The notes below the pieces were generated by a model that saw only the letters and a program-made list of their open reading frames with translations, was not told the DNA's origin and ran no database searches. Position numbers and translations under genes: made by a program. From an uncultured Pelagibacteraceae bacterium (GTDB taxonomy: Bacteria > Pseudomonadota > Alphaproteobacteria > Pelagibacterales > Pelagibacteraceae): a DNA stretch of 58,672 bases. The stretch covers positions 1 through 58,672 of the forward strand of contig CACFZB010000002.1 of assembly GCA_902570715.1 (NCBI GenBank), read 5' to 3'. This document shows, piece after piece, positions 1-58,672 of this stretch; within the stretch, counting starts at the first letter, position 1, and every line of letters starts with the position of its first letter.

Positions 1-2
1 AA

Positions 3-164
3 AATATAGATTTAATGAATCTTGCTGGCTTTTGTAGAAACTGTTTATCAAAATGGTACAGAGAAGAAGCTGAAAAAAAAGGAATTACTATTTCAGACCC
101 TGATGCAAGAGAACATGTTTATGGAATGCCTTACTCTGAATGGAAAGATAAATACCAAAAATAA
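3..164 (+). CDS. DUF1244 family protein, 3' part (cut by window start)
   Basis: The reading frame is open from the left window edge to a TAA stop, so only the last 53 residues are present. The visible tail contains NLAGFCRNCLSKWYREEAE followed by ISDPDAREHVYGMPYSEWK. This is the conserved end of the small DUF1244 family (about 100 residues, common in proteobacteria, function unknown), which has a paired-cysteine CRNC motif. The gene converges on moaB with no spacer, because its stop codon directly abuts the moaB stop. The family assignment is from recalled motifs. The 5' part and start codon lie outside the window. Confidence 0.82.
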   Translation, partial: NIDLMNLAGFCRNCLSKWYREEAEKKGITISDPDAREHVYGMPYSEWKDKYQK

Positions 165-665
165 TTATTTTTCTTTTAATCTTGGAAATAATTCAATAAA
201 ATTACAAGGTTTATGATTAACATCTAACTGATGTTTTAAAATTCCATCCCAAGCATCTGTAACACCACCTGATGAACCTGGTAAAGCAAAAACATATTTT
301 CCATTAGCTAAAACTGCACAAGCTCTAGATTGAATGGCTGATGTGCCAACTGTTTTTAAACTTATATTTCTAAATACTTCCCCAAACCCTGGAATATGTT
401 TATCTGCAATTTCATCTAAGGCCTCTGGAGTTATATCTCTTCCAGTTAAGCCCGTTCCACCGGTTGTGATGATTGCATCAATTTTTTCATTTTTTAACCA
501 TTCTTTTAAAATTAAAACTATCTCATCTTTATTATCTTTACATATTTTTCTATCTATCAAATTATGATTAGCTTCTTTAATTTTATTTACTAAAATACCT
601 CCAGATTTATCATTATCAATTGTTCTTGTATCTGTTACAGTTAATAGTGCTATATTTACTTTCAT
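165..665 (-). CDS. moaB: MoaB/MogA-type molybdopterin biosynthesis protein
   Basis: A 166-residue protein of the MoCF/MogA-MoaB fold, which adenylylates molybdopterin before molybdenum insertion in molybdenum cofactor synthesis (cytosolic). The two family signatures are visible: TTGGTGLTGRD at residues 67-77 and LPGSSGGV near 128-135, both lining the pterin/ATP pocket. Length is normal for MoaB (about 170). The ATG start at 665 faces a sulfite-exporter-type permease only 15 nt away, so the promoter must overlap one of the two coding regions. No other cofactor gene lies next to it. A MOSC protein, also linked to molybdenum chemistry in other organisms, lies about 57 kb away in this window. Confidence 0.93.
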   Translation of the reverse strand: MKVNIALLTVTDTRTIDNDKSGGILVNKIKEANHNLIDRKICKDNKDEIVLILKEWLKNEKIDAIITTGGTGLTGRDITPEALDEIADKHIPGFGEVFRNISLKTVGTSAIQSRACAVLANGKYVFALPGSSGGVTDAWDGILKHQLDVNHKPCNFIELFPRLKEK

Positions 666-680
666 AAAAAAAATTTTTGT

Positions 681-1427
681 ATGATTATATTATCAATATT
701 ATTTTTTATAACAGCAATTTTATATTCAAGTGTTGGTTTTGGTGGAGGATCTACCTACTTGGCTCTTTTACTTATATGGGATATTCCTTACTTCATTTTT
801 CCAATAATTGCGCTTTTGTGTAATATTATAGTAGTTTCAGGTAATTCTTTTAATTATATACGTGCTGGAAATCATAACTTTAAATTACTACTTCCTTTTT
901 TGATAGGATCAGTTCCATTAGCTTTTTTTGGTGGAACATTAAAAATTGAGAAAGATATTTTCGAATATCTATTATTTTTTGTTCTTTCTGTTGCAGGTAT
1001 TTTGTTATTAATTAACAATAAATCTTACTCGAAAGATAATTTAACAATTAAAAAATTAAATTTCTTAATTTCTTTAGTTATTGGTTCGGTTCTAGGATTA
1101 ATTTCTGGTATTGTGGGTATTGGGGGTGGAATATTCCTCAGTCCAATTCTTTTTTTACTTAAAGCAGAAAAGCCAAAGATAATTGTTACAACTGCTTCTT
1201 TATTTATATTGGTTAATTCTATTTCAGGGGTATTTGGACAACTTACAAAGGAAAATATTATAACTGAAATATCAAATTATATACCTTTATTCATGTGCGT
1301 TTTTCTGGGAGGACTTTTAGGCAATTATTTAAACCTAAAAATTTTTACTAGTAGAGTTCTTGCTGTAATAACTGCTCTGTTAGTAATGTTTGTATCAATA
1401 CGAATGGGAATTAGAGTTTTTTTATAA
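681..1427 (+). CDS. TauE/SafE family membrane permease (sulfite/organosulfur exporter-like)
   Basis: A 248-residue polytopic inner-membrane protein with about eight hydrophobic segments. It carries the repeated glycine-rich motif of the TauE/SafE family: VGFGGGS near residues 18-24 and its second-half counterpart GIVGIGGG near 144-151. The internal two-fold repeat and the length match the family. Members export sulfite, sulfoacetate or other small anions, but the substrate cannot be read from sequence. It lies between moaB and a SAM-controlled methyltransferase. A sulfur-related role is a reasonable inference, but it does not share the downstream transcript: a separate promoter and riboswitch start just after its stop codon. 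Confidence 0.88.
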   Translation: MIILSILFFITAILYSSVGFGGGSTYLALLLIWDIPYFIFPIIALLCNIIVVSGNSFNYIRAGNHNFKLLLPFLIGSVPLAFFGGTLKIEKDIFEYLLFFVLSVAGILLLINNKSYSKDNLTIKKLNFLISLVIGSVLGLISGIVGIGGGIFLSPILFLLKAEKPKIIVTTASLFILVNSISGVFGQLTKENIITEISNYIPLFMCVFLGGLLGNYLNLKIFTSRVLAVITALLVMFVSIRMGIRVFL

Positions 1428-1434
1428 ATTATAT

Positions 1435-1463
1435 TTGATTAATTCATAAATATTAAATATAGT
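1435..1463 (+). promoter_or_regulatory. Predicted promoter of the riboswitch-bhmT transcript
   Basis: A TTGATT -35 element (1435-1440) is followed by a 17-nt spacer and a TATAGT -10 element (1458-1463). Initiation would fall near 1469-1471, exactly at the first stem of the SAM-II-like aptamer. The promoter starts 8 nt after the permease stop codon, so the riboswitch transcript is independent of the upstream gene. This is a sequence match only, although the spacing and placement are unusually good for an AT-rich background. Confidence 0.6.
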
Positions 1464-1467
1464 TTAA

Positions 1468-1510
1468 TAGCCGATTTGATCCTATTGCGGGCATAACAGC
1501 TAAAATGGAA
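1468..1510 (+). ncRNA. SAM-II riboswitch aptamer (first of tandem pair)
   Basis: The sequence contains the SAM-II core in order: GATTTGATCCTATTGC (1473-1488), then a short stem strand, then AGCTAAAATGG (1498-1508). It closely parallels the recalled marine metX SAM-II aptamer, which has GAUUUAACCGUAUUGC followed by AGCUAAAAAGGG. The first stem is GCC (1470-1472) with GGC (1490-1492). It looks short, so a covariance-model score is needed. The aptamer would sit at the very 5' end of the transcript. No uridine-rich intrinsic terminator is visible before the second aptamer. Confidence 0.75.
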
Positions 1511-1530
1511 ATCCCATAATAATCAATCTG

Positions 1531-1584
1531 TAGGCTTTTGAACTATATTGTACGCCTAGCATAAAGCTGAAGTACTAAAAAGGT
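1531..1584 (+). ncRNA. SAM-V riboswitch aptamer overlapping the ribosome binding site
   Basis: A perfect 5-bp stem pairs TAGGC (1531-1535) with GCCTA (1554-1558) around an 18-nt loop. The loop's GTAC (1550-1553) can pair with GTAC downstream (1572-1575) to make a pseudoknot. The tail CTGAAGTACTAAAAAGG (1567-1583) matches the SAM-V consensus as recalled. The AAAGG that ends the aptamer lies 10 nt before the ATG at 1594 and is the likely Shine-Dalgarno sequence, so SAM binding should hide it and lower translation of the methyltransferase. SAM-V was first found in Candidatus Pelagibacter and marine metagenomes in front of this kind of gene. Confidence 0.88.
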
Positions 1585-1593
1585 TAGGTTATT

Positions 1594-2502
1594 ATGGATA
1601 TTAATTTTTTTAAAAAAACAAGAATTTTAGATGGTGGAATGGGTCAAGAACTTCTTGCAAGAGGTATGGAGCCTAATGGAACTTTATGGAGTGCAAATGC
1701 ATTACTGCAAGATAAATATCATCAACTTTTATTAGATACACATGTAGACTTTATAAAAGCTGGTGCTGAGGTGATTGTGACAACTACATTTACTACCAGA
1801 AAGACAAGATTGAGAGACAATAATGTAGAAGATAAATTTGAATATTTAAATAATAAAGCTGGAGAAATTGCTCAAAAAGTAAAAAAGCTATATCCTGAAA
1901 TACTAATTGCTGGTGGATTGCCACCTCAGTATTTAACCTATGAAGCTGACACAAGATCAAAAAATGAAATAAGAGATGATTTTTACAGTCAGGCACAAAT
2001 ACTCAATCCTTATATAGATTTTTTTTATTTTGATGTTTTAAGTAGTGTAAGAGAATTTAAAATTGCTATTGAATGTATTAAAGAATTTAATAAACCATAT
2101 CTAATTGGAGCTCATATTTCTGAAGGAACAAAATTACCAAGTGGTGAGAGGATTTCTGAAATTATTACAAAGATTAATCATGATAAATTACTTGGGATAA
2201 TCTTATCTTGTATTTCCCCAGAAAATTATGATTTAAATCTTAAAGAAATAAAAAATTTAAATATTCCATTTGGATTCAAATTAAATGGTTTTATAAAAAC
2301 TAATCCAAAACCAAATTACACTGGAGCCTATAAAAAAAGTAAAACAGGAAATCCAAATGAATTTTTAGGTCAACGTAAAGACTTAACACCAGATAAGATG
2401 GCTGAATTTGCAAAAAAATTTCATGATGCGGGTGCAACTATTCTTGGTGGGTGTTGCGAAACAAGACCTTCACATATTAAAGCTTTTTCAAAACTTAAAT
2501 AA
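1594..2502 (+). CDS. bhmT: Homocysteine S-methyltransferase (betaine-homocysteine methyltransferase-like)
   Basis: A 302-residue zinc-dependent methyltransferase that transfers a methyl group to homocysteine to make methionine. The N-terminal GGMGQELLARG (14-24) opens the TIM barrel. The three zinc-binding cysteines are Cys206 (LSCISP) and Cys287-Cys288 (GGCCET). The natural methyl donor (glycine betaine, S-methylmethionine or another) cannot be decided from sequence; the name follows the usual label for the riboswitch-linked Pelagibacter gene. It is preceded by tandem SAM aptamers, so its expression should fall when SAM is plentiful. Its 3' end overlaps the convergent EamA gene by 8 nt. Confidence 0.9.
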   Translation: MDINFFKKTRILDGGMGQELLARGMEPNGTLWSANALLQDKYHQLLLDTHVDFIKAGAEVIVTTTFTTRKTRLRDNNVEDKFEYLNNKAGEIAQKVKKLYPEILIAGGLPPQYLTYEADTRSKNEIRDDFYSQAQILNPYIDFFYFDVLSSVREFKIAIECIKEFNKPYLIGAHISEGTKLPSGERISEIITKINHDKLLGIILSCISPENYDLNLKEIKNLNIPFGFKLNGFIKTNPKPNYTGAYKKSKTGNPNEFLGQRKDLTPDKMAEFAKKFHDAGATILGGCCETRPSHIKAFSKLK

Positions 2503-3382
2503 TTTTTTGATAATCTGCTTTTCTTACAAAATAAATACCAACACAAACTGCTATTAATGAAATTAATACTTTTATAGTAATTAGCTCTTTTAAGAAAATA
2601 TAACTTAATATTGTACCAAAAATTGGTATTAAATAAGAAACTTGTGACTGAAAAATTAATCCATTATTAACTAAAATTCTAAATCTCAACAACCAAGCAA
2701 TTCCTGTTGAAACTAATCCAAGATAGATTACTGAAACAGTTGAGTCTAATCTAGGATTTATTTCCCATGGTTGCTCAATTAAACTTACTAGAGGAATTAA
2801 AATAATTGTAGCCCAAATTAAAATTGATCCTGTAACATTCTCATTTTTTTTCTTACTAATCTTAAGGGTCAAAACACCTCCAATAACATAGCATGTAGAA
2901 CCTAATAAAATTAATAATGCAGATGTAAAATTATTTTCATCAATCAACAGATTGTCAGAAAATAAAAATATAATTCCTGAAAATCCAATTAATATTCCAA
3001 TTGTTTTAATAAAATTAAATTTTTCATTTTTAGTGTAGAAATGTGCTAGCACCGTTGAGCTTAAAGGTGTTGTGGACATTAATATTGCTGCCAAATTACT
3101 TTGAACTGATTTTACTCCATAAGCAATTAAAAAAAATGGAGCTACTAAATTAATAAAACCTATCATTGCAAACCAATGCCAATCTTTTGAAAATGCTTCA
3201 ATTTTAATTTTCTTATAATAACAAAGAAGTAAAACAGGAATTGCTCCAAAAAAAACTCTTAAAAAAGCTATAGTAACAGGTCCATATGAGTAAGTTGCAA
3301 TCTTAATGTTGAAAAATGCAGAAGCCCAAATTAATGCTAATATTGTAAGTAATAAATAATCAAATAGTTTAGGTTGTCTCAT
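2495..3382 (-). CDS. EamA/DMT-family transporter
   Basis: A 295-residue inner-membrane protein with about ten hydrophobic helices arranged as two EamA repeats. The first begins LLTILALIWASAFFNIKIA and the second is near residues 155-280. This is the drug/metabolite transporter superfamily, whose members mostly export amino acids or small metabolites. The substrate is unknown. Its start overlaps the end of the YbaK-like gene by 4 nt (ATGA), so the two are very likely co-transcribed and translationally coupled. The 3' end overlaps the convergent methyltransferase gene by 8 nt. Confidence 0.88.
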   Translation of the reverse strand: MRQPKLFDYLLLTILALIWASAFFNIKIATYSYGPVTIAFLRVFFGAIPVLLLCYYKKIKIEAFSKDWHWFAMIGFINLVAPFFLIAYGVKSVQSNLAAILMSTTPLSSTVLAHFYTKNEKFNFIKTIGILIGFSGIIFLFSDNLLIDENNFTSALLILLGSTCYVIGGVLTLKISKKKNENVTGSILIWATIILIPLVSLIEQPWEINPRLDSTVSVIYLGLVSTGIAWLLRFRILVNNGLIFQSQVSYLIPIFGTILSYIFLKELITIKVLISLIAVCVGIYFVRKADYQKII

Positions 3383-3858
3383 TCGGAAATTTCCTTAATT
3401 AACCCATTTGTAATTTTTTGCAAATCCTCAAAATTAATCTTAAATACACAATTAGGATGTCCAGCGGCTGCATATAAATTTTCAAATCTTTCTAACGAAT
3501 TATCAATATAAACATCAATCTTATTTAAATGGCCCACTGGTGAAACACCTCCAATTGTAAATCCTGTTATATTTTTAACCTCATCAGCAGAAGCCATTGA
3601 GGCATCTTTAATATTTAAAGTTTTTTTAATCTTATTTAATGACGCTTTTTTATCTCCAGCAATTAAACATAACGTGAATGTATTTTCAGTTTTGAAAAGT
3701 AAACTTTTAACTATTGCTCCAACTTCGCATTTTAATGAGGAAGCTGCCTCCAAGGCTGTTCTAGCTGAAGTATCAAGTAAAATAATATCAAATTTAGGAT
3801 CAAAATTTTTTAGAAATTTTTCAACTCTTTTAACTGGCTCTTTATCTAATGTAGACAT
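3379..3858 (-). CDS. YbaK/EbsC-type aminoacyl-tRNA deacylase
   Basis: A 159-residue protein matching the YbaK/aminoacyl-tRNA-synthetase-associated fold, which hydrolyses mischarged tRNAs (for example Cys-tRNAPro or Ala-tRNAPro). Visible family features are CEVGAIVKSLLFK, with the conserved lysine at residue 51; GDKKASLNKIKK; and GFTIGGVSPVGHLN followed by a GHPNCVFKIN-type segment. It is first in a two-gene unit with the EamA transporter. It diverges from glnA across a 141-nt spacer. Which mischarged tRNA it edits cannot be told from sequence. Confidence 0.88.
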   Translation of the reverse strand: MSTLDKEPVKRVEKFLKNFDPKFDIILLDTSARTALEAASSLKCEVGAIVKSLLFKTENTFTLCLIAGDKKASLNKIKKTLNIKDASMASADEVKNITGFTIGGVSPVGHLNKIDVYIDNSLERFENLYAAAGHPNCVFKINFEDLQKITNGLIKEISE

Positions 3859-3963
3859 AGTTCAACTTAAAATTGTTGTTTATTTATATTGTAAAATACA
3901 CACATATGTAAAAATTGCATAGGTGTTATTAATTAAAAGAGCATTCTTTATCAGTCTTTATTT

Positions 3964-3977
3964 GGTATCACAATACC
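3964..3977 (+). promoter_or_regulatory. Small inverted repeat in the glnA leader
   Basis: GGTAT (3964-3968) and ATACC (3973-3977) form a perfect 5-bp inverted repeat with a CACA loop, 13 nt upstream of the strong glnA Shine-Dalgarno AGGAGAG (3990-3996). It could be a short RNA hairpin or an operator half-site pair, or it could be chance. I see no known riboswitch in the 141-nt spacer and no clear -35/-10 pair. Confidence 0.25.
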
Positions 3978-3999
3978 CGAGATTTATATAGGAGAGAAT

Positions 4000-5406
4000 A
4001 TGAGTGCTAGCGATGTTTTAAAATTTATTAAAGAAAAAGAAGCTGAATTTGTGGATTTAAGATTTACAGATCCAAGAGGTAAACTTCAACATTTAACAAT
4101 GGACTCTACAGCAGTTGATGATGGGATGTTGAATGATGGTGTATTTTTTGATGGCTCTTCTATAGCTGGTTGGAAAGCAATTAATGAATCTGATATGATT
4201 TTAAAACCAGATTTATCTAGATTTTTCTTAGATCCGTTTACATCACATAACACTGTCGTTCTTTTTTGCGATATTTTAGATGCGATAAAAAAAACTCCTT
4301 ATGAAAGAGATCCAAGAGGTGTTGCCAAAAAAGCTGAGGAATATTTAAAATCAACAGGGATTGGTGATAAAGCTTTTTTTGGACCAGAGCCAGAATTTTT
4401 CGTTTTTGATGACGTAAGAATAAAAAATGATATGAATGAATGTGGATTTAAAATTGATAGCAAAGAAGGTCCATACAATTCGGGTAAAGAATATGAAAAT
4501 GGAAATATGGGTCATAGACCTCCGATTAAAGGTGGTTATTTTCCAGTTCCCCCAGTTGATAGTGAACAAGATATGCGTGGGGAGTATTTAAAGAATTTAA
4601 AGGAAGTTGGAATTAAAGTTGAAAAACATCATCATGAAGTTGCACCAAGTCAACATGAACTTGGAATGTATTTTGGTACTTTAGTTAATCAAGCTGATAA
4701 TGTTCAACTATACAAATATGTTGTTCAAATGGTGACACATTCATTTGGCAAAACAGCTACATTTATGCCTAAACCAGTTGCAGGGGATAATGGATCTGGA
4801 ATGCACATTCATCAGTCTATATGGAAAGGTGATACTCCAGTATTTTCTGGAGAAGCTTACGCTGGATTATCTGAAACTGCTTTGCATTATATTGGTGGAA
4901 TTTTAAAACACGCAAAAGCAATTAATGCATTTGCTAACTCAACAACAAATAGTTATAAAAGATTAATTCCAGGATTTGAAGCACCAGTACTACTTGCCTA
5001 TTCTGCAAGAAACAGATCAGCATCTTGTCGAATTCCAATTACTTTAAGCAAAAAAGGTGCAAGATGTGAAATTAGATTTCCTGATGCAGCTGGAAATCCT
5101 TATTTAACTTTCGCAGCAATGTTAATGGCTGGTTTAGATGGGATTAAGAATAAAATTCACCCAGGAGAATCTTTTGATAAAGATTTGTATGAATTGCCAC
5201 CTGAGGAAGTTAAATCTATACCAACTGTTTGTGGATCTTTAAGAGAAGCTATGGAAAGTTTAGATAAAGATAGAGAGTTTTTAACTCAAGGTGGTGTGTT
5301 TACTGATGATCAAATTGATGCATATATTGCATTAAAGTTTGAAGAAATTCACAAGTTTGAACATGCACCTCATCCTGTTGAGTTCGAGATGTATTACAGT
5401 AGTTAA
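4000..5406 (+). CDS. glnA: Glutamine synthetase, type I
   Basis: A 468-residue type I glutamine synthetase, which makes glutamine from glutamate, ammonia and ATP as a cytosolic dodecamer. It is the main ammonium-assimilation step. Signatures: the N-terminal beta-grasp domain ([14 protein letters not shown]), the metal/ATP motif [11 protein letters not shown], and the adenylylation loop [10 protein letters not shown] in which the modifiable tyrosine is residue 397, the same number as in E. coli. The start is supported by an AGGAGAG ribosome binding site 3 nt before ATG. No glnB (PII) gene is adjacent, unlike many alphaproteobacteria. Confidence 0.97.
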
Positions 5407-5412
5407 TCTAAA

Positions 5413-5583
5413 TTACTGTTTAGTTGTAGCAATAGTGTCTTTGTTAATACCTTTTTTAACAACGTAATCTTGAGTGCCATTTGCACCAGTTTCAACTTCT
5501 TTACGTAAGTCTTTAAAAAAAGTTTTTTCTTTTAAAGAATCTTTAAGGCCTTTAACAAGATTTTTAAATTCAAACTTATTCAT
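5413..5583 (-). CDS. Small lysine-rich protein of unknown function (56 aa)
   Basis: I do not recognise this protein. It begins MNKFEFKNLVKG and is hydrophilic, with several basic and acidic residues, no membrane segment and a C-terminal part rich in Thr/Gly/Asn. A longer reading frame extends upstream, but the ATG at 5583 is favoured. A promoter-like pair, TTGCTA (5613-5618) and TATAAG (5590-5595) with 17-nt spacing, lies just upstream and would initiate at or next to this ATG. It ends 6 nt from the convergent glnA stop and lies 65 nt downstream of the suf operon's last gene on the same strand. Confidence 0.6.
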   Translation of the reverse strand: MNKFEFKNLVKGLKDSLKEKTFFKDLRKEVETGANGTQDYVVKKGINKDTIATTKQ

Positions 5584-5589
5584 AAGAAT

Positions 5590-5618
5590 CTTATACACTA
5601 GATATGCATTTTTAGCAA
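5590..5618 (-). promoter_or_regulatory. Predicted promoter of the 56-aa gene
   Basis: On the minus strand, TTGCTA (5618-5613), a 17-nt spacer and TATAAG (5595-5590) form a near-consensus sigma70 promoter. Only 6 nt separate the -10 element from the ATG, so the transcript would be leaderless or nearly so. This is a sequence match only. Confidence 0.4.
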
Positions 5619-5648
5619 TACTGGTATGCAACTTACGGGATACTAAAA

Positions 5649-5984
5649 TTAACCTATTTTGAAAGACTCTCCGCAACCACAACGCTCTGTTTCGTTAGGA
5701 TTATTAAATACAAAAGTAGAGGAAAAATCCTCTTTTTTATAGTCCATTTCTGTGCCTAATAAATACATAACAGCAGCAGAGTCTATAAATACTTTTACTC
5801 CTTTATCCTCAATTACTTCATCATTAGGATTTAGTTTTTTTGAATACTCCATAACATAAGACATACCAGCACATCCACCAGATTTTACAGAAACTCTTAC
5901 ACCTAAAGCATCTTTTTCTGCACTAGACATTATTTCTTTAATTCTGTTAGCCGCATTATCACTTAATTTAATTATTGGGTTCAT
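5649..5984 (-). CDS. A-type iron-sulfur carrier protein (IscA/SufA/ErpA family)
   Basis: A 111-residue HesB/IscA-type protein that receives nascent Fe-S clusters from the SufBCD scaffold and passes them to target apoproteins. The three cluster-binding cysteines are Cys38 (GGCAGMSY), Cys102 and Cys104 (RCGCGES). A longer in-frame extension exists, but the ATG at 5984 gives the typical family N-terminus (KLSDNAANRIKEIM). It also overlaps the sufT stop by 1 nt (TAATG), which argues for translational coupling. It is last in the iscR-suf operon. Whether it is closer to ErpA or SufA needs a tree. Confidence 0.93.
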   Translation of the reverse strand: MNPIIKLSDNAANRIKEIMSSAEKDALGVRVSVKSGGCAGMSYVMEYSKKLNPNDEVIEDKGVKVFIDSAAVMYLLGTEMDYKKEDFSSTFVFNNPNETERCGCGESFKIG

Positions 5985-6280
5985 TATAAATTTAACTCCA
6001 ATTTTGCTGCATCTGACATCATATCTTTTGTCCATGGTGGGTCCCAAACCAATTGAAGATCAACATCATCGATTTCTTCTACTTGTAATGCACCCTCTTT
6101 CACTTCTTTAGGTAAACTTTCTGCAACAGGGCAATTAGGTGTAGTTAATGTCATTTTAATCTGAGCCTTTCTACCTTTAACTTGAATATCATAAATCAAA
6201 CCAAGTTCATAAATATTCACAGGCAACTCTGGATCGTAAATTTTTCTTATTTCCTCAATAATTTTATTTTTGACTTCCAT
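5984..6280 (-). CDS. sufT: SufT / MIP18-like (DUF59) Fe-S assembly factor
   Basis: A 98-residue DUF59-family protein involved in Fe-S cluster maturation, especially under high cluster demand. The family core is DPELPVNIYELGLIYDI (16-32) with the conserved cysteine at residue 50 (TTPNCPVAESLP), plus a C-terminal VWDPPW motif. An in-frame TTG at 6289 is possible, but the ATG at 6280 has a GAGG ribosome site 10 nt upstream (inside the end of sufU), whereas the TTG would have it too close. It is nested between sufU and the A-type carrier with minimal spacing, so co-expression is near certain. Confidence 0.92.
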   Translation of the reverse strand: MEVKNKIIEEIRKIYDPELPVNIYELGLIYDIQVKGRKAQIKMTLTTPNCPVAESLPKEVKEGALQVEEIDDVDLQLVWDPPWTKDMMSDAAKLELNL

Positions 6281-6285
6281 AATTA

Positions 6286-6750
6286 TCAATCCTCTGTACT
6301 TACTTGTTTACCTTCATTTTCCATAGCTGAAACTAAAGTATGCCAAGATAAAGTAGCACATTTAACTCTCATTGGATATTGTTTAACTCCTGAAAGACAC
6401 ATTAATTTTGTTTTATCATCTTCTTTTAAAATATTATTTTTAAGTTCTGGATTTTCTTTTATCATTCCTAAAAAGTCTTCAATAATTTCTTTAGCTTCAT
6501 TATCACTTTTACCTTTTATCAAATCTGTCATTATTGAAGCTGAAGCCATAGATATTGCACATCCGCTGCCCTCAAAAGAAATATCCTCTACTTTTCTTTG
6601 TTCATTTAATTTTAGATAAACATGAACATTGTCACCACATAAAGGATTATTTCCTTTGGCATCTTTATTAAAATTTTCTGCCTTACCTAAATTTCTAGGA
6701 TTTTTTCCATGCTCTAAAATTATTTCTTGATATAGTTCTTTTAAATTCAT
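6286..6750 (-). CDS. sufU: SufU/IscU-like Fe-S scaffold or sulfur-transfer protein
   Basis: A 154-residue SufU-type protein with the three conserved cysteines Cys38 (LCGD), Cys64 (GSGCAIS) and Cys131 (VKCATLSW), plus Asp40. The 20-odd-residue insertion between the second and third cysteines, typical of SufU rather than IscU, is present. In SUF systems this protein accepts sulfur from SufS and stimulates it, replacing SufE; no sufE is in the operon. The start overlaps sufS by 4 nt (ATGA). The sequence therefore suggests a Gram-positive-like SufS-SufU pair inside a proteobacterial operon. Confidence 0.93.
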   Translation of the reverse strand: MNLKELYQEIILEHGKNPRNLGKAENFNKDAKGNNPLCGDNVHVYLKLNEQRKVEDISFEGSGCAISMASASIMTDLIKGKSDNEAKEIIEDFLGMIKENPELKNNILKEDDKTKLMCLSGVKQYPMRVKCATLSWHTLVSAMENEGKQVSTED

Positions 6751-7967
6751 TTTAAATCAAAAATTTTTTTACAATTATTAATTCCTTCATTTAATCTATC
6801 TAAATCATCTTTAGTATTATAAACTCCTAATGAGGCTCTCGCACTTGCTGGAATACCTAATTTGTCATGCAGAATTTGACAACAATGATGACCTGCCCTG
6901 ATTGCAACTCCTGTTTCATCTAAAATAGTTGCAATATCATGTGGATGTACACCTTCAATGGTAAAAGATAATACACCACCTCTATCTTTAGGATTTCCAA
7001 TTAATTTAACAGAATTATTTTTTTGTAAAATTTCTTGACCATATTCAATTAGTTCTTTTTCATGATTAATTATATTTTCAATTCCAATACTCTCAAGAAA
7101 TTTTATTGATTGATCAAAAGCAATTACTTGCGCTGTTGCCATTGTCCCTGCTTCATATTTGTTTGGAAGCTCGCCATATGAAATTCTATCTTTTTTAACC
7201 TCATTAATCATTCCTCCACCACCTTGATAAGGAGGAAGTTGTTCAAGCCATTTCTTTTTTCCATACAAAACACCAAGTCCTGTTGGTCCATACATTTTGT
7301 GACATGATATTGCATAGAAATCACAATCTAGATCTTGCATGTCTAATTTTAAATGTGGTCCACCTTGACAACCATCAACTACTACTATTATTCCTTTTGA
7401 ATGAGCCAACTGAGTAATTTCTTTAATAGGTAAGACAGCGCCAGTGACATTTGAGAGATGAGTTATTGCTATTACTTTAGTTTTATCTGTTATTTCTTTT
7501 TCTATGTTTTCTATGGGAATATCGCCATCATCATTTATTTCAGCAAACTTTATTTTAACATTCTTAGATTTCCTCAAAAAATGCCAGGGCACATAATTTG
7601 AGTGATGTTCCAATTCAGTTATCAAAATTTCATCATTTGGCTCAATAATAGTTTGACCAAGAGTATTTGCTACTAAATTTAAAGCCTCTGTTGCACCTTT
7701 AGTAAAAACAATTTCATTTTTATCTTTAGCATTAATATATTTTTGAACTGAGGATCTTGTATTTTCATATAAATTTGTCGCTGCTACGGCTAAATAATGT
7801 AAACTCCTACCAACATTAGAAAATTGTTTAGAATAAAAGTCATTTATTCTATCTAAAACAATCTTTGGTTTTTGTGATGAATTAGCACTATCTAAATAAA
7901 CTAGATCATTATTCTGAATTTTTTCATCAAAAATTGGAAATTCTTTTTTAATCTTATCTATATTCAT
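6747..7967 (-). CDS. sufS: Cysteine desulfurase SufS
   Basis: A 406-residue pyridoxal-phosphate enzyme that removes sulfur from cysteine and supplies it as a persulfide for Fe-S assembly. The PLP-binding lysine is Lys224 in SCHKMYGPTG. The catalytic cysteine lies in RAGHHCCQ (Cys362, with a neighbouring Cys363). Other signatures are TKGATEALNLVA and ELEHHSNYVPW. The short catalytic loop is of the group II (SufS) type. It overlaps sufD upstream and sufU downstream by 4 nt each, consistent with tight translational coupling. Confidence 0.96.
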   Translation of the reverse strand: MNIDKIKKEFPIFDEKIQNNDLVYLDSANSSQKPKIVLDRINDFYSKQFSNVGRSLHYLAVAATNLYENTRSSVQKYINAKDKNEIVFTKGATEALNLVANTLGQTIIEPNDEILITELEHHSNYVPWHFLRKSKNVKIKFAEINDDGDIPIENIEKEITDKTKVIAITHLSNVTGAVLPIKEITQLAHSKGIIVVVDGCQGGPHLKLDMQDLDCDFYAISCHKMYGPTGLGVLYGKKKWLEQLPPYQGGGGMINEVKKDRISYGELPNKYEAGTMATAQVIAFDQSIKFLESIGIENIINHEKELIEYGQEILQKNNSVKLIGNPKDRGGVLSFTIEGVHPHDIATILDETGVAIRAGHHCCQILHDKLGIPASARASLGVYNTKDDLDRLNEGINNCKKIFDLK

Positions 7968-9211
7968 TCTTTTAATCCAATCATGTTCTTAATTAAATTT
8001 TTAATTTCTGAGTCAGTAATTTTTTCAACCACATCTAATAAAAAGCCATTAATCAAAAGTTCTTTTGATTGCTGATAGTTTAAACCTCGTGACATCAAAT
8101 AAAAAATTGAATTTTCATTTAAACTTCCTGATGCTGATCCATGAGAACATTTTACATCATCTGCGTATATTTCTAATTCTGGTTTCGCATTAAACTCTGA
8201 TGTTTCATCCAATAAAATTGCTTTACTTAACTGATAACCATCAGTCTTTTGTGCTTTAGAATTAACAAATATTTTTCCCTGATATGCAGCTTTTGATAGT
8301 TTTCCTAAAACACTTTTAATTAATTGATAACTTTTAGTATTTTCTACCAAATGATTAATTGTAGTTCTAATTTCATGTTGTTGATTTTCTTTTAATGAAA
8401 AAATACCGTTAACAAAAGCTGAAGAGTATTTACCTTTGAGATTACAATTAATTTCATTTTTAAAATAATTAGACCCAGCAGATAAAATAAATGTTTCTGA
8501 AACACTATTGGTATCTTGCTCCATATTGTTGAATGAATATTTTAAATTATCATTTTTAAATTTATCAATTTTATAATTTTTAAGAATTGAGTCTTTTTTC
8601 AAATTAAAGTTGTATAGAATATTAATAAAATTTTTATCTGCACTATCAGCAAAAAAATCAATTAGTTTTAATGAGCTATTTTGTTCTAGATCAAAATCTA
8701 ATCTTAAATTAATACTTTTTGATTTTATTTTTTGATTAGTTGTATGATAAATTATAAGAGGTTTATTTAATGTATAATTTTCTTTAATTGAAATTTTGAA
8801 TGTCTTATTTGTAAATGCATTATTTAAATAAATTAATGAATTTTCACTTTCAATTAAATCTTTTTTTTCTATTTCATCATTTATTTCAATCTTATTCTTA
8901 TCTTCGTAATTAAAATCAATTTTTTCTATTCTTCCATTTATAAAAATTATTTTATTATGTTCTAAACCATCAACAAAAATAGATGTGTCAATTTCATTTG
9001 GTAATGAATAATCATTAAAAAAACTTAAATCACCAATATTTTTTTTTATAATTTGATTTATGTCTATAAATTTCCAATTTTCCTGTTTTCTATTTGGAAA
9101 ACCTTTTTCTATAAATTTTTTCAAACACTTCTTTTTAAATTCTTTATCTTTGTCAGAAATATCTAGTGATTTATTTATTTTATCAAAATCTATTTGTATC
9201 TTTTCAGTCAT
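7964..9211 (-). CDS. sufD: SufD, Fe-S scaffold subunit
   Basis: A 415-residue SufD, the partner of SufB and SufC in the SufBC2D scaffold. The C-terminal SufB/SufD core domain is recognisable: KIFVNSKAQKTDGYQLSKAI, then DDVKCSHGSASGSLNENSIFYLMSRGL, in which the conserved CSHG histidine lies. The N-terminal half is very asparagine/lysine/isoleucine-rich and much less conserved. It starts directly after the sufC stop codon and overlaps sufS by 4 nt. Confidence 0.95.
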   Translation of the reverse strand: MTEKIQIDFDKINKSLDISDKDKEFKKKCLKKFIEKGFPNRKQENWKFIDINQIIKKNIGDLSFFNDYSLPNEIDTSIFVDGLEHNKIIFINGRIEKIDFNYEDKNKIEINDEIEKKDLIESENSLIYLNNAFTNKTFKISIKENYTLNKPLIIYHTTNQKIKSKSINLRLDFDLEQNSSLKLIDFFADSADKNFINILYNFNLKKDSILKNYKIDKFKNDNLKYSFNNMEQDTNSVSETFILSAGSNYFKNEINCNLKGKYSSAFVNGIFSLKENQQHEIRTTINHLVENTKSYQLIKSVLGKLSKAAYQGKIFVNSKAQKTDGYQLSKAILLDETSEFNAKPELEIYADDVKCSHGSASGSLNENSIFYLMSRGLNYQQSKELLINGFLLDVVEKITDSEIKNLIKNMIGLKE

Positions 9212-9946
9212 TTAATTGAAACTTTCATATCCTTTTTTTTCCAACTCGAGTGCAAGTTCTGGTCCACCAGACTTTATTATTTTTCCATTCATCAAAACAT
9301 GCACGAAATCAGGTTTAATATAATCCAGTAATCTTTGATAATGAGTAATTATTAAAAAAGAGTTATCTTTATTTCTAAGTGTGTTAACACCATCAGCAAC
9401 AATTTTTAAGGCATCAATGTCTAGTCCTGAGTCTGTTTCATCTAAAATAGATAATTTAGGTGACAACATTGACATTTGTAAAATTTCATTTTTTTTCTTT
9501 TCACCACCAGAAAAACCAACATTTAACTGTCTATTTAATTTTTCTTCATCAAATTTAAGTTCTTTTGCTTTTTCTTTAACAAGTTTTAAAAATTCAATAG
9601 CATCTAGCTCCTTTTCACCTCGAGCTTTTCTGACTGCATTTAAAGATGTTTTTAAAAAAATATTTGTATTCACTCCTGGAATTTCTAAAGGATATTGAAA
9701 AGCTAAAAATATACCTTTATGAGCCCTTTCCTCTGTTTCAAGATCAAATAGATTTTTATTTTCATATAAAACTTCGCCTGAAACTTCATAACCCTTCTTG
9801 CCAGACAAAATATTAGATAGTGTACTTTTACCTGATCCATTAGGACCCATAATTGCGTGGACTTCGCCAGGGTTTATATTTAAAGAAAAGCCCTTCAAAA
9901 TTGACTTATTTTCAACACTTGCATTTAAATTATTAATTTTAAGCAT
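9212..9946 (-). CDS. sufC: SufC, ABC-type ATPase of the Suf scaffold
   Basis: A 244-residue ABC ATPase that powers the SufBCD Fe-S scaffold; no membrane partner is involved. Walker A is GPNGSGKST (34-42), the signature is GFSGGEKKKNE, and Walker B ends LSILDETDSGLD, which is characteristic of SufC. The start overlaps the sufB stop by 1 nt (TAATG). Length and motifs are normal for the family. Confidence 0.97.
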   Translation of the reverse strand: MLKINNLNASVENKSILKGFSLNINPGEVHAIMGPNGSGKSTLSNILSGKKGYEVSGEVLYENKNLFDLETEERAHKGIFLAFQYPLEIPGVNTNIFLKTSLNAVRKARGEKELDAIEFLKLVKEKAKELKFDEEKLNRQLNVGFSGGEKKKNEILQMSMLSPKLSILDETDSGLDIDALKIVADGVNTLRNKDNSFLIITHYQRLLDYIKPDFVHVLMNGKIIKSGGPELALELEKKGYESFN

Positions 9947-11388
9947 TAACCTACGCTTCCTTCAAGGCTGATTCCTACTAATTTCTGAGCTTCAACTGCA
10001 AACTCCATTGGTAATTGCTGAAGGACTTCTTTACAAAATCCATTAACAATCAATCCCACGGCTTCTTCTGCGTTCAAACCTCTTTGTTGACAATAATGTA
10101 ATTGCTCCTCACTTATTTTAGAAGTTGTAGCCTCATGAGCTATGTTCGAGTCAAAATTTTTATTTTTGATATAAGGAACTGTATGTGCTCCACATTTATT
10201 ACCCATTAAAAGTGAGTCACACTGCGTATAGTTGCTCGAGTTTTTAGCTTTTGAATTAATGTCAACTAAACCTCTATAAGTCATATCTGAAAAACCAGCA
10301 CTAATTCCTTTAGAAATTATTTTACTTTTAGTGTTTTTTCCTAAATGAATCATTTTTGTTCCAGTGTCAGCTTTTTGATGATTGTTAGTTATGGCTATTG
10401 AATAAAATTCGCCAATTGAGTTATCACCTTTTAAAATACAACTTGGATATTTCCAGGTAATAGCAGAACCTGTTTCAACTTGAGTCCATGAAATTTTTGA
10501 ATTTCTACCTTTGCATAAACCCCTTTTAGTAACAAAATTATATATACCACCTTTTCCATTTTCATCACCTGGATACCAATTTTGAACTGTTGAGTATTTA
10601 ATTTCTGCATCATCAAGAGCGATCAACTCTACATTTGCTGCATGTAACTGATTCTCATCTCTCATTGGAGCTGTACAACCTTCTAGATAACTTACATAAC
10701 TCCCCTCATCAGCTATTATCAATGTTCTCTCAAATTGACCTGTCTCAGAAGCATTTATCCTAAAATAAGTTGATAGTTCCATCGGACATCTAATACCTTT
10801 TGGTATGTAAACAAATGATCCATCTGTAAATACAGCTGAGTTTAAAGTAGCAAAGAAATGGTCAGTTGTCGGTATTACAGTGCCAAGATATTTTTTTACT
10901 AAATCTGGATGCTTTTGTATGGCTTCAGACATAGAGCAGAAAATAATTCCTTGTTTTGTTAATTCTTCCTTAAAAGTTGTTGCTACTGAAACTGAGTCAA
11001 ATACTGCATCGACTGCTATACCATTCAATCTTGCTTGTTCTTGCAAAGGGATTCCAAGTTTTTTGTAAGTTTCTAAAAGTTTAGGGTCAAGTTCATCTAA
11101 ACTCTTAGGTTTATCTTTCATACTTTTTGGTGCAGAATAATAGTATAAATCTTGATAATCTATTTTTGGATATTTTGGTTTTTGCCAATTAGGTTCTTTT
11201 AATTTTTTAAATCTTTCAAAAGCCTTTAATCTAAAATCTAACATCCATTTTGGTTCTTTTTTTATTTCTGAAATAAAATTAATCACATTTTCATTTAAAC
11301 CTTTTGGTGCTCTAATATTTTCAATATCAGTTGAAAATCCATATTTATAATCTTTTAAATTTTCTATATCTTTTTCTCTGGTATCCAT
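9946..11388 (-). CDS. sufB: SufB, Fe-S scaffold subunit
   Basis: A 480-residue SufB, the core scaffold protein on which Fe-S clusters are built. Conserved blocks include [17 protein letters not shown]-type sequence (here [20 protein letters not shown]), [19 protein letters not shown], and the C-terminal segment with the scaffold cysteine ([14 protein letters not shown]) and the essential glutamate ([12 protein letters not shown]). It is the first structural gene of the operon, 1 nt after the iscR stop, so it shares the IscR-controlled promoter. Confidence 0.97.
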
Positions 11389-11389
11389 T

Positions 11390-11815
11390 TTATATTCTTC
11401 TTTCAGAGTTATCTTTAACTAAATCCTCTAAGCTTTTTTCCTCAAAAAAATTATTTATATGATTTTCGAGTTCATCCCAAAGATTATGAGTTAGACATTT
11501 TGTAGACTTACCATTACACCCTTTTTTTGACTCCTTTTTACATTGAACAGTTTTTACTTTTTCATCAACAGCATCAAAAATATTAGTAAGTTTAATTTCT
11601 TTAGCTTTTCTTTTTAGAATGTATCCGCCCTGAGTACCTCTTATACTTTGAACAATTTCTTTTTTTCTTAATTTTGAAAAAATTTGTTCTAAGTAATCTA
11701 AGGAAATGCCTTGTCTTAGCGAAATATCTCTTAGAGAAACTGGATTGATATTATCAAACCTAGCTAAGTCTACTAAAGCCATTACAGCATATCTGCCTTT
11801 TGATGTTAATTTCAT
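11390..11815 (-). CDS. iscR: IscR-like Rrf2-family Fe-S-sensing regulator
   Basis: A 141-residue Rrf2-family repressor with an N-terminal winged helix ([18 protein letters not shown]) and a cluster-binding loop of three cysteines and a histidine: C-x7-C-x6-C-x2-H in [22 protein letters not shown]. coli IscR has the same ligands with slightly shorter spacing. The frame extends 42 codons further upstream, but the ATG at 11815 gives the standard Rrf2 start. It is first in the suf operon, and an IscR-type operator overlaps its promoter, so feedback regulation of Fe-S assembly by holo-IscR is likely. Confidence 0.92.
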
Positions 11816-11835
11816 AAATCCGCAATTTACAAGGG

Positions 11836-11867
11836 TATATATAAACCTGAGTAAAATAGTCAAGTAT
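11836..11867 (-). promoter_or_regulatory. iscR-suf promoter with overlapping IscR type 1 operator
   Basis: Read on the minus strand, positions 11867-11843 match the recalled E. coli IscR type 1 consensus (ATASYYGACTRWWWYAGTCRRSTAT) at 23 of 25 positions. The two mismatches are in the right half-site. The same stretch contains the -35 element TTGACT (11863-11858), followed after 16 nt by TATATA (11841-11836). Repressor bound here would block RNA polymerase. The predicted start lies about 15 nt before the iscR ATG. Confidence 0.75.
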
Positions 11868-11949
11868 ATAGAAAAAAAAAAAACTAACAATTTGTCACGT
11901 AGTTGTGATATGTCTAATTTTTTTTTGAGAATAATAATCAATACTAATT

Positions 11950-12606
11950 ATGGATAATAAAATTTTAGAAATTTTTATTCCAGGTCCTGCAGGAAGACTA
12001 GAAGCAAAATATTTCAAAAGTAAAAAAAATACTTCTCCAATTGCGCTAGTTCTGCAACCTCACCCGCAATATGGTGGAACAATGAATAATAAGATAGTTG
12101 TTGAAACCTTTAATACTTTTATGGAAAATGATTTCTCTGTTTGTAGGGTAAATTTTAGAGGAGTTGGTAAGAGTGATGGTGAATTTGATAATGGACAAGG
12201 AGAACTTGCTGATGCTGCAGCAGCTTTAGATTGGTTAGAAAGAGAAAATTTTGATAATTCACAATGTTGGGTTTCTGGTTTTTCATTTGGATCTCTTATT
12301 GCAATGCAATTACTTATGCGAAGACCTGAAATAAATAGATTTATTTCAATTTCTCCACAACCAAACGTTTATGACTTTTCTTTTTTATCCCCATGTCCAA
12401 CTTCAGGTTTAATTGTTTATGGAAAAAAGGATGAATTAGTTCCATTGGAATTCATATCAGATTTAGATAAAAGATTAAGCTTACAAAAAGGAATAAAAGT
12501 AGAATTCCAAGCTGTGCCTGAAGCTAATCATTTTTTTTCAAAGAGTGAATTGAATTTATCAAAATGCTTAGATAAATATATCAAAAAAGAAACCGCTCTC
12601 TATTAG
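11950..12606 (+). CDS. Alpha/beta-hydrolase (small dienelactone-hydrolase-like family)
   Basis: A 218-residue cytosolic alpha/beta-hydrolase. The oxyanion-region motif QPHPQYGGTMNN (36-47), RVNFRGVGKSDGEFDNG (66-82), the nucleophile elbow GFSFGS with Ser112, an acid at Asp161 (YGKKDELVP) and His194 (EANHFF) give a complete catalytic triad. The family is widespread in alphaproteobacteria, usually annotated only as alpha/beta-hydrolase, and the substrate is unknown. It diverges from iscR and converges on anmK with a 2-nt gap. Confidence 0.87.
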   Translation: MDNKILEIFIPGPAGRLEAKYFKSKKNTSPIALVLQPHPQYGGTMNNKIVVETFNTFMENDFSVCRVNFRGVGKSDGEFDNGQGELADAAAALDWLERENFDNSQCWVSGFSFGSLIAMQLLMRRPEINRFISISPQPNVYDFSFLSPCPTSGLIVYGKKDELVPLEFISDLDKRLSLQKGIKVEFQAVPEANHFFSKSELNLSKCLDKYIKKETALY

Positions 12607-12608
12607 AA

Positions 12609-13742
12609 CTAAAAATTTTTTATAACTATTCCTCCACTTGAAATTTTTTTACATCCAGTTGTTTCTGGAAAGGAAATAGGTAAATTTAAAATAGATCTGA
12701 TTGCAAGGTAGCCAAATGCTTGGGATTCTATAAAGTCTCCATCTAAACCAAGATCATCAACAAAATAAATATTTTGATATTCCTTTTTTAAAATTTCAAC
12801 TAAAAATTTGTTTTTTCTACCTCCTCCACATAAATATATATTAATTTCTTTTTTAGAATTCGTAATCGACTTAATAATATCTTTAATTATTTGTGAAGAT
12901 AAAGCTACAAGTGTTGCCGCTCCATCTTCAAATGACAATCCCTTAATAAATGAAATATTAAAGTCTTTTATATCATAAGAGAGATTAGTATCTTTTAAAT
13001 CTTTATTTTCATTTAAATAGTCGCTATTATAAAAAAAATTATCTAATGCTTGATTGAGGACTAGTTTATTTACTTTACCTGATTTTGCTATCTCACCATT
13101 TAAATCAAATTTTTTTTTAGTATTTTTTCTAATCCATTCATCAATCAAACACATACCGGGTCCGTGATCGGAAGCTATTAACTTATCTTTATCAGAAATA
13201 TATGTGCTATTTATTATTCCACCAATATTTACAAATAAAACTTCTTTTAAATCAAATTTCTTTTGCAACATCTTATGAAAAATTGGAGTTAAAGGAGCTC
13301 CTTGTCCATCATTCTCTAAATCTTTTTTTCTAAAATCATAAACTATCTTTTTTTTCGTTAATTGAGACAAAAGAGGTCCATCTCCCAATTGTTTTGATAT
13401 TTTTTTAGAAGCATCATGATAAATAGTTTGCCCATGAAAACCAATTAAATCTAAATCTAAATTTACTTTCTTAATTATCTTATTGACTATATGAGCTTGA
13501 AAAATTGTGATTTTTCTCTCCAATTCAGCAAGTTCTTTTTCAAATTTAATTAGATCTTTTTGATTATTAATTTGATCTCTAATTTGAATTAAATCTCTAT
13601 ACAAATGGCCATCATATTCTGTATAATCATTTAAAACTGTAGTAAAATTATCATATCCATCTGACTTTATGATAGACAAATCAATACCATCCATAGAAGT
13701 GCCACTCATTAAACCCAAAACTGTGAATATCTTTTTTTTCAT
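12609..13742 (-). CDS. anmK: Anhydro-N-acetylmuramic acid kinase
   Basis: A 377-residue AnmK, which phosphorylates and opens 1,6-anhydro-N-acetylmuramic acid released from peptidoglycan, feeding it back as MurNAc-6-phosphate. Diagnostic segments are LGLMSGTSMDGID (9-21, phosphate loop), GFHGQTIYHD, FVNIGGIINSTYI and SDHGPGMCLIDEW. Length is normal. It diverges from tyrS over 45 nt. In this compact genome its retention, together with the PBP gene nearby, implies some cell-wall recycling. Confidence 0.95.
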   Translation of the reverse strand: MKKKIFTVLGLMSGTSMDGIDLSIIKSDGYDNFTTVLNDYTEYDGHLYRDLIQIRDQINNQKDLIKFEKELAELERKITIFQAHIVNKIIKKVNLDLDLIGFHGQTIYHDASKKISKQLGDGPLLSQLTKKKIVYDFRKKDLENDGQGAPLTPIFHKMLQKKFDLKEVLFVNIGGIINSTYISDKDKLIASDHGPGMCLIDEWIRKNTKKKFDLNGEIAKSGKVNKLVLNQALDNFFYNSDYLNENKDLKDTNLSYDIKDFNISFIKGLSFEDGAATLVALSSQIIKDIIKSITNSKKEINIYLCGGGRKNKFLVEILKKEYQNIYFVDDLGLDGDFIESQAFGYLAIRSILNLPISFPETTGCKKISSGGIVIKNF

Positions 13743-13787
13743 TAATATTATTTTTATAAAATTTGTATATTGTAGAACTATAGGCTT

Positions 13788-15017
13788 ATGAATAAATTTT
13801 TAAAAGAATTTAAAGAGAGGGGTTTTTTCTATCAATGCACTAATGAAAATGAATTATCTACTCAATTAGATAAAAAAATAGTAAGGGCTTATATTGGTTT
13901 TGATTGTACAGCTGAAAGTTTGCATGTTGGTAGTCTTTTACAAATAATGTGCTTAAGATTATTGCAAAAACATGGACATCAACCAATAGTTCTTCTCGGA
14001 GGAGGAACGACTAGAATTGGAGATCCATCAGGTAAAGATAAAACTAGAAAAATTTTATCAGAAAGAGAAATTGAGAAAAATACCAAAAATATTGAAAAAA
14101 TCTTAAAGAAATTTCTCAATACAGATAATAAAAAAATTAAACCATTATTTGTAAATAATTATTCGTGGCTTAAAAATTTAAATTATATCTCTTTTTTAAG
14201 AGATATAGGAAAACACTTCACTATTAACAAAATGCTTACTTTTGATAGTGTCAAAAATAGATTAGATAGAGAGCAATCGCTAAGTTACATGGAGTTTAAT
14301 TACATGATTTTGCAATCTTATGATTTTTTAGAATTATCACAAAAAAAGAATTGTTTATTACAAATTGGCGGTTCCGATCAATGGGGGAATATTGTAAATG
14401 GAGTCGATCTCATAAAAAGATACTCAAACAAACAGGTTTATGGTTTAACAACACCTCTGATCACACTAGCTACAGGAGCAAAAATGGGCAAAACAGAAAA
14501 TGGTGCAATTTGGTTAGATAAAAAATTTTTATCCCCATATGAGTATTGGCAATTTTGGAGAAATACAGATGATAGAGATGTAATAAAATTCCTTAAATTT
14601 TTTACAGATATCAATGTCGACGAAATTGAAAAATTACAAAATAAAGATATAAACCATTTAAAAGAAATTCTCGCAAATGAAACTACGGCTATGCTTCACG
14701 GTAAAAAAGAGGCGAAATCTTGTGAAGATATAGCTAAAGAAGCTTTTTCCCAAAATTCATCTGGATCGAATCTACCTAGTGTTAAAATTGATAAAAAATA
14801 TTTTATAAAAGAAATGAATATTGTTGATTTAGTAATCCTTACAAAGCTAGAAAAATCAAAAAGTGAAATTAGAAGATTAATTAAGGGAAATGCAATTAAA
14901 ATAAACAATGAGACTATAAATGATGAGAAATTTTTAATTAAAAAAGAATTGTATGATAAAGCTTTTATTAAACTCTCAATAGGAAAAAAAAGACATCTGA
15001 AAATTGAAATTAATTAA
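13788..15017 (+). CDS. tyrS: Tyrosyl-tRNA synthetase
   Basis: A 409-residue class I synthetase that charges tRNATyr. The HIGH-equivalent motif is HVGS (46-49), the KMSKS-equivalent is KMGKT in LATGAKMGKTENG, and the tyrosine-binding segment is YIGFDCTAESLH. An S4-like RNA-binding domain occupies about the last 65 residues (VDLVILTKLEKSKSEIRRLIK). It converges on the AsmA-like gene with an 8-nt overlap of the palindrome TTAATTAA, which supplies stop codons for both strands. Confidence 0.96.
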   Translation: MNKFLKEFKERGFFYQCTNENELSTQLDKKIVRAYIGFDCTAESLHVGSLLQIMCLRLLQKHGHQPIVLLGGGTTRIGDPSGKDKTRKILSEREIEKNTKNIEKILKKFLNTDNKKIKPLFVNNYSWLKNLNYISFLRDIGKHFTINKMLTFDSVKNRLDREQSLSYMEFNYMILQSYDFLELSQKKNCLLQIGGSDQWGNIVNGVDLIKRYSNKQVYGLTTPLITLATGAKMGKTENGAIWLDKKFLSPYEYWQFWRNTDDRDVIKFLKFFTDINVDEIEKLQNKDINHLKEILANETTAMLHGKKEAKSCEDIAKEAFSQNSSGSNLPSVKIDKKYFIKEMNIVDLVILTKLEKSKSEIRRLIKGNAIKINNETINDEKFLIKKELYDKAFIKLSIGKKRHLKIEIN

Positions 15018-17196
15018 CTTTTTTTATTTTCTCTAAAGTTCTTGTAATAAAACGTGGTGTTAATGTTTTTATAGGATTTACTGAAGTTTCTAATTTTTTT
15101 GGTGGACCTTTAATTTTAAAACTCACTCCAAAAACACCTTCTCCTGTTTTAGATCCTACTAGTATTTTTCCTAAAACTGGAATTGATCCAATAGCTTTAT
15201 TAATAGTTGTAGCAGGAACTAATGTACCTCTTAAACTTATGAGTTTATTTTTTTCGATATAACCATTCATCAATATAGAGATTGCAGGCCCAATTGCATA
15301 TATTTCATTAATATTGATTAAATTACCTTTGTTATCAAAATTCATCTCTAATTCATTGAATCTTATTCCCTCTCCTGAAAGAATATCAGCAATACCTTGA
15401 AGTGATGCTAAAGTTAATATTTTTGTTAAAGTTGGTAATTCTTTTAATTTAAAATCATATATCTTTAAAGTGGATTTAGATATTTCACCAGTTTTTGAGC
15501 TATAAAAATCTAAAATACCTTTTTCAAATCCTTTTACAAATTTATATCTTTTAACAATTGGTTTAGCATGTTCTATAAAAAAAGTAGTAATTTTAGTATT
15601 TCCATCAGTATTCACAGTAAAATTCATTTTTTTACTATCAGAAAATTCTCCAGTTAAATTTCCATTAAACAATTTTTGATTTTTAAAATTTAAATTTCCC
15701 TTAAGGTTTGCTAATTGGTGCTCATTATCTAAACGTACTTTGTTAAGATTTAGATTAATATCAAAATTATTACTAAAATAACTGCTATTATTTTCCTCAA
15801 ATAGCAAGTTGTCTATCAAAGAATCTGCGTTAAAGTATTCTCCATTTAGCATATAATTGCTTTTGTTCCTCTTAATTTTTATTACATTTCTTTGATTATA
15901 ATTATCTAAGTAATCAAGATTTATTTCATTGAAATTGATTATTTTGTATTTTGAGTCCAGCTTAATATTTTCAACTTCAATTTTATTATTTTCTTCATGC
16001 AAAGATATGGAATTAAAAAAAATATTACTTTTATCGTCCTTAAAACCGTTTATCTCGACAATAGTGTCTGATTTTATATTTTTCTCATAATTTAAATACT
16101 CTATTCTAAAAGGATTTTCTTTTATCTTAAGTAATTTTTTAAATTTTAATCTTTCTTTATTTTTTTCCACATCATAAGTTATTAGATCATTGGTTTTTTG
16201 AATCAAAATATTGCCTTTTCCATTAATCGAAAAAAGATTTTTCTTATAATTGAGATTAATTTTGTTATCTTTTAAAATTATTTCTTTTTTAATATTAGGG
16301 AATATTTTTTTTAAATTTAAACTATTTAAAATTTGAGCTTCTTTAAGTTGAATATTTGAAATTAATTTTAAATTTTTTATTTTAAATCTATCATCAATAT
16401 TAAAAGTAAAATTGTTACTTGAAGAAAATTTTATCTTTTTTAAATCAAAATTGGGGATAATATTCTTAAAAAAATTTATATCTTTTTCATTTAAATCAAT
16501 GATATCATTTTTTAAAATGCCATTTACTAAATAGTGATTATCAACTTTTTTTGTCGATATCTTTTTTGAAAATAAATTATATTTATTATATTCCAATTCA
16601 ATATCTTCAAAAACAAAATTGTCCTTTGAAATATCAAAAATAAAATTTAGTTTATCTATTTTGTTATTTTCAAATATATTAAGTTTAGCATCTTTAATAA
16701 ATCCACTTAGTCTATAATTATTTTTAAGATTACCAGCTAAGTCGAACTCGAGATTTATGTTTGCAATTAAATATCCTTTAATTCTAAAAAAATTTTCTAA
16801 AACTATTAATTCTGGAGCTTTATAAATTGATTTTGCGAAAGAAATTAAATTTCCTATTGGTATAGATCTAGTTGATAACTCAATTTGTTCAATTAAAAAT
16901 TGATCGCTTAATAACGATTTTACAGAAATATTCATTTTTATACTTTCCAGCTCAATAGATTGATTTTTTAAAGTCATTTTTGGACCAATTGTCTTGATGC
17001 TGAAATTGTATCTAAGCGGGTTTAAAGTTAATTTAACTTCTTTTAATTCTACAGATAAATCTTTATTAGTTTCCTCAACCTTATTTTGAATTTGTTTATT
17101 AAACTTTGATGTTTCGATTCCAAAAGTACTTAGATAAGCTACTAATAAGAAAAACAAAATGAAAATTAAAAAAATTGTTTTAAAAATTAATCTCAT
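15010..17196 (-). CDS. AsmA-like / DUF3971-type envelope protein
   Basis: A 728-residue protein with one N-terminal membrane anchor (about residues 7-26) followed by a long beta-rich, Asn/Lys-rich periplasmic region. Near the C-terminus, LPTLTKILTLASLQGIADILSGEG and the following GPAISILMNGYIEKN, then GSIPVLGKILVGSKTGEGVFGVSFKIKG, are typical of the AsmA-like/YhdP C-terminal domain. These proteins are thought to bridge the periplasm and move phospholipids to the outer membrane; that role is inferred from the family. The start overlaps the prfB stop by 4 nt, and the 3' end overlaps tyrS by 8 nt. Confidence 0.8.
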   Translation of the reverse strand: MRLIFKTIFLIFILFFLLVAYLSTFGIETSKFNKQIQNKVEETNKDLSVELKEVKLTLNPLRYNFSIKTIGPKMTLKNQSIELESIKMNISVKSLLSDQFLIEQIELSTRSIPIGNLISFAKSIYKAPELIVLENFFRIKGYLIANINLEFDLAGNLKNNYRLSGFIKDAKLNIFENNKIDKLNFIFDISKDNFVFEDIELEYNKYNLFSKKISTKKVDNHYLVNGILKNDIIDLNEKDINFFKNIIPNFDLKKIKFSSSNNFTFNIDDRFKIKNLKLISNIQLKEAQILNSLNLKKIFPNIKKEIILKDNKINLNYKKNLFSINGKGNILIQKTNDLITYDVEKNKERLKFKKLLKIKENPFRIEYLNYEKNIKSDTIVEINGFKDDKSNIFFNSISLHEENNKIEVENIKLDSKYKIINFNEINLDYLDNYNQRNVIKIKRNKSNYMLNGEYFNADSLIDNLLFEENNSSYFSNNFDINLNLNKVRLDNEHQLANLKGNLNFKNQKLFNGNLTGEFSDSKKMNFTVNTDGNTKITTFFIEHAKPIVKRYKFVKGFEKGILDFYSSKTGEISKSTLKIYDFKLKELPTLTKILTLASLQGIADILSGEGIRFNELEMNFDNKGNLININEIYAIGPAISILMNGYIEKNKLISLRGTLVPATTINKAIGSIPVLGKILVGSKTGEGVFGVSFKIKGPPKKLETSVNPIKTLTPRFITRTLEKIKKVN

Positions 17197-18288
17197 CTAA
17201 TTTGATATAAGGATTGTTCTAAGAAATCATCTATTTCACCATCTAAAACTTTGTCTGGATTTGTACTTTCAAAATTTGTTCTATTATCTTTTACCAATCT
17301 ATATGGTTGTAAAACATAAGATCTTATTTGATGTCCCCAGCCAATATCAGATTTAGAGGATTCTAAATTTTTATTTTCTTTTTCTTTTTTTTTAATTTCA
17401 AAATCATATAATCTAGCTCTTAACATATTCATACAAGTCTCTTTATTTTTGTGTTGAGACCTTTCATTTTGACATTGCACCACAATTTTTGAGGGTGTAT
17501 GAGTAATTCTTACTGCACTATCTGTAGTATTCACATGTTGTCCACCTGCTCCACTTGAGCGATACGTGTCTATTCTCAAATCTTTTTCTAATATTTCGAT
17601 ATTTATGTTTTCGTCTAATACCGGATAAACCCAAACACTTGCAAAACTAGTGTGTCTTCTTGCACCAGAGTCAAAGGGAGAAATTCTAACTAACCTATGT
17701 ATACCAGACTCCTTTTTTAACCATCCAAAAACATAATTGCCTTCAATTTTAATTGTAGAAGACTTAATTCCCGCCTCCTCACCTTTGTGTTCACTAATTA
17801 AATTTGATTTAAAATTTTTATCATCTGACCATTTAAGATACATTCTTCTCAACATATCTGCCCAATCTTGACTTTCAGTTCCTCCTGCTCCTGCGTGTAT
17901 TTCTATATAACAATCAAATGAGTCTGTTTCATTGGATAAAAAACATTTAATTTCGTTTTTTTTAACTGATTGTCTTAGAATTTTAAGATTATTTAATATT
18001 TCACTTTGAATTGTAGAATTATTTTCTTCAATTGCTAGTTCATTTAATTCAATTAGATCTCTTAAATTTTTTATTGAATTTTCATATGAAGATATAAGTT
18101 CTTCGAATAATTTTTTTTCTTTGATAACTTTTTGAGAATTCAATTTATCATCCCAAAAATTAGACTCTAGCATCTTTTTATTAAGCTCTTCTAATTTTTG
18201 ATAAATTTCAGTTTTTTCAAAGATACTCCTTAACTCTTTGATTTATTTTTTCAATTTCTTTTTTTAAATCTAAATATTTATGATCCAT
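17193..18288 (-). CDS. prfB: Peptide chain release factor 2, with programmed +1 frameshift
   Basis: RF2 terminates translation at UGA and UAA. The main frame carries the SPF anticodon-like tripeptide (RISPFDSGARRH) and the GGQ motif (SSGAGGQHVNTTDSAVRITH). Translation starts at ATG 18288, runs 23 codons (MDHKYLDLKKEIEKINQ...EYL) to an in-frame TGA at 18219-18217, and must slip +1 at CTT-T to continue with EKTEIYQKLEELNKK. The joined product is 364 residues, matching RF2's usual 365. The start overlaps the PBP gene stop by 1 nt (TAATG). Annotation starting at 18173 would miss the first 38 residues. Confidence 0.95.
17217..17231 (-). other. Uncertain: no feature here beyond prfB coding sequence
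   Basis: This stretch is ordinary prfB coding sequence near the 3' end of the gene. It holds no separate signal. The frameshift site of prfB lies at 18217-18231 and is listed separately. Confidence 0.05.
18217..18231 (-). promoter_or_regulatory. prfB programmed +1 frameshift site
   Basis: On the minus strand the sequence reads AAGGAG-TAT-CTT-TGA. The Shine-Dalgarno-like AAGGAG sits 3 nt before the CTT slip codon, exactly the spacing of the canonical prfB signal (AGGGGG-TAT-CTT-TGA). Low RF2 makes ribosomes pause at TGA and shift by +1, so RF2 controls its own synthesis. This is the standard autoregulatory site. Confidence 0.93.
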
Positions 18289-20624
18289 TAATAAAACCTT
18301 AGTATATTTGTTGTATCTAATCTATTATTATTTGAATACAATATTTTTCCATCAACAACATTCTTGCTCTTATAAGCTTCAATAATTGTATCTCTAGATG
18401 TAAATTTCGCCTTTTGACCAGTTAAGGGATCTATAACCATCATAGTAATACCATCGGCCACTTTAAAAGGTCTGGCATCAGATTTTTTAATAGCTTTTTC
18501 AACAAAATTTTTAAATATTGGTAAAGCTGTTTTTGAACCAGTTTCAAATTTTCCTAATGGTGTAGGATTATCCATTCCAACAAATACACCTACTACTAAG
18601 TTTGAGGTAAATCCTATGAACCAGGCATCTGTATTTTCATTTGTCGTACCAGTTTTACCAGCAAGATTAAGATTCAATTTTTTTAACTTTTTTCCTGTTC
18701 CTCTCTTAACTACACCCTCTAATAAAGATGTCATTTGATAAGCTGTTTGAGTAGAGAATACTTTTTTATAGTTATCGCTAATATTTGGATATTTTTCTCC
18801 TAAATATGAAATTTGATTACAATTATTACAGGCTCTTTTATCATTATTAATTATAGTGTTTCCCTCACTATCCTGAATTCTATCTATAATTATTGGTGAT
18901 ACTAACTTTCCTCCATTTACAAAAGTTGAATATGCAGAAGTCAATTTAATTAGTGTAGTTTCTGCAGACCCAAGGGATATTGATAAAAGTTTGTCTGGAT
19001 TATCATAAATGCCTAATTCTTTAGAAAATTTTACAACTTTATCTATACCAACTTTTTGAGCTATCCTGACCGTCATTAGATTTCTAGATTTTTCAATACC
19101 AGTCCTTAGAGTAGAAGGACCATAAAATTTTTTTCCATAATTTTCTGGTTTCCACAACTTAAGATCAGAACCTTGGTCTAGAACTAAAGGTGCATCTAAA
19201 ACTAAAGAAGATGGTGTATAATCATTTTCTAAAGCTAATGCATAAATAAATGGTTTAAATGCTGAACCAGGCTGTCTTAATGCTTGAGTGGCTCTATTGA
19301 ATTCTGAATTTTTAAAACTAAATCCACCACTCAATGCCAAAACCCTCCCTGTATATGGGTTCATAACAACAATACCTCCATTGATTTTTGGAATTTGTTT
19401 TAAGCTAAATTTGTTATCACTAACTTTGTTTACATAAATTATATCACCAACCTTCAGCACTTCATCAAACTCTTTTTTTGTCCATGAAATGTCTGCATAT
19501 TCTATAATTCCTTTAAATTTATTTTTTGTTTCTATCTCGGCATTAAATTGATTAACTTTTTTTACAATTGCAATATCCCAATTTATAGATTTTTCTAAAT
19601 TGTATTTTTCTAAATTTTTAAACCAATTTTGGTTATAAATTTTATTTGTTAACGGTCCACGCCAACCTTTTCTCTTATCATATTCTATCAAACCTTTTCT
19701 GAGAGAATCCGTTGCAATTTTTTGTAATTCAAGATTAATTGGAGTGTTTATATTAAAACCTTGGTTATAAACTTTCTTATAAGTTAAAAGTTCAATTATA
19801 TTTTTTCTTACATCTTCTATATAATATTGAGAATCCTCCAAAAAAATTCTTTTTGTTTTTTTTAATTTTATTTTTTCTTCTTTCAGTTTTTTATAATTTT
19901 TATAATCAATAAAATTATTATCTAACAAATTTTTTAATACTAAATCTCTTCTAAATTTTGCCAATTCAATATTTCTGTATGGATTATATTTGCTTGGTGC
20001 TTTGGGTAAAGCTGCTAATAATGCGGCTTCAGCATAGTCCAATTCTTTTATTGATTTATCAAAATATTCTAAACTGGCTGCTGCAACTCCATAAGCCCCG
20101 CTACCTAGGTAAATTTGATTTAGATATAGTTCTAAAATTCTCTCTTTAGAGAGGGCTCTCTCGATTCTAAAAGCCAATATGGCTTCTTTAATTTTACGAT
20201 TTAAGCTTACTTCATTTGACAATAAGAAATTTTTTGCAACTTGTTGGGTAATTGTAGATGCACCCTCTAATCTCCTAGAGCTCATGATGTTCTTAATATT
20301 ATTGATGGTAGCTCTAATTACTCCTTTTGCATCAACTCCTGGATGAGAGAAAAAATTCTTATCCTCTGCAGATAAAAACGAATTGATCACATTTTCGGGA
20401 ATTGAACTAAATGGAACAAAAATTCTTTTTTCTTTAGAAAAGTCTGCTACGAGCTCTCCATTTCCAGAATAAACCTTGCTAGATACAGGAGGTTTGTAAC
20501 TCTTTAAAAATTTATAATCAGGTATATTATTTGAAAAATTCCAAAGAATTATCAAAATCAAAATTGAAAAAAACAGTAAAAAACTAAGAAATATAATAGT
20601 AATATTTTTAAAAATCTTGTTCAT
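18288..20624 (-). CDS. mrcA: Penicillin-binding protein 1A (class A, bifunctional)
   Basis: A 778-residue inner-membrane peptidoglycan synthase. A membrane anchor (about 7-29) is followed by a glycosyltransferase 51 domain (SAEDKNFFSHPGVDAKGVIRA, GASTITQQVAKNFLL, ELYLNQIYLG). A transpeptidase domain follows, with SxxK in RQPGSAFKPF, SxN in EKSRNLMTVR and KTG in AGKTGTTNENTDAWF. An OB-like insertion lies between them. Length and order fit PBP1A. prfB follows with a 1-nt overlap. A TATAAT hexamer lies only 9 nt before the ATG, so the mRNA may have almost no leader. Confidence 0.95.
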   Translation of the reverse strand: MNKIFKNITIIFLSFLLFFSILILIILWNFSNNIPDYKFLKSYKPPVSSKVYSGNGELVADFSKEKRIFVPFSSIPENVINSFLSAEDKNFFSHPGVDAKGVIRATINNIKNIMSSRRLEGASTITQQVAKNFLLSNEVSLNRKIKEAILAFRIERALSKERILELYLNQIYLGSGAYGVAAASLEYFDKSIKELDYAEAALLAALPKAPSKYNPYRNIELAKFRRDLVLKNLLDNNFIDYKNYKKLKEEKIKLKKTKRIFLEDSQYYIEDVRKNIIELLTYKKVYNQGFNINTPINLELQKIATDSLRKGLIEYDKRKGWRGPLTNKIYNQNWFKNLEKYNLEKSINWDIAIVKKVNQFNAEIETKNKFKGIIEYADISWTKKEFDEVLKVGDIIYVNKVSDNKFSLKQIPKINGGIVVMNPYTGRVLALSGGFSFKNSEFNRATQALRQPGSAFKPFIYALALENDYTPSSLVLDAPLVLDQGSDLKLWKPENYGKKFYGPSTLRTGIEKSRNLMTVRIAQKVGIDKVVKFSKELGIYDNPDKLLSISLGSAETTLIKLTSAYSTFVNGGKLVSPIIIDRIQDSEGNTIINNDKRACNNCNQISYLGEKYPNISDNYKKVFSTQTAYQMTSLLEGVVKRGTGKKLKKLNLNLAGKTGTTNENTDAWFIGFTSNLVVGVFVGMDNPTPLGKFETGSKTALPIFKNFVEKAIKKSDARPFKVADGITMMVIDPLTGQKAKFTSRDTIIEAYKSKNVVDGKILYSNNNRLDTTNILRFY

Positions 20625-20633
20625 TTTGATATC

Positions 20634-20639
20634 ATTATA
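20634..20639 (-). promoter_or_regulatory. Perfect -10 hexamer (TATAAT) before mrcA
   Basis: TATAAT on the minus strand ends 9 nt before the mrcA ATG. Initiation 6-8 nt downstream would leave a leader of about 1-3 nt. No convincing -35 is visible at 16-18 nt. It is plausible as a promoter for a near-leaderless message, but chance matches are frequent in such AT-rich sequence. Confidence 0.35.
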
Positions 20640-20721
20640 CTAAGGAATTTGTTAAAGATATGGCAAAGGATTAAAACAAAATTTAATAAAATTTTTAAAT
20701 GAAACAATCAAAAAACAATTT

Positions 20722-22500
20722 ATGGATAAAAATTTATACATTGATGCTTCGCATCCAAACGAAACTAGAGTTGTGCTTAAGTCTGATGATAAAATTGAAG
20801 ACTACGAGTATGAAGGTTTAAATAACAATCTCATCAAAAATAATATCTATTTAGGTAAAGTAAGTAGGATTGAGCCTTCTCTTCAAGCTGCATTTGTTGA
20901 TTTTGGTAGAGAGAGACATGGATTTTTATCATTTAACGATATTCAATCAGACTATTATCAAATACCACAAAGTGATTTGGAAATTATTAAACAAGAGGAA
21001 GAAAAAGCTAGAGAAGAATTATCAAAAGAAGTTGAGGCAAAAGAAGAGGAAAATCTTGCAGAAGGAAAATTAGAAATCGAAGATCCAATTGAAAAAAAAG
21101 AACCTTTAGATAAAGATAGTTCTGATAACGAAACTCAAAATAAAAGTGAAAAAAAGTTTAAATTTAAAAAATATAAAATTCAAGAAGTTATAAAACCAAA
21201 TCAAGTTATTCTTGTACAAGTTATTAAAGATGAACGGGGACAAAAAGGAGCGGCACTAAGTACTTTTATATCTATTGCTGGTAAGTACATCGTTTTAATG
21301 CCCAACACACCAAAAGGTGGTGGTATATCAAGAAAAATTTTTAATCCAGCTGATAGAAAAAAAATTAGATCAATATTGAACGAAATTGAAATACCAAAAG
21401 AAATGGGGTTGATAGTGAGAACTGCTGGAAGCAACAAAACGAAGAATGAGATAAATCATGATTTGAATACTCTTATTAATATCTGGAATAAAATTAAGGA
21501 CAACGCTCTAAATTCTATAGCTCCATCACTCATACATCAAGAAAGTGAAATTATTAAAAGGACTCTAAGGGATATGTATGATGAAAATACAAAAAATATA
21601 ATTGTTGAAGGTAACGAAGGTTATAAAAAAGCACAAAATTTCATGAAAATGATAATGCCTTCGCACGTAAAAAAAATAAAAAAATATAGAGGAAAGATTC
21701 CTTTATTTATAGAAGAAAATATTGAACAAAAATTAAATCAAATATTTGATTCGGAAATTAAATTAGCATCCGGTGGATATTTGGTAATTAATCCAACTGA
21801 AGCTTTAGTTTCTATTGATATAAATTCAGGAAGTTCAATAAAACAGAAAAATGTTGAGAGCACTGCACTTGATACTAATCTTGAAGCCGCTGATGAAATA
21901 TCTAGACAAATTAAAATCAGAGATTTATCAGGATTAATTATTATAGATTTTATTGATATGCTTAGTTACGGAAACAGAAAGCAAGTTGAAAGACGACTAA
22001 AAGAAAAATGTAGATCCGATAGAGCAAGAATTCAAATTGGTAGAATAAGTAATTTTGGTTTATTAGAAATGTCAAGACAAAGGCTTAGAGAAAGTGCAGT
22101 CAAATGGAAAATAAATCTTACTGACGAGTCATTTGCTCTAAAATTACTCAAATTAGTTGAATTAAAAACTGTTTTAAATAAAGCTAAATTTGTTGATATA
22201 AGAGTATGTGAAAAAATATCTGATTATCTAAAAGAAAATTTTATTGAAAATCTATCATATTTTGAAAAAAAAAATAAAACGAAAATTGATATAACAACTG
22301 ACAATAATTTGATAATTCCAGAATATATAATTGATTTAAAAAATAGAACAAAAAAAACAATAGAGCTTATTGAAAATTTTAAAGAACTTAAAAATCCAGC
22401 ATTAGATAACAAAAAAAATAATATTATTGAACTCAGCGATAAAAAAAAATTCAAAAAAAAACCTTTTAGAAAAAAAAGGTATTACAAAAAAGCTAAATAA
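20722..22500 (+). CDS. rne: Ribonuclease E/G family endoribonuclease
   Basis: A 592-residue RNase E/G, a single-strand endoribonuclease for mRNA decay and RNA processing. It has an N-terminal S1 RNA-binding domain (YLGKVSRIEPSLQAAFVDFG and GFLSF) interrupted by a long acidic/lysine-rich insertion (about 88-150). The catalytic DNase I-like domain keeps both metal-binding aspartates (VSIDINSGS and IIIDFIDML). The zinc-link motif CPxC that follows EMSRQRLR in E. coli RNase E and RNase G is absent, with about 12 residues missing. There is no long C-terminal degradosome scaffold, only a basic lysine-rich tail. Confidence 0.93.
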   Translation: MDKNLYIDASHPNETRVVLKSDDKIEDYEYEGLNNNLIKNNIYLGKVSRIEPSLQAAFVDFGRERHGFLSFNDIQSDYYQIPQSDLEIIKQEEEKAREELSKEVEAKEEENLAEGKLEIEDPIEKKEPLDKDSSDNETQNKSEKKFKFKKYKIQEVIKPNQVILVQVIKDERGQKGAALSTFISIAGKYIVLMPNTPKGGGISRKIFNPADRKKIRSILNEIEIPKEMGLIVRTAGSNKTKNEINHDLNTLINIWNKIKDNALNSIAPSLIHQESEIIKRTLRDMYDENTKNIIVEGNEGYKKAQNFMKMIMPSHVKKIKKYRGKIPLFIEENIEQKLNQIFDSEIKLASGGYLVINPTEALVSIDINSGSSIKQKNVESTALDTNLEAADEISRQIKIRDLSGLIIIDFIDMLSYGNRKQVERRLKEKCRSDRARIQIGRISNFGLLEMSRQRLRESAVKWKINLTDESFALKLLKLVELKTVLNKAKFVDIRVCEKISDYLKENFIENLSYFEKKNKTKIDITTDNNLIIPEYIIDLKNRTKKTIELIENFKELKNPALDNKKNNIIELSDKKKFKKKPFRKKRYYKKAK

Positions 22501-23281
22501 TTCCTTTACTTGGAGATGAAGGTTTTCCCATTAAGGTTTTTTCAATTCTACCTGAAAGAAAAGATTGTCTACCAGCAACGACTGCATTTTTAAAAGCGAG
22601 TGCCATTACAAAAGGTTTTTTTGCTTTTGCAATAGCAGTATTTACTAAAACTCCATCGCAACCTAATTCCATTGCAATAGTTGCGTCTGACGCTTGTCCA
22701 AGACCAGCGTCAATTATCAACGGAAGTTTTGTTTGTTTTCTAATTATTCCAATATTTACCTTATTCAAAATTCCAAGACCTGAACCAATAGGAGCTGCAA
22801 GTGGCATGATTGCACATGCACCTGCGTTTTCTAATCTTTTTGCCATAAGTGGATCGTCATTACAATAAACCATTACCTTAAATCCCTCTTTTGACAAAAT
22901 TTCAGTAGATTTTAAAGTTTCTATCATCTCAGGAAATAAATTTTTTTTGTCCCCTAAAACTTCAAGTTTTACCAGTTTCCAGCCACCAATTTCTCTTGCT
23001 AATCGTAAAGTCCTTAGAGCTTCTTTTGAGTTAAAACACCCAGCCGTATTTGGTAAATAAGTTATTTTTTTTGGATCAATGTAATCCATTAGAAGTGGTT
23101 TATTTTTATTTATTATATTAACCCTTCTAACTGCAACAGTTACGATATCTGCACCTGACAAATCTATAGCTTTTGCACATTCACTCATACTCTTATATTT
23201 TCCAGTGCCTACAATTAGTCTTGAATTGAATTTCTTATTAGCAATTATTAAATTATCTTTTTTCAGTTCACCCTCCCCCAA
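22493..23281 (-). CDS. thiG: Thiazole synthase ThiG
   Basis: A TIM-barrel enzyme that forms the thiazole phosphate of thiamine from deoxyxylulose-5-phosphate, dehydroglycine and ThiS thiocarboxylate. Signatures: SRLIVGTGKYKS, LSGADIVTVAVRR, LPNTAGCF, KLEVLGD (substrate Schiff-base lysine region) and DAGLGQASDATIAMELGCDGVLVNTAIAKA. No ATG precedes the conserved N-terminus. The start is either TTG at 23281 (14-nt overlap with thiS) or CTG at 23266, which has GGGGGAGGG at ideal distance. The 3' end overlaps rne convergently by 8 nt. Confidence 0.92.
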   Translation of the reverse strand: MGEGELKKDNLIIANKKFNSRLIVGTGKYKSMSECAKAIDLSGADIVTVAVRRVNIINKNKPLLMDYIDPKKITYLPNTAGCFNSKEALRTLRLAREIGGWKLVKLEVLGDKKNLFPEMIETLKSTEILSKEGFKVMVYCNDDPLMAKRLENAGACAIMPLAAPIGSGLGILNKVNIGIIRKQTKLPLIIDAGLGQASDATIAMELGCDGVLVNTAIAKAKKPFVMALAFKNAVVAGRQSFLSGRIEKTLMGKPSSPSKGII

Positions 23282-23486
23282 TAAAATGAACTATTTCAAT
23301 TTTATCGTTTTTTCTTATCATTTTTTTGTTTAATTTTTTTTTATCCATTATTTCGTGATTTAACTCAATAGCTACTTTTTTTACTGGAATTTTTAAAATC
23401 TTTATTAGCTTTAAAAGACTTATATTTTCCTCTATTAACCTTTCTTTTCCATTTAATTTAATTTTTATTTTTTTTATTTTTTTCAT
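23268..23486 (-). CDS. thiS: Sulfur carrier protein ThiS
   Basis: A 72-residue ubiquitin-fold protein whose C-terminal Gly-Gly is adenylated and thiocarboxylated to give sulfur to ThiG. It ends VHFIGGG, matching the essential GG terminus, and has the family's KIKLNGKE start and VAIELNHEIM core. Codons for the final glycines form GGGGGAGGG, which may double as the thiG ribosome site. The ATG lies only 16 nt from the divergent aroQ start. SAR11 is known to need a pyrimidine precursor for thiamine while keeping thiazole synthesis genes, which fits this pair. Confidence 0.9.
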   Translation of the reverse strand: MKKIKKIKIKLNGKERLIEENISLLKLIKILKIPVKKVAIELNHEIMDKKKLNKKMIRKNDKIEIVHFIGGG

Positions 23487-23488
23487 CG

Positions 23489-23494
23489 TATATA
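23489..23494. promoter_or_regulatory. Palindromic -10 (TATATA) between divergent thiS and aroQ
   Basis: The 16-nt spacer between two divergent ATGs contains one self-complementary TATATA. It lies 8 nt before the aroQ ATG and 2 nt from the thiS ATG. It could act as a -10 element in the aroQ direction. On the thiS side it is too close to the annotated ATG unless initiation is internal or the true promoter lies inside aroQ. No strong -35 is visible. Confidence 0.25.
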
Positions 23495-23502
23495 AAAGCT
23501 GA

Positions 23503-23943
23503 ATGAATAATAAAATAATTATTATTAATGGTCCAAATCTTAATCTATTAGGTGAGAGAGAACAATCACAATATGGGAGTGTGACTTTTGATGAATTAAA
23601 AGATATTTGTCTTAAAAAATCTAAAGAATTGGGTTTAGAAGTTAATTTCTCACAATCAAATATTGAGGGTGAATTAGTTAATATAATTCAAGAGTCTAGA
23701 AATAAATTTGATGGAATTATTATTAATGCAGCTGCATTTACACATACCTCTGTAGCAATAAGAGATGCACTAGATATTTTTAAAAAACCTATCATAGAAT
23801 TACACATTTCAAACATATACAAAAGAGAGGAATTTAGACAAAAATCTTTGATAAGTGATATAGTTACTGGGGGAATTTTTGGTTTAGGTTCAGATGGTTA
23901 TATTTTAGCCATAATTTCTATGCAAAAGCTTTTAAAAAAATGA
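23503..23943 (+). CDS. aroQ: 3-dehydroquinate dehydratase, type II
   Basis: A 146-residue dodecameric type II dehydroquinase, third step of the shikimate pathway. Visible motifs: NGPNLNLLGEREQSQYG, with the active-site tyrosine and arginine loop; FSQSNIEGELV; IINAAAFTHTSVAIRDAL; and ELHISNIYKREEFRQKS. Length is normal. The stop overlaps the accB start by 4 nt (ATGA), giving the common alphaproteobacterial aroQ-accB-accC operon. Confidence 0.96.
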   Translation: MNNKIIIINGPNLNLLGEREQSQYGSVTFDELKDICLKKSKELGLEVNFSQSNIEGELVNIIQESRNKFDGIIINAAAFTHTSVAIRDALDIFKKPIIELHISNIYKREEFRQKSLISDIVTGGIFGLGSDGYILAIISMQKLLKK

Positions 23944-24371
23944 AAATTGATAAAAAAATAATAAAAGAATTAACAGATTGTTTAGAAGAATTTAAACTTA
24001 CTGAATTAGAATATACCGAAAAAGATACCAAAATTAAAGTTTCTAAAAATAATGTTTCTATTAATAATCAATCAATTTCTAATCCTGACAATCAATCTCC
24101 GGTTCAAGAATTAAAAGCTCAAAAAACTGCTAGTTCAGGAGTAGAAGTTACGTCTCCTATAATTGGAACTGCTTATCATGCGCCAGAACCTGGAGCTAAA
24201 AAATTTGTAGAGGTGGGAAAAAAAATTAAAAAAGGTGATACAATAATGATTGTTGAAGCTATGAAAACAATGAATCACGTACCATCAACCTCAGATGGTT
24301 TAGTAAAAGAAATACTTGTTGCCGATGGACAACCAGTAGAATTCGGGCAAGCATTAATTATCTTAGAATAA
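23940..24371 (+). CDS. accB: Biotin carboxyl carrier protein of acetyl-CoA carboxylase
   Basis: A 143-residue BCCP. The N-terminal helix region and a proline/serine-containing linker (about 40-70) lead to the biotinyl domain (VTSPIIGTAYHAPEPGAKKFVEVG). The biotinylated lysine is Lys109 in VEAMKTMNHV. It carries the CO2-bearing biotin between AccC and the carboxyltransferase AccAD in the first step of fatty-acid synthesis. It overlaps aroQ by 4 nt and accC by 1 nt (TAATG). Confidence 0.96.
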   Translation: MKIDKKIIKELTDCLEEFKLTELEYTEKDTKIKVSKNNVSINNQSISNPDNQSPVQELKAQKTASSGVEVTSPIIGTAYHAPEPGAKKFVEVGKKIKKGDTIMIVEAMKTMNHVPSTSDGLVKEILVADGQPVEFGQALIILE

Positions 24372-25711
24372 TGTTTAAAAAAATCTTAATCGCAAACCGT
24401 GGGGAAATTGCAGTTAGAGTAATTAGAGCATGTAAAGAATGGGGAATTTCAACAGTAGCTGTTCATTCAGATGTCGATAGAAATAGCATGCATGTTCGAT
24501 TAGCAGATGAAAGTGTGTGTATAGGTTCTCATCAACCTGCTAATAGTTATTTGAATATACCTGCTCTTTTATCCGCTATAGATTTAACAGGTGCTGAGGC
24601 TGTTCATCCTGGATATGGTTTTTTATCAGAAAATGCTAACTTTGCAAAAATTCTAGAGGAAAATAAAATTAAATTTATTGGTGCATCTTCAAAACATATT
24701 GAAATGATGGGTGATAAAATTCAAGCAAAAAAAATTGCAAAGGAAAATGGTCTGCCAGTCATTGAAGGTTCTGATGGTGGTATTAAAGATATTAATGAGG
24801 CAAAAAAAATTTGTAAAAAAATAGGATATCCTGTTTTAATAAAAGCATCAGGTGGAGGTGGTGGTAAAGGTATGAAGATTGTTAATAAAGAAGAAGATTT
24901 TGAGACACTTTTTTTGACAGCAAAATCTGAAGCGAAAAAATATTTTGGAAACGATGAAGTATATATTGAAAAGTTTTTTCAAAATCCTCGACATATTGAA
25001 GTTCAGATTTTAGCAGGGAAAAATAGAACAGTTCATTTGCACGAAAGAGATTGCTCTGTTCAAAGAAGACACCAAAAGTTAATTGAAGAAACTCCAAGCC
25101 CAGTACTAAACGACGAAATTAGAAAAGACCTTTTTGAAAAAACAGTAAATATGGTTAGTAAAATTGGTTATGAAGGAGCTGGAACTGTAGAATTTATTTA
25201 TGAAGAGGGGAAATTTTATTTTTTAGAAATGAATACAAGAGTACAAGTTGAACACCCAGTTTCAGAAATGGTAACAGGTATAGATATTATAAAAGAACAA
25301 ATAAATATTGCTTTTACAGGGGAAACAGCCCTAAGACAATCTGATATAAAGCCAAGAGGACATGCGATTGAATGTAGGATAAACGCTGAAGATCCTGCTA
25401 AGAATTTTCAACCATCCCCAGGCACTATAGTGATGTGTCACCAACCTTCGGGCTTTAGAACAAGAGTAGATGGAGCTATTTTTCAAGGATATAAAGTAAC
25501 ACCTTATTATGACAGTATGATATGTAAACTAATATGCCATGGTAGAAATAGAATTGAAGCTATTCAAAGAATGAACAGATCTTTGGATGAATTTGTAATT
25601 GAAGGAATTACCACAACAATACCACTCCATAAAAAACTTTTAAATCATAAAAAATTCATTAATTCTGATTTTAATGTAAGTTGGTTAGACAAAGAAAAAA
25701 TTATTCAATAA
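24371..25711 (+). CDS. accC: Biotin carboxylase subunit of acetyl-CoA carboxylase
   Basis: A 446-residue ATP-grasp enzyme that carboxylates biotin on AccB. Signatures: KKILIANRGEIAVRVIRA at the N-terminus, the glycine-rich ATP lid KASGGGGGKGMK, HLHERDCSVQRRHQKLIEE, EMNTRVQVEHPVSEMVTG and HAIECRINAEDP. Full family length. Its 3' end overlaps the convergent DUF2155 gene by 7 nt. Confidence 0.97.
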   Translation: MFKKILIANRGEIAVRVIRACKEWGISTVAVHSDVDRNSMHVRLADESVCIGSHQPANSYLNIPALLSAIDLTGAEAVHPGYGFLSENANFAKILEENKIKFIGASSKHIEMMGDKIQAKKIAKENGLPVIEGSDGGIKDINEAKKICKKIGYPVLIKASGGGGGKGMKIVNKEEDFETLFLTAKSEAKKYFGNDEVYIEKFFQNPRHIEVQILAGKNRTVHLHERDCSVQRRHQKLIEETPSPVLNDEIRKDLFEKTVNMVSKIGYEGAGTVEFIYEEGKFYFLEMNTRVQVEHPVSEMVTGIDIIKEQINIAFTGETALRQSDIKPRGHAIECRINAEDPAKNFQPSPGTIVMCHQPSGFRTRVDGAIFQGYKVTPYYDSMICKLICHGRNRIEAIQRMNRSLDEFVIEGITTTIPLHKKLLNHKKFINSDFNVSWLDKEKIIQ

Positions 25712-26112
25712 CAACTAACCAACCATATATCATAAACTGGATGATCAAAAGGTGCTATTGATGGACTTGATGAAAACATCCATCCATTGAAAACGAAAAC
25801 TTCATTATTATTTTTTTTTGTTAAATCTTTGACTTGAATATAAGCAGTAATTTCAGGGTTATCATCAAACTCTGAGTTTTTACATTTCAAACTTTTGATC
25901 AATAAATCTTTATATTTTTTCTCTTCACCATTTTTAAGCTTAATTAATACATTTTTAGAGCTAATTTTATCTAAAACTTTTATGTCGGTGTAAGATCCTT
26001 CTAAATCATCTTCGGAATCAACATTAGATGAAAAAATTAAAAAGAGACTAAAGATTATAAAAATTGAATAAATTTTAATTTTTCCAAGTTTTATATTTTT
26101 TTTCGATTGCAT
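25705..26112 (-). CDS. DUF2155 domain-containing secreted protein
   Basis: A 135-residue protein with a basic N-terminus and a hydrophobic export signal (about residues 14-30), followed by a DUF2155 domain. Diagnostic are LKNGEEKKYKDL, with FVFNGWMFSSSPSIAPFDHPVYDIWLVSC at the C-terminus, including two cysteines (KCKN and the terminal SC) that may pair. Function is unknown, and the family is alphaproteobacterial and periplasmic. Its ATG lies 38 nt inside the upstream NDUFA12-type gene in another frame. No later start is available before the signal peptide, so the overlap looks real. Confidence 0.85.
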   Translation of the reverse strand: MQSKKNIKLGKIKIYSIFIIFSLFLIFSSNVDSEDDLEGSYTDIKVLDKISSKNVLIKLKNGEEKKYKDLLIKSLKCKNSEFDDNPEITAYIQVKDLTKKNNNEVFVFNGWMFSSSPSIAPFDHPVYDIWLVSCY

Positions 26113-26434
26113 CTTTATTCTTGTTTGGATAGTAAGCTGATTTTGTGCCTGTCAAATTTGGTTGATGAGGTTTTTGCCAATTGTATTTTTTTAATTCATG
26201 AGATTTTTCTATCTTATTTGGTGTAAAATGCATCCAAGAATACCACTCAACTGGAATTTTTGATGCATCTATTTCCCCAGAATATATCACCCACCTTTTT
26301 CCTTTTTTATCTTCGTAATATTTGTTTCCAAAAGAATCCTTTCCTACAAATTTTCCAAAAAATATAGTTTTGATACTTGTTCCAAATGTATCACGATTCC
26401 ACCAAGTGAAAACTTTTCTTAAAATTGTCAACAT
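26075..26434 (-). CDS. NDUFA12-type complex I accessory subunit
   Basis: A 119-residue homologue of the mitochondrial complex I subunit NDUFA12 (B17.2), a supernumerary subunit shared by mitochondria and alphaproteobacteria. The conserved stretch FGKFVGKDSFGNKYYEDKKGKRWVIYSGE is followed by DASKIPVEWYSWMHF, then a C-terminal segment rich in Pro/His/Asn (NWQKPHQPNLTGTKSAYYP). It is not encoded near the nuo operon here, but with a DUF2155 gene overlapping by 38 nt, a common alphaproteobacterial pairing. Confidence 0.92.
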   Translation of the reverse strand: MLTILRKVFTWWNRDTFGTSIKTIFFGKFVGKDSFGNKYYEDKKGKRWVIYSGEIDASKIPVEWYSWMHFTPNKIEKSHELKKYNWQKPHQPNLTGTKSAYYPNKNKDAIEKKYKTWKN

Positions 26435-26548
26435 AAAAATCAGTTTTATTTCAATTCAAAATTGTATAAATAAAATTAGACTAAAATTAGATTATGTATA
26501 TAAATTAATTGAATCATAATTCAAACTAAATTTAAAAATTGGGGTCAA

Positions 26549-27370
26549 ATGGCAAAATTTTTAGTCGAAACTTATTACACATGCACTTTTAAAGTAAATC
26601 ATTATCTAGATGATATTAATGAAGTAGAATTAAAAAATTTAGAAAAAAGGGACGATGGTAAATTTGAGGTAATCGACGTTAAATTAGATAACAGAAAAAC
26701 AAAAAGCTTGGATTCTAAAAACAACAAAATAGTTGAAAATAATATAAAAATAAAAACTGAGCCAAATAAATCTACTTATATTGATAAAGAAAATATTGTC
26801 ACAAATTTAAATATGAGAAATGAAAGAGGTGGTAAAAGATTTGGTATGCCTGATAGAAGAAAAGGTTATATTCAAAAAGCGACAATAGGTGACCATAAAG
26901 TTTATCTTCATACTGGTGAATATGAGGATGGTAAAATTGGGGAAATATTTATTGATACAAGTAAAGAAGGTGAGCTAGTAAAAGCTTTAATGAATAATTT
27001 TGCAATTGCAATTTCACTTGGACTTCAATATGGCGTTCCATTAGATGAATTTATAAATGCATTCGTAGGCACAAAATTTGAACCTTCAGGTAAAGTATTG
27101 GGTAATGATAGAATTTTAAGTGCTACATCTATTTTAGACTATATATTTAGAGAACTAGCTATTTCTTATCAAAATAGAGAAGATCTTGCTCACACCCCTG
27201 CAATTGGTGGAAACGATAGTGCTAATACTGATGAGCAGAACTCAGATAGTCAAAATCAGTTACTAAAGATTGTGAAAGATATAACAAGTAAGGGATTTGT
27301 AAGAAGTAACTATAAAAAAAATCTTGTTGATCTTTCAGATGTAAAAATAAACTTAAAAGGAAAAAAATAA
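26549..27370 (+). CDS. Stand-alone homologue of the C-terminal region of B12-dependent ribonucleotide reductase
   Basis: A 273-residue protein. Its core (about 95-225) strongly resembles the C-terminal part of class II ribonucleotide reductase Nrd[77 protein letters not shown] and [17 protein letters not shown]. The TSCPD-type fold is present, but the B12-binding and catalytic barrel domains are absent. A separate N-terminal segment ([16 protein letters not shown]...[10 protein letters not shown]) replaces them. It is intact, with a good start, so it is not a pseudogene remnant. Its role is unknown; regulatory or nucleotide-binding functions are possible. Confidence 0.85.
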
Positions 27371-27375
27371 AAAAT

Positions 27376-29160
27376 TTATTTTTTAGTTTTTAAGTAAATG
27401 TTTAATTCCTTTAATTGATCTTGATTAACTTCTGACGGTGCATTCATCATAAGATCTTGCGCATTTTGATTCATTGGAAACATAGTAACCTCTCTTATAT
27501 TTTTTTCATTTGCTAATAACATTACAATTCGATCAATACCTGGTGCGATTCCTCCATGTGGTGGCGCTCCATAACTAAGAGCATTAATCATTCCACTAAA
27601 TTTTTCATCTACCTGTTGTTTGTCATATCCTGCAATTGAAAAAAGTTTATACATAAGATCAGGCTTATGATTTCTAATTGCACCAGATGAGAGCTCAATT
27701 CCATTACAGACGATATCATATTGATAAGCTAATATACCTAAAGGATCTTTTAAATCTTTTGGATTTAAATCACTTTGTGGCATAGAAAATGGGTTATGAC
27801 TAAATTTAATCTTTTTGGTAACATCATCTCTTTCAAACATTGGATAATCTACTATCCAACAAAATGCAAAAGTATTTTCATCAATTAAATTTAAATCTTT
27901 AGCAATTTTATCTCTAGCTAATGAGGTAATTTTTTCTAATTCATGTTGTTTTCCACAAGCCATAAAAATACTGTCTCCTACTTTAGAATTTGTTTTGTTC
28001 ATGATTTCTTGTAATGCCTCATGAGAAAAAAATTTGCCAATTGGACCTTTAGCAGAAATATTCTTATCTTTTTCAAATGTAAAATAGGCTAAACCTGATG
28101 CACCTTCATCTTTTGCCCATTTATCAATATTGTCAAAAAAACTTCTTGGTTTATCTTTGGTATTTTTTGCAACAATACATCTTACTTTTGAACCAGATTT
28201 TACTAATTTTTTAAATATTTCAAAAGAAACATCTTCTCTATTAAATATTTCAGTTATGTCATTGATAATAAGTGGATTTCTTAAATCAGGTTTATCACTA
28301 CCATACTTAATCATGGCTTCTGCATAAGGAATTTTTGGAAATTTATCATATAATAATTTTTTATTTGAAAAATTTTTAAAAGTTTTAACGAGCAATTTCT
28401 CCACAACATTAAAAACGTCTTCTTGTTGAACAAAGGACATCTCTAAATCTAATTGATAAAATTCACCTGGGCTTCTATCTGCTCTAGCATCTTCATCTCT
28501 AAAACATGGTGCAATTTGAAAATATTTATCAAACCCCGAAACCATAATGAGTTGTTTAAATTGTTGTGGAGCTTGTGGTAAAGCATAAAATTTTCCAGGG
28601 TTTAAGCGACTAGGAACTAAAAAATCTCTCGCACCCTCAGGGCTAGACGAAGTTAAGATTGGCGTCTGAAACTCTAAAAAACCTAATTTTGTCATCTCAT
28701 TTCTTATAAATGAAATTACCTTAGATCTTAAAATAATATTTTCGTGAATTTTTTTTCTTCTTAAATCAAGAAATCGATATTTTAATCTTATTTCCTCTGC
28801 ATACTCTTGATCACTAAACACAGGTAAAGGTAACTCTTTACAGGTCCCTAAAATTTCAAAATTTTCAATTACTACTTCTATTTCACCAGTATCTATGTCT
28901 TGGTTTATTGTTTCTTTAGATCGATTTACAACTTTGCCATCAATTTTTATAACTGTTTCTAATTGAATTTTTTCTAAATCAGAAAAATTTTTGTTCTCTT
29001 TATCAATTATACATTGTGTTATTCCATAATTATCTCTCAAATCAATAAATAATAAATTACCATGATCTCTTTTCTTGTTAATCCACCCTGCTAAAAATAT
29101 GTTGCTTCCAACATCTTTTTTTTTAAGCTCATTACAATTGTGAGTTCTATACTTATTCAA
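27376..29160 (-). CDS. aspS: Aspartyl-tRNA synthetase
   Basis: A 594-residue bacterial-type class II synthetase. An N-terminal OB fold binds the anticodon (GSNIFLAGWINKKRDHGNLLFIDLRD). The catalytic core has motif 2 (PCFRDEDARADRSPGEFYQLDLEMSF) and motif 3 (GAPPHGGIAPGIDRIVMLL), with the bacterial GAD insertion between them. Whether it also charges tRNAAsn (non-discriminating type) cannot be settled by eye. It abuts hda downstream of the purM-divergent unit, 0 nt apart. Confidence 0.96.
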   Translation of the reverse strand: MNKYRTHNCNELKKKDVGSNIFLAGWINKKRDHGNLLFIDLRDNYGITQCIIDKENKNFSDLEKIQLETVIKIDGKVVNRSKETINQDIDTGEIEVVIENFEILGTCKELPLPVFSDQEYAEEIRLKYRFLDLRRKKIHENIILRSKVISFIRNEMTKLGFLEFQTPILTSSSPEGARDFLVPSRLNPGKFYALPQAPQQFKQLIMVSGFDKYFQIAPCFRDEDARADRSPGEFYQLDLEMSFVQQEDVFNVVEKLLVKTFKNFSNKKLLYDKFPKIPYAEAMIKYGSDKPDLRNPLIINDITEIFNREDVSFEIFKKLVKSGSKVRCIVAKNTKDKPRSFFDNIDKWAKDEGASGLAYFTFEKDKNISAKGPIGKFFSHEALQEIMNKTNSKVGDSIFMACGKQHELEKITSLARDKIAKDLNLIDENTFAFCWIVDYPMFERDDVTKKIKFSHNPFSMPQSDLNPKDLKDPLGILAYQYDIVCNGIELSSGAIRNHKPDLMYKLFSIAGYDKQQVDEKFSGMINALSYGAPPHGGIAPGIDRIVMLLANEKNIREVTMFPMNQNAQDLMMNAPSEVNQDQLKELNIYLKTKK

Positions 29161-29823
29161 TTATTCTCCTAAGACTTCTTTTATCATTTGTAAATTAATT
29201 GATTTTTTCTTTTTTAAACTCATTTCATCAATTTTATATATTAATTCAAATATTTTGCCATATGATCTATCAATTCTTTTAATAATATAATCAATTAATT
29301 TTTTATCTAATGAAATTTGACGATCTGATAAATTTTTAAGTAAAATTGCAAAAATCAATTCATCATCTGGTTTTTCTATTTTGTATAACAAGAAATTACT
29401 AGTTCTAGATTTCAAATCTTTTAAATTAAAGTCTATTTCAACAATAGATTTTTTAGATGTCACTATTAAATACTTGTTGTCACTTTCAATAATATTTAGA
29501 AGTGTATAAAACAGTTTTTCATCAATATTATGATCTAAATTTTCTAAAATTATATTTTCATGTAATTTTATTTCTTTTAAAAAACTGTCATTGATCAATT
29601 GAGCTTCTATCTTTATCCCTTTAAATTTTTTTAGAAAAATATTTGTTAGATGTGTTTTGCCTGAATATTTTTCTCCACTTATGTTTAAGAAATTCTTTTC
29701 CCATTTAGGCCATTTATCAAAAATATTAATAATATGATTGTTGCTCTTTGAAATATAATAATCTTCATTTTTATAATTTTGTTCATAATTAAATTTTATA
29801 ATTTGTTGATCTATATCTTTCAT
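29161..29823 (-). CDS. hdaA: Hda/HdaA-like DnaA-related ATPase
   Basis: A 220-residue DnaA-family AAA+ protein lacking the DNA-binding domain, as in Hda/HdaA, which stimulates ATP hydrolysis by DnaA and prevents re-initiation. It has a clamp-side N-terminus, Walker A-like GEKYSGKTHL, a degenerate Walker B (IILENLD) and sensor 1/2 regions. The ATG at 29823 overlaps the upstream DUF2066 stop by 4 nt (ATGA) and is preferred to a TTG 4 codons earlier. The neighbourhood hda-DUF2066-purM-purN recurs in other proteobacteria and supports the call. Confidence 0.82.
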   Translation of the reverse strand: MKDIDQQIIKFNYEQNYKNEDYYISKSNNHIINIFDKWPKWEKNFLNISGEKYSGKTHLTNIFLKKFKGIKIEAQLINDSFLKEIKLHENIILENLDHNIDEKLFYTLLNIIESDNKYLIVTSKKSIVEIDFNLKDLKSRTSNFLLYKIEKPDDELIFAILLKNLSDRQISLDKKLIDYIIKRIDRSYGKIFELIYKIDEMSLKKKKSINLQMIKEVLGE

Positions 29824-30899
29824 TTTAATAACCAAATTTTATTATCTTTATCAAAATTATGACCTCTTTTATTCATTTTTTGTAAAAAAACACTAGGAGT
29901 ACCGTTAAAGATAATTTGATAATAAGTAAATTTATTATCAAATTTTGTTATAAAAAAATCATAGATTAAATCAAAGTCATTTAAAACATTTTCAAAATCT
30001 ACAATCTTTAACTCATTATCATTATTTACTTTCACATTGAAAATTAGTTTAATTGAAGTATTAATTTCATTTAACTTTTTCCAATAATCTTCATATATCA
30101 ATTTTAGTTCTCTTTTTAAAATTTCAAATTGCTGATCATCATTAATATCAAAATTAGGAAAAGATTGATTCTTTAAAGAAACATTTTGGTTATTATTGAT
30201 TCTAGACAAAATTCTTATCTCTTTTTGATTTTTAAAAATTAATGCAACAACAGAATTGTTAAGATTATATTTAGAAATAATATTTTTAAAGTCATATTCC
30301 TCAATTAAATTAAAATTATTTTTAATTTCTTTTAAATCTTCTAGATCCTCAGTTGGTAAAATATATTCAATTAATTCTTTATCATTTTGATCGTTATTCC
30401 ATTTTTTGAAAAAAATATTTTTATCAAAAATTAATAAATCTTTTTGACTTTCATCAATAATTATTGGGATGAATAAAAATTTAACTTTATTTGGAGCTGA
30501 TGGGAAAATATTTTTTTTTTCTAAATAATTAAAAACTTTTTTTTTATTAAATGATACACCTAACTTAACATAATAAATTTCTTTGATAAATTTCTCCTCT
30601 TTAATTGAAAATGATTCAACCATTCCTTTAATTTCATTTAACCTTATTTTTTTAATTTTTATCTGATCTTTTGAATTTAAAATAAGAGTAGTTAACTCAG
30701 AAAAAGCTTTTTTAAAGCCTTCATCAATTACATTATTTTTGTCAAAATTTATTTCAAAGGGTCTAGATATTTCTATATCTTTAATATCAAAAGACTTTGC
30801 TTGAATTTTTCCTGTGGAAAAAAAAAATAAAAATAGAGATTGAAATATAAAAAAAATATATAAGATTTTTAAATATTTATTTAAATAATTAAATTTCAT
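29820..30899 (-). CDS. DUF2066-like secreted protein
   Basis: A 359-residue protein with an N-terminal signal (about residues 10-34, ending TGKIQAKS) and a Lys/Asn/Ile-rich mature part. Sequence similarity is weak by eye, but it fits DUF2066 in position (between hda and divergent purM), length and the conserved feature of two repeats around residues 40-130 and 130-240. Function is unknown. It diverges from purM across only 11 nt, so both promoters must lie partly in coding sequence. Confidence 0.65.
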   Translation of the reverse strand: MKFNYLNKYLKILYIFFIFQSLFLFFFSTGKIQAKSFDIKDIEISRPFEINFDKNNVIDEGFKKAFSELTTLILNSKDQIKIKKIRLNEIKGMVESFSIKEEKFIKEIYYVKLGVSFNKKKVFNYLEKKNIFPSAPNKVKFLFIPIIIDESQKDLLIFDKNIFFKKWNNDQNDKELIEYILPTEDLEDLKEIKNNFNLIEEYDFKNIISKYNLNNSVVALIFKNQKEIRILSRINNNQNVSLKNQSFPNFDINDDQQFEILKRELKLIYEDYWKKLNEINTSIKLIFNVKVNNDNELKIVDFENVLNDFDLIYDFFITKFDNKFTYYQIIFNGTPSVFLQKMNKRGHNFDKDNKIWLLK

Positions 30900-30910
30900 A
30901 ATTCATAATA

Positions 30911-31939
30911 ATGAATAAAAAACTATTTACATATAAAAAAAGTGGTGTGAACATTAAAGCAGCTGATAATTTTGTAAAATTTATATCTAATATTACATCA
31001 AAAAAAAGAGGCAAAAAAAAGTTTAACAATATTGGAGGGTTTGGATCTATTAATGATATTCCTAAAAATATAAAAAATCCAAAAATTGTGACTTGTACAG
31101 ATGGTGTTGGAACCAAAATAGAGATCGCAAACATACTAAGGAAATATGATACAATCGGTATCGACCTTGTTGCGATGAGTGTTAATGATCTAATTGTTCA
31201 AGGCGCAAAGCCACTTTTTTTTTTAGATTACATTTCAATAAATAAAATTGATCTTATTAAACTTAAATCAATTATCAAAGGAATTTTAAAAGGATGTAAA
31301 ATTTCAAATTGTGAATTAGTAGGTGGAGAAACTGCTGAAATGCCCGGAACTTATGAAAAAGGGAAATTTGATATTGCGGGATTTGCAGTAGGACTTGTAA
31401 GTAAAAAAAAAATTTTAAATAAATCTATGATAAAAGAAGATAATCTTATTTTAGCTGTTCCATCTAATGGATTGCATTCTAATGGTTTTTCATTAATCAG
31501 AAATTTAATAGAAAAAAAAAGAATAGATATTAAGAAAAATAGATTTTTAAAAAAAGAATTGATCAGACCTACAAAAATTTATGTAAATGAAATTTTACAA
31601 TTAATGAATAAAAATCTATTAAATAGTTGTGCAAATATAACAGGTGGAGGTTTAAAAGATAATATTAAAAGAATTATGCCTAATAATCTTTGTGCAAAAA
31701 TTGATTTAAAAAAGATTGTTCCTTTAGAAATATTCAAATGGTTAAAAAAAAATAATATTAGTGATAATGAGATGTTGAAAACTTTTAATTGTGGTGTGGG
31801 CTTTTGTTTAATTGTAAAAGCCTCTAACTTTAAAAAAATAACCAAATTTTTTCCAAAAAAATATAAACCATATTTAATAGGAAAAATTATTCAAGGATCT
31901 AGTAAAGTTGAATTAGATGATAAAATCAATTGGTCCTAA
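30911..31939 (+). CDS. purM: Phosphoribosylformylglycinamidine cyclo-ligase
   Basis: A 342-residue AIR synthetase, fifth step of purine synthesis, ATP-dependent. Signatures: YKKSGVNIKAAD, TCTDGVGTKIEIA, DLVAMSVNDLIVQGAKPLFFLDY, GGETAEMPGTYEKGKFDIAGFAVG and NITGGGLKDNIKRIMP. The basic residue content is unusually high for the family, in line with the genome's AT bias. It overlaps purN by 23 nt. CATAAT sequences lie just before the ATG, so it may have a very short leader. Confidence 0.95.
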   Translation: MNKKLFTYKKSGVNIKAADNFVKFISNITSKKRGKKKFNNIGGFGSINDIPKNIKNPKIVTCTDGVGTKIEIANILRKYDTIGIDLVAMSVNDLIVQGAKPLFFLDYISINKIDLIKLKSIIKGILKGCKISNCELVGGETAEMPGTYEKGKFDIAGFAVGLVSKKKILNKSMIKEDNLILAVPSNGLHSNGFSLIRNLIEKKRIDIKKNRFLKKELIRPTKIYVNEILQLMNKNLLNSCANITGGGLKDNIKRIMPNNLCAKIDLKKIVPLEIFKWLKKNNISDNEMLKTFNCGVGFCLIVKASNFKKITKFFPKKYKPYLIGKIIQGSSKVELDDKINWS

Positions 31940-32501
31940 AAAGTTAAAAACATCAGTTTTTATTTCAGGCAATGGAAGTAATCTTAAAAGTTTAATAAGA
32001 TTTTCTAAAACAAAAGGTTCTCCAATAAATATCATTTTTGTTATATCAAATAATAAAAAAGCAAAAGGATTATTTTTTTCTAAGAAAAAGAATATAGAGA
32101 CGAAAACTTATTCATTTAAAAAAAGTAATATTGCAGAGATTAGAATATTAAAAGATTTACGTAAAAGAAGGGTTAACTTAATTTGTCTTGCTGGTTTCAT
32201 GAAAATTTTATCAAAAAATTTCATAAAAAGATTTAAAGGTAAAATTATTAATATTCACCCCTCTTTATTACCAAAATATAAGGGTTTAAATACTCATGAA
32301 AGAGTAATTTATAATAAAGAAAAATATTCAGGTTGCACAGTTCATTTAGTAAATTCAAAACTTGATTCTGGAAAAATAATTATGCAAAAAAAGGTGAAAC
32401 TTAGAAAAAATGAAAATTCCAAAAAATTAGCTAAAAGAATATTAAAAGAGGAACATATTCTTTACCCCAAAGCTATTAGAAAATTAGTGTCTAATCTTTA
32501 A
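31917..32501 (+). CDS. purN: Phosphoribosylglycinamide formyltransferase
   Basis: A 194-residue GAR transformylase, third step of purine synthesis, using 10-formyltetrahydrofolate. Key segments: SVFISGNGSNLKSLI, LICLAGFMKILS, the catalytic NIHPSLLPKYKG (Asn-His) and GCTVHLVNSKLDSGKIIMQKKV with the catalytic aspartate. The chosen ATG overlaps purM by 23 nt and leaves a short basic leader before the conserved start. The 3' end overlaps convergent ndk by 11 nt. Confidence 0.95.
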   Translation: MIKSIGPKKLKTSVFISGNGSNLKSLIRFSKTKGSPINIIFVISNNKKAKGLFFSKKKNIETKTYSFKKSNIAEIRILKDLRKRRVNLICLAGFMKILSKNFIKRFKGKIINIHPSLLPKYKGLNTHERVIYNKEKYSGCTVHLVNSKLDSGKIIMQKKVKLRKNENSKKLAKRILKEEHILYPKAIRKLVSNL

Positions 32502-32901
32502 AAAAAAATTCGATTTCAATTTTTGCATTTTCATTACTATCTGACCCATGCACAGAATTTTTATCAATAGAAATTCCGTATTTCTTTCTTATAGTACCAT
32601 CTTTTGCATCTTTAGGATTTGTTGCACCCATCAGTTCTCTATTAGCCAATACAGCATTTTCTTTCTCAAGTATCATAACAACTATTGGTCCAGAGGATAA
32701 ATATGAACATAAATCATTATAAAATGGTTTTGTTTCATGAACTTTATAAAATTTTTCAGCCTCAGATTTTTCAATTTTGATTTTTTTTTCTTTTAATATT
32801 TGAAAACCGTTGCTTTTAAACATTTCTTTTATTTCATTATCTAGATTTCTCTCTACTGCATCAGGTTTAATAATTGATAAAGTTTGCTCTATTTTACTCA
32901 T
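32491..32901 (-). CDS. ndk: Nucleoside diphosphate kinase
   Basis: A 136-residue NDK that equalises nucleoside triphosphate pools through a phosphohistidine intermediate. Visible: TLSIIKPDAVERN at the N-terminus, LSSGPIVVMILEKENAV, GATNPKDAKDGTIRKKYG and the active-site histidine in NSVHGSDSNENAKIEI. The ATG at 32901 is preferred over a TTG 4 codons upstream because GAGG sits 7 nt before it. It overlaps the pepA stop by 8 nt. In many alphaproteobacteria holC lies between pepA and ndk; here it is absent. Confidence 0.96.
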   Translation of the reverse strand: MSKIEQTLSIIKPDAVERNLDNEIKEMFKSNGFQILKEKKIKIEKSEAEKFYKVHETKPFYNDLCSYLSSGPIVVMILEKENAVLANRELMGATNPKDAKDGTIRKKYGISIDKNSVHGSDSNENAKIEIEFFFKD

Positions 32902-34363
32902 AATAATCCTCAATTAGTTTATTTAATAATCTCACTCCAAACCCTGTGGCACCCCAAGAGTTTAGTGCGCCCCCATATTTAGAAAATGCCATACCAGCTA
33001 TATCTAAATGAGCCCATGGTGTTTTTTTTAAAATAAATCTTTGTAAAAATTGAGCTGCAGTAGTTGAGCCTGCACCACCAATATAATTTATGTTTTGCAT
33101 ATCAGCATTTTTTGAGTCTATAAGTTTGTCATAATTTTTATGAAGGGGCATCCGCCATACTTTCTCCTCAACTTTTAAACCTGAGTCATAAATTTGTTTT
33201 GATAAATTATCATTATTAGAAAACAAACCAGCATATTCAGATCCTAACGAAACAATTATAGCTCCAGTTAAAGTTGCTAAATCAACAATTATACGAGGAT
33301 TAAATTTTTTTTCTGTAAATGATAATGCGTCAGCTAAAACTAATCTTCCTTCAGCATCTGTATTCAAAATTTCAATTGTTTTTCCACTATAAGATTTAAC
33401 TATATCACCAGGTCTTTGTGCATTTCCACCTGGCATATTTTCAACGAGCCCTACTACACCTATTGCATTAATTTTTGCTTTTCTTAAAGCTAAACTTTTC
33501 ATTAGACCAACTACAACAGCAGAACCTGCCATGTCATAAGTCATATCTTCCATAAATTTTGCAGGCTTTAAGGAAATACCACCCGTATCAAAACAAACAC
33601 CTTTACCAACAAATGCAAGAGGTTTATCTTTTGACTTAGCACCTTTCCATTCTAATGTTACTAAATATGAACCTCTAATACTACCTTGCCCAACTCCTAA
33701 TAAAGCATTCATACCTAATTTTTTAAGTCTATCCTTGCTATACACAACCACTTTAAGACCAAATTTATTTAATTGTTTTAATCTTTTTGCGTATTCATCA
33801 GGATGTAATATATTTCCAGGTTCAGAGACTAAATCTTTAGTTAAGTTTATTCCTGAAATTAATGAACTAAATCTTTTTGATTTTTGAAAGTTTAAAGATT
33901 TATTGTCTTTTGAAATAACTAAATTAAAAATTTCTTTATTGTTTTTTGTCTTATATTTTCTAAAATCATAGGATTTTAATTCTGTACCGTGTATGAATTC
34001 GTCTAAAAAATTGATATTCTTTTGAGAGGTAGCTTTTATATTATCATTGAATAAAGAAAGATTAAAAATTGATTTATCTTTTATAAAACTAAAAAATTTA
34101 GCTCCAATTTTTTCATTATCAACAGATGAATAATTTTTTTTTATCTTAATTAGAATAATTTTTTGAGATGAATTAATATTAAACATCAAAAAATCCTTTT
34201 TATCTGATTTATCATTGCTAATTAATTTATTTATGTCTAAAGATTGACTTTTTATAGCTAGACTGTTTAGACCATTGATTTTGAAACTTTCATTACAAAA
34301 AAGAACAAAGTTTTTGACTACTTTGGGGCTAATATTGTTTTTAAAGCTTATTTTTATTGACAT
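32894..34363 (-). CDS. pepA: Leucyl aminopeptidase (M17 family)
   Basis: A 489-residue two-zinc cytosol aminopeptidase. The catalytic domain has GKGVCFDTGGISLKPAKFMEDMTYDMAGSA, VVGLVENMPGGNAQRPGDIVKS and the hallmark NTDAEGRLVLADALS, which together supply the metal ligands and catalytic residues. The N-terminal domain is divergent and Lys/Asn-rich. It diverges from lptF over an 83-nt spacer, the usual arrangement in alphaproteobacteria. Confidence 0.95.
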   Translation of the reverse strand: MSIKISFKNNISPKVVKNFVLFCNESFKINGLNSLAIKSQSLDINKLISNDKSDKKDFLMFNINSSQKIILIKIKKNYSSVDNEKIGAKFFSFIKDKSIFNLSLFNDNIKATSQKNINFLDEFIHGTELKSYDFRKYKTKNNKEIFNLVISKDNKSLNFQKSKRFSSLISGINLTKDLVSEPGNILHPDEYAKRLKQLNKFGLKVVVYSKDRLKKLGMNALLGVGQGSIRGSYLVTLEWKGAKSKDKPLAFVGKGVCFDTGGISLKPAKFMEDMTYDMAGSAVVVGLMKSLALRKAKINAIGVVGLVENMPGGNAQRPGDIVKSYSGKTIEILNTDAEGRLVLADALSFTEKKFNPRIIVDLATLTGAIIVSLGSEYAGLFSNNDNLSKQIYDSGLKVEEKVWRMPLHKNYDKLIDSKNADMQNINYIGGAGSTTAAQFLQRFILKKTPWAHLDIAGMAFSKYGGALNSWGATGFGVRLLNKLIEDYYE

Positions 34364-34446
34364 TTTTAAATAATATGTACTTTAGGTTGTATTTAAATTG
34401 TAAACTAATAGTTGAAAATATATAAGTGCTATTTTGCTAGATTTCA

Positions 34447-35589
34447 ATGAAAAAAATTTTATTTAGAAAATTATTATTAGACTGCCTAATCTTTTTTTTT
34501 ATCACTCTTTTTAGTGCAAGTATCATTATATGGGTATTTCAAGCAGTAAATTTTTTAGATATCATGATAGAAGATGGTAGAGATTACCTGGTATATCTAA
34601 ATTACTCAGCTTTAAACTTTCCAAAAATAATAACTCGAGTATTACCATTTGTTTTCTTTTTTAGTTTTTTTTACGTTTTAACAAAATACGAACTAAATAA
34701 CGAATTATTAATTCTTTGGAATTTTGGAATAAACAAACTTCAAGTAATTCACTTTTTTTTCAAATTTTCAATTATATTGGTAATTTTTCAAATTTTTCTT
34801 GGTTCGTTAGTTGTACCAAAAACTCAAGATTTAGCGAGATCATTTCTTTTAACTTCAGAAATTAATTTTTTTGAAAGTTTTATCAAACCAAGAAAATTTA
34901 ACGATACAATCAAGGGATTAACAATTTATAGTGACTCAAAAGATCAAAATGGGAATTTAAATAATATCTTTTTAAAAAAACAAACTGAATCTAATATTTT
35001 TCAAATTACTTATGCAAAAAAAGGTCTTTTTAAAAAAATTGGTAACTCGACTTATCTAGAATTATCAAATGGAGAAACAATAAGTGTAAATAATGAGAAT
35101 ATAACTAACTTCAAATTTTCAAAATCAGATTTTAATCTTCAGAATTTAAAAACAAATAAAAATTTAGTAATTAAAACTCAACAAATTCCAACATTAAATC
35201 ATATTAAATGTTATCTACTGCTTAATAATATTAAGATTATAGATACTACAGGTGTCCAAATAGGAGATCAAAACTGTATAAAAAGTAACCAAAATAATAT
35301 TATCAAAGAATTATACAAAAGAATTGTTGTGCCATTTTATATTCCTGTGCTCATGTTTATTGTTCTTTTATTAATTATTAAATCTAAAGAGAATGTGAAT
35401 TACTTTAAATATAGAATATTTATATTTTTATTAGGTTTAGCAACTATTATAAGCTCTGAAATGTCATTAAGATTTGTTAATGAAAATTTAGAAAATAACA
35501 TTGAAATTATTTTCATTCCATTATTAATGGTAATTATATTTTACTTTTTCTTCTTCATTCAATTTAATCAAAAAATAAAAACAAAATGA
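34447..35589 (+). CDS. lptF: LPS export permease LptF
   Basis: A 380-residue inner-membrane subunit of the LptB2FG ABC transporter that extracts lipopolysaccharide and pushes it along the Lpt bridge. It has the YjgP/YjgQ layout: about three N-terminal membrane helices (about 9-33, 52-75, 98-120), a periplasmic beta-jellyroll (about 135-275) and three C-terminal helices. It overlaps lptG by 4 nt (ATGA). Which of the pair is LptF rests on order: LptF is usually first. Confidence 0.92.
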   Translation: MKKILFRKLLLDCLIFFFITLFSASIIIWVFQAVNFLDIMIEDGRDYLVYLNYSALNFPKIITRVLPFVFFFSFFYVLTKYELNNELLILWNFGINKLQVIHFFFKFSIILVIFQIFLGSLVVPKTQDLARSFLLTSEINFFESFIKPRKFNDTIKGLTIYSDSKDQNGNLNNIFLKKQTESNIFQITYAKKGLFKKIGNSTYLELSNGETISVNNENITNFKFSKSDFNLQNLKTNKNLVIKTQQIPTLNHIKCYLLLNNIKIIDTTGVQIGDQNCIKSNQNNIIKELYKRIVVPFYIPVLMFIVLLLIIKSKENVNYFKYRIFIFLLGLATIISSEMSLRFVNENLENNIEIIFIPLLMVIIFYFFFFIQFNQKIKTK

Positions 35590-36659
35590 AAACATATATA
35601 AAATTTTTAACAAAAATATATCTTAGTTCTTTTTTCTACGTGTTTTTAATAATGTTTAGTTTAGTTTTTATATTAAATTTATTGAGTGAATTAGATTTTT
35701 TTAAAGACGTTAATGTTCATAGTCTCTTTCCTTTATATCTCTCTTTTCTTAATACACCTACTTTGATTTTTGAAATGTTTCCATTTATCTTTTTGATTGC
35801 TACTCAATTATTTTTTATAAATTTGTTTAATAATAATGAAATAAATATTTTTAAATATTCTGGTTTAAGAAATTCATCAATCTTAATGATAATTAGTGCT
35901 ACCGCTTTTGTTTTAGGTTTATTAATAATAATCATTTTTTACAACTTTTCATCAAATCTTAAAAATTTTTATCTAGAAATGAAGTCAGGCTATACAGATG
36001 ATGGAAAATATCTTGCTGTTATTAATAAAAACGGACTTTGGATTAAAGATAAAAAGGATGAAAATATAATTATCATTAATGCCTCTAAAATTGAAAAAAA
36101 TTTAGTCCTTAACGCCTTTATTTCCGAATTTGATGAAAACTATGAAATTATCAGAAATATAAAAAGCCCAAAAATTGATATCAAAAAAAAAAATTGGATA
36201 ATTTATGATGCTGAAATTTTTAAAGATAATCAAAAAGAAAATTTTGATCTTATTGAAATAAATACAAATTTTAATAGTGAAATAATACAAAATTTGTTTT
36301 CAAATTTATCATCACTATCTTTAATTGAATTATATGAGCTGAGAAATAATTATAAAAAACTTAATTATTCTCTAACAGATGTAAACCTCCATATACTTAA
36401 GCTAGTTTCCTACCCTATTTATTTTATTCTAATGACAATATTTTCAGCAATAATTATGTTAAATACCCTCAAATTTAAAAATTCAATTTTAAAAGTATCG
36501 ATAGGTCTGTTTTTTTCAGTAATAATCTATTATTTAAACAATTTTTTTAATGTATTGGGTAATACAGAAAAAATGAATTTGATAGCTTCAGTTTTAATCC
36601 CTCTAGCAATTTTATCTTTAATAAATATTACAATGTTAAAAAACTATAATGCAAAATAA
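35586..36659 (+). CDS. lptG: LPS export permease LptG
   Basis: A 357-residue YjgP/YjgQ-family membrane protein, partner of LptF. It has the same three-helix, periplasmic jellyroll, three-helix architecture, beginning TYIKFLTKIYLSSFFYVFLIM and containing the family's GLWIKDKKDENIIIINASKIE periplasmic segment. The start overlaps lptF by 4 nt and the end overlaps lptD by 11 nt, so the three Lpt proteins should be made together. The cognate ATPase gene lptB is not in this window. Confidence 0.93.
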   Translation: MKTYIKFLTKIYLSSFFYVFLIMFSLVFILNLLSELDFFKDVNVHSLFPLYLSFLNTPTLIFEMFPFIFLIATQLFFINLFNNNEINIFKYSGLRNSSILMIISATAFVLGLLIIIIFYNFSSNLKNFYLEMKSGYTDDGKYLAVINKNGLWIKDKKDENIIIINASKIEKNLVLNAFISEFDENYEIIRNIKSPKIDIKKKNWIIYDAEIFKDNQKENFDLIEINTNFNSEIIQNLFSNLSSLSLIELYELRNNYKKLNYSLTDVNLHILKLVSYPIYFILMTIFSAIIMLNTLKFKNSILKVSIGLFFSVIIYYLNNFFNVLGNTEKMNLIASVLIPLAILSLINITMLKNYNAK

Positions 36660-39087
36660 TTTTATAAAATTTATTATTATCTTAACAATTAACTTTTTTA
36701 TCTTTCAAAATGTTACAGCTAATGAACAATTCAATTTTGAAATATCTGAAATAGAGATTTTAGAAAATGGAAATAAAATTCAAGGTATCAGAAGAGGAAA
36801 AATCATCACTAACGATGGAATATCAATTGAATCTGATAAATTTATATATGATAAAATTCAAAATATTTTAAAAGCTAAAGGAAATATTATAATTACAGAT
36901 GAAATTAATGATTATAAAATTTTTTCTGACGAAATAATTTATGAAAAAAATGATGAAACCCTTGTCTTAAATTCAAATGTAAAGGCAGATATCTACTCTA
37001 GATATAATCTTACCTCCGAAAACATTATTTTTTTAAGAGATGAGATGTCACTTAATTCTAATGATAAAACAACTGTAATAGATAAAATAAATAATAGACT
37101 TTATAATTTTGGTAAATTTGTTTTTTTAATAAATGAAGAAATTTTAAAAGGGGAAAATATTTTAGTTAACACAGATTATAATGAACCTTTTAATGAAAAA
37201 TTATATTTAAGTAGCGGTATATTTGATTTAAAAAATCAAAGTCACGTAGCGAAAGATGTAGAAATTTACTTAAAAAAAAATGTTTTTGGTATTAAAGAAA
37301 ATGACCCGAGACTTAAGGGTGTTTCATCTTCAAGTGAAAAAGATATGTTAAAAATTACTAAAGGTGTTTTTACAAGTTGTAAAAAAAGTGACAAATGTCC
37401 TCCGTGGGCAATAAAAGCTGAAGAAATTAAACATGATAAAAATAAAAAACAAATAATTTATAAGAATGCTTTTCTCGAAATTTATGATGTTCCTATACTT
37501 TATTTTCCAAAATTTTTTCATCCAGATCCGTCCGTTTCGAGGCAATCTGGATTGTTAAAACCAGCAATTAATAACTCTAATATTCTTGGTTCATCTTTAA
37601 GAATTCCTTATTTTAAAGTTTTAGCTGATAATAAAGATTTTACTTTTACACCAACGATATTTGATAATGATTTAAAGATGTTTCAAAATGAGTATAGACA
37701 AGTAAATGAAAATTCCAGCTTCATAGCCGATATAGCTTTTGTTGATGGTTATCAATCATCAATTGCGTCTAAAAAAAATAGTCTTGGACATTTTTTTGCT
37801 GATTATGAAAAAGATTTAGAAATTAATGATTATATTAATGGTAAAATTAATTTTTCTATAGAAAAAACTAACAATGATACTTATCTAAAAATTTTTGATA
37901 GTAATCTATTAAAGAATAATACAACACCTGATGATTATGATATTTTAAGCTCTGAACTAAAACTTACTTTAAATAATGAAAATTTTAATTTTGCATCAGG
38001 ATTTCAGTCTTACGAAGATTTAAGTCTCATAAATAGTGATAGATATCAATTTGTTCTTCCTTATTATGAATTTGATAAACAGATTTTTCAACAATTTAAA
38101 AATGGTATCATTAGCTTTTCATCTTCAGGAAGAAACGATTTAAAAGATACTAATAATTTAAGATCAAGAGTTATTAATGATATAAATTTTCAAAGCTTAG
38201 ACTTATTCACTGAAAACGGATTTAAAAACAATTTAAATATTTACCTAAAAAATTCTAATACAGTTGGAAAAAATGACAGTATTTATAAATCTAGTCCCCA
38301 AATTGAATTAATGAGTTTAATTGAATTAAACTCTAGTTATCCTTTGATAAAACAGGTTAGTGATAAATTCATAAATACAATTATTCCAAAAATTTCATTT
38401 AGGTTAAATCCTGGAGATATGAAAAATAATTCAGACGAAAAAAAATCTTTAAATGTTAACAATATTTTTGATATTAATAGATTAGGTTTGGAGGACTCAT
38501 TTGAACAAGGAGAATCTTTAACTTTAGGTTTAGATTTTAAAAAAGATAGTATTTCAGACATAAATAAATATTTTGAACTTAAACTTGCTTCTGTGATGAG
38601 AAACAAAACTGAAGACTTTATTCCCAAAACAACAACATTAAACAATAAAAGCTCAAACCTATTTGGATCAGTGACTACTAGTTTGAATAAAAATGTTAAA
38701 TTTGATTACAATTTTTCATTAGACAATAGTTTAGACACTTTTGATTACAATTCATTTGATCTGGATCTAAAATTTGGAAACTTGTCAACCAAGCTTAATT
38801 TTATTGAAGAAACAAATTTATTTGGAAATACAAATGTAATTGAAAATACCACAGAATATAAATTTGGAGAAAAAAATTATTTATCATTTAATACAAGAAG
38901 AAATAGAAAAATTAATTTAACAGAATATTATAATTTTGCTTACGAATATAAATATGATTGTTTAGTAGCAGGTATTAAATACAATAAGACTTATTACGAA
39001 GATAGAGACTTAAAACCTTCTGAAAATTTACTTTTTAGTATTACTTTATATCCTCTTACAACAATTGAACAAAAATTAGATCAATAA
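36649..39087 (+). CDS. lptD: LPS assembly outer-membrane protein LptD
   Basis: An 812-residue precursor with a signal peptide (about 1-25, cut near VTA-NEQ). It has an N-terminal OstA/LptA-like jellyroll (about 30-190) and a large outer-membrane barrel that inserts LPS at the cell surface with LptE. The family motif around CKKSDKCPPWAIKAEEI is followed by FLEIYDVPILYFPKFFHPDPS. A conserved barrel end (YEYKYDCLVAGIKYNKTYYEDRDLKP) carries a lone cysteine that could pair with the N-terminal ones. It overlaps lptG by 11 nt. Confidence 0.94.
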   Translation: MQNNFIKFIIILTINFFIFQNVTANEQFNFEISEIEILENGNKIQGIRRGKIITNDGISIESDKFIYDKIQNILKAKGNIIITDEINDYKIFSDEIIYEKNDETLVLNSNVKADIYSRYNLTSENIIFLRDEMSLNSNDKTTVIDKINNRLYNFGKFVFLINEEILKGENILVNTDYNEPFNEKLYLSSGIFDLKNQSHVAKDVEIYLKKNVFGIKENDPRLKGVSSSSEKDMLKITKGVFTSCKKSDKCPPWAIKAEEIKHDKNKKQIIYKNAFLEIYDVPILYFPKFFHPDPSVSRQSGLLKPAINNSNILGSSLRIPYFKVLADNKDFTFTPTIFDNDLKMFQNEYRQVNENSSFIADIAFVDGYQSSIASKKNSLGHFFADYEKDLEINDYINGKINFSIEKTNNDTYLKIFDSNLLKNNTTPDDYDILSSELKLTLNNENFNFASGFQSYEDLSLINSDRYQFVLPYYEFDKQIFQQFKNGIISFSSSGRNDLKDTNNLRSRVINDINFQSLDLFTENGFKNNLNIYLKNSNTVGKNDSIYKSSPQIELMSLIELNSSYPLIKQVSDKFINTIIPKISFRLNPGDMKNNSDEKKSLNVNNIFDINRLGLEDSFEQGESLTLGLDFKKDSISDINKYFELKLASVMRNKTEDFIPKTTTLNNKSSNLFGSVTTSLNKNVKFDYNFSLDNSLDTFDYNSFDLDLKFGNLSTKLNFIEETNLFGNTNVIENTTEYKFGEKNYLSFNTRRNRKINLTEYYNFAYEYKYDCLVAGIKYNKTYYEDRDLKPSENLLFSITLYPLTTIEQKLDQ

Positions 39088-39099
39088 TATAATTTAAAT

Positions 39100-40020
39100 A
39101 TGTATAGATTATTTTTATGTTTTTTTTTAATTATTTTAGTAATTTTTGGAAAAGCTTATGGAATTGAAAATAAAATACTTTTTAAAATTGACAACAAAAT
39201 AATTACTTCAATTGATATATCTAATGAAATTAATTATCTAACTTCATTAAATAAAAATATTTTAGAATTAGAAAATGAAAAAATTTTTGAAATTGCTAAA
39301 AATTCATTAATTAAAGAAAAAATGAAAGAAATTGAATTGCTCAAAGTGGTAAAAGAAATTGATATAAATGAAACTGATTTTAATAATTTAATATTACCGT
39401 TATATATTAAAAATGGAATTAATTCTATTGATGAGTTAAAGCAATATTTTATTTTAAATACAATAGATATTAAAGTTGTAAAAAGAAAAATTGCCATTAA
39501 TGCTATTTGGAACCAAATGATTTATCAAAAATTTTCACAAAATTTAAATATAAATAGAGAAGAAATTCGAAAAGATCTTTTACAAAATGATAAACAAAAA
39601 GAATTTCTATTATCTGAAATTTTATTTGAGTTAAAAGAAAATGAGAAAGTAAGTGAAAAATTTGAATTAATTAAAAATACTATTTATGAAAAAGGATTTA
39701 TTGATGCTGCAATGATTTACAGTATATCTGATACTTCAAAAACTGGAGGTGAATTAGGATGGGTAAAAGAAAAATCTATTAATCCAAAGATAATGAAAAA
39801 AGTTTTGTCTTTAAATGAAGGTGAGTTTTCTAACCCAATAACTTTACCAGGTGGTTTCTTAATATTAAAAGTTAATCAAATAAGAGAATCTTCAATTGAA
39901 TTAGATATTGAAAATGAAATTGAAAAAGTTGTAAAAGGTAAAATTAACGCACAATTAAATCAATTTTCAAATATCTATTTAAATAAGATTAGAAAAGATA
40001 TAGTTATAAATGAATTATAA
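39100..40020 (+). CDS. SurA-like periplasmic peptidyl-prolyl isomerase/chaperone
   Basis: A 306-residue exported protein with signal peptide (about 1-21), a SurA-like N-terminal helical region (KIDNKIITSIDISNEINYL, then long charged helices) and one parvulin domain (about 165-260: SISDTSKTGGELGWVKEKSINPKIMKKVLSLNEGEFSNPITLPGGFLILKV). SurA helps fold outer-membrane proteins such as LptD, which is encoded just upstream. Only one parvulin domain is present instead of two as in E. coli, which is usual in alphaproteobacteria. It overlaps pdxA by 11 nt. Confidence 0.87.
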   Translation: MYRLFLCFFLIILVIFGKAYGIENKILFKIDNKIITSIDISNEINYLTSLNKNILELENEKIFEIAKNSLIKEKMKEIELLKVVKEIDINETDFNNLILPLYIKNGINSIDELKQYFILNTIDIKVVKRKIAINAIWNQMIYQKFSQNLNINREEIRKDLLQNDKQKEFLLSEILFELKENEKVSEKFELIKNTIYEKGFIDAAMIYSISDTSKTGGELGWVKEKSINPKIMKKVLSLNEGEFSNPITLPGGFLILKVNQIRESSIELDIENEIEKVVKGKINAQLNQFSNIYLNKIRKDIVINEL

Positions 40021-40978
40021 GCCAATTTTGCTAATTGCTGGAGAGCCTAACAGTATTTTTTTAGAAATTTTTTTTAAGTTATATAAATTTAAAAAATATA
40101 AGTCTCCATTAATTTTAATTGGATCTTTTAACCTTTTAAAACTTCAAATGAAAAAATTGAAATTCAAGAAAAAAATAAGAATTTTAAATGTTGAAAACTT
40201 AAGTAATTATAAACTAAATAATAAAACAATAAATTTAATTGACATTAATTATAAGACTTACACAGCGTTTGAAAAACCTTCAAAAAAGTCAAATAAATAT
40301 ATTGAAAATTGTTTCAAAATTGCAATTAAGTTAATTAATTCTAATTATTCTAATAAATTGATCAATGGTCCAATAATTAAAGAAAATTTCTTAAATAAAA
40401 AATTTTTAGGAATAACTGAATATATATCAAGAAATTTTAAAACAAAAAAAACAGCAATGTTAATTTTTAATAAAGAGCTTTCTGTATGTCCAATTACAAC
40501 TCATTTGCCAATAAATATGGTTGCAAAAAAAATTAAAAAAAAATTGATAATTGAAAAAGTTAACATAATTGATAAATTTTATAAAAATAAGATTGGTTTT
40601 AAGCCTAAAATAGCTGTTACTGGTCTCAACCCTCACTGTGAAAGTATTAATAAACTAAATGAGGATGTTAGAATTATTAAACCTGCGATAAAAGATTTAA
40701 AAGAAAAAGGTTTTAACATATCTGGTCCATATTCTGCTGATACAATATTTTTAAAAAAAAATAGATCTAAATTTAATGTAATTTTAGGTATGTATCATGA
40801 TCAAGTACTAACCCCTTTTAAAACATTGTTTGAGTATGATGCGATAAATATAACTGCAGGCTTGCCTTTCGTAAGAGTATCACCAGATCATGGACCCAAT
40901 GTTAGTATGTTAGGGAAAAATAGATCAAATCCTTTAAGTCTATTAAAAGCATTAATATTTTTGGATAAGTTAAAGTGA
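40010..40978 (+). CDS. pdxA: 4-hydroxythreonine-4-phosphate dehydrogenase PdxA
   Basis: A 322-residue NAD-dependent enzyme of pyridoxal-phosphate synthesis. The family's GEP motif (LIAGEPNSIFLEI) is at the start. Metal-binding histidines occur in TTHLP, GLNPHCES and GMYHDQVLTPFK. The C-terminus has ITAGLPFVRVSPDHGPN. The sequence is divergent and somewhat basic, but all metal ligands seem kept. The stop overlaps the rsmA start by 4 nt (GTGA). It is in the classical surA-pdxA-rsmA order. Confidence 0.92.
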   Translation: MNYKPILLIAGEPNSIFLEIFFKLYKFKKYKSPLILIGSFNLLKLQMKKLKFKKKIRILNVENLSNYKLNNKTINLIDINYKTYTAFEKPSKKSNKYIENCFKIAIKLINSNYSNKLINGPIIKENFLNKKFLGITEYISRNFKTKKTAMLIFNKELSVCPITTHLPINMVAKKIKKKLIIEKVNIIDKFYKNKIGFKPKIAVTGLNPHCESINKLNEDVRIIKPAIKDLKEKGFNISGPYSADTIFLKKNRSKFNVILGMYHDQVLTPFKTLFEYDAINITAGLPFVRVSPDHGPNVSMLGKNRSNPLSLLKALIFLDKLK

Positions 40979-41763
40979 TCAAACCTAAAAAAAGTTTAGG
41001 TCAAAATTTTTTAATTGATAATAATATTTTAAATAAGATAGTTAATATAACAAAAATTGAAAATCAAAATATCTTCGAAATTGGTCCCGGTACAGGTAAT
41101 CTTACATCTTTAATTAAAGAAAAAAATCCAAAAAAATTATATGTAATTGAAAAAGATAATGAACTTGTTTCAGTTCTCAATGAAAAATTTAAAGATAGTA
41201 TAACTATAATAAATGAAGATATTTTAAAATTTAACGAAAAAAAACTAACAAAAGATAAATTAATTGTTTTTGGAAATCTTCCATATAATATTTCAACAGA
41301 AATTTTATGTAAATGGATATTAAACTTAGATAATAAAAATTTTTGGTTTGAAAGTTTGATTTTAATGTTTCAGAAAGAAGTTGCTGATAGAATATTAGCA
41401 AAGTTTAACACTTCCTCATATGGTAGGTTGTCAATTTTAGCAAATTGGAAATTAGATATTGTCAAAATATGTGATATAAATCAAAATTGTTTTTTTCCAA
41501 AACCAAAAGTGGAAAGTTCATTGTTATTTTTTAAACCGAAATTAAAATTTTTTAAACTCAAAAAAGCAAAAAATTTAGAGAAAATCACTAGAATTTTTTT
41601 TAATCACAGACGAAAAATGATTAAAAAACCGTATAATCAAATATTTAATAACAATAATGAAATAAAAAATAAATTAAAAATAGATTTAAATTTAAGACCA
41701 CAAAATTTAAATTTAGAAACCTATTATAAATTAACTAAGGAATATGAACAGTTAAGAGGTTAA
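40975..41763 (+). CDS. rsmA: 16S rRNA (A1518/A1519) dimethyltransferase RsmA
   Basis: A 262-residue KsgA/RsmA enzyme that dimethylates two adjacent adenines near the 3' end of 16S rRNA during 30S maturation. Motifs: [13 protein letters not shown], the SAM-binding [10 protein letters not shown], and [12 protein letters not shown] (NLPY catalytic motif IV). The start codon is GTG at 40975, overlapping the pdxA stop. The 3' end overlaps convergent gmk by 12 nt. Confidence 0.96.
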
Positions 41764-42384
41764 TTTTTCAACATGACTTCTTATAAATTCAATATCGTAA
41801 TCTTTCGAACCGTTAGTTAATTCAGCTTTTATTAAATTCGAGATTTTAGAATAACATGTTTCTAGATTATCATTAATAACAACATAATCATAATTAATCC
41901 AATGCAAAACATCACGACTAAATTGATGCATTCTTTCTTCTACAATTACTTTATCTTGCATATCTCTATTAGATAATCTTTCAAATAATACTTTTTTGCT
42001 TGGTGGCAAAATAAAAAAAGTAATTAATTTATAATCTAGTTTTTTATTCTTTATTTGATCTGCTCCTTGCCAATCAATATCAAATAAAACATTTTTTCCC
42101 TTATTTAAATTGTCTATTACAGGCGTTCTGGTCGTTCCATAAAGATTATTGAAAACTTTTGCATACTCAAGAAATTCTTCGTTCTTGATTAATCTTTTAA
42201 ATTCTTCTTCCTTAACAAAATAATAGTCTTTGTTAGGTACCTCATTCTCTCTAGGCTTTCTTGTTGTATGAGAAATAGAAATCTCAAAATTATCTAATTT
42301 TGATAATAATTTGACTAAGGTTGTTTTACCTGCTCCAGAAGGAGAAGATAAGATTATCATTATCCCATCATTGGTAGTGGGCAT
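41752..42384 (-). CDS. gmk: Guanylate kinase
   Basis: A 210-residue GMP kinase. Walker A is [15 protein letters not shown]; the GMP-binding region is [20 protein letters not shown] and the [10 protein letters not shown] segment follows. Length is typical. It lies 8 nt downstream of acpP on the same strand. In many alphaproteobacteria fabF, mltG and a yicC-type gene separate acpP from gmk; none of these is present here. Confidence 0.96.
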
Positions 42385-42392
42385 TAAAAAAT

Positions 42393-42632
42393 TTAGTTAG
42401 CTTTACCTTCAATAAATTTAACAGCGTCACCAACCGTTAAAATTTTTTCAGCTTCACTATCAGAAATTTCTGAACCAAATTCCTCTTCAAAAGCCATAAC
42501 CAATTCTACAGTATCTAAACTGTCAGCACCTAAATCATCTATAAAACTAGACTCCTCTGTTACTTTTGACTCATCTATACCTAAGTGATCTGCTACTATT
42601 TTTTTAACTTTGCTCGAAACATCTTCTGACAT
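42393..42632 (-). CDS. acpP: Acyl carrier protein
   Basis: A 79-residue ACP, the phosphopantetheine-bearing carrier of fatty-acid synthesis. The modified serine is Ser38 in [22 protein letters not shown]. Strongly acidic, as usual. Codon choice is slightly less AT-extreme than its neighbours, as expected for an abundant protein. It follows fabG by 49 nt, the largest gap inside the fab cluster, so it may have its own promoter or ribosome site arrangement. Confidence 0.97.
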
Positions 42633-42681
42633 ATTGATCCTTTATTGTTTTAAATTCTTATTAGTTTAAAAACTTGTTTTG

Positions 42682-43419
42682 TCAAGCCATATACATGCCT
42701 CCGTTAACATGTAGTGTTTCTCCATTAATATAATTCGATTGATTAGAGGCTAAAAAACAGACTGCATTTGCAACATCATCGGGTTCTCCCAATCGAGCAG
42801 AAGGTATTTTGGCTATAATACTTTCTTTAAATTTTTCATCGATTTTATCGGTCATCGCTGTTTTTATAAAACCTGGAGAAATACAATTAATATTAATATT
42901 TTTTTTTGCATACTCTAAAGCTAAACTTTTTGACATTGCAACTATTCCAGCTTTTGAAGCTGTATAATTCGCCTGTCCCACGTTACCAGTGTGTCCTACT
43001 ATTGAAGTTATATTTATAATTTTTCCTGACTTATTCTTTAACATTTTTTTTATTGCAAATTTACTCAATAAAAAAGTCGAGGTTAAATTTATATCTATAA
43101 CTCTTTTCCAATCATCTAAATTCATCCTAATAGATAAATTATCTTTTGTTATACCAGCATTATTAATAATACAATCTAAATTTTCCCCAAGCATATTAGA
43201 TGCATTTTCTACGAATTCCTCTATTTTGTCAGTTTGTGAAATGTCAAACTGTAAAATTTTAATTCTATTAAAATTAGTCTTTAATTCCTCTAGTTTTTCA
43301 ACTCTAGTACCAGAGGCTAAAATATTTGCTCCGCTTTCATTTAATTTTTTTACTATTGAATTTCCTATTCCACCTGAGGCACCAGTTACTATTATATTTT
43401 TGTTCTTTAAATCATTCAT
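42682..43419 (-). CDS. fabG: 3-oxoacyl-ACP reductase FabG
   Basis: A 245-residue short-chain dehydrogenase that reduces 3-oxoacyl-ACP with NADPH. Cofactor motif GASGGIGNSIV (about 14-24), NNAG, the catalytic serine (NITSIVGHTGN), YTASKAG (Tyr/Lys) and a C-terminal ETLHVNGGMYMA typical of FabG. The start overlaps the fabD stop by 8 nt, so the pair is translationally coupled. It precedes acpP. Confidence 0.95.
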   Translation of the reverse strand: MNDLKNKNIIVTGASGGIGNSIVKKLNESGANILASGTRVEKLEELKTNFNRIKILQFDISQTDKIEEFVENASNMLGENLDCIINNAGITKDNLSIRMNLDDWKRVIDINLTSTFLLSKFAIKKMLKNKSGKIINITSIVGHTGNVGQANYTASKAGIVAMSKSLALEYAKKNININCISPGFIKTAMTDKIDEKFKESIIAKIPSARLGEPDDVANAVCFLASNQSNYINGETLHVNGGMYMA

Positions 43420-44344
43420 AAATCTTTAAATCTTTTATATCACTCTCTGAGTTAATTGTATTAATTTTTACATCTTTATTAATTCTTTTTACCAATCCAG
43501 ATAAGACTTTTCCAGGTCCTATTTCTATAAAATGATTTACTCCTTTATTAATCATATTTATAATACTCTCTCTCCACCTTACTCTATTTTCAATCTGATC
43601 TATTAATAATTTCTTCAATTCATCTTTATTAGAAATTTCTTCTGCTGTTACATTGGAAATAAGAATATTTTTTCCATCCTTAAAATTTGCTTTTTGAATT
43701 TTATCCCTCATTATATGAGTCGCTTTATTCATTAGTTTACAGTGAAACGGTGCACTAACTGGCAATCTCAGATTTTTAATTGAATTCGATTTTAAAACTT
43801 TTGCTAACTCATCTAAATCTTTATTTCTTCCACTTAATACGATTTGACCATTTGAATTGTCATTGGCTATTTGGGCTGTGAAATTATTTCTGTTATCATC
43901 TAAAATTTTATCAATTACATTTACTTCTGTGCCTAAAACTGCTGTCATTCCTCCTTCACCTTTTGGAACTGAATTTTGCATTGCTTCACCTCTAGCTCTC
44001 AAAAGCTTTAAGGTTTCAGAAAAGTCCAAATAATCTGCAGATGATAGAGCAGAATATTCACCTAAAGAATGGCCAGCAAAATATTTTGCCTTATTCAAAT
44101 CAATATTAAATTCTTTTTTAACGACACTGAATATAGAAAAACTTATCAAGAATATTGCTGGTTGAGTGTTAGCAGTTAAATCTAATTCTTCTTTTGGACC
44201 TTCCAAAATAATTTTAGATAAAGAAAAATTTAATGTGTCATCTGCTTTTTGAAACAAATCTTTAACTATTGGATATTTATCAAAAAATTCTTTGCCCATA
44301 CCAATAACTTGAGAGCCTTGACCTGGGAAAATTACTGAAAACAT
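43412..44344 (-). CDS. fabD: Malonyl-CoA:ACP transacylase FabD
   Basis: A 310-residue transacylase that loads malonyl groups onto ACP. The start MFSVIFPGQGSQVIGMG is the standard FabD N-terminus; a 22-codon in-frame extension upstream is not typical and is rejected. Catalytic serine in GHSLGEYSALSS, catalytic histidine in PVSAPFHCKLM, and GPGKVLSGL near the end. It diverges from rpsF over 85 nt and is first in the fabD-fabG-acpP(-gmk) unit. Confidence 0.95.
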   Translation of the reverse strand: MFSVIFPGQGSQVIGMGKEFFDKYPIVKDLFQKADDTLNFSLSKIILEGPKEELDLTANTQPAIFLISFSIFSVVKKEFNIDLNKAKYFAGHSLGEYSALSSADYLDFSETLKLLRARGEAMQNSVPKGEGGMTAVLGTEVNVIDKILDDNRNNFTAQIANDNSNGQIVLSGRNKDLDELAKVLKSNSIKNLRLPVSAPFHCKLMNKATHIMRDKIQKANFKDGKNILISNVTAEEISNKDELKKLLIDQIENRVRWRESIINMINKGVNHFIEIGPGKVLSGLVKRINKDVKINTINSESDIKDLKIYE

Positions 44345-44369
44345 AAAAAAAAACCTTTTATTTATCTTT

Positions 44370-44397
44370 TTTGCTATTGATATTGAAGATTTATAAT
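44370..44397 (+). promoter_or_regulatory. Predicted promoter of rpsF-rpsR-rplI
   Basis: TATAAT (44392-44397) with TTTGCT (44370-44375) at 16 nt gives a good sigma70-like promoter 32 nt before the rpsF ATG. The leader is too short and lacks the CCG-bearing hairpin of the known S6:S18 leader. Confidence 0.5.
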
Positions 44398-44429
44398 AGT
44401 ATATCCACACTTTTTATTAAAGAACTTAA

Positions 44430-44783
44430 ATGAATTTATACGAACACACAATTATAGCTAGACAAGACACTTCACCAAGTGAGCTTAAGCAATTAATAGA
44501 TAAATATTCTAAAATTGTGGAAAAAAATAATGGTGAGGTTGTAAAAACTGAAAATTGGGGTCTTCTTAACCTATCATATTTAATTAAAAAAAATAAAAAA
44601 GGAAGTTACATCCATTTCAAAATTAAAGGTAAAGGAAACGTAATAGAGGAATTAGAAAAAAATGAATCAATTGATAAAAAATTATTAAGATATCTAACGA
44701 TAAAAGTAAAAGAATTTGACCTTGAAACTAATTATTTTTCTAAAAAAGATGATAGTGAAAAGAAAGAAGCTACTAAAAATTAA
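44430..44783 (+). CDS. rpsF: 30S ribosomal protein S6
   Basis: A 117-residue S6, a 30S platform protein that pairs with S18. The N-terminus [25 protein letters not shown], the [25 protein letters not shown] core, and a charged C-terminal tail ([13 protein letters not shown]) fit the family. It is first in the rpsF-rpsR-rplI operon, with 2-nt and 1-nt spacers. Confidence 0.96.
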
Positions 44784-44785
44784 TT

Positions 44786-45058
44786 ATGCCTAAAAGACAA
44801 AGTGGAAATAAAAAAAATAAACAAAGTAATTTTTCAAAATTAAGTATTTTTCAACCCAATAAATACAAATTTAAAAAAAGTTGCCCCCTATCAGTGAAAG
44901 GAGCTCCTAAAGTTGATTATAAAAATATTAAATTACTTAAAAAATATGTAACTGAAAATGGTAAAATATTACCATCCAGAATAAGTAATGTTAGTCAAAA
45001 GAAGCAACGAGAATTATCATTGTCAATTAAAAGAGCTAGAAATTTAGCGCTGCTATAA
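44786..45058 (+). CDS. rpsR: 30S ribosomal protein S18
   Basis: A 90-residue S18 with a basic N-terminal extension. The conserved core is [38 protein letters not shown] followed by [17 protein letters not shown], which includes the rRNA-binding arginines. It binds S6 in the 30S platform. It is located between rpsF and rplI, as in most bacteria. Confidence 0.96.
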
Positions 45059-45059
45059 A

Positions 45060-45518
45060 ATGAAAGTTATATTATTAGAGAATTTAAAAAAAATAGGATC
45101 TATTGGTGAAACAATAGATGTTAAAAGAGGTTTTGCTAGAAATTTTTTGATTGCAAATAAAAAAGCTTTATACGCCTCAAAAGAAAATATAAATCAAGTA
45201 GAAAAAATTAAAGCTGAACTTTCAAAAAAAGACAATGAAAAAAAACAAGATGCTAAAATTATAGCTGAGAAAATTAATAAAAAACAATATAACATAAAAA
45301 AACTAAGCACAGAAAATAAAGAATTATATGGCTCAGTAAAACCAACAGAAATTTCAAAGCTAATTAAAGAAACAGACAATTTAGATGTAAAGCCCTCATT
45401 AATTCAACCTATTAAAGAAATTAAATCCCTAGGAAAATTTCAGGTAAAAATTTCTTTACACTCCGAAGTTGATGCGGATATCATTATCCAAGTTGAGTCA
45501 GCTGAAGTTATTCAGTAA
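45060..45518 (+). CDS. rplI: 50S ribosomal protein L9
   Basis: A 152-residue L9 with the N-terminal globular RNA-binding domain (MKVILLENLKKIGSIGETIDVKRGFARNFLIANKKALYAS), the long connecting helix rich in lysine and glutamate (about 45-75), and the C-terminal domain (NKELYGSVKPTEIS...SLGKFQVKISLHSEVDADIIIQV). All parts are present, at normal length. It is last of the ribosomal trio; dnaB follows after 67 nt. Confidence 0.96.
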   Translation: MKVILLENLKKIGSIGETIDVKRGFARNFLIANKKALYASKENINQVEKIKAELSKKDNEKKQDAKIIAEKINKKQYNIKKLSTENKELYGSVKPTEISKLIKETDNLDVKPSLIQPIKEIKSLGKFQVKISLHSEVDADIIIQVESAEVIQ

Positions 45519-45585
45519 TTATACAATTTTTTCCCCAACTATTTTTTTAAATTTTAAAAACAATTTAATAATGTAGTTTGTTTTA

Positions 45586-47004
45586 ATGGAAAATAATCTG
45601 AGTGTCGTTAGAGATAAATTCAAAGAGTTACCAAATAATATTGAAGCTGAACAAGCAGTAATAGGGTCGATACTAGTTTCAAATGAAATTTTCGATGAAA
45701 TAAATATTATAATTTCAAATAATAATTTTTATGATCCCATGCATCAAAAGATTTTTAGTGCAATAGAAAACCTTATATATAAAGGTATGCTTGCAAATCC
45801 TATTACTCTAAAGAATTATTTTGAAGATGAGAAGGATGATTTAAATGTACCAGAATATTTAGTCAAAATTACAAAATTTTCTACTTCAGTTAGACAGGCA
45901 ATTGAGTATTCAAAAATAATATATGATATGTTTGTACGAAGAGAATTAATTAAAATTTCAGAACAGACAATTGATGATGCTAAATTAGGTGATTTAAATA
46001 ACTCAGGACAGACAATAATTGAAAATTCTGAGAAAGAATTATTTAAATTAGCAGAGAGAGGATCATTTAGTTCTACATTTATCAAATTTGATAAAGCTTT
46101 AAGAGATACAATTGATATGGCATCTGCAGCTTATAAAAATGAAGAAGGAATTGTTGGAGTTCCAACTGGACTAAGAGATTTGGATGACAGGTTAGGTGGT
46201 CTTCACAAGTCAGATTTAATAATAATTGCTGGAAGACCAGGAATGGGTAAAACTGCCTTAGCTACTAATATTGCATTTAATGCTTCAAAAAAATTACAAG
46301 AGAGTGGACGAAAATCCTCAATAGCCTTTTTTTCTCTAGAAATGTCATCAGAACAATTATCAACTAGAATTTTAGCTGAACAATCAAGAATAAAATCTAA
46401 TGACATTAGGAGAGGAAAAATTTCTGACGAACAGTTTGATAAGTTTATAGAAACTTCAAAAGACATTGCTGAACTCCCATTGTTTATAGATGAAACACCA
46501 GCAATAACAATTGCTGCAATGAGTAATAGAGCAAGAAGAATTAAAAGAATTGAAGGGCTTGATTTAATAATTGTTGATTACATTCAATTGATGAGAGGAA
46601 CTTCGAATTACAAAGATGGTCGTGTTCAGGAAGTATCTGAAATTACACAAGGTTTAAAATCTATTGCTAAAGAATTATCAGTTCCAGTAGTTGCTTTGTC
46701 ACAATTATCAAGACAAGTCGAGCAAAGAGATAATAAGAAACCTCAATTGTCTGATTTGAGAGAGTCTGGCTCAATTGAACAAGATGCTGATGTAGTGATG
46801 TTTGTCTATAGAGAATCTTACTACTTAGAAAATAAAGAACCTAAGCCTGCAACTGTAGAACACGCAGAATGGCAAGCTAAAATGAATGAAGTTTCTAATT
46901 TAGCTGAATTAATCATTGGGAAACAAAGACATGGCCCTACAGGAAATGTATTTTTAGAGTTTGAGGCAATGTTTACCAAATTTAAAGATACTCAAAATAG
47001 TTAA
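45586..47004 (+). CDS. dnaB: Replicative DNA helicase DnaB
   Basis: A 472-residue hexameric helicase that unwinds DNA at the fork. The N-terminal helical domain starts LPNNIEAEQAVIGSILVS. The RecA-like domain has Walker A GRPGMGKTALATN, Walker B DLIIVDYIQLM, and VVALSQLSRQVEQRDNKKPQLSDLRESGSIEQDADVV. There is no intein or insertion. The rplI-dnaB order is the usual one. Confidence 0.96.
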   Translation: MENNLSVVRDKFKELPNNIEAEQAVIGSILVSNEIFDEINIIISNNNFYDPMHQKIFSAIENLIYKGMLANPITLKNYFEDEKDDLNVPEYLVKITKFSTSVRQAIEYSKIIYDMFVRRELIKISEQTIDDAKLGDLNNSGQTIIENSEKELFKLAERGSFSSTFIKFDKALRDTIDMASAAYKNEEGIVGVPTGLRDLDDRLGGLHKSDLIIIAGRPGMGKTALATNIAFNASKKLQESGRKSSIAFFSLEMSSEQLSTRILAEQSRIKSNDIRRGKISDEQFDKFIETSKDIAELPLFIDETPAITIAAMSNRARRIKRIEGLDLIIVDYIQLMRGTSNYKDGRVQEVSEITQGLKSIAKELSVPVVALSQLSRQVEQRDNKKPQLSDLRESGSIEQDADVVMFVYRESYYLENKEPKPATVEHAEWQAKMNEVSNLAELIIGKQRHGPTGNVFLEFEAMFTKFKDTQNS

Positions 47005-47025
47005 TTTCAAATATAAAAGGGTTAA

Positions 47026-49410
47026 ATGATTGCCCCATTTTATCATAATATCGTTCTTAAAAATCCAAAATCGATATTCATTATTTTGATAATTGCATTA
47101 TTAAGTTTTGGCTATTTCTCTAAAGATTTTAGACTAGATGCTTCTTCAGAGACATTGCTTATAGATGGAGATCCAGATCTTAAATATTTGAATGAAATTT
47201 CTGATAGATATGGCTCAAAAGAATTTCTAATTTTAACCTATACACCAAAAGATGGAATGGTAACGAGTAGTTCTATAAACAATCTTTTAAGTCTTAAATA
47301 CAAAATTCAAAGTTTAGACTGGGTGCATAATGTAGTTACTTTACTAGATGTTCCTTTACTAGATAATTCTGATGCCCCATTACAAGAAAGACTCGAGAAC
47401 TTTAAAACACTTAAAGATGAAGATGTAAATAAAGATAGAGGTTTTCAAGAAATCATCAGTAGTCCTGTTTTTAGAAATTTTGTAATAAGTGAAGATGGCA
47501 AGACTAGTGGAATTATAGTTTATATTAAAAAAAATGATCTTTTAAATGATATAAAAAATAAATCGAAAAAAGAGATTGAAAAATTAAAAGATCAAATAAA
47601 AAAACAAAATCATAAAAATATTATAGAAATTAGAGAAGTGATAAAAAGCTATGAAGATATTGGTAAAATTCATTTAGGTGGAATACCAATGATTGCTGAT
47701 GATATGATGACGTTTATCAAAAGTGATATAATTGTTTTTGGGTTAGGAGTTCTTTTATTCATCATTTTTACTCTTTGGTATATTTTTAGAAAAATAATTT
47801 GGATTTTAGTTCCTATAAGTAGTTGTTTTTTTTCAGTCATAATTATGACTGGTATACTGGGTTTGTTAGGTTGGAAAGTAACAGTTATTTCCTCTAATTT
47901 TATTGCTCTAATGTTGATTTTAACAATGGCTATGAATATTCACATGAGTACACGTTTTTTACAACTTAGAGAAAAATTTTCAGACAAAAATATTTTAGAT
48001 ATAGTTATTATGACAACCAGTAAAATGTTTTGGCCAATTTTGTATACTGTATTAACAACAATTATTGCTTTTCTCTCTTTAATTTTTAGTGAAATAAAAC
48101 CAATTATTGATTTTGGTTGGATGATGACAATGGGATTGATAACCTCATTTATAATTACGTTTACATTACTCCCTACTCTAATTAATTTCGTACCTAAAGA
48201 TAATATTTCATTAAAAAAATATGAAGATTCTAAAATTACTTCTTTTTTTTCAAAAATTTCACAAAATTATCAAAAACCAATTTTTATTGTCACTATTATA
48301 ATAATTTTTTTAAGTTTGATTGGTATTAGTCGTCTTGAAGTAGAAAATAGTTTTATAAATTATTTTAGTAAAAAAACTGAAATTTATAAAGGTATGAAAC
48401 TTATCGACGAAAAATTAGGTGGAACTACACCATTAGAAGTAATTTTAAAATTTCCAAAAAAAGAAAAGGTAGTAAAAGATGATAATGATGATTTTGAGGA
48501 TTGGGGGGATAAAGACGATAATGAAAAATATTGGTTTACAAAAGATAAAGTAGATAAAATTTCCTTAGTACATAATTATTTAGACAATTTACCAGAGGTA
48601 GGAAAAGTTTTATCTTTTTCATCAATTATTGATGTAGCAACATTACTAAATAATAATAAACCACTTGGAACTTTGGAAATGGGTGTACTTTATTCCAAGA
48701 TACCTGAAAGTATTAGAACAGAAATTATTGACCCTTATATTTCTATCAAAGATAATGAAGCGAGAATTAGTTTAAGAATAATAGACTCTCAAGAAAATCT
48801 AAGAAGAAATGATTTAATTAAAAAAATTGATTATGATCTTAAAAATAAATTAATGTTAAATAAAGATGAATTTAAACTAGGAGGGGTACTTATTTTATTT
48901 AATAATTTACTCCAAAGTTTATTTAAATCACAAATATTAACCTTAGGTCTAGTTATGATTGGCATTTTTGCTATGTTTATGATCCTTTTTAAAAATGTTA
49001 AATTATCTTTAATTGGAGTTGTACCTAATTTTATTGCAGCTTTCTTTATTTTAGGAATTATAGGTTTGCTTGAAATTCCATTAGATATGATGACAATTAC
49101 TATCGCTGCTATAACAATTGGAATAGCCGTAGATAATAGCATTCACTATATTTATAGATTTAAAGAAGAATTCAATAACTCTGGAGACTATAATGAAACT
49201 ATCAATATATGTCACTCAACAGTAGGAAAAGCAATTTTAAATACTTCAATTACGATCGTATTTGGATTTTCAATTTTAGTTCTATCAAAATTTATACCTA
49301 CAATTTATTTTGGAATTTTTACAGGTATAGCGATGTTACTGGCGATGATATCAGTGTTAACTTTACTTCCATCTTTGATTTTATTGATCAAGCCTTTTAA
49401 TAAATTTTAA
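47026..49410 (+). CDS. RND/MMPL-superfamily exporter
   Basis: A 794-residue inner-membrane protein with the duplicated RND layout: one membrane helix near the N-terminus (about 17-33), a large periplasmic domain, five helices (about 230-395), a second helix-plus-periplasmic unit starting near 415, and five C-terminal helices. MMPL-type motifs include GWMMTMGLITSFIITFTLLPTL and AAITIGIAVDNSIHYIYRFKEE. The family exports lipids or other hydrophobic compounds (HpnN is one member), but the substrate here is unknown. The second periplasmic loop has an unusual run of Asp/Glu (near 485-505). It abuts cvpA with a 1-nt overlap. Confidence 0.88.
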   Translation: MIAPFYHNIVLKNPKSIFIILIIALLSFGYFSKDFRLDASSETLLIDGDPDLKYLNEISDRYGSKEFLILTYTPKDGMVTSSSINNLLSLKYKIQSLDWVHNVVTLLDVPLLDNSDAPLQERLENFKTLKDEDVNKDRGFQEIISSPVFRNFVISEDGKTSGIIVYIKKNDLLNDIKNKSKKEIEKLKDQIKKQNHKNIIEIREVIKSYEDIGKIHLGGIPMIADDMMTFIKSDIIVFGLGVLLFIIFTLWYIFRKIIWILVPISSCFFSVIIMTGILGLLGWKVTVISSNFIALMLILTMAMNIHMSTRFLQLREKFSDKNILDIVIMTTSKMFWPILYTVLTTIIAFLSLIFSEIKPIIDFGWMMTMGLITSFIITFTLLPTLINFVPKDNISLKKYEDSKITSFFSKISQNYQKPIFIVTIIIIFLSLIGISRLEVENSFINYFSKKTEIYKGMKLIDEKLGGTTPLEVILKFPKKEKVVKDDNDDFEDWGDKDDNEKYWFTKDKVDKISLVHNYLDNLPEVGKVLSFSSIIDVATLLNNNKPLGTLEMGVLYSKIPESIRTEIIDPYISIKDNEARISLRIIDSQENLRRNDLIKKIDYDLKNKLMLNKDEFKLGGVLILFNNLLQSLFKSQILTLGLVMIGIFAMFMILFKNVKLSLIGVVPNFIAAFFILGIIGLLEIPLDMMTITIAAITIGIAVDNSIHYIYRFKEEFNNSGDYNETINICHSTVGKAILNTSITIVFGFSILVLSKFIPTIYFGIFTGIAMLLAMISVLTLLPSLILLIKPFNKF

Positions 49411-49955
49411 TGATTAATAATCTAATAGAATTTTATAATCAAACATCAACTATAGATTTAATTTACTTAATAATCACAATTATGTCTTTAATTAAATGTT
49501 ATAGTAAAGGATTTATTCTGAGTATATTGGCAATGATTAAATGGTTATTAGCCTATATATTAACATTAATCATCTTTCCAAAAGTAAAACCTCATGTAAA
49601 AAATTTGATTGATAATGAATATATTTTAGATGTTGTCCTTGGCGTAAGTATTTTTATCATATTAATATTCCTAATCTTACTTGTAAGTAAAGGAATTAGT
49701 AAAACTGTGAAATATACTGGTCTCGGAAGTTTAGATACAATTTTTGGATTTTTTTTTGGATTCGTTAGATCATATGTTATCGCCGTTTGTGTATTTTCTG
49801 GTGTGCATATCATTTATAATCACGATAAATGGCCAATAAATTCAGATAAATCATACATCTTTCCATATTTGGTAAAAGGTAGTAATTATTTGTTGAAAGA
49901 ATTTCCTGATGAAAAAACATACCAAGACTCAAAAGAAAAAATTGAAGAACTTTAA
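49410..49955 (+). CDS. cvpA: CvpA family membrane protein
   Basis: A 181-residue protein with four hydrophobic segments in the first 130 residues (for example IYLIITIMSLIKCYSKGFILSIL with the family's KG motif, and GLGSLDTIFGFFFGFVRSYVIAV, which has the conserved GxxxRxxGxxFG-type region). CvpA was named for colicin V production in E. coli and is linked to envelope homeostasis. Its exact function is unclear. It precedes purF as in E. coli and overlaps it by 47 nt, an unusually long overlap. Confidence 0.87.
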   Translation: MINNLIEFYNQTSTIDLIYLIITIMSLIKCYSKGFILSILAMIKWLLAYILTLIIFPKVKPHVKNLIDNEYILDVVLGVSIFIILIFLILLVSKGISKTVKYTGLGSLDTIFGFFFGFVRSYVIAVCVFSGVHIIYNHDKWPINSDKSYIFPYLVKGSNYLLKEFPDEKTYQDSKEKIEEL

Positions 49956-51390
49956 TCCAAAGTTAAAAGAAGAATGTGGCATATTTGGGATTAGTAACGC
50001 CAAAGATGCATCTGCTCTGACAGCTCTAGGTCTACACGCACTTCAACATAGAGGTCAAGAAGGTTGTGGTATAGTAACCTTTGATGGAAATCATTATTTT
50101 TCTGAAAAGAGATTTGGTTTAGTTGGAGATAATTTTAACAAAGAAAAAGTTCTAAAAAAATTACAAGGAAACTACGCTATAGGTCACAACAGATACAGCA
50201 CCACTGGAGAAAATGCTCTAAGAAATATCCAGCCCTTTTTTGCCGATACCAATGCTGGAGGTATTGGTGTCGCCCATAATGGTAACTTAACTAACTCCAT
50301 TTCATTAAGAAACAAATTAGTTGATGAAGGAGCTATTTTTTATACAACTTCAGACACTGAAACAATTGTACAATTAATTGCTAAGTCAAAAAGAAAAAAA
50401 ACTATAGACAAAATTGTTGATGCTATTTTTCAAATTCAAGGTGGATATGCACTTGTCATGTTAACTCAAACTTCTTTAATTGGTGTAAGAGATCCTTATG
50501 GAATAAGACCTTTAGTTATAGGAAAATTAAATAATAGTTATGTTTTCGCCTCAGAGACATGTGCTTTAGATATTATTGGTGCAAAATTTATAAGAGAAGT
50601 TGAAAATGGAGAAATTGTTTTTATTGAAAATGATGAATTGAAAAGTATAAAACCTTTTCCTCCCCAAAAATTAAGACCTTGTGTCTTTGAATATATTTAT
50701 TTTTCAAGACCAGATAGTATTTTAAATGGTAAAAGTGCATATGAACATCGTAAAAATTTGGGTATTGAGCTTGCAAAAGAAAATAATTTAGATGCTGATA
50801 TAGTCGTTCCTGTTCCAGACTCTGGAAATGCAGCGGCTCTTGGTTTTGCTCAACATCTTAAAATGAAGTTTGAATTAGGTCTTATTAGAAATCATTATGT
50901 AGGAAGAACTTTTATAGAACCGAGTCAAAAAATAAGAAGTTTAGGAGTGAAACTTAAACTAAATGCAAATCAGTCAACAATTAAAGGAAAAAAAATAATA
51001 CTTATAGATGACTCACTTGTTAGAGGAACTACATCTCATAAAATAATCAAAATGTTATATGATGCAGGAGCTAAAGAAGTTCATGTAAAGATTGCATGCC
51101 CTGAAATAAGATTTCCAGATTTTTATGGCGTGGATACACCTACTAAAAAAGAGTTGTTAGCTGCAAATAAAACAAATAATGAAATTTGTGAGTATATAGG
51201 TGCTAAATCTTTAAACTTTCTAAGCTTAAGCGGTTTGTATAAGGCTATAGGGTTTAATAAAAGAGACGACAATTATCCTCAACTGACAGACCACTATTTT
51301 ACTGGAGATTATCCAGTTAAACCACTTGATGGACTTGGAGATAATAAAGTTGCTCAATTATCTCTTCTCAGCACAGGATCTAATAATTAA
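49909..51390 (+). CDS. purF: Amidophosphoribosyltransferase
   Basis: A 493-residue glutamine PRPP amidotransferase, first committed step of purine synthesis. The class II glutaminase starts at Cys23 (EECGIFGISN) after a 22-residue propeptide that would need removal. IGHNRYSTTGENALRNIQPF and the PRPP loop IILIDDSLVRGTTSHK are clear. The cysteines that bind an Fe-S cluster in the Bacillus enzyme are not all present, as the C-terminal motif reads HYFTGDYPV. The ATG lies 47 nt inside cvpA; an in-frame TTG at 49942 is a possible shorter start. Confidence 0.95.
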   Translation: MKKHTKTQKKKLKNFNPKLKEECGIFGISNAKDASALTALGLHALQHRGQEGCGIVTFDGNHYFSEKRFGLVGDNFNKEKVLKKLQGNYAIGHNRYSTTGENALRNIQPFFADTNAGGIGVAHNGNLTNSISLRNKLVDEGAIFYTTSDTETIVQLIAKSKRKKTIDKIVDAIFQIQGGYALVMLTQTSLIGVRDPYGIRPLVIGKLNNSYVFASETCALDIIGAKFIREVENGEIVFIENDELKSIKPFPPQKLRPCVFEYIYFSRPDSILNGKSAYEHRKNLGIELAKENNLDADIVVPVPDSGNAAALGFAQHLKMKFELGLIRNHYVGRTFIEPSQKIRSLGVKLKLNANQSTIKGKKIILIDDSLVRGTTSHKIIKMLYDAGAKEVHVKIACPEIRFPDFYGVDTPTKKELLAANKTNNEICEYIGAKSLNFLSLSGLYKAIGFNKRDDNYPQLTDHYFTGDYPVKPLDGLGDNKVAQLSLLSTGSNN

Positions 51391-51948
51391 ATGAAAACTG
51401 TTAATTTTACTGAAATGAAAAATGGGACTAAAGATGAATATCTGTTATTGGATGAATATGAGCAAGATTATATTAAAGGAACGGCAGATAGGATTTTAAA
51501 ATTCATGAGAGGGCTCACGCAAACTTTAGAAGGATACAAAATTACAAGATTAGAACACTCTCTTCAAACTGCAACTAGAGCTTATAATGATAAAGCTGAT
51601 GAGGAAATGGTAGTTGCGGCTTTATTACATGATATAGGTGATGAATTAGCACCCTTGAATCATTCAGAGTATGCTGCTGCAGTACTGAAACCTTATGTAA
51701 GTAAAAAAACTCATTGGATAGTTCAAAAACATGGTGAGTTTCAAATGTATTATTATGCTCATCATTTAGGTAAAAATAAAAATCAGAGAGATAAATATAA
51801 AGATCATGAATATTATAATGATGCAGTAAAATTTTGTGAAAAATGGGATCAAGCTTCATTTGATCCAAATTTTAAAAGTATGACTTTGGAAGACTTTGCT
51901 CCGATGGTTAAAAAGATATTTTCTAGAAAACCATATTCTTTACTTTAA
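51391..51948 (+). CDS. HD-domain protein resembling PhnZ/TmpB diiron oxygenases
   Basis: A 185-residue HD-domain protein. It aligns by eye over most of its length with PhnZ (recalled): RLEHSLQTATRA, DEEMVVAALLHDIGD, NHSEYAAAVLKPYVSKKTHWIVQKH and FCEKWDQASFD. The six metal ligands of that family appear to be kept: His56, His80, Asp81, His91, His114 and Asp153. PhnZ's substrate-gating Tyr and Glu just before the first histidine are replaced (TLEGYKITRLEH), so the substrate probably differs. No phosphonate genes are nearby. It starts right after the purF stop. Hydrolase activity is the alternative. Confidence 0.8.
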   Translation: MKTVNFTEMKNGTKDEYLLLDEYEQDYIKGTADRILKFMRGLTQTLEGYKITRLEHSLQTATRAYNDKADEEMVVAALLHDIGDELAPLNHSEYAAAVLKPYVSKKTHWIVQKHGEFQMYYYAHHLGKNKNQRDKYKDHEYYNDAVKFCEKWDQASFDPNFKSMTLEDFAPMVKKIFSRKPYSLL

Positions 51949-51978
51949 ATTCATAAATATAGTACTATTTAAGATCTT

Positions 51979-53274
51979 ATGATTAATACAAAAGATATAG
52001 TTATTGATTACTTTAAATCTGGCATAAAAAGTAAAAAAGATTTCAAAATTGGTGTTGAACATGAAAAGTTTTTATTTAATAACCAAAATAATAAAAGAGT
52101 TGATTATCAAAAAATAAAAGAAATGTTTTCAGCCTTGTTAGAATTTGGCTGGAATCCAATTTTAGAAAAAGAAAATGTAATTGGATTAAATAAAGGGGGA
52201 AAAAATATTACTTTAGAACCTGGTAATCAAATTGAATTATCCGGAGATAAACTAAATCATATTCATGAAGCTTGTGCCGAGTCCCATGATTATTTATTTG
52301 AATTAAAACAAGTCACAAAAAAACTTAATATTAGTATTGTAAGTGCTGGATTTGATCCAATATCAAAACTTCAAGATATTCCAAACAATCCTAAACAAAG
52401 ATATAAGCTTATGACTAAAGATATGCCCCCCAGGGGTGAGTTGAGTTTAGATATGATGTATCGAACTTGCGGTACACAATTGAATATTGATTACAATTCT
52501 GAAACTGATTTTATGAAAAAATTTAGAATCGTAAATTCAATTGTTCCTATTTCGATAGCTTTATTTGCAAACTCTTCAATTGTAGAAAAAAAGAAAAGTA
52601 ATTATTTATCTTATCGTTCAAGAGTTTGGCAAAATACTGCTCGAGGAGGATTGCCTAAATTATTTTTAGAAAATTTAGATTTTGAAAAATATTCGGACTT
52701 TATTATTGATTTTCCGATTTTATTTATTCATCACAAAGAAAAATATTTATCAGGAAAAAAATATAAGTTTAAACATTTCATGGATGGTAAAATAAATGAA
52801 ATTAATAATCGCCTACCAAATGAAAATGATTTAGCCACACATTTAAGCACAATTTTTACTGAAAACAGATTAAAAAAATATATTGAATTAAGATCAATGG
52901 ATACTTGCGGCTGGGATTGCTTATGTTCAGGTCCAGCATTTTATATTGGAATGTTATATGGAAACCTAGATGAAGTTTATGAAATAATATCCAAATGGGA
53001 TAAAAACAAAATAATAAATGCATATCTTGAAGCTCCTCAAAAAGGTTTTAATACCCAATTAATGGGAAAAGACCTTCTTTATTGGTCATCAACTTTATTA
53101 GATATATCTAGAAAAGGATTAGAAAATAGAGATGTTCTGAATAAAAGTGGCAAAAATGAATCTTTATTTTTAAATCATTTACAAAAAGTAATTGATAATA
53201 AAACAACTAATGCAGATCAAATGATTAGTAAATTTTCTAAAAATAAAGATTTAACTGAATTATATGACAAATAA
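51979..53274 (+). CDS. gshA: Glutamate-cysteine ligase (plant/alphaproteobacterial type)
   Basis: A 431-residue ligase making gamma-glutamylcysteine, the first step of glutathione synthesis. It belongs to the type also found in plants: FKIGVEHEKFLF, LEPGNQIELSGD, PRGELSLDMMYRTCGTQLNIDYNSE and RVWQNTARGGLP are diagnostic, and YIELRSMDTCGWDCLCSGPAF is near the end. Cysteines at 158 and near 310 could take part in redox control known in plant enzymes, but this is unproven here. It overlaps gshB by 11 nt. Confidence 0.93.
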   Translation: MINTKDIVIDYFKSGIKSKKDFKIGVEHEKFLFNNQNNKRVDYQKIKEMFSALLEFGWNPILEKENVIGLNKGGKNITLEPGNQIELSGDKLNHIHEACAESHDYLFELKQVTKKLNISIVSAGFDPISKLQDIPNNPKQRYKLMTKDMPPRGELSLDMMYRTCGTQLNIDYNSETDFMKKFRIVNSIVPISIALFANSSIVEKKKSNYLSYRSRVWQNTARGGLPKLFLENLDFEKYSDFIIDFPILFIHHKEKYLSGKKYKFKHFMDGKINEINNRLPNENDLATHLSTIFTENRLKKYIELRSMDTCGWDCLCSGPAFYIGMLYGNLDEVYEIISKWDKNKIINAYLEAPQKGFNTQLMGKDLLYWSSTLLDISRKGLENRDVLNKSGKNESLFLNHLQKVIDNKTTNADQMISKFSKNKDLTELYDK

Positions 53275-54190
53275 GATTGTTGCAATTCAAGGTAACCATC
53301 CATCAAAACTAAATCCTATAACAGATACAAGTATTTTTTTAGCGAATGAAATTCAAAAAAAAAATTATAAAATTTTTTATTATGAACCTAAAAATCTATC
53401 TATTTTAAATTCTCAAGTTTTTGCGAATGGTTTTTTTATAAAATTTGATTATAGTAAAAAAAAATTTTTTAAAATATTAAAAAAAAGAAAATTAAATCTT
53501 AAAGAATGTAAATTTATTTTAATACGACAAGACCCACCTTTTAATTTGGAATACATTTCCTCAACTTATATTCTTGACTCAATAAAAGATAAAGTAAGAA
53601 TTATTAATGATCCTACCTCAATAAGAAATATTTCAGAAAAACTTTACTCTAGTAGGTATCAATATTTTATGCCCAGCACAATTTTTACGCAAGATATTTA
53701 TGAAATTAAAAAATTTTTACAAAAATACAATAAGGTAATTATCAAACCTATTCATGGTTTTAGTGGAAACAATATACATTTACTTACCAAATTTGATTCA
53801 AAATTTATTACCAAATTTATTCAAAAACATAATTTCATAATGTGTCAAAAATACTTACCAAAAATTTACAAAGGAGATAAACGTGTGTTTTTAATTAATG
53901 GTAAAATTAGTGGAGCCATTTCAAGAATTCCCAAAAAAGGATCATTTTTAAGCAATCTGAGTAAGGGCGCTACAGCGGTGAAAATTAAATTAACCAAGAA
54001 AGAAATTAAAATTTCTAAATTAATTGCAAAACAATTAAAAAAAGAAAAAATATTCTTTGCAGGTATTGATTTTATTGATCAAAAACTCAATGGAGATATT
54101 AATGTTACTTCCCCTACTGGATTAAAAACTCTATATGATCTATCAAAAATAAATTTGGCAATAACTTTTTGGAAAGAACTCAAAGCATGA
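53264..54190 (+). CDS. gshB: Glutathione synthetase
   Basis: A 308-residue ATP-grasp enzyme that adds glycine to gamma-glutamylcysteine. Visible: ILIRQDPPFNLEYISSTYIL, NDPTSIRNISEKLYSSRYQYFMPST, VIIKPIHGFSGNNIHLL, GDKRVFLINGKISGAISRIP and the C-terminal DINVTSPTGLKTLYDLS (the usual EINVTSPTG motif with D for E). Together with gshA it gives a complete two-step glutathione pathway in one operon. The stop overlaps the next gene by 4 nt (ATGA). Confidence 0.93.
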   Translation: MTNKIVAIQGNHPSKLNPITDTSIFLANEIQKKNYKIFYYEPKNLSILNSQVFANGFFIKFDYSKKKFFKILKKRKLNLKECKFILIRQDPPFNLEYISSTYILDSIKDKVRIINDPTSIRNISEKLYSSRYQYFMPSTIFTQDIYEIKKFLQKYNKVIIKPIHGFSGNNIHLLTKFDSKFITKFIQKHNFIMCQKYLPKIYKGDKRVFLINGKISGAISRIPKKGSFLSNLSKGATAVKIKLTKKEIKISKLIAKQLKKEKIFFAGIDFIDQKLNGDINVTSPTGLKTLYDLSKINLAITFWKELKA

Positions 54191-55047
54191 AAGACTTAAC
54201 TGATCAACAAAAAGGTTCTTTGATGGCTTTTGTGGCTGTAATGTTTATTACACCAGACTCTTTATTTATAAGACTTTCAAATGTTGATACATGGGGGTTA
54301 GTTTTTTACAGAGGAATAATTCCTTTCATAACAGTTTTTTTAGGAATGTTATTAATTTATAAATTAAATTTTTTTAAAATTCTCTTTAATAGTGGTTATC
54401 ATGGGATTCTTTATATTTTTACATTTAGTTTAACAAATATTACTTTTGTAGTTTCAATTCAAAATACTAACGTAGCTAACACACTAGTTATGATTGCAAC
54501 TGCCCCTATGTTGTCAGCAATACTTGGTGCTATATTTTTAAGAGAACCACCTGATAAAAAAACATGGATTTCAATAATAGTAACATTTTTTGCTATATTA
54601 TATATTTTTTTTGACTCCTTAAAATTAGGTAATTTTTTTGGAGATATTCTTGGATTTATAACTGCACTGGGTCTTGCAGTGGGTGCAGTAACTATTCGTT
54701 CTGCTAAATCAAAAAATTTAGTACCAGCTGCAGTTGTTGGTAAATTATTTGTTGCTACTTTTGCTCTATTTTTTATTGAAAGTTTTTTACTATTCGAAAA
54801 AGATCTAATTATTGTGCCATTAATGTGTATCCTCTGCGTAGCTATTCCTTTTGTCTTAGTAACTATAGCTCCAAGATTTATACCCGCAGCTGAAGTCAAC
54901 TTATTTTTCTTGTTAGAGACTATTATTGGTCCAATTTGGGTATGGCTAATTATTAAAGAACAGCCAAGTTTAGAAACACTTCAAGGAGGGGTAATAATAA
55001 TAATGACTATCGCAATCCACTCATTTTTAAAGCTAAGAAATTCTTAA
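54187..55047 (+). CDS. EamA/DMT-family transporter
   Basis: A 286-residue inner-membrane protein with about ten hydrophobic helices and two EamA repeats (MAFVAVMFITPDSLFIRLSN and LGFITALGLAVGAVTIRSAKS). The ATG at 54187 overlaps the gshB stop by 4 nt; an upstream in-frame ATG 6 codons earlier lies inside gshB and is less likely. Co-location with the glutathione genes suggests export of a thiol or related metabolite, but the substrate is unknown. Confidence 0.86.
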   Translation: MKDLTDQQKGSLMAFVAVMFITPDSLFIRLSNVDTWGLVFYRGIIPFITVFLGMLLIYKLNFFKILFNSGYHGILYIFTFSLTNITFVVSIQNTNVANTLVMIATAPMLSAILGAIFLREPPDKKTWISIIVTFFAILYIFFDSLKLGNFFGDILGFITALGLAVGAVTIRSAKSKNLVPAAVVGKLFVATFALFFIESFLLFEKDLIIVPLMCILCVAIPFVLVTIAPRFIPAAEVNLFFLLETIIGPIWVWLIIKEQPSLETLQGGVIIIMTIAIHSFLKLRNS

Positions 55048-55104
55048 GCTTGTCACAATTAAGACTTGATTTAATAATACATCGCAAATAATTACATCAA
55101 TTTT

Positions 55105-56391
55105 ATGAATAAAATTTTAAAAAATTCGTGGGCATTGTTTTTAGGAATGGGCTTTATAATGATGGCCTATGGTTTTCAAGGTTCATTGCTGGGAGTAAGG
55201 GCTGTTCAAGAAGAATTCAGTTTAACATCTACGGGGTTCATGATGTCTGGATATTTTGTAGGATATTTCATTGGTGCAGCGACAATTCCAAATATTATTT
55301 CAAGGGTTGGTCACATTAGAGTTTTTGCTGCTTTCGCTTCTTTAGCTTCTTTGGTTATATTGGTACATTCAATTATTATTAATCCTTTTGTTTGGTTTTT
55401 GTTAAGAGTTTTAACTGGAATAAGCATGGTTTGCATCTACACTGTCGCTGAAAGTTGGTTGAATGACAGATCAAGTAATAAAAACAGAGGAAGTGTTTTA
55501 TCTATATATATGGTCATTCTATATGGGACAATGGGGTTTGGTATGTTTTTATTAAATTTTAGTTCACCAACAAATTTTCAGCCTTTTATTCTAGTTTCTG
55601 TAATAACTTCAGCTGCTCTGATACCTATTTTATTAACGAAAAAAAAACCACCTACATTTAAAAGAATTCAAGCAATGTCCATGAAAAATTTATATGAAGC
55701 TTCACCTTTAGGCTTTGTGAGTTCTTTTTTTTATGGCACTATTCAATCTGCTTTATTTACACTATTAGCTGTTTATGCGAGCTCAATGAATTTTACAATA
55801 TTAGAAATTTCAATAGTAACCTTTTTATTGGCAGTTTCTGGTGCAATTGCTCAATTTCCTATAGGTAAATTATCTGATATATATGATAGAAGAAAGGTTT
55901 TAGTAGTATCTACTTTTGGTGCAGCTATCTTTGCAATAATATCTATTCTAGTTTCAAGACAAATGTACCTGCCTGAAGGTCTTGCAACTAGCAAAACTTG
56001 GTTTTATATATTTTTTATTCTTTTTTCATTTTGTAGTTTACCGATGTTTTCATTAATACTGGCTCACACAAATGATAATATTTCTAAAGAAAAATTTGTT
56101 GCTGCTGGAGCTGGTCTTCAATTTTTATTTGGATTAGGGGCAATGAGTGGACCTTTTTTATGCTCTATAATAATGGATTTAATTGGTCCAAATGGATTTT
56201 TTCTATTTCTATTCTTATTTCACTCTGTAATAGGAGTATTTGGAATGTATAGAATGAGAGTAAGGGAAACAGTTGACAACCCAGATTCACAGTTTGTCGC
56301 AATGCCTCAAACAATTACACCTGCTGGAATAGAACTTAATCCGACAACTGAACCAATTGAAGAGCCAGATAGAAACGAAAAAACTATTTAA
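55105..56391 (+). CDS. MFS transporter (YcaD-like)
   Basis: A 428-residue 12-helix major facilitator. Motifs like those of YcaD are seen: MMSGYFVGYFIGAATIPNIISRVGHIRVFA, then TGISMVCIYTVAESWLNDRSSNKNRG, and in the second half QFPIGKLSDIYDRRKVLVV. The C-terminal tail (about 395-428) is hydrophilic and proline-rich. The substrate is unknown. It is preceded by a 57-nt spacer and not coupled to the glutathione genes. Confidence 0.87.
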   Translation: MNKILKNSWALFLGMGFIMMAYGFQGSLLGVRAVQEEFSLTSTGFMMSGYFVGYFIGAATIPNIISRVGHIRVFAAFASLASLVILVHSIIINPFVWFLLRVLTGISMVCIYTVAESWLNDRSSNKNRGSVLSIYMVILYGTMGFGMFLLNFSSPTNFQPFILVSVITSAALIPILLTKKKPPTFKRIQAMSMKNLYEASPLGFVSSFFYGTIQSALFTLLAVYASSMNFTILEISIVTFLLAVSGAIAQFPIGKLSDIYDRRKVLVVSTFGAAIFAIISILVSRQMYLPEGLATSKTWFYIFFILFSFCSLPMFSLILAHTNDNISKEKFVAAGAGLQFLFGLGAMSGPFLCSIIMDLIGPNGFFLFLFLFHSVIGVFGMYRMRVRETVDNPDSQFVAMPQTITPAGIELNPTTEPIEEPDRNEKTI

Positions 56392-56409
56392 TCAACAGCT
56401 AATAATCCC

Positions 56410-56422
56410 TTACAGGTTGTAA
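56410..56422. repeat. 13-nt inverted repeat after the MFS gene
   Basis: TTACA-GGT-TGTAA (56410-56422) is a perfect 5-bp inverted repeat with a 3-nt loop, flanked by CCC on both sides, in the 116-nt spacer. No T-tract follows, so it is a poor terminator candidate. It may be an operator, or chance. The rest of the spacer is featureless AT-rich DNA. Confidence 0.2.
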
Positions 56423-56507
56423 CCCAATATAAACATTTTAATTTTAATTTATAAAAATTTTTATTGAATAAATTGAATTTCTTTAGTGAAATAATCTTAT
56501 TAAAAAA

Positions 56508-57242
56508 ATGGCTATTAAAAAAAAAAAGAAAACAAAATATAAAAAAGAATCTGGCAAACTTGCAAAAATTGCATCTTTTACAACAAGTTCTTTAAGTAGT
56601 GCCTTTTCAAATTATAAAAAAAATAAAGAACTGCAAAAAATTAAAGCTATTAAATTACAAAAGCTAGAAGAGAAGAATCAAATCTTAAAGGATAGAAAAG
56701 AATTAAAAGCTTGGGAAGAAAGACTTATTAAAGAAAGTAATAAAATTAAATTTAATGAAGATGAATTAAGAAATAAAGAAAAAGAAATTAAATTAAAAGA
56801 AGAAAAACAAAGAATAGAAAATGACAGATTGGTCAAAAAAGATGAAGATCTAATTATTGTTACCAAAGAATTAAGAGAAAAAGAAAAACAATTAAAAATC
56901 AGAGAAGAAGAGCAAAATAGAAAAGATATTGACCTAAAAGTAAGAGAGGATGAACAAAAACAGAAGGAATTAAAAGAACAAAGAAGAAGAAATAGAGAAT
57001 TAAAAGTACTAAAAGAAGAAGAAGACAAGAAAAAACAACTTGAGTACGTTAAAATTAAAGAATGGGAAGAAAAATTTGATAGAGAGCAAAAACTTAAGGA
57101 ACAAGAAGAAATTAGAAGAGAACAAAGATTAATACAAAAAGAAAATGAGAAAAAAGCTAAATTTGAGAACCCTGATAATGACTCAAATAATCAAGTTAGT
57201 GGTTTAGAAAAATTTAGTATTGATAAGTCAAAAGAAAACTAA
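56508..57242 (+). CDS. Lysine/glutamate-rich coiled-coil protein of unknown function
   Basis: A 244-residue protein with a very basic N-terminus (MAIKKKKKTKYKK), a short Ser/Thr-rich patch (about 22-34) and then about 170 residues of near-continuous charged helix built from Lys, Glu, Arg, Gln and Leu (for example LREKEKQLKIREEEQNRKDI). It ends with a short polar tail. There is no membrane segment or signal peptide. The composition suits a long coiled coil or single alpha-helix, perhaps a scaffold or nucleic-acid-binding protein. I do not recognise a family. It is the only gene of its kind in the window. Confidence 0.75.
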   Translation: MAIKKKKKTKYKKESGKLAKIASFTTSSLSSAFSNYKKNKELQKIKAIKLQKLEEKNQILKDRKELKAWEERLIKESNKIKFNEDELRNKEKEIKLKEEKQRIENDRLVKKDEDLIIVTKELREKEKQLKIREEEQNRKDIDLKVREDEQKQKELKEQRRRNRELKVLKEEEDKKKQLEYVKIKEWEEKFDREQKLKEQEEIRREQRLIQKENEKKAKFENPDNDSNNQVSGLEKFSIDKSKEN

Positions 57243-57245
57243 AAT

Positions 57246-57692
57246 CTAATCTATAACAGAGATCTGATCACCTATAAATATATTTGAAGAGGATAAAATT
57301 TGACATCTTAAACCTCCTCTTCTTAAAAATTCTTTTAAAATATTAGTTTGATTTAACATTTCCGTAAGATGTCTACATGGCCTACATAAATCAATTCCCT
57401 CTACTTTCGTGTCGCCTATTAATAGTTTTTTTCCTATCAAGTCATTAAGTTTCACACCTTTGGTAATTATGTTTCTTCTAAAATCTATGTAAGGAATATT
57501 TAATCCAAATTTTGTATTGTAATAATCTATATTTTCAGACTCAATTAAAGATAATTGACAATAAGGATCATTATAATCATCAAAATGTCTATCTCCTACA
57601 ATACCCTTATTAGCTAAAACTTTTATTGAGTCCACTTCTTCAATTTTTTTATTATTATTACTAGTTATTCCTAACTTTAAAACTTTAGACAT
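57246..57692 (-). CDS. MOSC domain protein
   Basis: A 148-residue stand-alone MOSC domain, a fold that handles sulfur or binds molybdenum cofactor. Visible: KGIVGDRHFD (29-38), which has the family's GDRH, FRRNIITKGVKLNDLIGKKLLIGD, and the metal/sulfur cysteines in DLCRPCRHL (Cys103 and Cys106). A C-terminal LRGGLRCQILS-like segment (here RRGGLRCQILSSS) is typical. Activity is unknown; a link to moaB is possible. It converges on the coiled-coil gene with 3 nt between stops. Confidence 0.88.
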   Translation of the reverse strand: MSKVLKLGITSNNNKKIEEVDSIKVLANKGIVGDRHFDDYNDPYCQLSLIESENIDYYNTKFGLNIPYIDFRRNIITKGVKLNDLIGKKLLIGDTKVEGIDLCRPCRHLTEMLNQTNILKEFLRRGGLRCQILSSSNIFIGDQISVID

Positions 57693-57733
57693 AATTTACT
57701 ATTTAAAGATAACATTATAATATTTTGAAATAA

Positions 57734-57961
57734 ATGAATAAAGAAAATGCATCTAAATTGTGGAAAATCATTCAAGAAGCTGGCGATTATTTGAAAGGAC
57801 AATTACCAGACCATCCAAACCACCCAAAAGGAAGAAATCCATATGCTCATGTAGCTTTATGCATAAAAGAAAAATTTTCCCAAAGTTACAAAGATATACC
57901 TGATGAAAAATTTAAAGAAGTTATAAACTATATTGATTATTTAAAAAAAAATCCTAGTTAA
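57734..57961 (+). CDS. Small protein of unknown function (75 aa)
   Basis: A 75-residue protein, probably cytosolic, with no signal or membrane helix. It has a distinctive central segment LPDHPNHPKGRNPYAHVALC (His, Pro, Gly, Asn and a Cys) flanked by helices. The His/Asp/Cys cluster could bind a metal or nucleotide, but I recognise no family. Its start is 41 nt from the divergent MOSC gene, and its stop is 1 nt from the convergent amidinotransferase gene. A real gene is supported by the low-complexity-free sequence and its fit between neighbours. Confidence 0.7.
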   Translation: MNKENASKLWKIIQEAGDYLKGQLPDHPNHPKGRNPYAHVALCIKEKFSQSYKDIPDEKFKEVINYIDYLKKNPS

Positions 57962-57962
57962 T

Positions 57963-58672
57963 TTATTGTTTAGGAAAATAGTCTTTTAAATTACCTTCTC
58001 TATAAACATCTGCTGTACAACAATGAAGGCCACCACCAAATGCATATGCATCTCTTAATTCAACAGGAACAACTTCCATACCAAGTTTGTCAAGTTGTTC
58101 TGCTTGGTACTTTTCACTTTTTTCTACACAAACAGTTTTTGAATCTAAAACTAATACATTCATTGAAAGCCAAACAGATGAATAACAAAGAGGTGGTGGC
58201 TCGTTATGAGCAGGCTGAGCAGCATCAATAATTTCCCATCCATTGTTTTCAAATAGTTTTCTTTGATCTTTTGGTAATCTTCTTTGAGGATTGTTAATTA
58301 TTAGTCCCTCTTTAATTGGAGTAAAAGTTGCATCAATGTGTATCGGATATGGATCTCCAGGAAAGTTAACAGCATGAACTCTGTGATCTTTATAATGTCT
58401 TTTTAACCAATCTATACCTTTTAAATTTGTTGTAAAACCATGCTGAACTACTAAGTCTTTTCCAAATCTCAAAACATCAGCAGCATCAAATAATGGTTCT
58501 TCTTCAGTTGTTACAAAAAATTTATCTTCAGTCCATTTGAGTCTTTTTTGAATTCCAATTTTATCAGATAAATAATCCTTTCGATAATCAGCATTTGTTA
58601 ATCTTGGCTTAGGAGCAGACTCGTGCCTCATATTTGGATCGCTATTATAATACTCTTTCAAGAGAGGTCGGT
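57963..58672 (-). CDS. Glycine amidinotransferase-like protein (5' part missing)
   Basis: The frame is open to the right window edge, so the N-terminal part is missing. A TTG at 58661 is not the start, because RPLL continues upstream. The 236 visible residues resemble arginine:glycine amidinotransferase: RPLLKEYYNSDPNMRHE, LFDAADVLRFGKDL with the catalytic aspartate region, HIDATFTPI with the catalytic histidine and GGGLHCCTADVYREG with the catalytic cysteine. Homologues transfer an amidino group from arginine to glycine or another amine. The acceptor in this organism is unknown. Confidence 0.87.
   Translation of the reverse strand, partial: RPLLKEYYNSDPNMRHESAPKPRLTNADYRKDYLSDKIGIQKRLKWTEDKFFVTTEEEPLFDAADVLRFGKDLVVQHGFTTNLKGIDWLKRHYKDHRVHAVNFPGDPYPIHIDATFTPIKEGLIINNPQRRLPKDQRKLFENNGWEIIDAAQPAHNEPPPLCYSSVWLSMNVLVLDSKTVCVEKSEKYQAEQLDKLGMEVVPVELRDAYAFGGGLHCCTADVYREGNLKDYFPKQ

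Follow-up and report, generated by a model that had tools for sequence, protein, structure and literature searches.

A PhnZ/TmpB-like HD-domain protein of SAR11 bacteria and its possible action after a 2OG hydroxylase on amino or quaternary-amine compounds

Three HD-domain oxygenases, MIOX, PhnZ and TmpB, are listed in a 2020 review, which gives the four-electron cleavage of C-C or C-P bonds as the chemistry of this group (PMC8177086). PhnZ is a 2-amino-1-hydroxyethylphosphonate oxygenase. TmpB of Leisingera caerulea is encoded in a two-gene cassette together with TmpA, a BBOX-like 2OG hydroxylase; the pair acts on 2-trimethylaminoethylphosphonate, and glycine betaine is made by TmpB (PMC10574752). 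Further PhnY/PhnZ variants are described in the same paper, all of them acting on phosphonates (PMC10574752). In PhnZ and TmpB the active site is gated by a YxxE loop (PMC8177086). MIOX, which splits a C-C bond in a sugar substrate, does not stand in tandem with a 2OG hydroxylase (PMC8177086).

Two further systems are relevant here. The known route from trimethyllysine to carnitine uses an aldolase after the hydroxylation step (PMC11016064; PMC8085414). In trimethyllysine hydroxylase, an enzyme of eukaryotic carnitine synthesis, Asp231 is homologous to Asn191 of BBOX and is thought to bind the alpha-ammonium group; D231, N334 and the cage residues W221, Y217 and Y234 have been found important by mutation (PMC7764450). 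In addition, an Arctic SAR11 genomic island has been reported to carry BBOX, carnitine dehydrogenase, BKACE, ALDH, HADH, GPDP and a DMT transporter (PMC12421898).

Here, we compare these systems with an HD-domain gene in a window of 58,672 nucleotides, the whole stretch of DNA analysed, from an uncultured Pelagibacteraceae bacterium. A literature search of titles and abstracts, with most subscription papers outside its coverage, returned no description of this HD subfamily or of its pairing with a 2OG oxygenase.

The HD gene, its predicted fold and its conserved residues

The open reading frame at 51391-51948 on the forward strand begins with ATG, encodes 185 amino acids and is a real gene. 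We annotate its product as an HD-domain protein of an unnamed subfamily, predicted to be a diiron oxygenase. A search of the window's own genome (G000, 55% complete) gave no second copy. Among Pfam models only the generic HD domain exceeded its cut-off (25.8 bits against 22). The best NCBIfam models were those of the phosphonate oxygenases, namely Phn-HD (40.5 bits), TmpB (39.8 bits) and PhnZ1 (34.5 bits), all far below the curated cut-offs (TIGR03276, 214.6; NF049941, 300; NF052439, 300). Single-sequence similarity to PhnZ and TmpB is confined to residues 45-84.

An AF2 model, built from the window protein and 34 SAR11 relatives, has a mean pLDDT of 92.8 and a pTM of 0.88. Every one of the ten Foldseek matches in the PDB at E<=0.001 is a PhnZ or TmpB chain, with no hydrolase among them. 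Comparison with the PhnZ and TmpB structures, which the original prediction had proposed as a check, places PhnZ nearest to the model (Z 18.2, rmsd 2.7, 154 aligned residues, 25% identity), then TmpB (Z 17.5, rmsd 3.4, 156 aligned) and, third among solved folds, MIOX (Z 11.9, rmsd 3.3, 140 aligned, about 16% identity). The best other chain is PPX/GppA at Z 8.5; thus PhnZ, TmpB and MIOX outrank all other chains listed, a ranking of predicted structures that speaks to fold and not to function.

The metal ligands are complete. His56, within a LEHSLQ motif (51556-51558), His80 and Asp81 of the HD motif (51628-51633), His91 (51661-51663), His114 (51730-51732) and Asp153 (51847-51849), all on the forward strand, do not vary in any of 18 diverse relatives or in any of 87 aligned rows (69 of them distinct). 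The rows come from tblastn (E<=1e-4, matched span above 120 residues; 79 rows and 8 more) and contain no Phn-HD protein; the length filter also took out a broken gene in one locus (L277, see below). When a profile of the 18 relatives was aligned by hhalign with three SAR11 Phn-HD proteins (probability 96.9, E 1.8e-10, 144 columns, residues 33-177), all six ligands paired with conserved His or Asp residues. The match to PhnZ proposed from the sequence alone therefore holds at each of the six places, and the LEHSLQ motif, then called nearly identical, is in fact identical in PhnZ. The six-ligand motif is common to dinuclear HD hydrolases too, so that an oxygenase cannot be told from the ligands alone. 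YqeK is given as one dinuclear HD protein (PMC8177086).

At the place of the YxxE gating loop, the window protein has L46-E47-G48-Y49 (51526-51537, forward strand). As had been predicted, the gating Tyr and Glu of PhnZ are altered, Y24 corresponding to L46 and E27 to Y49, and the loop is thus changed. Position 49 is Tyr in 65 of 79 rows and Phe in 9; Tyr and Glu occur together at the two gating places in 1 of 79 rows and not in the window protein. That row (locus L158, genome G332) belongs to tandem HD-family genes at 2681-3214 and 3452-3985, one copy with Y/E and the other with F/M, which possibly form a heteromeric pair; genome G452 likewise has a tandem HD pair (L293).

Three further residues separate the subfamily from Phn-HD proteins. 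Asp84 (51640-51642, forward strand; D in 74/79 rows) replaces the His of HDxGH, Gln118 (51742-51744, forward strand; Q in 79/79 rows and in the 8 more) the Lys of HVxAKRYL, and Glu150 (51838-51840, forward strand; E in 61/79 rows) the Arg of RKxD, each of the replaced residues being present in 3 of 3 Phn-HD proteins. We take this His, Lys and Arg to be phosphonate contacts, corresponding to H62, K108 and R158 of PhnZ. From the HD motif to the following ligand His, the window protein is also about ten residues shorter than the three Phn-HD proteins. Its ligands and predicted fold are those of an HD oxygenase, yet it is no PhnZ or TmpB, because the cut-offs, the gating loop and the conserved residues all fail.

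Pairing with a 2OG oxygenase

The partner gene of the HD gene lies elsewhere in the window genome, on contig 17 (1321-2421), and could not be seen by the original prediction because the two are unlinked there; the pairing is new here. The partner is an Fe(II)/2OG oxygenase of about 368 amino acids, related to TmpA and butyrobetaine hydroxylase; among solved structures, it matches TmpA (6npb) and butyrobetaine dioxygenase best. In NCBIfam, two SAR11 partners (L021 and L029) score 331 and 347 bits against TmpA, 273 and 272 against butyrobetaine dioxygenase and 198 and 205 against trimethyllysine dioxygenase, below all three curated cut-offs (400, 414.75 and 268.3, respectively).

Among 118 genomes of the SAR11 family, 39 contain a full-length HD relative (41 matches at E<=1e-3, of which that in G011 is a fragment and that in G082 is weak). 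A full match to the 2OG oxygenase with at least 51% identity is present in 33 of the same genomes, and all 33 contain the HD gene. The two genes adjoin or overlap in 16 of the 33, with the matches overlapping by a few bases in 14 of these 16, and are apart in the other 17. The six genomes with HD and no full 2OG match (G006, G020 with a 61% fragment, G038, G073, G092 and G116) are all 57-83% complete. The 45 good genomes (completeness of 90% or more, contamination of 5% or less) divide into 16 with both genes, 29 with neither and none with a single one (Fisher p 1.5e-12, common descent ignored); a seventeenth 2OG match, in G042, is a 36% paralogue.

The association extends beyond the family. 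HD matches occur in 112 of 147 genomes sampled from the window's order, of which 106 have both genes, 6 HD only, 2 2OG only (G585 and G586) and 33 neither (p 2e-24, common descent ignored); in this count the 2OG type was told from its paralogues by score (at least 341 against at most 315 bits) and not by residues, and a few matches are fragments. Within the window genus, among the rows listed, the corresponding figures are 62, 6, 2 and 6 (p 1e-4, common descent ignored), and in 16 genomes of this genus compared the two genes stand on separate contigs or at a long distance from each other. A 2OG gene immediately precedes HD in the genomes of 27 relatives, and in family f174 the genes adjoin in all three loci read.

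Active-site residues of the partner were read from an alignment in human BBOX numbering. The Asp-type partners have F177, F181, D191, Y194, N205 and Ser or Asn at 292. Where the 2OG gene immediately precedes HD, Asp occupies the place of Asn191 in 26 of 27 genomes (all but that of L277); among the 43 2OG rows of more than 300 amino acids, it does so in 37. The six rows without it are 374-375-residue paralogues in L071, L076, L079 and L080, a TmpA-like protein in L079, and the protein of L129, whose gene is divergent from HD. Trimethyllysine hydroxylase shares this Asp with the partner, which nevertheless scores higher against TmpA. The cage of Asp-type rows is F-F-Y, against Tyr-Trp-Tyr (Y217, W221, Y234) in trimethyllysine dioxygenase, and so differs from it; the TmpA sequence also has F at the place of the cage Trp. 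The partner therefore has the amine-type residue and lacks the full cage.

Sampling of the window's class gave HD relatives in 111 of 385 genomes (E<=1e-6) and 2OG profile matches in 61 of 385 (E<=1e-50). The SAR11-like pattern (Phe or Trp, Phe, Asp, Tyr) was read in 17 genomes among the 30 2OG loci listed; G275 and G441, with Asp present and a different cage, were left out of this set. An HD match of any kind occurs in 16 of the 17 (p 1.3e-8, common descent ignored), directly downstream of the 2OG gene in 8, and an HD copy of the same part of the tree in 13. G238, G341 and G452 have the Asp-type 2OG alongside distant HD copies only (32-49% identity; L151), and G147 has it with no HD match. 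In this last genome an enolase-superfamily open reading frame (L269, 7865-9013) follows the Asp-type 2OG gene, where sister genomes carry HD. Conversely, 95 of the 111 HD-positive class genomes are without a 2OG of the verified Asp pattern, among the 2OG loci listed, which implies that much of the wider HD family works with something else.

A first tree had suggested one clean clade for the HD proteins of Asp-type genomes. It held no G238 or G452 copies, grouped the G341 copy elsewhere and left the second G378 copy unlabelled, and the single clade was rejected by a tree of 72 rows. Here, a branch of 34 rows (support 85/79) contains 10 HD copies from Asp-type genomes and 24 others, and 14 rows with adjacent 2OG, as well as the SAR11 rows, lie outside it. 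The Asp-type label is clustered on this tree (14 changes, counting all four groups, against 30.6 in shuffles) and does not form one clade, which slightly lowers the odds of the reading favoured below.

Other 2OG oxygenases were also found beside HD proteins. In three different families a divergent HD gene lies directly beside an isopenicillin-N-synthase-like (IPNS-like) 2OG gene (L144, 6101-7704; L151, 5898-7551; L153, 7039-8644), a second kind of 2OG-HD pair. Three loci have HD near a 2OG that best matches a BBOX-like paralogue: L129, where the genes diverge, L278, where 1.2 kb lies between them, and L277. In the last of these (genome G396) the HD match at 6777-7105, right behind the BBOX-like gene, runs over two frames, which may reflect a pseudogene or a fault in the assembly.

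Gene neighbourhoods and competing explanations

In the window, purF (49909-51390, forward strand; TIGR01134, 494 bits, cut-off 350) lies directly upstream of HD, and gshA-gshB (51979-54190, forward strand; PF04107, PF02955) follows in the same direction after a gap of 30 bases, so that the gene does lead into gshA-gshB as described from the sequence. PurF is upstream of HD in 73 of 80 SAR11 loci, where it is a neighbour not thought to be a functional partner; the 2OG gene has this place in 5. Among the genes looked for, GshA is next after HD in 42 of the 80 loci and not next in 38, some contigs ending there, and a DUF255 protein (PF03190) is next in 22. In 10 of these loci (L214-L216, L218-L220, L225, L229, L233 and L237) the DUF255 gene, thioredoxin-like, stands between HD and gshA, and in 12 further loci it follows HD with no gshA seen within the locus. 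A search of 67 SAR11 and other-lineage loci found gshA or gshB in four purF-type SAR11 loci, plus a weak GshB match in L135. The position ahead of gshA is thus a trait of some SAR11 only; the gshAB neighbourhood, whose conservation across SAR11 the original prediction had wanted examined, is not conserved and is probably incidental. Phosphonate genes are absent nearby, as had been noted: none of 15 proteins scanned between 43.4 and 58.7 kb (leaving out a small open reading frame at 44786-45058) belongs to a phosphonate family. An open reading frame at 57963-58661 on the reverse strand gives a weak arginine-deiminase match (23.3 bits, cut-off 22.8).

Outside the window the pair has other neighbours. 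In L137 (family f174) a run of ALDH, acetoacetate-CoA ligase (741 bits, cut-off 521) and 2OG ends with HD, and the divergent side carries BKACE (PF05853, 325 bits, cut-off 24.8), L-carnitine dehydrogenase (372 bits, under its cut-off of 414) and a BBOX-like frame truncated by the locus end (113 of 415). Acetoacetate-CoA ligase (763 bits), 2OG and HD recur in L138, and L119 has HD, a BKACE sharing 63% identity with the L137 one, and carnitine dehydrogenase (344 of 414). Neighbours of the pair in SAR11 subgroups are genes for ProX/ProW, BHMT-like (PF02574), DMGDH-like (a label given here from FAD-oxidase and GcvT models), BADH-like ALDH, HIBADH-like and GDPD proteins, the NCBIfam matches of these neighbours all being under cut-off; relatives of the ALDH (36% identical) and HIBADH (62%) stand near 2OG-HD again in G470. 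Many gene names are common to these surroundings and the Arctic SAR11 island, whereas the 17-gene list in the figure legend for that island names no HD protein (PMC12421898). In L272 and L279 the Asp-type 2OG lies amid sugar-acid-type genes, by reading of the sequences. BKACE was considered as an obligatory companion of HD and rejected: of the 147 order genomes 74 carry it, many genomes of the window genus have HD and no BKACE, and four genomes have BKACE and no HD match (G499, G500, G558 and G585). This patchiness makes the carnitine link clear in some lineages only. A HisN-like phosphatase beside 2OG in many SAR11 loci was likewise rejected as a substrate clue (182 bits of a histidinol-phosphatase cut-off of 275).

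The nearest described precedent would make the pair a divergent TmpA/TmpB, turning 2-trimethylaminoethylphosphonate or a related compound into glycine betaine and phosphate. TmpA is the best score of the 2OG protein and its best PDB match, Phn-HD and TmpB are the best models of the HD protein, and betaine genes occur in several loci, betaine being what TmpB makes (PMC10574752). The TmpA/TmpB system and the present one also have in common a cassette of two genes with a BBOX-like 2OG hydroxylase, and an HD protein with the six ligands. A plain phosphonate role is nevertheless improbable, since both family cut-offs (331 of 400 bits; 40 of 215-300) and the conserved residues fail, the His, Lys and Arg of Phn-HD being replaced and the place of Asn191 being taken by Asp in the partner. 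Moreover, a separate Phn-HD-like protein exists in two SAR11 genomes examined. These proteins, at 3354-3899 in L033 (171.8 bits, within 3 kb of the new HD) and 5411-5962 in L039 (201.2 bits), score below the TIGR03276 cut-off of 214.6, and a third in L040 aligns with both. Alternatively, the HD protein could be a metal-dependent phosphohydrolase or another hydrolase, with a metabolic and not a sequential link to the 2OG oxygenase. This we regard as rather unlikely, for the structural ranking puts PhnZ and TmpB (Z 17-18) and MIOX (11.9) above the best other chain (8.5), Foldseek gave no hydrolase at E<=0.001, and tight pairing with 2OG oxygenases recurs, including the IPNS-like ones; the Pfam HD match and the six-ligand motif, found in some hydrolases, fit it all the same, and most known HD proteins are phosphohydrolases (PMC8177086).

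Carnitine offers a different substrate. The 2OG protein would be a butyrobetaine-type hydroxylase, and HD would split L-carnitine, or a different 3-hydroxy onium acid, into glycine betaine and glyoxylate. In favour of this, L119 and L137 have HD next to BKACE and L-carnitine dehydrogenase, and in L129, L277 and L278 an HD gene adjoins or lies near a 2OG whose best match is the BBOX-like paralogue; in SAR11, BHMT-like and DMGDH-like genes, potential users of betaine, are close by. We still hold this route to be unlikely: Asp stands in for Asn191 in the usual partner (26/27 adjacent cases), which has Ser or Asn at 292, and L137 already possesses carnitine dehydrogenase and BKACE, another route from carnitine. 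Action on a thiol or glutathione-related compound, as suggested originally by the place before gshA-gshB, and fitted by the co-directional purF-HD-gshA-gshB order with its 30-base gap and by the 42 loci with GshA next, was dropped as very improbable on the 38 loci in which GshA is not next and the four-of-67 count in other arrangements and lineages.

A proposed reaction and its significance

From the predicted fold, ligands, pairing, co-occurrence, residue swaps and gene context computed here, we infer that the HD protein would use iron and O2 and cleave a hydroxylated amino or quaternary-amine compound, in which case its mode of action would resemble that of PhnZ and TmpB. It is moderately likely that the subfamily is a sister of PhnZ/TmpB and acts second, as a diiron oxygenase, after a dedicated 2OG hydroxylase. 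The suggestion of an oxygenase with another substrate, such as a quaternary amine, thus survives as the best reading, given the PhnZ/TmpB/MIOX-like fold, the missed cut-offs and the pairing with a TmpA-like 2OG amid betaine and carnitine genes in several lineages; its thiol component does not.

By the logic of TmpA and TmpB, the 2OG hydroxylase would place an OH group on a carbon of an amino or quaternary-amine compound. In the HD enzyme, the new OH would next be bound at Fe1 and O2 at Fe2; removal of the carbinol hydrogen would lead to cleavage of the adjacent bond in a four-electron oxidation, the bond being C-C as in MIOX, not C-P. Our favourite substrate, N-epsilon-trimethyllysine, is tentative: 3-hydroxytrimethyllysine is the simplest single candidate for the second step because of the alpha-ammonium-type residue, the betaine context and the carnitine genes in some lineages. 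Its conversion by HD to gamma-butyrobetaine, glyoxylate and ammonia is possible and unproven; cleavage of C2-C3 would yield gamma-butyrobetaine, and hydrolysis of an imine the other two products. The step would replace the PLP-dependent aldolase and feed carnitine and glycine betaine. The bond cut would be that cut by hydroxytrimethyllysine aldolase, from which the HD enzyme differs in being no PLP enzyme and in its predicted products, an acid and glyoxylate, as against an aldehyde and glycine. The broader proposal of an aldolase-free trimethyllysine route to gamma-butyrobetaine in SAR11 and other Alphaproteobacteria, by a TMLH-like 2OG and a C2-C3-splitting HD diiron oxygenase, is put forward as rather doubtful.

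Several observations weigh against the favoured reading. Some hydrolases share the six-ligand motif; the cage of the partner is F-F-Y and its trimethyllysine dioxygenase score of 198 is under the cut-off of 268; ALDH in several clusters fits the aldolase product better than a direct acid product; and the Asp-type 2OG occurs without HD (G147), with distant HD only (G238, G341 and G452) and in sugar-acid-like surroundings (L272 and L279).

If the reading is correct, the known chemistry of the HD fold would be widened by a large sister subfamily that pairs with 2OG hydroxylases of a non-phosphonate kind, and breaking down quaternary amines in place of phosphonates would be a function new to the fold. 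A 2OG and HD gene pair alone would then be no proof of phosphonate degradation. If trimethyllysine is indeed the substrate, the PhnZ/TmpB branch would gain a C-C-cleaving member and bacteria a trimethyllysine-to-carnitine pathway. Finally, a function would be given to a gene that is carried by many SAR11 bacteria.
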